Shown here: one piece after another, positions 1 to 34,371 of the stretch
Numbering within the stretch: position 1 is the first letter of the stretch
How the letters are laid out: the number at the start of each line of letters is the position of its first letter
DNA from: a virus
Direction: 5' to 3' (one strand)
IMG/VR virus record: IMGVR_UViG_3300042406_000202
Location: 1-34,371 of that record
Length of the DNA: 34,371 nucleotides
The notes under the pieces: model-generated
What the model saw: only the letters and a program-made list of their open reading frames with translations
What the model was told of the DNA's origin: nothing
The model's database searches: none
Program-made: the position numbers and the translations under genes

Positions 1-1
1 A

Positions 2-106
2 TCACGCAAGGTGCGCCACACCATCGCGCCCCTCAACAAATCAAACTACGTTTTGATTACCGACCCTTCCCTGCTCAGCCAACTCAACCCCAAAAGGACA
101 ACATGA
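2..106 (+). CDS. C-terminal end of an unidentified protein (partial)
   Basis: An open frame enters from the left edge and ends at TGA 104-106, leaving 34 residues that finish with LLSQLNPKRTT. The stop overlaps the next start as ATGA, the junction style used throughout this operon, which is the main reason for choosing this frame. A second frame is also open here, but it simply runs into the next gene. There is too little sequence to identify a family. Confidence 0.5.
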   Translation, partial: SRKVRHTIAPLNKSNYVLITDPSLLSQLNPKRTT

Positions 107-273
107 CCGACCTGACCCCAACCCAACGCAAACAGATCGCACAGAAAGTGCGGGACGCTGAAGCATTGCAACGCGTGGCTATGTCACGCTGTGCATGGGA
201 CGAAGTGTGGCACCTGCAAGGCGCAATCGTCATGCTGTGTACCCTGCTGGGTAGGGAGGCATTGGTCGAATGA
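103..273 (+). CDS. Small hypothetical phage protein (56 aa)
   Basis: This ORF starts at ATG 103 behind an AAAAGGA Shine-Dalgarno sequence and encodes MTDLTPTQRKQIAQKV and onward to LLGREALVE. It looks helical and soluble, with no motif I recognise. It overlaps the preceding partial gene (ATGA) and the following gene (ATGA at 270-273), so translation is probably coupled. Function is unknown; the overlaps and the ribosome-binding site are what make it credible. Confidence 0.6.
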   Translation: MTDLTPTQRKQIAQKVRDAEALQRVAMSRCAWDEVWHLQGAIVMLCTLLGREALVE

Positions 274-443
274 CTGAACAACCTGACGCCCTGCGATTAG
301 CAGACGAGATTGAACGAACTGGCGCACACCAAGTCGCCGCTGAACTGCGCCGACTGCACCAAGAAAACGAATGGCTATTGGGCGAACTGGAAACCGCCTA
401 TGCCAAAGCCAGGGAAAAACTAACCGCAACCAAGCCCATGTAA
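270..443 (+). CDS. Small coiled-coil-like hypothetical protein (57 aa)
   Basis: ATG 270 overlaps the previous stop. The product starts MTEQPDALRLADEIERTG and has a Leu/Glu-rich helix around residues 19-50 (AAELRRLHQENEWLLGELE) that could form a short coiled coil. Short proteins beginning this way are common in phage accessory operons, with no known function. Its last codons, ATG TAA, form the left part of the inverted repeat at 438-452, so the repeat overlaps the end of the coding region. Confidence 0.65.
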   Translation: MTEQPDALRLADEIERTGAHQVAAELRRLHQENEWLLGELETAYAKAREKLTATKPM

Positions 444-452
444 TCATTACAT
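438..452. repeat. Dispersed 15-bp inverted repeat, copy 1
   Basis: The sequence ATGTAATCATTACAT has 7-bp arms around one central base. It overlaps the stop codon of the gene at 270-443 and lies 27 bp before the next start. The flank on its right, CAACCATCAA, resembles that of copies 2 and 3. It could be an operator, a short RNA hairpin or an intercistronic processing site. Confidence 0.85.
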
Positions 453-478
453 CAACCATCAATCAAAAGGAAATCATC

Positions 479-1258
479 ATGACAACGTACTACACCACCC
501 TGAAATTTCGCCTTGAGCGCCACATGTTCAAGCGCGGTCGCAACAAGGGCAGTGCGCCCATGGGACGCAGAGGCAAGACCCACTACCTGCTCATCGACCG
601 GGGCACACACCTGGCTGTGCGCTTCTGGAACACAGACATCATCCGGGCATACCCGGACGGCAAGGTTATGGTTGACTGCAACGGATGGGCTGACCGCATC
701 ACGACCAAGACACACCTCAACGATGCCCTGCCACAAAGCATGTGGGTAGGCAGTACCAAATTCCGAAGCGAGTCGCAACTGTGCGTCAACACACAGGCGG
801 GTTGCTATTACTACTATGACGGCATCACGTTTGATGCAGACGGCAAACCCACTACGGAACTGCGCCCGTTCAAAGCGCGGCGCATCGACAAAGACGAAGT
901 GGCTGAGTTGAACCAAGCCCTGGACGAGTACGGCTTCAAGGAAATGTTCAAGGTGCTGTGGGGTGCATGTGAGTATGACGAGTCGCACACCATGATTGGC
1001 ACCAACAACCACGACTGGCGGTGGGTACGCAACAAACTCGACCTGTTCGATATGCCTGATGTGCATGCCGACAAGTGGCGCCCCATGGTCGCTTACTTTG
1101 CGTTTGAGGATCGTTGGGTTCTTGACCCACAGACAGGCAACCATCGCAAGACAGGAACCAAACTCAGCCCATCGGAGGCATGGTCGAACCTCATGCGGTG
1201 GGTCAAGAAAGATATGTACAGAACAATCGAAACGGAGGTGTATGAACTCAGTAAGTGA
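479..1258 (+). CDS. Hypothetical phage protein (259 aa)
   Basis: I chose ATG 479 because it follows AAAGGAAA at the usual distance; the frame is open further upstream, but that would overlap the preceding gene. The product begins MTTYYTTLKFRLERHMFKRG, is rich in aromatic and charged residues, has a YYYYDGITFDADGKP segment near the middle, and lacks membrane segments or a recognisable catalytic motif. It sits between copies 1 and 2 of the inverted repeat and just before the MoxR-type ATPase, which suggests shared expression. The exact ribosome-binding cassette AAGGAAATCATCATGA recurs before the gene at 18961. Function unknown. Confidence 0.8.
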   Translation: MTTYYTTLKFRLERHMFKRGRNKGSAPMGRRGKTHYLLIDRGTHLAVRFWNTDIIRAYPDGKVMVDCNGWADRITTKTHLNDALPQSMWVGSTKFRSESQLCVNTQAGCYYYYDGITFDADGKPTTELRPFKARRIDKDEVAELNQALDEYGFKEMFKVLWGACEYDESHTMIGTNNHDWRWVRNKLDLFDMPDVHADKWRPMVAYFAFEDRWVLDPQTGNHRKTGTKLSPSEAWSNLMRWVKKDMYRTIETEVYELSK

Positions 1259-1285
1259 TCTGTAAGGCAAACCCATGAAACTCTC

Positions 1286-1300
1286 ATGTAATCATTACAT
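1286..1300. repeat. Dispersed 15-bp inverted repeat, copy 2
   Basis: This is an exact ATGTAATCATTACAT in the 75-bp gap before the MoxR-type ATPase gene. Together with its flanks it is identical over 26 bp to copy 3. The rest of this gap holds only the AGGA ribosome-binding site of the ATPase gene; I see no convincing promoter. Confidence 0.88.
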
Positions 1301-1333
1301 CAACAACCAAACCTAACTCAACCAGGAACAACC

Positions 1334-2395
1334 ATGATTAAAGTATCCCTCTCCCAATGCGCCGCACTCATCCGTACCTGCGGCACGACCAACACCTTCA
1401 TCGTCCGGGGTCGCCCCGGTATCGGCAAGTCGTCCATCCTCAACATGCTTGCTGAGATGTTGCCCGACTATCTGCCCTGCTACATCGATGTATCCAACCT
1501 TGACCTCGGTGACCTGGGCATGCCTGTCGTTGACAAAGAAAAGATGGTCACCCACTACGCACCCAATGCTCGGTTCGGTATCGGCAATGGGCAGACCAAA
1601 CCTGTCATCATCATGCTTGACGAGTTGGGCAAGGCGTCCCGCCCTGTGCTTAACATGCTGTTGCCTGTCATCCTCGAACACCGCCTGGGCGACACCGAGT
1701 TGCCTACTGGCTCGATCGTATTGGCGACTACCAACCTCGACACCGATGGTGTGGGTGACATGATCCCTGCCCATGCGTACAACCGCATGACCGAGTTGGT
1801 CGTTGACATAACTGTTGACCAGTGGCTTGAGTGGGCGGGTAGCAACGGCGTGTCGCCCGAGGTCATGGCGTTCGCTAAGCAAACCCCCGAGGTGTTCCAG
1901 TGCTATACCGACCTGGGCAAGGGCGAGAAGAATCCCTACATCTTCAATCCGTTGTCGGGCAACGTGCGTACCTTCTGCTCACCTCGCTCATTGGCCAAGG
2001 CATCGCATCTCATCGAGTCGCGTGACATCCTGGGTGAGGCCTTGCTACCTGCCCTGTCCGGCACGATCGGCGAGTCTGCGGCGCGTCAGATGGAGGCATT
2101 GGTCAACCTGTCCGACCAACTGCCCCTGTTCGAGAACATCGTCAAAGACCCGGGCAAGACCAAAATACCTGACAACGACAGCGTGTCTGCGTTGTTCATC
2201 CTGGCGTTCATGTTGGCGGGTCGTGTGACCAATGACACGATGGATGCGGTCATGACGTACGTCACCCGGTGGACTCACTTCGAGGCGCATGCCCTGTTCA
2301 TCACTTCGTTGGCAGGCAACAAGACCAAGGTGGGCATGGCATGTAAGAACCGCCAGTTCACGCAAGCCGCCGCCAAACTCGGCAAGTACTTCTAA
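1334..2395 (+). CDS. MoxR/CbbQ-type AAA+ ATPase
   Basis: This 353-residue protein has the signatures of an AAA+ ATPase of the MoxR/CbbQ/NorQ class (AAA_5). Walker A is GRPGIGKS (residues 26-33), Walker B is VIIMLDEL (about 91-98) and sensor 1 is LATTN (about 130-134). In this class the ATPase works with a von Willebrand factor A protein to remodel or activate a target complex. A VWA protein with a metallopeptidase-like N-terminus lies 1 kb downstream (3362-4522), so I infer that the two act together in the host cytoplasm. The target is unknown. AGGA lies 7 bases before the ATG. CobS-like ATPases of integrative elements are the closest comparison. Confidence 0.92.
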   Translation: MIKVSLSQCAALIRTCGTTNTFIVRGRPGIGKSSILNMLAEMLPDYLPCYIDVSNLDLGDLGMPVVDKEKMVTHYAPNARFGIGNGQTKPVIIMLDELGKASRPVLNMLLPVILEHRLGDTELPTGSIVLATTNLDTDGVGDMIPAHAYNRMTELVVDITVDQWLEWAGSNGVSPEVMAFAKQTPEVFQCYTDLGKGEKNPYIFNPLSGNVRTFCSPRSLAKASHLIESRDILGEALLPALSGTIGESAARQMEALVNLSDQLPLFENIVKDPGKTKIPDNDSVSALFILAFMLAGRVTNDTMDAVMTYVTRWTHFEAHALFITSLAGNKTKVGMACKNRQFTQAAAKLGKYF

Positions 2396-2405
2396 GGGGA
2401 TGGTG

Positions 2406-2588
2406 ATGCTCGTTACCGAATACACAACAGACGGGCGCACCATCGTGCGCTTCCGTAAAGACTGGAATCCCAGTCGCATCAGCAAGGGGTATGTCGCCCC
2501 GCTGAAGAACTATGTGGAGTCGAAGGACGCATGCAAACTGCAACGCGCTCTGTTGTCGTACCCCATCACAAACAAACGAAAGGCCTAA
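2406..2588 (+). CDS. Small hypothetical protein (60 aa)
   Basis: The frame also allows ATG 2400, but AAGGGGA at 2394-2400 is spaced properly only for ATG 2406, giving MLVTEYTTDGRTIVRFRKDW. It is basic, has no recognised domain and ends KRKA. It lies immediately after the MoxR-type ATPase stop and is probably translated from the same message. Confidence 0.7.
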   Translation: MLVTEYTTDGRTIVRFRKDWNPSRISKGYVAPLKNYVESKDACKLQRALLSYPITNKRKA

Positions 2589-2591
2589 GTC

Positions 2592-2783
2592 ATGGAGATC
2601 ACTATCACCGACTTCTTTCTCATTGTGTGGGCTGTCGCCGCTACGTTTGCGGCTTGCGTATTTCACACGCAGGTCATGATCGCTAAGCGGTTCACAGTTC
2701 ACCTATTCGACAACCCCGAGTTGTACGCAGACATTCGCAAATCAATCAACCAAGCAAGGGAAAACTATGAGCAACATCTATGA
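2592..2783 (+). CDS. Small single-span membrane protein (63 aa)
   Basis: After a short head (MEITITD), residues 8-31 (FFLIVWAVAATFAACVFHTQ) form one probable transmembrane helix, followed by a charged cytoplasmic-type tail with IRKSINQARENYEQ. It starts 3 bp after the previous stop and overlaps the next gene by 17 bp. It lies between the ATPase and VWA genes and might tether a complex to the inner membrane; that is inference from position only. Confidence 0.7.
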   Translation: MEITITDFFLIVWAVAATFAACVFHTQVMIAKRFTVHLFDNPELYADIRKSINQARENYEQHL

Positions 2784-3291
2784 AATCGCCCGTAAATTGC
2801 AGATGCCTGGCCTCAACATCCAGGCCACATTTCACCCTACCCGACTGACCACACGCATATTCAACAGCGCCAGACGCATGATTGCATCGGGTCGCATCGA
2901 GGGTAATGGCGGCGCGGCAAAGGTCGCTCAGGTCGTACTCGCCTCCAAGCAAGTGTCCTATGTCAAATGCAACAAGTGGGGGCTTAGTGTGGAAGGTGCG
3001 TATGAGATGGACGAAGCCGCTAAGCAAGAGGTGCGTGACCTGAATGAGGCCTACATTGTGGTTGCAAGTTCGCAGAACGAACACTTTGACGACACCGACC
3101 GCAACTATGCCAGACGCGCGCTTGAGAAGGTGCTGAGTGAAGAATACGCATGGATGACCATGTACAACATCGAGTACCGCAACCAGATCGCTGATGCCTT
3201 CTTGAAGCACCGCCACCCCGCTGACCTGCACAACACACAGCAACTGCTGACTGCCTATGAGTCGGGCGAACCCTTTCCCATCCCCATGTAA
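2767..3291 (+). CDS. Hypothetical protein between the MoxR-type and VWA genes (174 aa)
   Basis: The product begins MSNIYEIARKLQMPGLN and ends with PIPM. It is mixed alpha/beta, with no catalytic motif, Zn cluster or membrane helix that I can see. It overlaps the preceding membrane-protein gene by 17 bp and lies in the stretch bounded by the MoxR-type ATPase and its probable VWA partner. A role as substrate, adaptor or regulator of that pair is possible but unproven. Like several genes here it ends ATG TAA; the true inverted repeat follows 15 bp later. Confidence 0.78.
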   Translation: MSNIYEIARKLQMPGLNIQATFHPTRLTTRIFNSARRMIASGRIEGNGGAAKVAQVVLASKQVSYVKCNKWGLSVEGAYEMDEAAKQEVRDLNEAYIVVASSQNEHFDDTDRNYARRALEKVLSEEYAWMTMYNIEYRNQIADAFLKHRHPADLHNTQQLLTAYESGEPFPIPM

Positions 3292-3306
3292 GCAATACCG
3301 CTTCGC

Positions 3307-3321
3307 ATGTAATCATTACAT
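3307..3321. repeat. Dispersed 15-bp inverted repeat, copy 3
   Basis: This is an exact ATGTAATCATTACAT in the 70-bp gap before the VWA gene. The 26 bp from 3306 match copy 2 base for base, including the CAACAACCAA flank, so the duplicated or conserved unit is longer than the inverted repeat. Confidence 0.88.
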
Positions 3322-3333
3322 CAACAACCAACT

Positions 3334-3361
3334 GGAGCACCCCTAGCGGGGTGAAATAAAA
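3334..3361 (+). promoter_or_regulatory. Hairpin-separated ribosome-binding site of the VWA gene
   Basis: GGAG (3334-3337) is followed directly by a hairpin, CACCCC-TAGC-GGGGTG (3338-3353, 6-bp stem), then AAATAAAA and ATG 3362. No Shine-Dalgarno sequence lies at normal distance. If the hairpin folds, GGAG is about 8 bases from the ATG in space. The arrangement resembles the hairpin known to bring the Shine-Dalgarno sequence near the start of phage T4 gene 38. It may also make translation depend on RNA folding. Confidence 0.6.
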
Positions 3362-4522
3362 ATGGCTATGTCTGTACCTGATCGTATCAAGCGCGCTCAC
3401 ATTGCAATCATGCAACACAAAGTATTTGCCGGGTACTCTGGCGTCCTGTCGTGTGGCAAGGTGAAGTTTGACGAGCGCATCCCCACCGCATGCACCAACG
3501 GGTGGGACGTTACCTACAACCCTGAGTTCGTTGAAGAACACATGCCGACTGATCCTGAGTTGCGCTTCCTGGTATTGCACGAGGCGACACACAAGGCGTT
3601 CCGTCACCTGCATGTGTGGCGCGAAATCCATGAGGAAAATGCACACCTCGCCAACGTAGCGGCAGACCTGTTCGTCAACCTGGCCTTGGAAGATGCAGAC
3701 AAGGGCGAGGGGTTCGTCAAAATGCCCAAGGTCGGTATCCCGCCTGACCCGCAGTATCGTGGCATGTCTGTCGGTCAGATCTACCAGAAGCTCAAAGAAG
3801 AAGGCGGTGGCCAAGGTGGGGACGGCATGGACGAGCACGACTGGGACGGCGCAGAGGACAGCAACTCTGAGGAAACCCAACGCCGCGCCGAGGAAATCCA
3901 ACGTGCGATCCGTCAGGGTGAGATGCTTCGTAAGAAGTTGGCAGGTAAGGGCGCAGGTGCTCAAGACGGCATCTTCGGTGACATCCTGGCGCCCAAGGTT
4001 GACTGGCGCAAGGCGTTGCGTGACTTCGTTCAGGAGACATGCGCCGGACGTGACGAGGCAACGTGGCGCAGACCTAATCGCCGCTTCCTGTCTGACGATG
4101 TGTACATGCCGTCTATGCAGGGCGTGACGCTCAACGAGTTGGTCATTGGCTTCGACACCTCGGGCTCTGTGTTCGGGGGCGATGAGATGACTCGGTTCGT
4201 CTCGGAGTTGTCCGTCATCATCGAGCAGATCAAACCTGCCAAGTGCCATGTGATTTACTGGGACACACAGGTCGCAGGGCATCAGGTGTTCGAGCATGGG
4301 CAGTTCGCTGTTGCTGACCTCAAGGTCAAGGGCGGCGGGGGTACGGATGGTTCGGTGCTGTTCGACTACCTGCGTGAGAAGAACATCAACCCGCAAGCCA
4401 TTGTGCAGTTCACTGACGGGTATGTCGGCGAGTGGGGTAACACCAGTGTGCCTACCCTGTGGGCGATCACAACCCCCGGCATCGCCGCGCCGTTCGGTAC
4501 GTCTATCGACCTGTCCATGTAA
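3362..4522 (+). CDS. Metallopeptidase-like/VWA domain protein (DUF2201 type)
   Basis: This 386-residue protein has two parts. The N-terminal half carries LHEATHKAF with the zinc-site pattern HExxH (H73, E74, H77) and a downstream NVAADLFVN segment (about 98-106), typical of DUF2201_N predicted metallopeptidases. A Gly/Glu/Asp-rich linker (about 148-200) leads to a C-terminal VWA-like domain with the metal-site motif DTSGS (265-269). Proteins of this kind pair with MoxR ATPases, and one is encoded at 1334-2395. Whether the HEATH site cuts peptides or is structural cannot be told. Its start has the unusual hairpin-separated ribosome-binding site, and its stop lies in inverted repeat copy 4. Confidence 0.9.
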   Translation: MAMSVPDRIKRAHIAIMQHKVFAGYSGVLSCGKVKFDERIPTACTNGWDVTYNPEFVEEHMPTDPELRFLVLHEATHKAFRHLHVWREIHEENAHLANVAADLFVNLALEDADKGEGFVKMPKVGIPPDPQYRGMSVGQIYQKLKEEGGGQGGDGMDEHDWDGAEDSNSEETQRRAEEIQRAIRQGEMLRKKLAGKGAGAQDGIFGDILAPKVDWRKALRDFVQETCAGRDEATWRRPNRRFLSDDVYMPSMQGVTLNELVIGFDTSGSVFGGDEMTRFVSELSVIIEQIKPAKCHVIYWDTQVAGHQVFEHGQFAVADLKVKGGGGTDGSVLFDYLREKNINPQAIVQFTDGYVGEWGNTSVPTLWAITTPGIAAPFGTSIDLSM

Positions 4523-4531
4523 TGGTTACAT
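4517..4531. repeat. Dispersed inverted repeat, variant copy 4
   Basis: ATGTAATGGTTACAT keeps 6-bp arms (ATGTAA/TTACAT) but has a changed centre. It contains the stop codon of the VWA gene and ends one base before the next start (ATG 4533), so it covers the whole junction. Keeping both arms while the centre changes is what a two-fold symmetric protein site or a stem with a free loop would allow. Confidence 0.75.
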
Positions 4532-4532
4532 C

Positions 4533-4823
4533 ATGGACTTACGTTGGGAAAGATCAAAGGGCGGGCGCAAGCCTGAGTACCTACTGCGTGACTATGCCCC
4601 GCAAGGGGTGCCCCCTCGGGGGTTCTTATACACCCATCGACCGATCGTTGGGTTCATCCGACTCACAAACCCTAAGAAGATGCGTTGGCAAGTGGCTAGA
4701 GTCCTGAGCCCGCGTAATTGGAATGACCCATCTATGGAAACCTTGTGCCATTTAACTCGGGTAGATACCGAGGAGGCAATGGCTGTGGCCAGGATGATGC
4801 TGATGGGAGGGTATGGTGAGTGA
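4533..4823 (+). CDS. Hypothetical protein (96 aa)
   Basis: ATG 4533, directly after inverted repeat copy 4, gives MDLRWERSKGGRKPEYLLRD; longer versions would run into the VWA gene. The protein is basic, has a PKKMRWQVARVLSPRNW stretch, and no recognised fold. The message contains two GC-rich hairpins at 4597-4608 (CCCC-GCAA-GGGG) and 4611-4622. No good Shine-Dalgarno sequence is present, so translation may be coupled to the VWA gene. Confidence 0.65.
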   Translation: MDLRWERSKGGRKPEYLLRDYAPQGVPPRGFLYTHRPIVGFIRLTNPKKMRWQVARVLSPRNWNDPSMETLCHLTRVDTEEAMAVARMMLMGGYGE

Positions 4824-5088
4824 CATTCATGACAACAACGCATGGGTAAAGATTGGCACTGGGTGTTGGGGGTATGGGTCGAGGTACGCGGTTAGTTGGT
4901 CTGACCCTCGGGTCACCTTCTCTACGCGTCCATACCCAGACATTCGAGATGTCGGTGCCGCAATCAGTTGCGTAGGGCCTGACGCATGGGTCATCTACAT
5001 CAGGGGCGAACACCGCGCCCAGGTCGAGTCGTGGGACGAAGCAAAGTCCGTAGCGGCACTGCTATACAACGTGGAGGAAACATCATGA
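4813..5088 (+). CDS. Hypothetical protein (91 aa)
   Basis: ATG 4813 follows GGGAGG and overlaps the previous gene by 11 bp; GTG 4816 is an alternative. The product begins MVSDIHDNNAWVKIG and is Trp/Gly/Tyr-rich, with a WVIYIRGEHRAQVESW beta-type segment, and ends EETS. It is probably a small soluble protein. It joins the next gene by ATGA. Confidence 0.7.
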   Translation: MVSDIHDNNAWVKIGTGCWGYGSRYAVSWSDPRVTFSTRPYPDIRDVGAAISCVGPDAWVIYIRGEHRAQVESWDEAKSVAALLYNVEETS

Positions 5089-5357
5089 GCCAACTACGAT
5101 GGGTATTCGTAATGGGTTCCCGCACAGAACCCTGTTGGATGATTCATCAGGGCGATGGTAACGACAAGCGCGACTGGAAACTCGTGGCCTATGCAAAACG
5201 CGCCCGGGATTCTGGGTGGTTCGTACGCATCGGCAACGTCAACCCGGCGATCACTGACGAGAAGATGTACATCGGTGAGGATGTGTTCCCGCCTGACTTC
5301 ATGCTATCGATGCTTCACATGACGCACCGCAACCCGCTAGAGGACGGCAATGAATGA
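5085..5357 (+). CDS. Hypothetical protein (90 aa)
   Basis: I chose ATG 5085 because it forms an ATGA overlap with the previous stop and follows GAGGAAA. The product starts MSQLRWVFVMGSRTEPCW and looks like a compact beta-rich protein. It shares a general Trp- and acid-rich character with its neighbours at 4813 and 5350 and could belong to a set of duplicated small proteins, but I see no clear identity between them. Confidence 0.7.
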   Translation: MSQLRWVFVMGSRTEPCWMIHQGDGNDKRDWKLVAYAKRARDSGWFVRIGNVNPAITDEKMYIGEDVFPPDFMLSMLHMTHRNPLEDGNE

Positions 5358-5598
5358 CGAACCTGAAATCGACAAAGACGACCTGTTATGGGAGGACGTG
5401 CCCCGCGAAGGGGGCCTGCGCGATGTCATCGTGTTCAGGGGGCCTAAGCACAAGATAGAAGGTTGGCTGATGCAGGACTCTCAGACCTCATGGGTCGCTC
5501 GTACTGTGGCAGGGGAACGCGCTGAGTTTGACAATGAAGATGACGCGCGGTCTTTCCTGACGTTGTTGACCGCTGTGAAAAAACCAATGGAGAAATGA
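5350..5598 (+). CDS. Hypothetical acidic protein (82 aa)
   Basis: This ORF overlaps its upstream neighbour by 8 bp. It begins with an acidic head (MNDEPEIDKDDLLWEDV), then a beta-type core with IEGWLMQDSQTSWVAR. There is no recognised domain. Small acidic phage proteins can inhibit or mimic DNA-binding host factors, but nothing here shows that specifically. Confidence 0.68.
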   Translation: MNDEPEIDKDDLLWEDVPREGGLRDVIVFRGPKHKIEGWLMQDSQTSWVARTVAGERAEFDNEDDARSFLTLLTAVKKPMEK

Positions 5599-5599
5599 A

Positions 5600-5905
5600 A
5601 TGGGAATGTTAACTAACCTAATCGACAACCTGTTTGAGGCATCGTGGGACCGCGCGCAAAAGAAGCGGCGGGAGATTGGCTTGGGCGCCACACTGGTCGC
5701 TTCGCCTGATCGCCCCGGCACAAACACCGTCCGACAACTGACCATCAAGGACGCGATGAATGGGCAGTACATCGAGTTCGTTCGACACAAGTACAACCCG
5801 AAAGGGGCGGATGACTATGAGAACGTGGTGTACATCGTGCGGGAAGATGAAACCCTGGTCGATGCCATATCGACTGTGCTTGTGCTGATGAACAAAGAGG
5901 CGTGA
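5600..5905 (+). CDS. Hypothetical protein (101 aa)
   Basis: ATG 5600 comes one base after the previous stop, with GGAG 12 bases upstream. The product has an amphipathic N-terminal helix (MLTNLIDNLFEASWDRAQKK), then a mixed core and a C-terminal helix ending VLVLMNKEA. No motif was recognised. Confidence 0.7.
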   Translation: MGMLTNLIDNLFEASWDRAQKKRREIGLGATLVASPDRPGTNTVRQLTIKDAMNGQYIEFVRHKYNPKGADDYENVVYIVREDETLVDAISTVLVLMNKEA

Positions 5906-5906
5906 C

Positions 5907-6518
5907 ATGAAACAAGTAACAGCCAAAGAGTTACGAGAGCTCGACCCCAAGAGGTTTGAGCGCGAATACTACAAGTGGTGTGAGTACGCGCACGACTACG
6001 AATGGTGGGACTGCATCGATCAGATGTTCACCGACAAGATGGCCGCTGTGGGTGCGCGTGTGGATAAGATTTATTTCTCACTGTCACACTCGCAGGGCGA
6101 CTGCGCGGGGTTCGAAGGTCGCGTAGATGTTTCCAAGTGGATGCACCATGCAAAGTACGACAACGACCGCACGTTTGCCGAGGCTTTCCCTGCGTTGTAT
6201 GTAGCAGTCGTGCAGGATGGGGCGTATGTAATCATTACATCGAACCACAGATACCGCGCCGACCTTGAGTACCGATGCCACATCGAGTACACCGAGCCTG
6301 ATGGTGTGTTCCAACACTTGGACGAAGAGGCGTGGCGTGACCTAGTGACTGACCAAGAGATGGAAGCCGACCTGGAAGCCAACGTCCAGTCATGGGTAGA
6401 CGCGCGCGGTGCTGACCTGTACAGCGACTTACGCAAAGAGTACGAGGTCATCAGCAGTGAAGAGGCCTTCATCGAGTCCTGTGAGTGCAATGAAATAACT
6501 TTTGAAATCGAGGTGTGA
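5907..6518 (+). CDS. Conserved-looking phage hypothetical protein (203 aa)
   Basis: The product begins MKQVTAKELRELDPKRFERE and has a Tyr/Trp/acid-rich core, with an IYFSLSHSQGDCAGFEGRV segment and a C-terminal SSEEAFIESCECNEITF. Proteins with this pattern appear widely in phages from memory, but I do not know an assigned function. It follows the preceding gene by one base, with GAGG upstream. Inverted repeat copy 5 lies inside its coding region at 6226-6240, where it encodes YVIIT. Confidence 0.8.
   Translation: MKQVTAKELRELDPKRFEREYYKWCEYAHDYEWWDCIDQMFTDKMAAVGARVDKIYFSLSHSQGDCAGFEGRVDVSKWMHHAKYDNDRTFAEAFPALYVAVVQDGAYVIITSNHRYRADLEYRCHIEYTEPDGVFQHLDEEAWRDLVTDQEMEADLEANVQSWVDARGADLYSDLRKEYEVISSEEAFIESCECNEITFEIEV
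6226..6240. repeat. Dispersed 15-bp inverted repeat, copy 5 (inside a gene)
   Basis: This is an exact ATGTAATCATTACAT within the 203-residue gene, followed by CGAACC, similar to the CAAC flank of other copies. Because it is read as codons, its full conservation here argues against a role limited to stop/start junctions. Confidence 0.85.
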
Positions 6519-6519
6519 C

Positions 6520-6786
6520 ATGAAGTTTGTAATTCATATTGACGGCAAGCAAGTCTTGCTCAACGCAACGCAAATGGAAATCCTGACTACCGCATTGAGT
6601 GGAGTTGATGCACTGGTGGATATAGATGTGGGGCGAGACAACGGCACCCATGGCTACGCCAAGCAATACATCAACGGCGTGGCGCCCTACTCAGTGCATC
6701 AGAGTCTATCGGCGCGCATCATGACTGATGACGAGTTCGAGACATTCAAGTTCGTAGCTAAGCAGTACGAGGGGAAGACAGCATGA
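6520..6786 (+). CDS. Hypothetical protein (88 aa)
   Basis: ATG 6520 is preferred over 6502 because GAGGTG lies 5-10 bases upstream and the gene then follows the previous stop by one base. The product begins MKFVIHIDGKQVLLNATQ and contains ALVDIDVGRDNGTHGY and a C-terminal helix. It is probably a small alpha/beta protein; function unknown. Confidence 0.7.
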   Translation: MKFVIHIDGKQVLLNATQMEILTTALSGVDALVDIDVGRDNGTHGYAKQYINGVAPYSVHQSLSARIMTDDEFETFKFVAKQYEGKTA

Positions 6787-7013
6787 TTGCAGACAAAGCC
6801 TGTGCAGAGCGAGGTTGCGCTTGTCACGACCCACGAGTCGATGAGCCTGGGGTGCCGATGTACACCAAGGACGAATACGAAGCCCACTACGACAGCGGGT
6901 GGAATGCGGCGCTGGAAATGGCGGCGTTCAGAATTCAACAAAACCTAAAGCGCGCGTTCCCTGAGAACACGTTGGCCAGCTTTGCTGTCTACATCAAGGA
7001 GATGAAGAAATGA
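6783..7013 (+). CDS. Hypothetical Cys-containing protein (76 aa)
   Basis: ATG 6783 overlaps the previous stop (ATGA). The N-terminus carries four potential metal ligands in CAERGCACH, followed by a helical part (YDSGWNAALEMAAFRIQQ). The Cys cluster might bind metal, but its spacing does not match a zinc finger I know. An ATGA overlap leads to the next gene. Confidence 0.65.
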   Translation: MIADKACAERGCACHDPRVDEPGVPMYTKDEYEAHYDSGWNAALEMAAFRIQQNLKRAFPENTLASFAVYIKEMKK

Positions 7014-7459
7014 GCACGTTGCAAGAGTACTGGGACTACTGCCTCATCCGGGCATGGCGTAATCATTTGCAGGTGTTGGATGCCATGAAGATGTTTTACT
7101 CAATCACTGGCAAGCGGGTTGACGAGTGTGAGTTGTTGCGGTTACCAAAGAGCGGAATGCCATGGACAACCAACGCCAGGATGTTTACGGCGTACTACTT
7201 GCCCAAGGTCAACGACTGGCTGTGGGACAAACCGCCTGAGAAGGATATTGATCTCTTTCGCAAGTTGTCAAAGTCTAAATACAACACAGGCAAAACGCCG
7301 TATCGCACAAACGCTGACAGGGACTTGGCGAATGAGCAAGCACGAAACCGGCGCAATAAGCAGGTGGTTGAGCTTTCACTGACCAAAGCAGTTAACAAGA
7401 ACTCCGCAACCGACTGGAACGTCACAAAGGGCGCGGCAAAGATAAGGGTACGCAAATGA
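7010..7459 (+). CDS. Hypothetical basic protein (149 aa)
   Basis: ATG 7010 overlaps the previous stop. The N-terminal half is helical and aromatic (MSTLQEYWDYCLIRAWRNHL); the C-terminal half is strongly basic (QARNRRNKQVVELSLTKAV, ending KIRVRK), which suggests nucleic acid binding. No known domain was recognised. Confidence 0.7.
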   Translation: MSTLQEYWDYCLIRAWRNHLQVLDAMKMFYSITGKRVDECELLRLPKSGMPWTTNARMFTAYYLPKVNDWLWDKPPEKDIDLFRKLSKSKYNTGKTPYRTNADRDLANEQARNRRNKQVVELSLTKAVNKNSATDWNVTKGAAKIRVRK

Positions 7460-7671
7460 ACAGAGAAGACATCATCCGCATGGCGCGGGAGGCGGGGATG
7501 GAACTGTATGGGCTTGGGAAAGACAGAGAAAAGTTTGTCTATTACCTCCAAGAATTTGCCGCCCTTGTCGCCGCCGCAGAGCGTGAGGCGTGTGCGAAGG
7601 TGTGTGAAGAACCCGGGTGGAACGCCGCAAACTGGTGTGCCACACAAATCCGAGCAAGGGGACAAGCATGA
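7456..7671 (+). CDS. Small conserved-type phage protein (71 aa)
   Basis: The product begins MNREDIIRMAREAGME and contains LVAAAEREACAKVCEE, a pattern frequent in small phage and prophage proteins of proteobacteria, with no established function. It overlaps both neighbours by ATGA, indicating coupled translation. It is helical and acidic. Confidence 0.75.
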   Translation: MNREDIIRMAREAGMELYGLGKDREKFVYYLQEFAALVAAAEREACAKVCEEPGWNAANWCATQIRARGQA

Positions 7672-8120
7672 GCATAGAAGCAATGAAGTTGGCGCTGGAG
7701 GCGTTGGAAAACAGCATAGACGATGTTCGTGACTGCCTAAACCAAAATCTGCCACTTGCAGGGTATGCGCGATACGACCAACGAATTGAATGGTACAGGG
7801 AGCAAATCGCAAAACACGAAGATGCCATCACATCCCTACGCCAAGTCATAGAGCAGGCTGAGAAGCAGGAGCCAGTGGCGTGGTGCGTACTGGAGCCTTG
7901 GCTGTCTGGAAAATTTGAAGCGCAAGATTGTTTTTCAGATGTTGCGTTGGATGCAAATGTCGGATGGGTTCCACTCTACACCACCCCACAACCACAGCGT
8001 GAATGGGTTGGGCTGACGGATGAGGAAATATCTCAACTATGGCTTGGCACATCTCCTTACTTTAACGAGGAGGACTTTGCCCGAGCCATCGAAGCCAAAC
8101 TCAAGGAGAAGAACACATGA
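7668..8120 (+). CDS. Phage protein with N-terminal coiled coil (150 aa)
   Basis: ATG 7668 forms ATGA with the previous stop. The N-terminal 65 residues are helical (MKLALEALENSIDDVRD; IEWYREQIAKHEDAITSLRQ). The second half has VPLYTTPQPQREWVGLTDEEI, a short segment that turns up in many unrelated phage small proteins and may be an exchangeable module. Function unknown. Confidence 0.72.
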   Translation: MSIEAMKLALEALENSIDDVRDCLNQNLPLAGYARYDQRIEWYREQIAKHEDAITSLRQVIEQAEKQEPVAWCVLEPWLSGKFEAQDCFSDVALDANVGWVPLYTTPQPQREWVGLTDEEISQLWLGTSPYFNEEDFARAIEAKLKEKNT

Positions 8121-8332
8121 GCAAAGTAGTACCGCTGGGGGCCACCTGGGATGCCATAGCCGCACTTAGCAGTGCGCTAGAAGAAACACTACCGGAGGAA
8201 TCAATCATGATCGTTGTCCGAAAGACTGATGGGACACGCTGTAAGTACATGGCAAATATCACCAACATGGAGGTGCATTGGGAGGCCGCACAACTGCAAA
8301 ACGACATCATGAGTGGACGGAACAAGCAATGA
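8117..8332 (+). CDS. Hypothetical protein (71 aa)
   Basis: ATG 8117 overlaps the previous stop by ATGA and follows AAGGAG. The product begins MSKVVPLGATWDAIAALS and has a central beta segment, SIMIVVRKTDGTRCKYMA. No domain was recognised. Confidence 0.68.
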   Translation: MSKVVPLGATWDAIAALSSALEETLPEESIMIVVRKTDGTRCKYMANITNMEVHWEAAQLQNDIMSGRNKQ

Positions 8333-8559
8333 CCCAATACGAACTGAGCCAGTATTACTTTGCTCTGTCAGAACAGGCAGAGTGGATGGAAGCGGCATTG
8401 ATGCACTACCAGTTTGGGGACGAGGAGAGGGTTTGGTACGACCTACTCCGATGGGCCGCAGAAAAGCACCGCGCAAGAGAAATAGCCGATGCCCACGACA
8501 CCATGTCGTTTGCTCGGGCTATGGGTATATCAGACGGAATCAGAAAGGCATGGGAATGA
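8329..8559 (+). CDS. Hypothetical helical protein (76 aa)
   Basis: ATG 8329 overlaps the previous stop (ATGA); the longer frame would overlap the previous gene by 55 bp. The protein is helical and rich in Tyr, Trp and Glu (MTQYELSQYYFALSEQAEWM) and ends RKAWE. No motif was recognised. Confidence 0.66.
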   Translation: MTQYELSQYYFALSEQAEWMEAALMHYQFGDEERVWYDLLRWAAEKHRAREIADAHDTMSFARAMGISDGIRKAWE

Positions 8560-9188
8560 CAACGAAACGTAAGACGGCCAAGCCGCCAGAACCAACCCCA
8601 TCAACGCCCAATTCAGCATGGATTTTTGACGTTGATAACGTGCAGACATGGGCGTACTGGGACAACCTGTTCAGCAAGGTCGAGTGTGAGAAGATCATTG
8701 AGATTGGAAACAGTCGATTGAGTGAAACAGCAGGGGTGGGGGTGACTGCAGGCGTGGTCAACAAGGAGATAAGAGACAGTAAGGTTGCTTGGCTGTATCC
8801 TGTGGATGACACGGCTTGGGTTTTCCAGCGCGTGACCGCCGCAGTGCAGTCGCTCAACCAGCAGTTCTTTAACTTTGATCTGTACGGCATGGTTGAGGGG
8901 TTCCAGTTCACCAAGTACGAAGCGCCGAGCGGGTACTACGGACTGCACGCAGACCGGGGGCTTGGCATCACCCCGCGCAAGCTGTCTGTCACGATACAAC
9001 TCAACGACAGCGCAGACTTTGAGGGCGGCAACTTGTCCTTGTACGAGGGTAACAAACCCACCGAACCGCCAATGCACCAAGGCAAGCTGGTCATATTTCC
9101 AAGCTACGTGTTGCATGAAGTCAAGCCGGTGACCAAGGGCACCCGGTATAGCTTGGTTTGTTGGATAACAGGAAAACCGTTTAAGTGA
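8556..9188 (+). CDS. 2-oxoglutarate/Fe(II)-dependent oxygenase (prolyl hydroxylase-like)
   Basis: This 210-residue protein carries the 2OG-Fe(II) oxygenase pattern. The HxD motif is H131-A-D133 in YYGLHADRG, the distal His is H187 in VLHEV, and the 2-oxoglutarate-binding Arg is R197 in GTRYSLVCW. The length fits a single double-stranded beta-helix domain with a short Pro/Thr-rich lead. The family hydroxylates proteins, nucleic acids or small molecules using O2 and 2-oxoglutarate; the substrate here is unknown. Such genes are frequent in environmental phages. ATG 8556 overlaps the previous stop (ATGA). The chance of a wrong family is small; specificity cannot be stated. Confidence 0.92.
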   Translation: MTTKRKTAKPPEPTPSTPNSAWIFDVDNVQTWAYWDNLFSKVECEKIIEIGNSRLSETAGVGVTAGVVNKEIRDSKVAWLYPVDDTAWVFQRVTAAVQSLNQQFFNFDLYGMVEGFQFTKYEAPSGYYGLHADRGLGITPRKLSVTIQLNDSADFEGGNLSLYEGNKPTEPPMHQGKLVIFPSYVLHEVKPVTKGTRYSLVCWITGKPFK

Positions 9189-9198
9189 GGAAAAACGC

Positions 9199-9363
9199 AT
9201 GAAAATAAAACGCATCACGCTGAGTATCAGCGGCAACATCGAAGCCATAAAGAAACAACTGCAAGAAGAGCATGGCGTGGAGTACAGCTACGCTCAGCTT
9301 GTGGACTTCCTAATAAATTTTTATCGCAAATCAACCAAACCATCATCAACCATAAGGAGTTAA
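9199..9363 (+). CDS. Small protein, possibly ribbon-helix-helix-like (54 aa)
   Basis: ATG 9199 follows GAGGAAA. The product begins with a short beta-type run (MKIKRITLSISGN), then two helices (AIKKQLQEEHGVEYSYAQLV and DFLINFYRK). A strand followed by two helices resembles a ribbon-helix-helix DNA-binding fold, but this is a weak structural guess. It sits immediately before the DUF3150-like gene. Confidence 0.62.
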   Translation: MKIKRITLSISGNIEAIKKQLQEEHGVEYSYAQLVDFLINFYRKSTKPSSTIRS

Positions 9364-9366
9364 ATC

Positions 9367-10272
9367 ATGAGCACAGTAGCTGGAATCGCACGAGCCGCAT
9401 TGCTCGTTGACCTGGAGATCTCGATCTACTCGGGACGTAAGCAAGACAAGCGCACACAGGCTGAGGTCACTCAGTCTAAAGGTGCGGCGTCCAAACGCGC
9501 CGCCTCGGTGTACAAGTCTCTGTTCGCAGAGTGCAAGGAACTGGACGACATCAACAAGTTCCAGGCGCGGGTTCGTGCTGAGCACTACCGCATGACGCAA
9601 CCATGGAATGACTACGGCGCAAGGCTTTTGCCCACTAGCCTGTTGCAGGACTACAAGCAGACCATGAACCGACTGGAGTCTGAGTTCGACCTACTGGTCG
9701 ATAAGTTTCTGGACAAGTACGACACCCTGGTTGCATCGGCGGCGTTCCAGTTGGGCACTCTGTTCGACCGCAACGAGTACCCGTCACGCAACCAAGTGGC
9801 TAACAAGTTCCGCATGCACATCTCGTTCTGTCCCCTGCCTACCTCAGGTGACTTCCGTCTGGACATCGAGGCCGAGGTGCAACGTGACCTGATCGAGCAG
9901 TACGAGAAGCGCGCTGTGGCGCAGGTGACTGCCGCTACCCAGGACTCATGGACTCGTCTGTACAACTCCCTGAAGCGCCTCAGTGACCGCCTGGTGATTG
10001 AGGAGGACGGCAAGAAGCGTATCTTCCACGACACCATCGTGACCGGCGCCCTGGAGATGTGCGAACTGCTGACCCACATGAACGTGTTGAAAGACCCGTC
10101 ACTGGAGAAAGCTCGGCGTAAGCTAGAGGAGGTATTGTCTGAGGTAACTCCCAAAGAATTGCGGGAGGAGGACGGCACCCGCTTGGATACCAAGCGCAAG
10201 GTTGACGAGATTCTGGCGGCGTTTGATTGGGGAATTGAAGATGCAGACAGTACAGCCGACCAGCCTGTTTAA
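9367..10272 (+). CDS. DUF3150-like protein
   Basis: This 301-residue protein is mostly helical. It has WNDYGARLLPTSLLQDYKQT near residue 80, then a helical F/L-rich region with DKYDTLVASAAFQLG, the segment EYPSRNQVANKF, and PTSGDFRLD. This order resembles the DUF3150 family, whose members in integrative elements sit near CobS-like (MoxR) ATPase and VWA genes. Both partners are encoded earlier in this operon, which supports the assignment, but I recall the family pattern from memory and did not search. AAGGAG precedes the ATG at good spacing. It may be a third component of the ATPase/VWA system. Confidence 0.65.
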   Translation: MSTVAGIARAALLVDLEISIYSGRKQDKRTQAEVTQSKGAASKRAASVYKSLFAECKELDDINKFQARVRAEHYRMTQPWNDYGARLLPTSLLQDYKQTMNRLESEFDLLVDKFLDKYDTLVASAAFQLGTLFDRNEYPSRNQVANKFRMHISFCPLPTSGDFRLDIEAEVQRDLIEQYEKRAVAQVTAATQDSWTRLYNSLKRLSDRLVIEEDGKKRIFHDTIVTGALEMCELLTHMNVLKDPSLEKARRKLEEVLSEVTPKELREEDGTRLDTKRKVDEILAAFDWGIEDADSTADQPV

Positions 10273-10588
10273 GATTCGAGACGCCATGCACCAGATGGCA
10301 TTAGGCTTCGAGGAGGAGCGCAACATGGTGAAAGACGGATACGAGTTTCGGTACGAGCAGACCGATGACGAGTACAGACTACAAGGGTTCTATGGCGCAC
10401 TTAGCACACAAGACGCCAGGCGTTCATCGCATGGGGGCCTAGACGACCGCCCTGCATGGCTAACCAACATCGTTGATGTGGCACTGGTAGCGGGGGCAGT
10501 AAGCCGGGCGGAGAACCCACCGCCTGACTTCATACTGTGGTTTAGAACCGATAAAGAATACAACCTGAAGGAATATGTAGAACTATGA
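10241..10588 (+). CDS. Hypothetical protein (115 aa)
   Basis: ATG 10241 follows GGGGAATTGAAG and gives MQTVQPTSLFKIRDAMHQ; the frame allows an earlier start, but this one has the better ribosome-binding site. It overlaps the DUF3150-like gene by 32 bp. The sequence is acidic and aromatic (EFRYEQTDDEYRLQGFYGAL) with no known motif. Confidence 0.68.
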   Translation: MQTVQPTSLFKIRDAMHQMALGFEEERNMVKDGYEFRYEQTDDEYRLQGFYGALSTQDARRSSHGGLDDRPAWLTNIVDVALVAGAVSRAENPPPDFILWFRTDKEYNLKEYVEL

Positions 10589-10761
10589 ACTACGACTTCC
10601 TGACCGATGCGGAACTACTGGCGTGGGTTTACGCAAAACCCCGTGAAGATAAGTTCGTAAACCTTCTAGCCGAAAGGTTAGAGATGCGGTTGCGGGAAAT
10701 CAAAGACCTGCAAGATGAGGTGCAACGCCTCGAAGATCAGCTTGAACACTACGGAGAGTGA
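10585..10761 (+). CDS. Small coiled-coil protein (58 aa)
   Basis: ATG 10585 overlaps the previous stop (ATGA). The product begins MNYDFLTDAELLAWVYAKP and its C-terminal half is a clear heptad-like helix (ERLEMRLREIKDLQDEVQRL). It probably forms dimers. Function unknown. Confidence 0.68.
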   Translation: MNYDFLTDAELLAWVYAKPREDKFVNLLAERLEMRLREIKDLQDEVQRLEDQLEHYGE

Positions 10762-10762
10762 C

Positions 10763-11347
10763 ATGCCAGACCTCAAATCAGAACTGGAAAAAGTAATCAA
10801 CGCGTGGGAGCAACCCACTCAACCAGAAATCAAAATGGCCACAACTACCAACCCTACCCCCACCCACAGCCACATCGTTACTCTGTTCGAGTACATCAAG
10901 GCAAACCCCGGCAAGACCGCAACCGAACTAGAACTGGCTATGCCAAGTATCAATCGGTCGTCTGTGTCATCCGTCCTGTCGAGCATGCTCAAGCGGCATC
11001 TGATCCGCAAGGTAGGCGGCAAGGGTACACGGCAATTCAACGGCACGTTCGAGGTGTGCGTAGAGTCGTACATGTCTCCGTCTGAGCAACTGGGCTTAGG
11101 GCGCGGTAAGCGGCTGTCCACAAAAGCTAAGCGTAAGTACACCAAACGCGCGAAGCAAGTGGAGCACACCATTCCAGAAGCGGTAGAGGCACAGCAGGTA
11201 GAGCCTGTTGTTATGCCCGAGCCGGTGTTTAAGCCGTTCCCTGCTCCCGCCCGGGTGCTCGACATCAACGACATTGATGTTGAGTCGCTGACCATTGGGC
11301 AAGCGCGCGCTTTACGGGATAAACTCAACGCCCTTTTTGGTGCGTGA
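10763..11347 (+). CDS. Winged-helix DNA-binding protein
   Basis: This 194-residue product has a winged helix-turn-helix at about residues 36-98: helix HIVTLFEYIKANPGKTA, recognition region PSINRSSVSSVLSSMLKRHL, and wing IRKVGGKGTRQFNGTF. A basic linker follows (KAKRKYTKRAK, about 121-131), and the protein ends SLTIGQARALRDKLNALFG, a helix that may mediate contacts. This suggests a phage transcription regulator and a candidate to bind the 15-bp inverted repeats, though nothing links it to them directly. ATG 10763 is one base after the previous stop, with GGAGAG upstream. Confidence 0.78.
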   Translation: MPDLKSELEKVINAWEQPTQPEIKMATTTNPTPTHSHIVTLFEYIKANPGKTATELELAMPSINRSSVSSVLSSMLKRHLIRKVGGKGTRQFNGTFEVCVESYMSPSEQLGLGRGKRLSTKAKRKYTKRAKQVEHTIPEAVEAQQVEPVVMPEPVFKPFPAPARVLDINDIDVESLTIGQARALRDKLNALFGA

Positions 11348-11353
11348 GGTTCT

Positions 11354-11602
11354 ATGCCTAGAGCAAAGTCTGAAATCACCGGCGGCCCAGTCATTGGGTT
11401 GCGGGTGACTGAGGAAGAATATGAAGTCTACAAAAAACTTGGCGGGGGCCGATGGCTCCGCGCCTACCTCCGCGACATCGTTGAGCGAAGGAAAGAAGAT
11501 GCAAAGGCTAACTCAGCAACAACTAGAGGCATGGTGGCCGTTTACCCGGCTCGACCCGAGCCTGTTCCCAAAAGCACAAAGACAAACCGACCCTTTGGAT
11601 GA
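11354..11602 (+). CDS. Small Arc/RHH-like protein (82 aa)
   Basis: GAGG precedes ATG 11354. The first half, with GLRVTEEEYEVYKKLGG and WLRAYLRDIVERRKED, has the strand-helix-helix look of a ribbon-helix-helix regulator. The second half is Pro/Thr/Lys-rich and coincides with another ORF in a different frame (11499-11624), so its true end or a frameshift should be considered. Function unknown. Confidence 0.6.
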   Translation: MPRAKSEITGGPVIGLRVTEEEYEVYKKLGGGRWLRAYLRDIVERRKEDAKANSATTRGMVAVYPARPEPVPKSTKTNRPFG

Positions 11603-11624
11603 TGTGGAGGAGTCCCCGATATGA
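11499..11624 (+). CDS. Small ORF overlapping the RHH-like gene (41 aa)
   Basis: ATG 11499 follows GGAAAGAAG and encodes MQRLTQQQLEAWWPFTRL and onward to DDVEESPI. It overlaps the end of the RHH-like gene by 104 bp in another frame and joins the next gene by ATGA. That junction and the Trp-containing, non-random look of the peptide favour a real gene, but coding could instead continue into it by frameshifting. Confidence 0.45.
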   Translation: MQRLTQQQLEAWWPFTRLDPSLFPKAQRQTDPLDDVEESPI

Positions 11625-11812
11625 GCGATGAAAAACCAAAGCTAACTGTGATCCCGTCATCAGATCAACGAGCGATGGGTAATGACTTGATGAATGAGCT
11701 ACGCGCCGTTATTAACGCGCCGAAGTATGACCACATGACTACGGCAACTGTTATGGGTGTGTTGGAGATGACAAAACTGCACTATTGGCAATGCAACCTG
11801 GTCGAAGGGTAG
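11621..11812 (+). CDS. Hypothetical protein (63 aa)
   Basis: ATG 11621 follows GGAGGAG and overlaps the preceding stop. The product MSDEKPKLTVIPSSDQRA continues into a helical part (DLMNELRAVINAP; TTATVMGVLEMTKLHYW). It is a soluble small protein without a recognised motif. Confidence 0.66.
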   Translation: MSDEKPKLTVIPSSDQRAMGNDLMNELRAVINAPKYDHMTTATVMGVLEMTKLHYWQCNLVEG

Positions 11813-11815
11813 ATT

Positions 11816-12031
11816 ATGAGCACTTGGATTTTGATTCTGTTTGCCCACACGGGCATGATGTCTACCAACGACAGCAACAGCCTGACAACGGCTATCTTTG
11901 CCACCGAGCAACACTGCGTAGCGGCGGGGGAGGCGGCTAAGAAGATGGCGGCAGTAACCACCAAGGTTATCAAGTATTCCTGCACCCAGTCTGGTCTGGA
12001 CGGGCGTGGGTTTTTGAAGGAGAACAAATGA
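11816..12031 (+). CDS. Small exported-type protein (71 aa)
   Basis: After MSTWILILFAHTG, a short hydrophobic N-terminus that could act as a weak export or membrane signal, comes FATEQHCVAAGEAAKKM and YSCTQ. Two Cys residues framing a helix suggest a disulfide in the periplasm. Small phage proteins of this layout are common and unnamed. AAGGG precedes the ATG, and the stop overlaps the next gene. Confidence 0.62.
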   Translation: MSTWILILFAHTGMMSTNDSNSLTTAIFATEQHCVAAGEAAKKMAAVTTKVIKYSCTQSGLDGRGFLKENK

Positions 12032-12360
12032 CATACAACACCCTGACGTACCCTGAAGTAACAGACGAAGAGAAAGAAGCTATGCAAGACCTTGCGAGAC
12101 AACTGCAAGCAAAGGCAGACAAAGCCCTTGCAAGTGACCACCAGGTAGGCGGCGACCATTACAGGTCAAAGACTATTCAACCCTGGACTGCCATGGAATC
12201 ATGGATGACCCCAGAGGAATTCGAGGGCTACCTGCGTGGCAACGTCATCAAATACATTGCCAGGTACAAAGACAAAGACGGCCTCAAAGATGTTTACAAA
12301 GCACGGCACTACCTTGAGCGACTGACGGAGCACCTGGAACGTGGCAACGCCGGAAAGTAA
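12028..12360 (+). CDS. DUF3310 family protein
   Basis: This 110-residue protein contains QVGGDHYRSKTIQPW (about 39-53) and GNVIKYIARYKDKDGLKD followed by KARHYLERL, the hallmark of DUF3310. Phage members are sometimes annotated as nucleotide kinases, but no P-loop is visible here, so I do not use that name. Residues 1-38 form a helical extension. AAGGAG lies before ATG 12028. The next gene starts 20 bp before its stop. Confidence 0.9.
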   Translation: MTYNTLTYPEVTDEEKEAMQDLARQLQAKADKALASDHQVGGDHYRSKTIQPWTAMESWMTPEEFEGYLRGNVIKYIARYKDKDGLKDVYKARHYLERLTEHLERGNAGK

Positions 12361-12676
12361 AGTCAAAGACAAGGTTCACAAACTGCTCAAGGCGGTAGAT
12401 GCCTACGCTGTGAACTACATCGGGGGCCAGTATGCGAAAGCTGGCACCCCTGACATCCTTGCCTGCCATAACGGCCAGTTTATTGGCATTGAGGTGAAGG
12501 CGGGAAAGAACAAACCAACAGCCCTGCAGATTCATGCCTTGCGGCAGATTGAACGCACAGGCGGGCTGGCATTGGTCATCAACGAAGACAACTTAACCTA
12601 TCTTGCGGAGTGCCTTTATGACATCGACAACGCCCACTCAAACTACCGAGACTTCGACACCCACGGAATTACTTGA
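12341..12676 (+). CDS. VRR-NUC domain nuclease
   Basis: This 111-residue single-domain protein has the VRR-NUC form of the PD-(D/E)XK fold: KAGTPDIL with D38, and FIGIEVKAG with E51 and K53, followed by TALQIHALRQIERTGG. Phage VRR-NUC proteins of this size cleave branched DNA such as Holliday junctions in studied cases; here that role is inferred from family and size. It starts with GTG 12341 inside the DUF3310 gene. Just downstream is the DNA polymerase, so a role in resolving replication or recombination intermediates fits. Confidence 0.9.
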   Translation: MATPESKVKDKVHKLLKAVDAYAVNYIGGQYAKAGTPDILACHNGQFIGIEVKAGKNKPTALQIHALRQIERTGGLALVINEDNLTYLAECLYDIDNAHSNYRDFDTHGIT

Positions 12677-13130
12677 GGGGGTACGCATCCTCATTGAGCG
12701 CATGGAGTCCGCCCCTGAGGACTTCCTGAGGCCACTTACCCCTGACTTTGAGTATGAATCCCCTACTCCCCGCTTCTCTCACATTGCCGCCACGTTAGAA
12801 GGCATTGTGCAGGGCAACGAGTCCGGGCGCGATCCGTTCATTCACCTGACTTCTGATGAGAAGGTAGCGTTGTTGGTAGCCTATCGTAAGATGATGCGGC
12901 AAGCGTTCACTGCTAGTGTGATCTCGCAGGTGTTTAATCCTGAGACAAAACCCCAGGCAAGAGTCACGGCTAAGACAGCGGCGCTGGGTGCCGGGTATGG
13001 CAATGCAGTCTTGAAATCAGAAGGCTCCCGTGTGGAGTACTTTACCTCGAACGGCCTAGCCGCGTCACCAATATCAGACGAAGGACGTAAACTAAGAGCC
13101 AAACTAGCAGAGGCTATGAGAAACCAATGA
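12618..13130 (+). CDS. Hypothetical protein before the DNA polymerase (170 aa)
   Basis: ATG 12618 follows GGAG and overlaps the VRR-NUC gene by 59 bp. The product starts MTSTTPTQTTETSTPTELL, has a Thr/Pro-rich head, then a helical core (SDEKVALLVAYRKMMRQAF) and ends KLAEAMRNQ. No motif was recognised. It is directly coupled to the DNA polymerase by ATGA, so a replication-associated role is possible. Confidence 0.72.
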   Translation: MTSTTPTQTTETSTPTELLEGVRILIERMESAPEDFLRPLTPDFEYESPTPRFSHIAATLEGIVQGNESGRDPFIHLTSDEKVALLVAYRKMMRQAFTASVISQVFNPETKPQARVTAKTAALGAGYGNAVLKSEGSRVEYFTSNGLAASPISDEGRKLRAKLAEAMRNQ

Positions 13131-15022
13131 ACATTATCACTGTTGACTTCGAGACGTACTACTCTGCCGACTACAGTCTCAGCAAAATCACCACAGAAGA
13201 ATACGTTCGGTCGTACCAGTACGAGACGATCGGCGTGGCTATCAAGCATGGTGACGAGCCTGCTGTGTGGTACCCGCATCCCGAGGTAGAGGCGGCGCTG
13301 AAAGCAATCGACTGGTCTGACAAGATGGTCGTGGCGCAGAACACCGCCTTTGACGGGGCGATCATGGCATGGCGCTACGGCATCAACCCCAAGGCATGGA
13401 CGGACATCATGGGCATGTCTCGTGCGCTGTACCCGCATGAGAAGTCACACAGCTTGGCATCCCAGGCTGAGCGCGCAGGTATTGGGCAGAAGGGCGATGC
13501 AGTCATCCGTGCCCTGGGTAAGCGATACAAAGACTTCCACCCGGTAGAGTTGGCTGAGTACGGCGAGTACTGCATCAACGATGTGGACTTGACCTACACG
13601 CTGTTCCAGAAGTACATGGCGCTTGGGTTCCCGCTGAAGGAACTGAAACTGCTAGACCTCACCCTGCGCCTCTTTATCGAGCCGCGCTTGGTGTTGGATG
13701 CAGACCTGCTGTCTGACCACCTGGACGATGTGCGCTCCCGCAAGGAAACTCTGCTAGAACAGATGCGGGACAAGATGCTGGAGGGGGCCAATCCTGACTT
13801 TGTCCACATGATCTTTTCAGAAGGCATGGAAGGCATCAAGAAGTTACTCATGTCCAACGAGAAGTTTGCAGAGATGCTTCGCAAGCTGGGCGTAGACCCC
13901 CCGATGAAGTTAAGCCCCACCACAGGCAAGATGACCTATGCCTTTGCCAAGACGGACGAAGCCATGAAGACCCTGGCTGAGCACCCGGACGAGCAGGTAC
14001 AGGCGATTGTGGCCGCGCGCCTGGGGCACAAGACTACCCTAGAGGAAACCCGTACCTGGCGCTTCATTGAGATGGCTTCTCGGGGCGATTTCCCGGTGCC
14101 CCTGCGGTACTACGGCGCCCACTCTGGGCGTTGGTCTGGTCAGGATAAGGTCAACCTGCAGAACATCCCGGCTCGTGGCATCTACGGCGGCAAGCTGAAG
14201 AAGGCTATCAAGGCACCCGAGGGGCATGTGGTTATCGACTGCGACTCTTCGCAGATCGAGGCGCGAACCCTGGCGTGGCTGGCTGGGCAGTACGACCTGG
14301 TGCAAGCCTTTGAGGACAAGCAGGATGTCTATAAGATCATGGCAAGCCGCATCTATGGCGTTCCGTCAGACCAGGTAGACAAGACTCAGCGACAGGTTGG
14401 CAAGGTAGTCATTCTGGGCGCAGGCTATGGGGTAGGGCATGTCAAGCTACGAGCCTTCCTGAAGCTACAAGCCGGGGTGGAGGTATCCGAGGAGGAAGCC
14501 AAGTCCATCATCATGGCGTACCGCCAGACGTACAACCGCATCCCGGAGTTGTGGGATCGGGCTAACAAGGCGCTTGACGCCCTGCACTACGGCAACCAGA
14601 TGACGCTCGACATCCCGGGCCTGTGCAAGACTGACTCCATAGGGATTACCCTGCCAAGTGGGCTACACATCCAATACCCCGGTCTGCGCCGGGTGCTTGA
14701 GGAGCGCACTGTGGGGGATGCACGGCAGGGGTGGGTCTACACCGCTAAGGGTTTACCCACAAAGGTCTACGGCGGTCTGGTAACGGAGAACATCTGCCAG
14801 GCTATTGCCCGGTGTGTCATCGGGGAGCAGATGCTAAAGGTGCAGAAGCGGTACCCGGTGGTGCTAACTGTGCATGACGCTATCGCTTGCATCGCACCGA
14901 TAGACGAAGCCCATGAAGCTCAGCGGTATGTTGAGGAGTGCATGTCCTGGCGTCCCAAGTGGGCACCCGACCTGCCATTGGCATGCGAGTCTGGCATGGG
15001 GCCGAGTTATGGGGATTGCTAA
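13127..15022 (+). CDS. Family A DNA polymerase with 3'-5' exonuclease domain
   Basis: This 631-residue replicative polymerase lacks a 5'-3' nuclease domain. Its exonuclease motifs are VDFE (D7, E9), NTAFD (N72, D76) and YCIND (Y148, D152). Polymerase motif A is CDSSQIEAR (D373, E378), motif B is RQVGKVVILGAGYG (422-435) and motif C is TVHDA (H583, D584, A585). By alignment of motif B with E. coli Pol I, L430 takes the place of F762, and motif C ends in Ala where Pol I has Glu883. It would copy the phage genome with the primase-helicase at 20113. ATG 13127 overlaps the preceding stop. Confidence 0.97.
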   Translation: MNIITVDFETYYSADYSLSKITTEEYVRSYQYETIGVAIKHGDEPAVWYPHPEVEAALKAIDWSDKMVVAQNTAFDGAIMAWRYGINPKAWTDIMGMSRALYPHEKSHSLASQAERAGIGQKGDAVIRALGKRYKDFHPVELAEYGEYCINDVDLTYTLFQKYMALGFPLKELKLLDLTLRLFIEPRLVLDADLLSDHLDDVRSRKETLLEQMRDKMLEGANPDFVHMIFSEGMEGIKKLLMSNEKFAEMLRKLGVDPPMKLSPTTGKMTYAFAKTDEAMKTLAEHPDEQVQAIVAARLGHKTTLEETRTWRFIEMASRGDFPVPLRYYGAHSGRWSGQDKVNLQNIPARGIYGGKLKKAIKAPEGHVVIDCDSSQIEARTLAWLAGQYDLVQAFEDKQDVYKIMASRIYGVPSDQVDKTQRQVGKVVILGAGYGVGHVKLRAFLKLQAGVEVSEEEAKSIIMAYRQTYNRIPELWDRANKALDALHYGNQMTLDIPGLCKTDSIGITLPSGLHIQYPGLRRVLEERTVGDARQGWVYTAKGLPTKVYGGLVTENICQAIARCVIGEQMLKVQKRYPVVLTVHDAIACIAPIDEAHEAQRYVEECMSWRPKWAPDLPLACESGMGPSYGDC

Positions 15023-15236
15023 AGACAAGAAGCCTTGGGAGGAAACTCTTGAGCTTTCCATGACGCGGGAGGAACTGGATGCGGCCTACGTCATGTGGAA
15101 GGCGGGGGCAAAGGTTCCCGACCTAGCCAAAGGGTTTGGCACAAGCGGGACCGAGCTGTACTGGTTCCTCGTCATGTACGACAAGCTGGGCAAATACACA
15201 GTACACTATAAGGACTCAAACCAACCCACCATGTAA
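15009..15236 (+). CDS. Small HTH-like protein (75 aa)
   Basis: ATG 15009 overlaps the polymerase end by 14 bp. The product MGIAKDKKPWEETLELSM continues with a helix-turn-helix-like stretch, REELDAAYVMWKAG and KVPDLAKGFGTSGTELYWFL, resembling homeodomain-type HTH proteins that read short DNA sites. It ends PTM, with ATG TAA being part of inverted repeat copy 6. The HTH call is tentative. Confidence 0.65.
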   Translation: MGIAKDKKPWEETLELSMTREELDAAYVMWKAGAKVPDLAKGFGTSGTELYWFLVMYDKLGKYTVHYKDSNQPTM

Positions 15237-15245
15237 TCATTACAT
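15231..15245. repeat. Dispersed 15-bp inverted repeat, copy 6
   Basis: This exact ATGTAATCATTACAT contains the stop of the HTH-like gene (15234-15236), and its last two bases are the first two of the next start codon (ATG 15244). It is about 9 kb away from copy 5. Confidence 0.88.
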
Positions 15246-15915
15246 GGCTTCTACCATGTCACTCGCGCACTCGTACTCGTCCATCAAGCAATTTGAAAAC
15301 TGCCCCCGCCAGTACAACGAAGTTCGTATCCTAAAAAAGTTCAAACAAGCAGACACAGAGGCAACACTGTATGGAACAGCAGTCCATAAAGCATTTGAAA
15401 ACTATATCAAAGACCGCACCCCACTCCCCGCACAGTTCGCTCAATTCCAGCGATACATCGAACCTCTTGCCGCCATTGAAGGCGATGTCCGGTGTGAGGA
15501 AAAAATGGGTATCCGATCTGACTTTAGCCCGTGTGGATTTTTTGATAAAGACGTATGGTTCCGGGGCGTCCCGGACTTCATGGCAATCAACGGCCCCAAG
15601 CGGGTCGCGCGTGTAGCCGACTACAAGACCGGCAAGTCAAGCCGCTTTGCCGACAAGGGCCAGCTTGAACTCATGGCCGCAATGATTATGTCCCACTACC
15701 CTGAGGTCGATACCGTCAAGGGTGTCTTGCTATTTGTCGTGGCAGGTGACATCATTCGTGCAGAGTTCACGCGCGACCATCTGGCAGACATCTACTCTCG
15801 CTGGGCAGGCCGCGCTGGGGCTATTGAGAACGCACTGAACCTGAACGTATGGAACCCACGCTCTGGGCCTCTCTGTAAGTTCTGTCCTGTAACTACCTGT
15901 GACCACTACCGCTAG
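15244..15915 (+). CDS. Cas4/RecB-like PD-(D/E)XK exonuclease with probable Fe-S cluster
   Basis: This 223-residue protein begins MASTMSLAHSYSSIKQFENC. It shows the RecB-family nuclease order: GTAVHKAFE (H48), RGVPDF (D111), VADYKTGK (D126, K128) and the Q motif KGQLELMAAM (Q140). C20 near the N-terminus and C211, C214 and C219 (CKFCPVTTC) at the C-terminus match the four Cys that hold a 4Fe-4S cluster in Cas4 and AddB. It is probably a DNA end-processing exonuclease for phage recombination or host DNA breakdown; there is no CRISPR array. The start lies in inverted repeat copy 6 and has no clear Shine-Dalgarno sequence; ATG 15256 is an alternative. Confidence 0.9.
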   Translation: MASTMSLAHSYSSIKQFENCPRQYNEVRILKKFKQADTEATLYGTAVHKAFENYIKDRTPLPAQFAQFQRYIEPLAAIEGDVRCEEKMGIRSDFSPCGFFDKDVWFRGVPDFMAINGPKRVARVADYKTGKSSRFADKGQLELMAAMIMSHYPEVDTVKGVLLFVVAGDIIRAEFTRDHLADIYSRWAGRAGAIENALNLNVWNPRSGPLCKFCPVTTCDHYR

Positions 15916-15923
15916 GAGTCATC

Positions 15924-16214
15924 ATGGCAACCAAACCTCGCGACTACAAACGCGAATACGCCCTGTATCAGGGCACCCCTGAGCAGATCAAGAAGCGCTC
16001 ACTGCGAAACCAAGCGCGCCGTGCCTACGAGAAGGCCAAAGGCGACCTGCCGTCCGACATGGATGTAGATCATAGGAAAGCATTGTCCAAGGGCGGGGAC
16101 GCCCTGAGACTGTCGAACCTACGGGCTACTACGGATAACGCTAATCGTAGCTTCGCGCGTCAAAAAGACAACGGCATGAAGTCGCAAATCTCTAAGCGGG
16201 AGCGCAAAAAATAA
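15924..16214 (+). CDS. HNH endonuclease
   Basis: This 96-residue basic protein has an HNH-type core: DVDHRKALSKGGD (D49, H50), LSNLRATT (N65) and DNANRSFAR (N72/N74). AGGAG lies before ATG 15924. No extra DNA-binding domain is visible, so it is a compact HNH nuclease rather than a long homing enzyme. It sits among recombination genes, not next to a terminase, which favours a role in DNA processing. It is the last gene before the terminator. Confidence 0.87.
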   Translation: MATKPRDYKREYALYQGTPEQIKKRSLRNQARRAYEKAKGDLPSDMDVDHRKALSKGGDALRLSNLRATTDNANRSFARQKDNGMKSQISKRERKK

Positions 16215-16266
16215 AGTAATATGGGTGGGCCTGGAGTAGTTGCCAGGTTCTCCTGTTTGTTGGGTT

Positions 16267-16296
16267 GCTGGGTAGTTTCTACTACCCAGCTTTTTT
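16267..16296 (+). terminator. Strong intrinsic terminator
   Basis: A perfect 10-bp stem GCTGGGTAGT/ACTACCCAGC with loop TTCT is followed by six T. It ends the left operon after the HNH gene. It is only 23 bp before the SNF2 start and no convincing promoter lies between, so the downstream genes must be reached by read-through or antitermination. The 105-bp gap also has a weaker 5-bp CCTGG/CCAGG hairpin near 16230-16247. Confidence 0.93.
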
Positions 16297-16319
16297 CGTT
16301 CGTTCAACTTCTATTCATC

Positions 16320-17855
16320 ATGCAAATCATTCAAGACAAAGCGCTTTTATTCAGCGCGCCTAACCCGGCGCAGATCACTGCATTGATCCCCAAGAGCAAG
16401 GTCTTAGACGACCAGGTGCTCGTGAACTGGGGGTTTGATGAGGTGCAACTCCTGCGCAACCTGGGTATCAAAGATGTGCCTAGTCCCATCCTGGGACGAT
16501 ACGATTGGCCTGGGGTCTACACCCCGTTTGAGCATCAGCGCACGACCGCTGAGTTCCTGACTCTGCACCCAAGGTGCTTCGTGTTCAACGAGGCTGGCAC
16601 TGGCAAGACCAGTGCGGCGGCATGGGCGGCTGACTACCTCATGCGGCAGGGGCGCGTTAAGCGTGTGCTGATTGTGTGCCCGGTGTCCATCATGGAGACT
16701 GCATGGCGCTCTGACCTGTTCCGTACTGTAATGCACCGCACTGTGGCTATTGCCCAGGGGTCACGCACTCGGCGTCAGGAGATCGTCAAGGGCAACTACG
16801 AATTCATCATCATCAATTTTGACGGCGTAAAGGTAGTCACTCCCGAACTGCAAGCAGGGGGCTTCGATCTCATTATTGTCGATGAGGCCAACGCAATCAA
16901 GAGCGTACAGACAGAGCGCTGGAAAGCCCTGGCTACCCTGGTCAAGCCTAACACTCGGCTGTGGCTCATGACGGGTACCCCCGCCTCGCAGTCACCCTTG
17001 GACGCCTATGGGCTGGCTAAGATCGTCAACCCTGACTCGGTGCCCCGGTTCTTCGGTGCCTTCCGGGATAAGGTCATGACCAAGCTGACCCAGTACAAGT
17101 GGGCGCCCAAGCGGGATGCCCAGGACACTGTGCATAAGGTCTTACAGCCAGCGATACGCTTTACCAAGGCTGAGTGCCTGGACTTGCCCGACCTGCTGTT
17201 TGCCGCCCGGGAGGTGCCGCTTACCGCGCAACAGGAGAAGTACTACGGCGCTATCCGCAAGCAGATGATGACCATTGCGGCAGGGGCGGAGATCACTGCG
17301 ACCAACGCGGCGGCCATGCTCAACAAGCTACTGCAAATCTCTCAGGGCGCTGTCTACACGGACGACCGGGACGTAGTGGAGTTCGACATCAGCAGTCGCT
17401 ATGCGGCGCTCAAAGAAGTGATCGATGGGACTGACCAGAAGGTGCTGGTGTTCATGCCGTTCCGTCACTCGCTCCTGATGTTGCAGGAGGCCCTGCTCAA
17501 GGACGGGTACACAGTCGATGCAATCCATGGCGATGTGGCGGCTGGCAAGCGCGGCGAGATCATCAAACAGTTCCAGACTGAGGACGACCCGCGAATACTA
17601 CTTTTGGTTCCACAAGCAACCGCCCACGGGATTACCCTAACCCGCGCTGACCAGGTGGTCTGGTGGGGGCCCATCGCCTCTACGGAACTTTACATCCAGG
17701 CCAACTCCCGGGCGCATCGGGCGGGGCAGAAGCACAATGTCACTATCACCCACTTGCAGGGCAGTCCGGTTGAGCGCAGAATGTACGGCCTGCTTCAAAA
17801 CAAAGTGGACATGCACCTAAGCCTAGTCGAACTGTACAAACAAGAAATCGCATGA
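16320..17855 (+). CDS. SNF2-type superfamily 2 helicase/ATPase
   Basis: The first 33 codons of the longest frame run through the terminator, so ATG 16320 (MQIIQDKALLFSAPN) is the likely start, giving 511 residues. Motif I is EAGTGKTS (91-98), motif II is VDEA (187-190, followed by N where others have H), motif III is TGTPASQSP (218-226), and motif VI is SRAHRAGQK near the C-terminus, as in SNF2/Rad54-like enzymes. Such phage proteins move along duplex DNA and are thought to aid replication or recombination. No good Shine-Dalgarno sequence precedes it. It overlaps the zinc-ribbon gene by ATGA. Confidence 0.93.
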   Translation: MQIIQDKALLFSAPNPAQITALIPKSKVLDDQVLVNWGFDEVQLLRNLGIKDVPSPILGRYDWPGVYTPFEHQRTTAEFLTLHPRCFVFNEAGTGKTSAAAWAADYLMRQGRVKRVLIVCPVSIMETAWRSDLFRTVMHRTVAIAQGSRTRRQEIVKGNYEFIIINFDGVKVVTPELQAGGFDLIIVDEANAIKSVQTERWKALATLVKPNTRLWLMTGTPASQSPLDAYGLAKIVNPDSVPRFFGAFRDKVMTKLTQYKWAPKRDAQDTVHKVLQPAIRFTKAECLDLPDLLFAAREVPLTAQQEKYYGAIRKQMMTIAAGAEITATNAAAMLNKLLQISQGAVYTDDRDVVEFDISSRYAALKEVIDGTDQKVLVFMPFRHSLLMLQEALLKDGYTVDAIHGDVAAGKRGEIIKQFQTEDDPRILLLVPQATAHGITLTRADQVVWWGPIASTELYIQANSRAHRAGQKHNVTITHLQGSPVERRMYGLLQNKVDMHLSLVELYKQEIA

Positions 17856-18148
17856 ATGTCGTTGACTTTTCAAAAGCCAAAGAGGAACGCAAACCGCACA
17901 TTAGTGGTGCTCTGTACTGCATGGGGTGTAACCATGAGTGGACTGCGGTGTGGACGCCGGGTACCACAGAGTTTGAGTGCCCGGAGTGTAAGTCTATGAA
18001 AGGGCGCGGCAAATACGAAGTAGCCCCTGCGCCTGGCAGTCAGGTATGGACTTGCATGTCTTGTGACAACCAGCTCTTCAACCTGCTAGGTGACCGAGTG
18101 CATTGCCCCAACTGCGGGAATTCCTGGGGGTACGAAGAATTGACTTGA
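17852..18148 (+). CDS. Double zinc-ribbon protein
   Basis: This 98-residue protein has two four-Cys sites: CMGC...CPEC (C23, C26, C43, C46) and CMSC...CPNCG (C68, C71, C85, C88). Each is a zinc ribbon, as used in nucleic acid or protein contacts. It overlaps the helicase stop by ATGA and may be its partner. Its stop codon (18146-18148) lies within the -35 element of the next promoter. Confidence 0.85.
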   Translation: MNVVDFSKAKEERKPHISGALYCMGCNHEWTAVWTPGTTEFECPECKSMKGRGKYEVAPAPGSQVWTCMSCDNQLFNLLGDRVHCPNCGNSWGYEELT

Positions 18149-18172
18149 CGTTAAAATTTGACACTGTATAAT
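18145..18172 (+). promoter_or_regulatory. Sigma70-type promoter
   Basis: TTGACG (18145-18150) and a perfect TATAAT (18167-18172) are separated by 16 bp in an AT-rich patch that stands out from the GC-rich surroundings. Transcription would start near 18179-18180, exactly where the structured RNA begins. This is the only near-consensus promoter I see in the window and would drive the replication operon from host RNA polymerase. Confidence 0.88.
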
Positions 18173-18179
18173 TTGTTTC

Positions 18180-18265
18180 GTGGGCAGTGAGGGGTACGGG
18201 TTAGCGCCGTGCCAGGTAGACCTTCTCTCAAAGTGACGCTGCTTCATGCGAACCTCACTGCCCAC
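18180..18265 (+). ncRNA. Structured RNA or 5' leader element with 13-bp closing stem
   Basis: GTGGGCAGTGAGG (18180-18192) pairs perfectly with CCTCACTGCCCAC (18253-18265). Inside, GGTACGG (18193-18199) pairs with CCGTGCC (18207-18213) over a GTTAGCG loop. AGCG in that loop (18203-18206) could pair with CGCT (18237-18240) as a pseudoknot, and CGC/GCG (18237-18239 and 18248-18250) is an alternative. There is no ORF of note and no tRNA fold. It starts at the predicted +1 of the promoter and lies 35 bp before the next gene, with no terminator after it. It could be a cis-acting leader (for example an antitermination element like the put RNAs of phage HK022), a riboswitch-type element, or a processed small RNA. 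Confidence 0.72.
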
Positions 18266-18300
18266 ACCCCGTTCAAACGTAAATCAAACAGGAGTTAGTT

Positions 18301-18540
18301 ATGACATCAGAAGAAGCAAACGTAGCAATGATGCTGGAGTTGGAAGAGAAGATCACCCGCCGCATCCGCGAGCAGATTTATATGGCGGCTGTTGGCAACG
18401 AGTTTGAGCCGGGGACCCTTCCAGTTACCTTAGATGCCTATTCACTGCATAACGCACTGCGGGCAAACCTTTTCAATGACGAAATATTCATTTCAGCAAT
18501 CACAAAAAAGATTGGCTCAAAGATGGCCAACATATACTGA
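18301..18540 (+). CDS. Hypothetical protein, first gene of the replication operon (79 aa)
   Basis: AGGAG lies 6-7 bases before ATG 18301. The product begins MTSEEANVAMMLELEEKI and is helical, with a middle NEFEPGTLPVTLDAYS segment. No motif was recognised. Being directly behind the structured RNA, it would be the first gene affected if that RNA regulates expression. Confidence 0.75.
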   Translation: MTSEEANVAMMLELEEKITRRIREQIYMAAVGNEFEPGTLPVTLDAYSLHNALRANLFNDEIFISAITKKIGSKMANIY

Positions 18541-18552
18541 GGAGCCCCCAAC

Positions 18553-18942
18553 ATGGCAGACGCAGACAAACTCGTCAGGGTCTACATCAAGATCCGTGAC
18601 GCCAAAGCCGCAAAGGCTAAGCAACTAGAAGACGAAATTGCAGAGCTGGATAAACAGCTCGATACAGTTGAAGCTGAGTTGCTGGAGCTTTGCAAATCTA
18701 CTGGACAGGACGGCGGCAAGACACAGCACGGTTCATTCCGGCGCTCGGTCAAGACCCGCTACTGGACTTCCGACTGGGATAAGATGTACCAGTTCATCAA
18801 AGACAATGACGCACCTGAACTGCTCGAACGTAGAGTAGCGCAGACGGCATTCAAAGAGTTCTTAGCCTCTAATCCTGACAAGATGCCAGAGGGTATGAAT
18901 GTGGACTCACGGTACGCAATTACTGTGACCCGCGCCCGTTAA
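18553..18942 (+). CDS. Coiled-coil protein, possibly Gam- or Gp157-like
   Basis: This 129-residue protein has a long charged helix at about 12-58 (AKAAKAKQLEDEIAELDKQL and beyond), then HGSFRRSVKTRYWTSDWDKM and a helical C-terminus ending AITVTRAR. The layout, a coiled coil then a small beta/helical domain, is like phage Gam host-nuclease inhibitors or the siphovirus Gp157 group, which sit beside ssDNA-binding proteins. The match is by layout only. GAGGAG precedes the ATG; the next gene encodes a probable ssDNA-binding protein. Confidence 0.7.
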   Translation: MADADKLVRVYIKIRDAKAAKAKQLEDEIAELDKQLDTVEAELLELCKSTGQDGGKTQHGSFRRSVKTRYWTSDWDKMYQFIKDNDAPELLERRVAQTAFKEFLASNPDKMPEGMNVDSRYAITVTRAR

Positions 18943-18960
18943 TCAACCAAGGAAATCATC

Positions 18961-19854
18961 ATGAGTAACATTGCACTTTTCCAATCCGGTTCCGTTATTC
19001 CCGACTATCTCCGCGCTCAACCTGACGCGACCACCAAAGACATTGCAGGCAGTTCCGGCGGCAAGCAAATCTCCATCAAGGGGGGTGTGTGGCGTATGGT
19101 TGTAGGTGGCGAAGAAGTTGCGAAGAATGAAGACCGCGCAATGAACTTCGTTATCGTGGCCAGTGGTAAGGGCGTTTCGCGCACCTACTACGCTGAGAAG
19201 TACGAAGAAGGCAAAGACATCAAGCCTGCCTGCTGGTCTGCTGAAGGCGTTAAGCCTGAAGCCGAAGTGGTCAACCCGCAAAGCTCTGCATGCGCTACCT
19301 GCCCCCAGAACATTGAGGGCTCTGGCGAAGGCAAAGCGCGCGCCTGCCGTTATAGCAAGCGTCTGGCTGTGGCCCTGGAGCATGACATCGGTGGCAACAT
19401 CTACCGCCTGTCTGTCCCGGCTAAGTCTTACTTCGGTAAGGCTGAAGGCGAGAAGATGCCCCTGCAAGCGTTTGGTAAGTTCCTGGCAGGACATGGTATC
19501 CCCATCACCGGCATCGTGACCGAGGCGCGTTTTGACACCAGCGAGGCTGTGCCCGTCATGAAGTTCCGTGCTATCCGTCCCCTGTCTCAGGAGGAGTGGG
19601 CGTTGGCCAAGGCACAGAGCGTGACCGAGGATGCCAAGAACGCCATCGACTTCAAGATGGTGCCATCTAAGGCTGAGACGGGTACGCCCCCGGCACTGCC
19701 CCAGGCGTTCAAGGAAGCCCCCGTTGCGGCAGTGGAAGCACCCGCTACCCCGGAACCGACCAAGCGCCCCAAGAAGGCTGAGGCCGCACCTACTGCGGCG
19801 GCTAAAGATGTAAGCGCCATTCTCGACCAGTGGGCCGACGACGGTGACGACTAA
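18961..19854 (+). CDS. Probable ssDNA-binding protein
   Basis: This 297-residue protein has a beta-rich core (ISIKGGVWRMVVGGEEV), a likely zinc site from C91, C111, C114 and C129 (ACATCPQNIEG), a Pro/Ala/Lys-rich linker (about 225-280) and an acidic tail, ILDQWADDGDD. Folded core plus flexible linker plus acidic tip is the design of phage ssDNA-binding proteins such as T7 gp2.5 and T4 gp32, where the tail contacts replication partners. The neighbours (primase-helicase, coiled-coil protein) agree. The identification is by architecture, not by a sequence match. It has the same ribosome-binding cassette as the gene at 479. Confidence 0.7.
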   Translation: MSNIALFQSGSVIPDYLRAQPDATTKDIAGSSGGKQISIKGGVWRMVVGGEEVAKNEDRAMNFVIVASGKGVSRTYYAEKYEEGKDIKPACWSAEGVKPEAEVVNPQSSACATCPQNIEGSGEGKARACRYSKRLAVALEHDIGGNIYRLSVPAKSYFGKAEGEKMPLQAFGKFLAGHGIPITGIVTEARFDTSEAVPVMKFRAIRPLSQEEWALAKAQSVTEDAKNAIDFKMVPSKAETGTPPALPQAFKEAPVAAVEAPATPEPTKRPKKAEAAPTAAAKDVSAILDQWADDGDD

Positions 19855-20104
19855 GAAGGCAAGAGGGTACTCCACCCTCTTTCTTAGCGCGATTGAGGAA
19901 GCGGGGCTTGACCCGCTGGTGAGACAGTTTGCTGAGGAGTGCATACGGCGTGGTATCCCCATTGCCGCTATCGCCTCCCGGCTGGACGTAACACGGGCGT
20001 CCGTTTACAACTGGTTCACCGGCAAGGCCAAGCCCCGCCGCCTTCAGCTTGCGCAGATAAGAAAAATAACGGCGCGGTGGACCCGCGCTCACCCCAATCA
20101 GTAG
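19844..20104 (+). CDS. XRE-like helix-turn-helix protein (86 aa)
   Basis: This ORF starts at GTG 19844, overlapping the end of the ssDNA-binding protein gene by 11 bp. The HTH spans about residues 35-62: IPIAAIASRLDVTRASVYNW followed by FTGKAKPRR. It resembles Cro/CI-type regulators or small phage HTH proteins. It is buried in the replication operon without its own promoter, so it may feed back on operon expression and is another candidate binder of the inverted repeats. The Shine-Dalgarno sequence is weak, so the exact start is uncertain. Confidence 0.75.
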   Translation: MTTKKARGYSTLFLSAIEEAGLDPLVRQFAEECIRRGIPIAAIASRLDVTRASVYNWFTGKAKPRRLQLAQIRKITARWTRAHPNQ

Positions 20105-20112
20105 GTAGCACC

Positions 20113-22992
20113 GTGACCGTCTTCCTCGACTCTATCCTGCCCACACAGGGCGTCTATTGCGTGGTAGGTATCAAATCAAAGATAGCCTCACCGTCCTTCT
20201 ATACAACTACAGCAGAAGTTGACCAGGCCGCATCCAGTTTGGATACCGCAGGTGCTGACGCATACTTCGCGCTGGCCTCGTTCAAAGACAACTCCAGCCG
20301 CAAGGCAGAGAACGCGGCGTTCATGCGCTCGTTCTTTCTCGACCTCGACTGCGGTCCTGGCAAGCCGTACCACGCCCAGACTGATGCGGCTGTGGCGCTA
20401 TCGCAGTTCATCAAAGACACTGGGCTTCCCGCCCCCACCATAGTCAACTCAGGCGGTGGTCTGCATGTGTACTGGCCGCTCACTGAGGATGTACCTGTTG
20501 CGGTGTGGAGTTCCCATGCCAGGATGCTGAAACTCCTGTGCAAAGAACACAAACTGCATGCCGACCCGGCAGTCACGGCAGACATCTCCCGCATCCTGCG
20601 GGTGCCTGGCACAAACAATTACAAGCAAGACATTCCCCGCCCGGTGGCTGTTGCCGTGCTGTCTCATCCTGTTCCGCTCGAAGAGATTGTGAGCCGCCTG
20701 GGTACTCCAGTTGCCGATCTGAGTGCCGCAAAGATGTTTGGCATGGACGACACCTCTAAGGATGTGTCAGGCGGCGCATACCCCGCATGTAGCTTCGCCA
20801 GGATCGTGCGCAAGAGCATGAAGGGCACGGGTTGCAACCAGATCAAGAACGCCCTGGAGAACGCCCCCACCCTGGAAGAACCTATGTGGCGCGCCGCGCT
20901 ATCTATCGCTGTGCGGTGTGAAGACGGCAACGAAGCGATCCACAAGCTCAGCATGGGGCACCCCGGCTACAACGCCCAGGACACCGAGCAGAAAGCCCTG
21001 GAAACTAAGGGCCCCTACACCTGCCAGTGGTACCGTGAGAACAACAGCGCATTGTGCGAGGGGTGTACCCAGAAGGTGGTTAGCCCCATCCTGATCGGTA
21101 AGAAGATTGAAGCGGCTCCGGCTGAAGGCGATGCCTACATCATCGAGACGCCGCTGGACGGCGACGACAGCGACAAGGTAGGCGATACCGTCAAGATTGA
21201 GGTGCCTGCATATCCGTACCCGTATTTCCGTGGCGCCCAAGGCGGCGTCTACAAGAAGGAAAAAACGGATGACGGCGAAACCAAAGAAATTGAAATCTAC
21301 CGCAGTGACCTGTACATAACCACACGGTTCTTTGACTCTGATGAGCATGGGGACGGCGATGGGGAGATGGTGCTAATCCACCTGCACATGTCACGGGATG
21401 GGGTTCGCCGCTTCTACGCCCCGGTTACATCACTCTTTGCAAAGGACAAACTCCGCGACCTGCTCATCAAGCATGGCGTTATCGCATACGGCAAGACACT
21501 GGACTTAATCATGGCTTACTTCGCATCAAGCATCCGCAAACTGCAATCCCAATTCGCCGCGAACAAGACCCGTAGCCAGATGGGCTGGACCCCGGACATG
21601 CAGGGCTTCGTTGTGGGTGAACTGGAATACACCGCCGGTGGTACCAAGCTGGCACCGCCTGCCAGCGGAACCAGGCAACTGGCTCCGGCCTTTTCGCCCC
21701 GTGGTTCTCTGGAAGAGTGGAAATCGATTGCTAACTTCTACAACCGCCCTGGCATGGAGCCGCATGCGCTGACTCTGTTCTTCGGGTTCGGTGCCCCCTT
21801 GCTGAAGCTGATGGACAACATCAACGTGCGTGGTGCGCTGATTAACCTGAAGTCCAACACCTCTGGGTCTGGCAAGACGACCGCTCAGCTTCTGGTCAAC
21901 TCTATCTTCGGGCACCCCACCGAACTGCTGATGACCAAGGACGATACCTACGCCGCCAAGATGCACCGCATCGGCATGCTGAACAGTATCGCCTTCACCG
22001 TGGACGAGATCACCAACACGGTTGATGAGGAGTTGTCAGACACTGCCTACGGAGTTACCACAGGGCGCGCCAGGCACCGCATGGAGTCGCAGTCCAACAA
22101 GCTACGGGTGAACAACACAACCTGGTGCAACGTGACCATCTCCTCTGCCAACGCTTCGCTGGTGGATCGGCTGGCCCAGTTGAAGTCCACGGCTGACGGC
22201 GAACTGCGCCGGGTGTTTGAGTACGAGGTGTCTAAGATCAACGGCATCCCCAAGACTGAGATCGATGCGGTGTTCAGCAAGCTCAACACCAACTATGGGG
22301 TGGCTGGCCCGATCTATATCCAGCATGTGCTGGCCAACTACGATAGCGTCCTCAGGATGCTGAAGAAAATGCAGGAGAAGATAGACGCGGAACTGGGATT
22401 TGACCAGGCTGACCGTTTCTATTCGAACATACTGACAATTGCCTTCGTAGGCGCCCTGATTGCAAAGAAGTGTGAACTGCATGACATCGACATCCCGCGC
22501 GTCTACAAGTACGCCATTGGCCTAGTCGAGCAGAACCAACTGCAATACGCCGCCAGCCTGGGTTCCCCGCTACTGATTGCACAGGAAACGCTGACTGCCT
22601 TCGTCAACGAGAACGTGAACAACGTGCTGGTCATTGACCAACAGGTGAAGGGGTCTATGCCTCCCGCCGCAATCAAACAGCCCTACGGCCCCCTGCGCAT
22701 GCGCTACGAGCCCAACACCAAGGAGCTGTACATCACCGCCGCTGAGTTCAGAAAGTTCTTTACGATGCGGCAGGTGGACGTGCGCGAGAGCCTGAAGCAT
22801 CTAGCCCAGGCTGGAATTGCAAAGCACAATGGTTTGTCAGAGGTCAAGCGCATCGGCGCTGGCGCTGTGGGTAGTCTTAGTGGATTAGGAGCACGTTGTT
22901 ATGTCTTCGACGGCACGGCAATCGGCATCGACGAAGGGTCGTTCAAAGTCGAAGGACTCGAAGAAATCGCAACCGACCCCACCGTTACCTGA
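20113..22992 (+). CDS. PrimPol-DUF927 primase-helicase
   Basis: GTG 20113 gives MTVFLDSILPTQGVYCVVG and 959 residues; the longer frame would overlap the HTH gene. The N-terminus matches archaeo-eukaryotic primases: FFLDLDCG (D77, D79), SGGGLHVYW (113-121, H118) and ADPAVTADISRILRVPGTNN. The C-terminal part is a DUF927-type helicase with Walker A NTSGSGKTT (K588) and Walker B TVDEIT (D631, E632). It would prime and unwind DNA at the fork for the family A polymerase. A Cys-rich stretch (CQWYRENNSALCEGC) between the domains may bind zinc. The Shine-Dalgarno sequence is weak. Confidence 0.9.
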   Translation: MTVFLDSILPTQGVYCVVGIKSKIASPSFYTTTAEVDQAASSLDTAGADAYFALASFKDNSSRKAENAAFMRSFFLDLDCGPGKPYHAQTDAAVALSQFIKDTGLPAPTIVNSGGGLHVYWPLTEDVPVAVWSSHARMLKLLCKEHKLHADPAVTADISRILRVPGTNNYKQDIPRPVAVAVLSHPVPLEEIVSRLGTPVADLSAAKMFGMDDTSKDVSGGAYPACSFARIVRKSMKGTGCNQIKNALENAPTLEEPMWRAALSIAVRCEDGNEAIHKLSMGHPGYNAQDTEQKALETKGPYTCQWYRENNSALCEGCTQKVVSPILIGKKIEAAPAEGDAYIIETPLDGDDSDKVGDTVKIEVPAYPYPYFRGAQGGVYKKEKTDDGETKEIEIYRSDLYITTRFFDSDEHGDGDGEMVLIHLHMSRDGVRRFYAPVTSLFAKDKLRDLLIKHGVIAYGKTLDLIMAYFASSIRKLQSQFAANKTRSQMGWTPDMQGFVVGELEYTAGGTKLAPPASGTRQLAPAFSPRGSLEEWKSIANFYNRPGMEPHALTLFFGFGAPLLKLMDNINVRGALINLKSNTSGSGKTTAQLLVNSIFGHPTELLMTKDDTYAAKMHRIGMLNSIAFTVDEITNTVDEELSDTAYGVTTGRARHRMESQSNKLRVNNTTWCNVTISSANASLVDRLAQLKSTADGELRRVFEYEVSKINGIPKTEIDAVFSKLNTNYGVAGPIYIQHVLANYDSVLRMLKKMQEKIDAELGFDQADRFYSNILTIAFVGALIAKKCELHDIDIPRVYKYAIGLVEQNQLQYAASLGSPLLIAQETLTAFVNENVNNVLVIDQQVKGSMPPAAIKQPYGPLRMRYEPNTKELYITAAEFRKFFTMRQVDVRESLKHLAQAGIAKHNGLSEVKRIGAGAVGSLSGLGARCYVFDGTAIGIDEGSFKVEGLEEIATDPTVT

Positions 22993-23203
22993 CCTTCGGC
23001 TAGTCACCATCGCTGATGTTGACTACTTCATTTACTGGGAGCGGCTGGGTATCGGCGGTTCATTCTTCCTACCCACGTTGTTGCCCGCCAAGGATGTGGC
23101 GCGGGCTCTGCGCCCCCTAGAGAAAAAACTAAAGATAACGCTAGAGGTCCGTACCCGGTGTGAGTATGGTGCCTACGGGGTGCGGGTCTGGCGGGTGCGT
23201 TAA
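22901..23203 (+). CDS. Small protein overlapping the primase-helicase end (100 aa)
   Basis: AGGAG lies 8 bases before ATG 22901. The first 30 residues overlap the primase-helicase frame and are Ser/Lys/Thr-rich and probably disordered; the rest (DLRLVTIADVDYFIYWERLG and on) looks like a folded alpha/beta domain of about 70 residues. The 92-bp overlap is long, but the downstream part is otherwise uncovered. Its stop shares TTAA with the convergent minus-strand gene. Function unknown. Confidence 0.65.
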   Translation: MSSTARQSASTKGRSKSKDSKKSQPTPPLPDLRLVTIADVDYFIYWERLGIGGSFFLPTLLPAKDVARALRPLEKKLKITLEVRTRCEYGAYGVRVWRVR

Positions 23204-23208
23204 CCCGC
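23191..23208. other. Hairpin at the convergent gene junction
   Basis: GCGGGT (23191-23196) and ACCCGC (23203-23208) form a 6-bp inverted repeat centred on the TTAA shared by the two opposing stop codons. There is no T-run on either side, so it is at most a weak bidirectional terminator or an RNA 3'-end stabiliser. It is the only element at the boundary. Confidence 0.45.
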
Positions 23209-26200
23209 GTCTTTGCGGATCATTGTCTTGGCTTCGCGTAGCCAGCCAACGATTTCCCGTTCCATCTTTTCCACCTCAGTGCGCGTCTCCATGCGCTCTT
23301 CCATAGACATCTCAGCGGCGGCTTCCGGGCTGTTGAGATACTTGCGGTACGCACGGGTCTGTTCCAGTTGCTCCAGGGTGGCGTTGATGGAGGTGTTCAG
23401 CATCAACACCTGCTCATGCTTCTGCATGTAGGCTTCAGCCCCAGCCAGGTCCCCTCTGGCAACCATCTCATTCAGGGTTGCATTTGCCTTGCCGACCTTG
23501 TCCCGCTCGTCGTAAAACTCTGCGATACGGCGCTTGCCGATCGGGTCGATCATGTAGTTGCTGAGCAGAGCGTACTTGTGCAGGGGGCGGTCAATCCGCG
23601 TTGGGTTCAGCAAGCCGTCCGTTGCCATAACCGTCAGGGCCGCAGTCGATCCCAGGTAGCCGCGCAGGATGTTGTCCACAATGATCGGGGAAACCTTGTC
23701 CACACCCACCATGTCGCGCGCAAAGTTTGCAATGGCGATGGCCAGTTCACTCGTGTTCTCACGGGTCTGCAGGCTGGGGTCCAGGCCCTTCTGGTGAATA
23801 CCAATCAGTTCGCGTCCGGTCAGGAACGAGTAGTTAGTCCAGGCTTCCAGCAACGGCTTCACCGCCTGCGGCACGGGAGTCACGCGGCCAACGTACTGCT
23901 CAAACATGTAAGACAGAGCGGTGCGCACTGCCTCCATAGCCTCTTGTTCCTCGGGGGTACCCTTACGCTTGTAGTACTCGACCACACGCTCCGGTATCAC
24001 TTTGAAGAGGGCGCCCAGTTCGCCCGGCACAGAAATCTTCTGGCCACCGATGAACCAGTTGCCGTCTCGGGTACGCAGGTCGGCTTCGTTGTAGTCCTCA
24101 TCGTCATCTGCCTTGCCCATGGCATAGACGGTACTCAGCGCGATCGCAATACCTGCCCGGCTCCAGAACATTTTACGAGCGGCGGCGCGGTCAACCGAGG
24201 CGCTAGAGTCAATGCCAGATGCCGCGCGGTACAGCACGTCCATACCCTGCACATAGGCGTTGAAGAACGGGATGGTCTTAACCATGACGCCAACGAAGTC
24301 GCTGGATCCACGGCGGCGGAAGTTGATAAATTCCCGGGCACGGGTCTGTGCCAATAGCATGTCGCCCTTGGATTCTTTGATGGTCTGGTCGTAGATGGCT
24401 TTACGCACAGCCAGGTCAGATGCGCGGGTGATGCCATCCAAACGATGTAGCAAATTGCGGAACGCCCCACGAGGCTTGTACCCCATGTCTTCCATAAAGG
24501 TAGCGCCGGGGCGGCCAGCTTTGAAGTCGTATTCGCCAGACAGGCCCAACGCTTCGGCGTCTTCAACAATGCGGTGACGTACGCCACGGATCTCAGCCAG
24601 GGCAATCTTGGGGAAGTTGGTCAGAACCATGCCAATCAACGCCAGCGGATTTTGCACCCCCGAGGTTAGCAGGGCACGTTGAATGTCGTCCACCACCTGC
24701 TTCAATGCAAAGGGCGGCAGGGCCGTCACCGAGGTACGCAGAATGTTGGACGCCTCGCTCAGATACTGCAACCATCTACCGGTAGTTTGCGACTCAGCTT
24801 TGAATGCCAGCACATCGTACTCACTGGGCAACTGCCACCATATTTGACCGCCATTTTCGTAGCTATAGGTAACGTTAGGTTTGCCCTGCGAGTCGGCACC
24901 CAACTTCTTGGCTTGCTGAATAGACCCCAGGAACTCCAGTGTCTGATTACGCGCATCGGTGTTCATCACCTGGCCGACCATCCACCCCATGGTGTTGAGG
25001 TAGTTCTCAAACACATCGCCAACCGACCGTATTTCTGAACCAACCAATTGAGGTAGTTTTGTAACCGCCAGCGGACTACGGGAGGCCGTGTTTTTGGTTC
25101 TGCGGTAGTGTTCTTCAAACTTGCCGCTTTCCAGACGGTCAAACGGCACATAGCCGATGACTTCTTTCCATTCTTTGCCTTCATCCGCAGACAACCGCCC
25201 CACGGCCACCAAGTGATCCACCAGCTCAATACGCGAGGCATCCATAGCGGCGTTCATAGCGGCGAACCTTGGGTCCGAGTTGTACAGCGCCAAGCCAGCG
25301 TTTAGTTCTGTTTGAGTCAAGTGATTGGGAAAATACGGATCGTCCTTCAACAAGTTCTGCAAACGGAAGGCTTCCAGGGCTCGACCTGCCGCCGTCTTGG
25401 CTTCGTCAAATGACATCTGTTTGGAATCGGCATACTGCTGAACCAACTCCAGCACTTTGGCCGGGGGCGTAGTGCCCGTGTCTTTGACCATCCACAGCCC
25501 CGTGGTCTTATCTTTCTCAATGGAGCCAGCCTTAAAGAAAGCCAGCAACATCTTGGAGTAGTCTTGGGCTTGGCGATACAGTCCCATGGGGTTTAGTCGG
25601 CCCAACGAGTCGCGCACGGCGCCGTTGAACTCGTTCATGATGCGCTTGTCGATAGACGCGGCAGCATCCGCCACCTTAGTACGCATCTTGTCGATGGCGC
25701 TCACATCATCAGAGTTAGCCATACCCTTGTACAACGCCTTGGTGCCAAAGGCCTGTTGCGGGTTGGTGATGCCAAGCGATGCCAGGACTGCTTGCCCATT
25801 CTTGGTGGCCCGAGACATGATCTTGACGGGCTCTTTGCCGGGAGCAGGCGGCACAAAGATGGTATCCATTGCCGCGATTGTGTAGTCCAGCATGGACTGC
25901 GGATCAGTTACCCCAATGAGTCTCAGCAGATTAGTCTTGAACTTGTCCCAGGCCGTGGCCTTCTTCCAGGGTTTAACCGCCAGCGCCTTCTGCAAATCCA
26001 GGCTGGTCATGGCTTCCGTCACGAACTCGGACAGACTTTCCCGGGCGTCTTCACTCAGGTTGATGGTCTTGTCGTTCTTAGCGGCGCGCCAGATCTGGTT
26101 TAGTTCACCAACAGCGGCACGTTGTGCATCAGTCCAGGTGTTGGGATTGGCACTAAGGACTCGTTCAGATGCCGCATGAGTCGCCTCATGTAGCAGGGTT

Positions 26201-28887
26201 TCCTCGTCAAGGCCTGTATCTGTATCCAGCCAAATCTTCTTGCCGTCACTACGGGCGGCACCACGGACGCGGACCCCTACGTCGTTCACCAGGTTATCCA
26301 CGACTTCTACATCAGTCTTACTCAGCAGCTTCTTCAGGGTCTCAGCCAGTGAGCGGGCGAGTTTCGTCTCGCCTTGTGTAGATAGCAGGTCAAGGGCGCC
26401 GATGAGGTTATCGGTGCGGAGCATGCTAACGACTTCTGGCGACAGGGCGCGGCCTTCACTCACCGTCTGAGAGTAGCGGTCTTCGCTAACCCGTTGCTCA
26501 ATCATGTCCATGACCCGATTGGCTTCGACGTATTCTCCTCGCTTGATGAGGTCATCAAGGTGCTTAGCATGTCGTGCCTGCAAAGTGAAGTCTTTGCGGG
26601 TTGCCAACTTCACGGCGCGGTCTTGCGTAGTCTTTTGGCCCTTGGCCTCTTGGGCTTCCTTCTTAGCCTTGTCTGCTTCCGTACGCGCTATGTTGGCTTC
26701 AGCCTGGGCGCGCTTGCGCTCTTCCACCGCACGTTTACGCTCGGCCTCGATGCGCTCAGCCATCTCGGCGGCTTCGCGTTTACGGGTTGCCTCTTCGTCT
26801 GCCGTCTCCTCCACAACTTCGGGGGCCGCTTTGACTTCCTGGGTACGGCGCTCATTAGCCGCACGGATCCGATCGGTATGCTCCAGGAATTTCTTAGCAA
26901 CACGTTGTGGCCCCGAACCGCCCTCTTTCTGAATCACCTCCGCCAGACCAATGGCTTCTTTGCGTGTAGCCTCAGGGAACGTCAAGTCCTGGGCAACTCG
27001 GTTCAGTCGCTCTAAGACAGGGAACTGTTGAGGTGCAGGCGTTGGCGCCGGGGCGGCTAGAGCCGGAGGAGTTGTAACAGGAGCCGGTGCTTCAGGCGTT
27101 TTGGCAACGGCAGGTGCAGGAGTAGGCTCAACAACCGGCGTTGCAGGTGTTTCGGGAGCGGCGGGAGGCGCACTTAATGTATCGGGCTGCGCGACTTTAG
27201 CAGCTCTTCCCTTGCGAGCAGGTTGCTTAGGAGGTACCAGTCCGAGTCCGACAGGTTCTGTAGGGGCGGGGGCGGTTCGAACTCTATCTCCAGTTCCCAC
27301 AGTTCCTGTGTCGGTAACCCCGCTAGGAACTCCCACGCTAGGCTCACCTCTTCGGGACTCAGCACTCGGCTTAGGTGCAGGCGCTTCAGCTCTCGGGACA
27401 TTTGTGGCCTCCTCAAACGCTGGCACAGATGGGGCCAGCAAAGAACGCAGTATACGGGCCTGAGGGCGGTTGCCTTTTATTAGCCAAGGCTTGGCGTCTA
27501 CGAGCGCCTGTACCTCGTCGGCGGTGCGGCCTACTACGTTATCTGCAAACCAACCAGCGGAAGAATCCAGTTTGACTCCGGTGTCCAGGATGTCCTGGGC
27601 GGTAAAGGCTTGGGGAGCGGCAAAATCTGCCGCCCGCTCGGGGCCAGCCGCCCACATCAACGGGTTTGTAACCTCTTCGCGGCCTTCTGTAGGTACTTCT
27701 GCCTCCGGCTCAGGGGTAGGCGCGGGTGTTGGTTCTGGTGCAGTTTCGGCGCGCTCGGGGCCCTTAGCCCAAAACTCGCGGTCGGTTACTTGCTCACGCC
27801 CTTCCGTTGGCACTTCGGCCTCGGGTGCGGGCAATAACGGAGTAGCTCTGGCTTTGGGTTCTTCAGCAAACTCTTCCGCAACCGTTTTGGCAGAGCGTGG
27901 TGTGGGTTCCTCAACAGGGGCGGGCGCAGGTCTAGCCATCTCCCTGCGCGCAGCATTGCGTTCCAGAACACTGCTGGCGCCGCCCAACGGGCCGCCTACA
28001 AGCCCGGCCAGATACGCCGCCTCGCCATACTCTTTCATGGCGTCAGCATCGGTCAACGGCAACCCTGCTTGCCAGCGCTCCATAATCTGCTGGCTAATTT
28101 CAACCGGTATGTCCGCTGCCCCGCGAGCTACGCCACGGGCAGTCGCGCCGGACAAAGACTGCCGGGCTTTATTGGCAAGGGCAAGTTCGGCATCTGCAGT
28201 ACGCAACGCGGCATCGTCCGCGATGCCCAATACGCCTTTAACGATCCGTTTACCAAAAACAAAGGCTTGGCCCGCGCTTTCTGCCAGGGCCTGCCCCGTT
28301 GCGGCTGTTGCCGCCTTACCTGTGTCGATTTTGACGGGCTCACCTTTTTCCAGCTGCTCTCCTGCCTGTCTCTCAACATCAGCACCAAAGAACATCGGAT
28401 ATGCAGCGGCGGCTGCCCCTAACGTGCCACCAACAATTGCGCCAGGCACCCCGCCAACAGGCGCGCCAGCCATAGCGCCTAGCCGGGCCCCGCCAGCAAT
28501 AGTGGCCATGGTGCCGCCTTGCCCAGCAATAGCACGAGGAATCTGAGATACGGCTTCTCCCGCAGCGGAAAGCAAGCCTTTGTCTTGGTACGCTTTTTTG
28601 ACGGCTGCAAAGGAAGGCCCTTCGCCAGTCTCTTCCGAAATTTTTTGGCCGCGTTTAACGCCCGCAACCCCAGCTTCTTCTGGGGAACCAAATAGCGCCC
28701 CTGCCGCAGTGCGCATTGAAGATATAGGCTGCTCAAAACCTTTTTGCAGCTCCCCCATAAAGGTGGATTTCTTGGGCTCAGGCGCAGGGGCCTGCGCCGT
28801 CATGTTCGCCCATTGCCACGCCGTATCTGGGTCGGGGGCATCAACTTCGAATGTCCGTCCCCCAACATCAACTTCATACGTAGGCAT
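23200..28887 (-). CDS. Large polyvalent virion protein with HEATH metallopeptidase motif and LPD38-like region
   Basis: This 1895-residue protein begins MPTYEVDVGGRTFEVDAPDP. Parts in order: Gly/Ala-rich hydrophobic stretch (about 120-165); Pro/Glu-rich linkers with a duplicated PTEGRE segment (about 354-420); charged coiled coil (about 680-770); LLHEATHAASERV with HExxH at H900/H904, a probable zinc peptidase site; and a long helical C-terminal half with FINFRRRGSSDFVG and MVKTIPFFNAYVQGMD, as in polyvalent proteins with an LPD38 domain. Such proteins are thought to be packed in the virion and injected to protect or process phage components. AAGGAAA lies before the start. LPD38 is recalled from memory. 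Confidence 0.85.
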   Translation of the reverse strand: MPTYEVDVGGRTFEVDAPDPDTAWQWANMTAQAPAPEPKKSTFMGELQKGFEQPISSMRTAAGALFGSPEEAGVAGVKRGQKISEETGEGPSFAAVKKAYQDKGLLSAAGEAVSQIPRAIAGQGGTMATIAGGARLGAMAGAPVGGVPGAIVGGTLGAAAAAYPMFFGADVERQAGEQLEKGEPVKIDTGKAATAATGQALAESAGQAFVFGKRIVKGVLGIADDAALRTADAELALANKARQSLSGATARGVARGAADIPVEISQQIMERWQAGLPLTDADAMKEYGEAAYLAGLVGGPLGGASSVLERNAARREMARPAPAPVEEPTPRSAKTVAEEFAEEPKARATPLLPAPEAEVPTEGREQVTDREFWAKGPERAETAPEPTPAPTPEPEAEVPTEGREEVTNPLMWAAGPERAADFAAPQAFTAQDILDTGVKLDSSAGWFADNVVGRTADEVQALVDAKPWLIKGNRPQARILRSLLAPSVPAFEEATNVPRAEAPAPKPSAESRRGEPSVGVPSGVTDTGTVGTGDRVRTAPAPTEPVGLGLVPPKQPARKGRAAKVAQPDTLSAPPAAPETPATPVVEPTPAPAVAKTPEAPAPVTTPPALAAPAPTPAPQQFPVLERLNRVAQDLTFPEATRKEAIGLAEVIQKEGGSGPQRVAKKFLEHTDRIRAANERRTQEVKAAPEVVEETADEEATRKREAAEMAERIEAERKRAVEERKRAQAEANIARTEADKAKKEAQEAKGQKTTQDRAVKLATRKDFTLQARHAKHLDDLIKRGEYVEANRVMDMIEQRVSEDRYSQTVSEGRALSPEVVSMLRTDNLIGALDLLSTQGETKLARSLAETLKKLLSKTDVEVVDNLVNDVGVRVRGAARSDGKKIWLDTDTGLDEETLLHEATHAASERVLSANPNTWTDAQRAAVGELNQIWRAAKNDKTINLSEDARESLSEFVTEAMTSLDLQKALAVKPWKKATAWDKFKTNLLRLIGVTDPQSMLDYTIAAMDTIFVPPAPGKEPVKIMSRATKNGQAVLASLGITNPQQAFGTKALYKGMANSDDVSAIDKMRTKVADAAASIDKRIMNEFNGAVRDSLGRLNPMGLYRQAQDYSKMLLAFFKAGSIEKDKTTGLWMVKDTGTTPPAKVLELVQQYADSKQMSFDEAKTAAGRALEAFRLQNLLKDDPYFPNHLTQTELNAGLALYNSDPRFAAMNAAMDASRIELVDHLVAVGRLSADEGKEWKEVIGYVPFDRLESGKFEEHYRRTKNTASRSPLAVTKLPQLVGSEIRSVGDVFENYLNTMGWMVGQVMNTDARNQTLEFLGSIQQAKKLGADSQGKPNVTYSYENGGQIWWQLPSEYDVLAFKAESQTTGRWLQYLSEASNILRTSVTALPPFALKQVVDDIQRALLTSGVQNPLALIGMVLTNFPKIALAEIRGVRHRIVEDAEALGLSGEYDFKAGRPGATFMEDMGYKPRGAFRNLLHRLDGITRASDLAVRKAIYDQTIKESKGDMLLAQTRAREFINFRRRGSSDFVGVMVKTIPFFNAYVQGMDVLYRAASGIDSSASVDRAAARKMFWSRAGIAIALSTVYAMGKADDDEDYNEADLRTRDGNWFIGGQKISVPGELGALFKVIPERVVEYYKRKGTPEEQEAMEAVRTALSYMFEQYVGRVTPVPQAVKPLLEAWTNYSFLTGRELIGIHQKGLDPSLQTRENTSELAIAIANFARDMVGVDKVSPIIVDNILRGYLGSTAALTVMATDGLLNPTRIDRPLHKYALLSNYMIDPIGKRRIAEFYDERDKVGKANATLNEMVARGDLAGAEAYMQKHEQVLMLNTSINATLEQLEQTRAYRKYLNSPEAAAEMSMEERMETRTEVEKMEREIVGWLREAKTMIRKDAG

Positions 28888-28896
28888 CTCGTTTCC

Positions 28897-30462
28897 TTAG
28901 CGTTTGACTTCGCGCACCGCTCCCTTTGGCGGTAGGCCGTACTGGGATTGTACGGGCTCTTGTGCTCCTTCAACACCATAACTAGCCAGAATGCGCTTGG
29001 TTTCTTTTTCCACCATCCGGTCAGCCAGCCCGGGGTCTTTCTTCAGCGCCATCTGCATGGGGACGCCCCCGGCTTTGATTGTGTTATTGACGTTGTCAGC
29101 CGCCATATCGCGGATTTTGGCCAGCTGGAACGGAGTCAATACGCCAGATGCCCCTGAACGCTCCCGGGCCGCAGCCAAGGTTGTAGCATTTGTGGCGTCT
29201 ACCGCAGCGGCGCGCTCGCGCAGTCCAGCTTGGTCTTTAGCCAAAGCAGCGGAATCTTTCTGATATTGCCGTTTAAGCGTAGCCAGATCGGCGCGGTTTT
29301 TCTGGGCGGCAGCCACATCGCCAACGGCTTCGTTGTACCGCAGTTCCTGGGCTTTGGCGTCAATCTCGTTGAGCTTGAGGTTTTGGTCGTACCGTTTATC
29401 TTTGATGCGTTGAGTTTCTGCCGCTATTGCGTCTTCATACTCTACCTGTTTACGCAGGCTTTGCGCGCTAGACTGCCCAAAGGATCCGGTGCCCATGTTG
29501 GCAATTAAGCGGTGGAACGTTGGACGCCCCTTATCCGCTTCGAGTTTTGCTTCGCGTGCCGCATCGTCAGCCTTCATCATTCGGCGCAATTCAGCAGTCT
29601 GTTTTGCCGCCTGTTCCCAAGGCATTTCAGTGATGCCTTGCGCTTTCAGATGCGCCGCTCTTTCCGCAGCCAACCCGCCAGCAGTGGTTGGCATATCAGG
29701 GGCTTCAAACTCTTTGGTACGTGCCGCCTCCATAGCCTTCCACTCAGGAGAGTCAGTTAGGAGAGCCAAGACGCCTTTGCTTGCAGCGGGTTTAGCTCCG
29801 CCAGCGGGAGCAGCTCTGGGGGGCGCTTTAGCCGGAGGAGGCGCAACCGCATACTCAGTAAGAATGCGATTGGCTTCGGTCTGTTGATCTTTTTCGGCTT
29901 TAGCAACCCTTGCTTTTTCTGCGTCGCGCTGAGCTTGTTCGACTGCTTCTAAAGCGCGGCGGTTTTCTACGTTGCCCAGCCCCAGCGCTTCGCGCAGCGT
30001 CATGTCGTCCCCCGTACGGGTGCTGGCACCGGCAATCGGTACCCCGGTTATGGGGTCATAGATGGTGTCATCCTCAACGTCGCCACCCTTAGCAAACGCA
30101 ATGATCCCGCCGCCACAGAAGTCAAACATGCGGGGGTCCAGCTTGGCTTGCATCAGGCCGCCTTCGGCTGCGCTGACTGGTTCGGCTTGCATGGCAGCCT
30201 GCTCTTGGTTTGCGCTTTGTTGGGCAAGGGCCTGCATGATCCCTTCGACTTCCATGTCTTGTTGCTCATCAACAGTAGGCTGTTGTCCTTGAGCGGCGCC
30301 CTGCTGCATTGCCATGCGCTTTTGATCGTCAATACGGTCTTCCAGAATCGCCCCGGCTACCCAAGGAGAGATGGTGGGGAATGCCCCCTTCTTTGCCGCC
30401 TCTAGCGTTGGGATAGGAGCGTTCTGGTATTTGGCAAGCTGCTCAATCAGGTTTTGCTTCAT
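28897..30462 (-). CDS. Putative internal virion protein, Ala/Gln-rich (521 aa)
   Basis: The product begins MKQNLIEQLAKYQNAPIPTL. It has a Gln/Met-rich stretch (about 50-95), then PRMFDFCGGGIIAFAKGG, a Gly-rich hydrophobic segment with a GGIxAFAKGG look seen in environmental phage virion proteins, and long Ala/Lys/Glu helices. Low-complexity Pro/Ala linkers occur near residues 210-235. It lies in a set of late-type genes, 9 bp from the 1895-residue gene, with AAGGAC upstream. I infer an internal or tail-tube-associated virion protein; the specific function is unknown. Confidence 0.72.
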   Translation of the reverse strand: MKQNLIEQLAKYQNAPIPTLEAAKKGAFPTISPWVAGAILEDRIDDQKRMAMQQGAAQGQQPTVDEQQDMEVEGIMQALAQQSANQEQAAMQAEPVSAAEGGLMQAKLDPRMFDFCGGGIIAFAKGGDVEDDTIYDPITGVPIAGASTRTGDDMTLREALGLGNVENRRALEAVEQAQRDAEKARVAKAEKDQQTEANRILTEYAVAPPPAKAPPRAAPAGGAKPAASKGVLALLTDSPEWKAMEAARTKEFEAPDMPTTAGGLAAERAAHLKAQGITEMPWEQAAKQTAELRRMMKADDAAREAKLEADKGRPTFHRLIANMGTGSFGQSSAQSLRKQVEYEDAIAAETQRIKDKRYDQNLKLNEIDAKAQELRYNEAVGDVAAAQKNRADLATLKRQYQKDSAALAKDQAGLRERAAAVDATNATTLAAARERSGASGVLTPFQLAKIRDMAADNVNNTIKAGGVPMQMALKKDPGLADRMVEKETKRILASYGVEGAQEPVQSQYGLPPKGAVREVKR

Positions 30463-30471
30463 GGCTTGTCC

Positions 30472-32349
30472 TTAGGGCTTGTTGAAGGATTCCAACAGTT
30501 TGGAAATTTGAGAACCCGCTTGCAGCCACTCAGTAATTGGGTTCTGGTTTGCCGTATTGACTTGCGTTGCCACTGGCATGCCGCTAAACAGCCCTTGCTT
30601 GATTTGGGCCATCTTGAGATCCCAGTCTCGCGCTTCTTCAAACTGTTTACGATCAGCAGCAATGCCTTCGGCCTCAATGTCACGTTGGGCTTTGCCCGCC
30701 TCTTGCAGTTCGTTGAGGCTCTTGAGCCCAAAGTCCGACCCGTATTGCCGCGAGGCTTCTGAGGCTTTATCGGCCTCCATTTGACGCCCTTGCTCAGTAT
30801 TAAACTGCTGCATGGCTTTGTCGAATGCAGTGGCATAGCCTTGACCCACAGTCTTGTTCTGTTCAGCCAACAAGTTACGAGCCGCTTCGCTTTCCATAAT
30901 GGCTTGACGGCCCCCGCCAAAGCCACCAGCTTGGGTTAGCTTGGCCATACTAGGTTGCAGGTTAATCTGCGACTGACGGCGCATCTCAGCCAGCTGAGGA
31001 TCAAGGGCGGCGCTTAAGTACGGGTTCATGTACTTGTTAGCCGCTGCCGTATCAAACGTGCCAGTCGTGAACTTGGTGGGGTCGTAGCCTGTGCTGGCTA
31101 GAGTGCTGGTTCCCGCAAAGTATTGGTTCTGCAGGTCAGAAGGACCAGCAGTCAAGGTTCCTGTATAGGCTTGATACGGCTTGTTTGCCGCTGCAATACC
31201 TTGCCCGATGTTGGTGGTAATAGCATCCCCTGCCCACTCAGATAGGTTTCCGGCAGTGGACGTGCCCGTTGCGGGGCCGCCCGTGACAAAGCGCTGGATC
31301 CCATCCGTAATACCGCCTTCGCTGTAGCCCACCGAGCCGCCAGGCATGTATTTGTCAGGGTTGATCTGACGCCCTTGCTTTTTAGTGCCGGTACGGGCAA
31401 TGCGGATCTTGTCCATCATCTGGTACAACTTCTTAGCACCAGCGTCGCTGTTGCCATTACCCAGGTGTGATACTACGTCAGCAGGCACAACGAATTCTCC
31501 ATGGCTAAGTTTGGCGGGTTGCCGGTCGTCAATAGAGGTATTGATCCTGTCGGCCATGCCGTCAGTTTCTCCGCGCAGGTAGCGGCCACGAGCCGCCATG
31601 ATGCCGCCTTGGGCGGCTTGTACCGTGTCCGGTTGTGTCTGCAACGAAGCCAATTTTTGTTCAGGAGTCATAATAGTCTCCATTGGAGCAGCGGCTGCAG
31701 CTGCGGGTGTATCTTTTTTAGCCCAAGGCATAGCCAAGGCAGGAGTTGCGGCGCCCACACCCCATTTATTTACGAGGGCAGCTGCCGGGGTGTAGTTGGC
31801 TAGGATGCCTTGCGCTTGTTGGTTCGCTGCGGCCTGCGCAGCAGCTACATCGCCCCCTGCGGGCACATATTGAGTGGGCGTAAAGTAGGTAAGCCCAGCA
31901 CCGCCAGCACGGCGGTTGGGGTCGTTGTATTTAACAGGAGCATTGACTGCCGTGTACTGTTTAACGGTACCTTTGTAGCCCGGCGTCTCAGGCTTTGTCA
32001 GGCCAGTAGCCTTGGCCAGCAGGCCGCCAACCAACCCGATTTTGTCCCAGTCGTAGGTTGTTTTGCCGTTAACGGTTTTCTTAAAATAGTTTGCAATCTT
32101 TGAAACAATGCCAGGGTCGGCTTTGTAGGCGGCGCCTGAAATAATTTCGTTGATGCGCGCGGTGGTCTCAGGCGGAGCGTCCTTCATCGTCGTCGGGTCG
32201 ATTCCGATTGATTTATAGAAATCGTCCTGCGCTTGCGCTTCGGTTTGGCCCAGGCCTTCTAGGTTTATAGCCCCCGTATCGTCAGCTGAATTCCCGGTAT
32301 CGAAACCGTCGTCATACCAATTACCCAGTTCGTCTTGCTGTAGAGCCAT
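30472..32349 (-). CDS. Putative virion structural protein (625 aa)
   Basis: The product begins MALQQDELGNWYDDGFDTG. Its most distinctive block, DGMADRINTSIDDRQPAKLS followed by HGEFVVPADVVSHLGNGNSD and a short basic stretch, recurs in uncultured phage virion proteins as I remember them. The C-terminal third is helical and Gln/Ala-rich (MRRQSQINLQPSMAKLTQ), with NPITEWLQAGSQISKLLESF at the end. GAGG of its ribosome-binding site lies within the end of the preceding minus-strand gene, 2 bp away. I infer a particle-associated (internal or tail) protein; no enzymatic motif was seen. Confidence 0.75.
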   Translation of the reverse strand: MALQQDELGNWYDDGFDTGNSADDTGAINLEGLGQTEAQAQDDFYKSIGIDPTTMKDAPPETTARINEIISGAAYKADPGIVSKIANYFKKTVNGKTTYDWDKIGLVGGLLAKATGLTKPETPGYKGTVKQYTAVNAPVKYNDPNRRAGGAGLTYFTPTQYVPAGGDVAAAQAAANQQAQGILANYTPAAALVNKWGVGAATPALAMPWAKKDTPAAAAAAPMETIMTPEQKLASLQTQPDTVQAAQGGIMAARGRYLRGETDGMADRINTSIDDRQPAKLSHGEFVVPADVVSHLGNGNSDAGAKKLYQMMDKIRIARTGTKKQGRQINPDKYMPGGSVGYSEGGITDGIQRFVTGGPATGTSTAGNLSEWAGDAITTNIGQGIAAANKPYQAYTGTLTAGPSDLQNQYFAGTSTLASTGYDPTKFTTGTFDTAAANKYMNPYLSAALDPQLAEMRRQSQINLQPSMAKLTQAGGFGGGRQAIMESEAARNLLAEQNKTVGQGYATAFDKAMQQFNTEQGRQMEADKASEASRQYGSDFGLKSLNELQEAGKAQRDIEAEGIAADRKQFEEARDWDLKMAQIKQGLFSGMPVATQVNTANQNPITEWLQAGSQISKLLESFNKP

Positions 32350-32351
32350 AG

Positions 32352-34370
32352 TTACCTCTTTTCATTCAATAAGGCAAGGAGGTCGTCTATGGACCCGCCT
32401 GCCGCCATTGTAGGCTGCCTTGACGATTTTCGATAGTCCGTCCGCAACGGGTCGCTAATCAAAGTTTCAACGTCTTCCATATCAATCTCTGCAACGCCAG
32501 GTTGCGTTGGTGCCGCCTGTTGTCCACCCATCAGGGCTAGAAGCGACAATAGGTCTATCCCAGAAGTCCCAGTTTGGGCTGTCGATGCTGTTGGCGGCTT
32601 CGGGATTGAAGGAGTTATTGGTGTTCCAGGTGTCCCCGTTCCAGGTGTCCCCGTTCCAGGTGTCCCCGTTCCAGGTGTCCCCGTTCCAGGTGTCCCCGTT
32701 CCAGGTGTCCCCGTTCCAGGTGTCCCCGTTCCAGGAAGATCACTTTCATCCCCGAGACTCCCGCCTTCGTACGGGGGCAGATCACTTTCATCCCCTAGAC
32801 TCCCGCCTTCGTACGGAGGTAAATCGCTCTCATCCCCTAGACTCCCACCTTGATACGGGGGCAGATCGCTTTCACTACCAAGGCTCCCGCTGTCAGGAGG
32901 CGGAAAATCTGGTACTACGTTATCAACAGGAATGGGCAACGTGTCAATAATGTCCTGAATACCGGCAGTTGTTCCATCGTCTTGGGGCGCAGACTGACTT
33001 TGGTCAATAATGTCCTGAATACCGGCAGTTGTCCCGTCATCTTTTGGCCCCGTCTGCGTTTGTTCAACAAGTTGATCTTGAAGCCGCTGAACCTCATCCG
33101 TAGGCATGAACCAGGCATTTTGGGTTACATCGTAATATGACCCTTCAGGTTTTTGGTCTGCCATAGATATGGGAAGCAGGTCATATCCAAACGGTGGTCT
33201 GACCGTATTGGCCCTGGAAGTGTCACCATAAATAGGAGACCCGCCAACATCGACGTTAAATACGTCAGTAGGAAGCGTTCCTGCAACTTGTATCCCAGAT
33301 CCGGGCGCAGACGGAATTTGGTCTATAAGGGCTTGAACATCAGAAGCCGTTCCGTCATCCCTTGGCCCCGTCTGCGTTTGATCAACAATTTCTTTTATAC
33401 CGGCGGTGGTTTCATCATCTCTTGGGCCTTGTTGATAAGCCAGATAATCATCTTTTGTGGCAATCCCAAGACCTGCGGCGTCCTGTAGCTGGGAATAACT
33501 GTCCCAGCCTCCGGCAATAGCCCTAGATTCATTGTTATATGCGTCTTTACCGGCACGCAAGGCTTCTGCAATTACTGCATTGGTTGGGTCTCTACCCGTC
33601 ATTTCGCTGGCAACAATGGTATTAATTGCATTCTGCGCACGGATGGGCAAATCCGAAAAGCCTTCAATTTGGCTGGTTACAAATGGCGTAGCCGCAGAAA
33701 CGCCACTGCTTAAAAGCACATCTAACGGATTGGTATCTCTGCCTGTTATTGTTGGAGAAACAACGCTTGTTCCTACTTGGCCGATAACATTCCCAGCAAC
33801 GTCTGCAACAGTGCCCAAACCAGCCTCTTGAGCGGCCAACATAGCCGTTTGAGCAGAACCCAAATCTGTACCATATTGAGCTGCAGTAGCTGCTTGATCG
33901 CCAAAAACACCAGCTTGCTGACCAATCTGACCAAGAGCGTAAGACGTACCAGCCGATTTCAGAATGTCGCCAATATCCCCGCCTTGAATAGCGGTCTTAG
34001 CGCCTGTTACTAAAGGCAAATAAGCAGGGGCAAATATGGCAGTGGCAATGGGAGCCAGATCGACCATATCATTTAAGAGATTACCAAGAGGGCTACTTCC
34101 AAAGAATCCACCGCTATTGCTGCCTGTTTGGTAAATCTTAGGATTATATCCTGTTATATTACCAGAATCATCAGCCGCAAAAATAAACTCATCAAATACG
34201 TTATTATCCGCCCGTGTACGGACTCTATATTTACCTGTTGGTATTTGTTCGGTAATAGGGATTTGTGTGCCTATTTCGTCTTGCCAATAGCCTGTTGTTT
34301 TTGCTTGAGTAATTGGAACAATATTCCAGTCAGTTCCAAAAGGATATAACTTACCATTCATAAACAACAT
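32352..34370 (-). CDS. Repeat-rich probable virion protein, start at the window edge
   Basis: At least 672 residues; the first visible codons are MLFMNGKLYPFG, and the true start could be ATG 34370, ATG 34361 or beyond the window. The N-terminal 250 residues include Gly/Ala-rich hydrophobic helices (SSPLGNLLNDMVDLAPIATA). The middle holds diverged 20-residue units of the form DDGTTAGIQDIIDQ. The C-terminal third has four 14-residue units (GGSLGDESDLPPYE) and then seven GTGTP units, and ends with a compact KPPTASTAQTG...LLALLNEKR domain. The repeats suggest an elongated linker in a tail or internal protein. DNA near the right edge is clearly more AT-rich than the rest. Confidence 0.75.
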   Translation of the reverse strand: MLFMNGKLYPFGTDWNIVPITQAKTTGYWQDEIGTQIPITEQIPTGKYRVRTRADNNVFDEFIFAADDSGNITGYNPKIYQTGSNSGGFFGSSPLGNLLNDMVDLAPIATAIFAPAYLPLVTGAKTAIQGGDIGDILKSAGTSYALGQIGQQAGVFGDQAATAAQYGTDLGSAQTAMLAAQEAGLGTVADVAGNVIGQVGTSVVSPTITGRDTNPLDVLLSSGVSAATPFVTSQIEGFSDLPIRAQNAINTIVASEMTGRDPTNAVIAEALRAGKDAYNNESRAIAGGWDSYSQLQDAAGLGIATKDDYLAYQQGPRDDETTAGIKEIVDQTQTGPRDDGTASDVQALIDQIPSAPGSGIQVAGTLPTDVFNVDVGGSPIYGDTSRANTVRPPFGYDLLPISMADQKPEGSYYDVTQNAWFMPTDEVQRLQDQLVEQTQTGPKDDGTTAGIQDIIDQSQSAPQDDGTTAGIQDIIDTLPIPVDNVVPDFPPPDSGSLGSESDLPPYQGGSLGDESDLPPYEGGSLGDESDLPPYEGGSLGDESDLPGTGTPGTGTPGTGTPGTGTPGTGTPGTGTPGTGTPGTPITPSIPKPPTASTAQTGTSGIDLLSLLALMGGQQAAPTQPGVAEIDMEDVETLISDPLRTDYRKSSRQPTMAAGGSIDDLLALLNEKR
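32626..32730. repeat. Seven exact 15-bp tandem repeats (coding)
   Basis: The unit CCAGGTGTCCCCGTT occurs seven times without a single change, plus a partial unit at the right. It is in frame and encodes GTGTP pentapeptides in the minus-strand gene. Perfect identity over 105 bp points to recent expansion by slippage or recombination, so the copy number probably varies between relatives. Confidence 0.95.
32737..32904. repeat. Four 42-bp tandem repeats (coding)
   Basis: Units start at 32737, 32779, 32821 and 32863. They encode variants of SLGDESDLPPYEGG. Units 1 and 2 are nearly identical, unit 3 is diverged and unit 4 is the most diverged, so the array has been aging from right to left. Confidence 0.88.
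32943..33062. repeat. Two 60-bp tandem repeats (coding)
   Basis: GTCAATAATGTCCTGAATAC starts both units (32943 and 33003). They encode 20-residue units with DDGTTAGIQDIIDQ. More diverged relatives of this unit occur around 33310-33430, so the gene grew by repeated duplication of this segment. Confidence 0.85.
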
Positions 34371-34371
34371 T

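Follow-up and report, generated by a model that had tools for sequence, protein, structure and literature searches.

A structured RNA at the head of the replication operon of a phage almost certainly belongs to a real class present in diverse phages, and this class of structured leader or noncoding RNA is apparently new and undescribed. Its occurrence in many uncultured phages, in Burkholderiales contigs from bacterial genomes and in a Shewanella phage isolate, together with its absence from Rfam, makes it a tractable question. The window, i.e. the whole stretch of DNA analysed, corresponds to a viral record of IMG/VR with a length of 34,371 bases; the features around the RNA are listed in Table 1.

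Promoter, fold and operon in the window

The promoter preceding the RNA matches the consensus at 11 of 12 positions (-35 box TTGACG at 18145-18150, spacer of 16 nt, -10 box TATAAT at 18167-18172), in agreement with the near-consensus promoter described in the first-pass annotation. A promoter scan over 10 kb returned two sites only, the second of which scores 9/12, and the TTTGACANTGTATAATTT block occurs once in the window against a chance expectation of 0 and is conserved in relatives. The -10 box ends 7 nt before the closing stem P1, which supports, as a prediction, the earlier proposal that transcription starts on the first base of the stem. P1 is a perfect helix of 13 bp (18180-18192 with 18253-18265) enclosing 60 nt, and the inner hairpin P2 has 7 bp (18193-18199 with 18207-18213), all exactly as first described. 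The hairpin P4 of 3 bp (18237-18239 with 18248-18250), the loop of which forms the second conserved core, is absent from that description. The RNA (18180-18265) has a minimum free energy of -43.3 kcal/mol (z = -4.57), and none of 200 dinucleotide shuffles was equally stable.

The transcript of the replication operon probably opens with this RNA as its nucleotides 1-86, so that no 5' nucleotide is left unpaired; the placement of the RNA at the 5' end of this message, with no terminator directly after it, is likewise supported. The SSB-like protein of the operon was modelled with low confidence (pLDDT 57), its best structural matches reaching Z 4.2 or less. A zinc-ribbon ORF (17852-18148), the stop codon of which is overlapped by the -35 box, lies between the helicase and the promoter. 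This ORF is accessory, being missing in L005 and many relatives and swapped for other ORFs in L007, L015 and L038.

Table 1. Positions of the RNA, its promoter and the genes downstream in the window
Feature	Position	Strand	Basis or remark
Sigma70-type promoter, TTGACG-16-TATAAT	18145..18172	+	promoter scan; TTTGACANTGTATAATTT block kept in relatives
P1, 5' arm	18180..18192	+	begins at the predicted +1, 7 nt past the -10 box
P2 hairpin, 7 bp, loop GUUAGCG at 18200-18206	18193..18213	+	fold and covariation
L2 half of candidate kissing contact (AGC)	18203..18205	+	compensated GGC:GCC in Shewanella phage
Variable P3 region	18214..18236	+	comparison of copies
P4 hairpin, CGC[UGCUUCAU]GCG	18237..18250	+	covariation, independent P4 scan
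L4 half of candidate kissing contact (GCU)	18241..18243	+	compensated GGC:GCC in Shewanella phage
P1, 3' arm	18253..18265	+	fold, shuffled-flank test, arm pairing counts
Unstructured leader GTTCAAACGTAAATCAAACAGGAG with Shine-Dalgarno site	18266..18300	+	kept in relatives without the RNA
Hypothetical protein of 79 aa, encoded by the first gene of the message	18301..18540	+	gene annotation
DUF7307 / Pam3 gp33-like gene	18553..18942	+	weak Pfam match; phrog_13900
SSB-like gene	18961..19854	+	phrog_27714, acidic tail WADDGDD; weak OB-type similarity
Primase-helicase gene	19939..22992	+	gene annotation

Conservation, distribution and relation to known RNA classes

At least 120 viral contigs of IMG/VR match a pattern containing both loops (GGGTTAGCGYC-N22-52-CTGCTTYATG). 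The architecture common to them consists of a P1 of free sequence (7 to 20 or more bp across the class), P2 with the loop GUUAGCG, a variable region, the 3-bp P4 with the loop UGCUUYAU, and the returning arm of P1. A control scan with GCC replacing GCU in L4 gave five matches, none of them with structure, so that chance matches to such a pattern are few. The R1 match L367 and the pattern matches L344, L345, L348 and L350 were judged to be due to chance, as was a 22-nt match in MT835534, which has neither the second core nor a closing stem.

Comparison of homologues for compensatory changes, the check by which the first-pass annotation could have been refuted, demonstrated that pairing in P1, P2 and P4 is kept despite sequence change; the proposal of a structured RNA is thereby strongly upheld. 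In alignment A1, comprising 57 sequences selected so that none were above about 80% alike, the covariation score of P2 and P4 was 0.506 compared with 0.138 after shuffling; none of 500 shuffles scored as high, and the signal was destroyed when the pairing partner was slid along. All four Watson-Crick types were found at the middle pair of P4, and an independent scan, in which CUC was fixed on the 5' side and the opposite base left free, revealed GAG opposite in 77 of 77 contigs (46 distinct cores). The arms of P1, which were located by pairing itself, were tested against shuffled flanks, the mean pairing score being 27.6 for the real and 9.9 for the shuffled ones. Among 98 distinct 5' arms the eight inner positions are each paired in 97-100%; pairing is thus kept while the sequence is free. 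In P2 and P4, G-U wobbles outnumber A-C/C-A mismatches by 15 to 2 (P = 0.002), which indicates that the folding molecule is the sense-strand RNA and not DNA or the opposite strand.

The conservation of the loops is partly by construction, because both loops and the two P2-closing pairs were fixed by the pattern searches. Among variants detected by other means, namely L309, L366, the second copy in L343, and L352, L2 differs outside AGC and can thus vary there. In the Shewanella phage copy AGC of L2 is replaced by GGC and GCU of L4 by GCC, preserving the pairing. The possible loop pseudoknot of the first-pass annotation can accordingly be kept in the narrower form of an L2-L4 kissing contact, which is a candidate only, since compensation was seen as one event, in a single variant; as judged from the sequences, the two loops probably kiss.

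Fifteen stretches originated from bacterial genome contigs. Copies judged to be true there include those of Achromobacter dolens (two in tandem), Bordetella trematum, Curvibacter, Variovorax and Comamonas, and the bacterial contigs carrying the RNA are probably prophages. Prevalence in bacterial host genomes is low (3/399, one of the three being doubtful, and 1/369), and up to two copies were found per contig. Among isolate phages, blast searches with short consensus pieces yielded one true case, Shewanella phage vB_Sb_QDWS. Its record OK094664.1 and OP650936.1 ('Hujiaoplasma phage zrk29-1') are both 47,902 long and identical over 456 compared bases, which makes one of the host assignments doubtful. 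Identical copies with identical flanks occur in L338, L339 and L340, from contigs assigned to Aeriscardovia, Vreelandella and Clostridia; a single phage contig has probably been binned there with unrelated genomes.

The window element matched no class in Rfam 15, either at the gathering cut-offs or at relaxed ones, in keeping with the first-pass annotation, which had not recognised it as a known class. The element was also unmatched over 16 loci with diverse copies, where the sole match was a tRNA elsewhere in L239. Weak Rfam matches (mir-34 and others) lay far below the cut-offs. Pistol and hammerhead ribozymes, considered in view of the UUAG loop and GAAA-like motifs, were rejected, their core motifs being missing and none being found by Rfam. 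No description of the class was found in the literature searched, which left out subscription papers. The exclusion of a tRNA stands, ARAGORN having detected neither a tRNA nor a tmRNA. With its closing stem, arm, variable arm and arm, and with first and last loops predicted to kiss, the RNA resembles the tRNA cloverleaf and tRNA-like folds, but it differs from tRNA in the variable length of P1 and in the last arm of 3 bp with its own loop. GOLLD and ROOL are also structured noncoding RNAs of phages and metagenomes; they are far larger than the present RNA.

Predicted transcription start, close relatives and possible protection of the 5' end

Of 98 independent loci, 34 have a -10 hexamer (at least 4/6 matches) ending exactly 6 or 7 nt ahead of P1, and 26 have a stricter one (at least 5/6) at this spacing, the background elsewhere being about 1.5 and 0.2 per position, respectively. 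In a second, later-fetched set the -10 box (at least 5/6) is located at 6 nt in 5 of 22. Given this spacing in about one third of the loci, transcription should begin there on the first base of P1, and for the promoter-linked loci such a start is considered probable from the sequence.

Close relatives were represented by 80 loci fetched with the upstream SNF2-type helicase as a probe. Two segments are conserved in them, TTTGACA[N]TGTATAATTT at the promoter and GTTCAACG(Y)AAATCAAAGGA in the leader downstream, and what lies between these differs, being the window RNA, a diverged version with a different P1, another stem-closed RNA, a short stem or nothing. Among 77 distinct leaders, 11 carry the RNA, 17 another stem-closed kind (13 assigned by script and four moved by hand), four carry stem remnants and 45 are without any, the last two counts being likewise hand-corrected. 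These natural presence/absence alleles at one promoter offer ready-made comparisons. In L144, L150, L032 and L109 the same promoter is followed by a short bare stem only (e.g. GTGGGCAACCCCCAC), and such stems are, by their sequence, apparent remnants of full RNAs. A second stem-closed family, GGGG-AAA-GCCG...GGACGAGCGG-UUAGUA-CCCC with an AGUA/GAA loop-E-like internal loop, takes the place of the window RNA at the same promoter in L022, L031, L043 and L143, and is located 7-14 nt after SSB-like genes in L308, L314, L319 and L328.

Five readings of the function were ranked, and protection of the 5' end in cis was placed first by a narrow margin, as a tentative choice. In its favour, P1 varies freely in sequence and conserves a single feature, the pairing of the exact predicted 5' terminus; moreover, some relatives (L144, L150) retain a bare stem at the predicted +1. 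The protective 5' stem-loops of ompA and papA are simple hairpins; the present RNA would resemble these leaders if, as predicted, its transcript begins within the stem and leaves no base unpaired ahead of it, and is distinguished from them by its conserved inner hairpins and its broad family. The RNA would act as a blunt, locked 5'-terminal domain of the transcript. It would protect against 5'-end-dependent decay (RppH / RNase E) or, alternatively, insulate and stabilise the RNA placed after it, and its conserved loops would serve to maintain the fold or to bind a partner. Base-paired 5' ends are known to resist RNase E (PMC3997798). The conserved loops and the array contexts described below weaken this reading, since a plain stem would suffice for protection and near-invariant loops need another reason. 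The 45 of 77 leaders that lack any element in the same phage group also speak against it. If protection is nevertheless true, the RNA is a phage-made RNA cap. Action in cis of any kind is regarded as moderately likely.

Genomic settings and other readings of the function

Neighbouring genes, as far as crude gene calls allow, are mostly co-directional with the RNA (67 (+,+) versus 10 (-,-)). The RNA heads the replication operon in the window phage and in the diverged phages L194 and L202, and the terminase operon in L285. Many copies are internal, being located within operons, after stop codons or in arrays, and some are found directly 3' of intrinsic terminators. The divergent copy in vB_Sb_QDWS forms the final module of an early leader that contains boxA and separates the repressor from the RecT operon; the upstream part of this leader recurs, with boxA-like sites, in the Burkholderia phages Magia, BgManors32 and Bcep176. 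Structured early leaders with a boxA-like site were located in these Shewanella and Burkholderia phages at L352:3640-4095, L374:2500-2761, L375:2500-2752 and L376:2501-2551. The Magia annotation places hypothetical proteins over the shared leader, on its opposite strand.

Positions right after promoters and at the heads of replication and terminase operons, the presence of up to two copies per contig, the boxA-bearing leaders and the copies immediately following intrinsic terminators would all suit a cis-acting antiterminator or anti-pausing RNA, which as nascent RNA would bind RNA polymerase and keep it from pausing or terminating within the operon that follows. The first-pass annotation had named the put RNAs of HK022 as a parallel. 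The likeness to putL and putR lies in a size of about 70-90 nt, a structured and phage-encoded nature, a position at or near early transcript starts and, in HK022, two copies per genome; as judged from its position in the window and the -10 spacing, the RNA lies downstream of an early promoter as put does. The put RNA, which acts in antitermination via the zinc-binding domain of the RNA polymerase beta' subunit, is, however, composed of two tandem stem-loops of about 70 nt forming a V (PMC9378689), whereas here one four-arm fold with other conserved loops is closed by a single 13-bp stem around the inner hairpins. Because of this difference in architecture the RNA is not a member of the put class. 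The reading is also opposed by the copies inside operons, by the absence of the RNA from close relatives whose promoter and genes are otherwise the same, and by boxA: GCTCTTTAAC-like sites are not enriched near the metagenomic copies in comparison with shuffles or the opposite strand, and boxA-like sites were found only in the Shewanella and Burkholderia phage leaders. Antitermination is thus a possible but doubtful function; if it is the true one, the RNA would be a second protein-free antiterminator beside put, of a different architecture.

Noncoding arrays of stem-closed modules hold the RNA in L299, L209, L213 and L368. Arrays of modules closed by the near-constant stem ACGCATGGGGATTG...CAGTCCCCAGCCGTG are present in L299, L209, L213, L259 and others, with 21 distinct interiors among the loci examined. 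At the 34 promoter-linked loci a gene starts within 60 nt in 15 and none within 400 nt in ten, the latter indicating that the RNA is not only an mRNA leader. Together with the near-invariant loops, the interchangeable modules, and the presence, absence and swapping at one site in relatives, these noncoding surroundings point to a stable RNA processed from a leader or array and acting in trans, e.g. as a decoy or an anti-defence RNA, for which the tRNA-like arm order would suit mimicry. The mostly co-directional placement with operons, the gene start within 60 nt of about half of the promoter-linked copies and the failure to find a tRNA speak against action in trans, which is ranked with antitermination and held with similar doubt. 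If true, it would mean that the RNA may be an anti-defence RNA. L341 and L274 were rejected as stand-alone small RNAs, the T-runs of their apparent terminators being on the opposite strand.

Some copies lie about 5-14 nt downstream of genes for proteins with an SSB-like acidic C-terminal tail, and the B. trematum copy lies between the genes for a recombination directionality factor and an SSB. The frequent adjoining of SSB-like genes and the resemblance of a junction fold with kissing loops to known sensors would agree with an operator or riboswitch, in which translation would be regulated through binding of a ligand, or of a protein such as the SSB from the neighbouring gene, to the junction. 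Yet the downstream genes differ (gp33-like, terminase, noncoding arrays), and the complementarity of P3 to its own Shine-Dalgarno region is 5.63 compared with 5.64 to others (P = 0.555), so that the sensor suggested in the first-pass annotation finds no support as Shine-Dalgarno sequestration by the P3 region. Such control is considered unlikely. Even less credit is given to a selfish or drifting hairpin module of no benefit to the phage: the RNA is polymorphic and multicopy, but its loops and pairing are strongly conserved in diverse phages and its placement is tied to the predicted transcription start.

With due caution, the RNA may be considered as an exchangeable stem-closed cassette, the commonest one seen here, possibly serving as an RNA-only effector at transcript 5' ends and in noncoding arrays and acting through its two conserved, presumably kissing loops on a host factor (RNA polymerase, an RNase or a defence protein). 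Beside the element in L212, L303 and L347 there recurs a promoter-RNA-terminator unit that starts with GTTGCYGTAGG and ends with a GGC...GCC-TTTTT terminator; from its sequence this unit looks like a separate small RNA gene.
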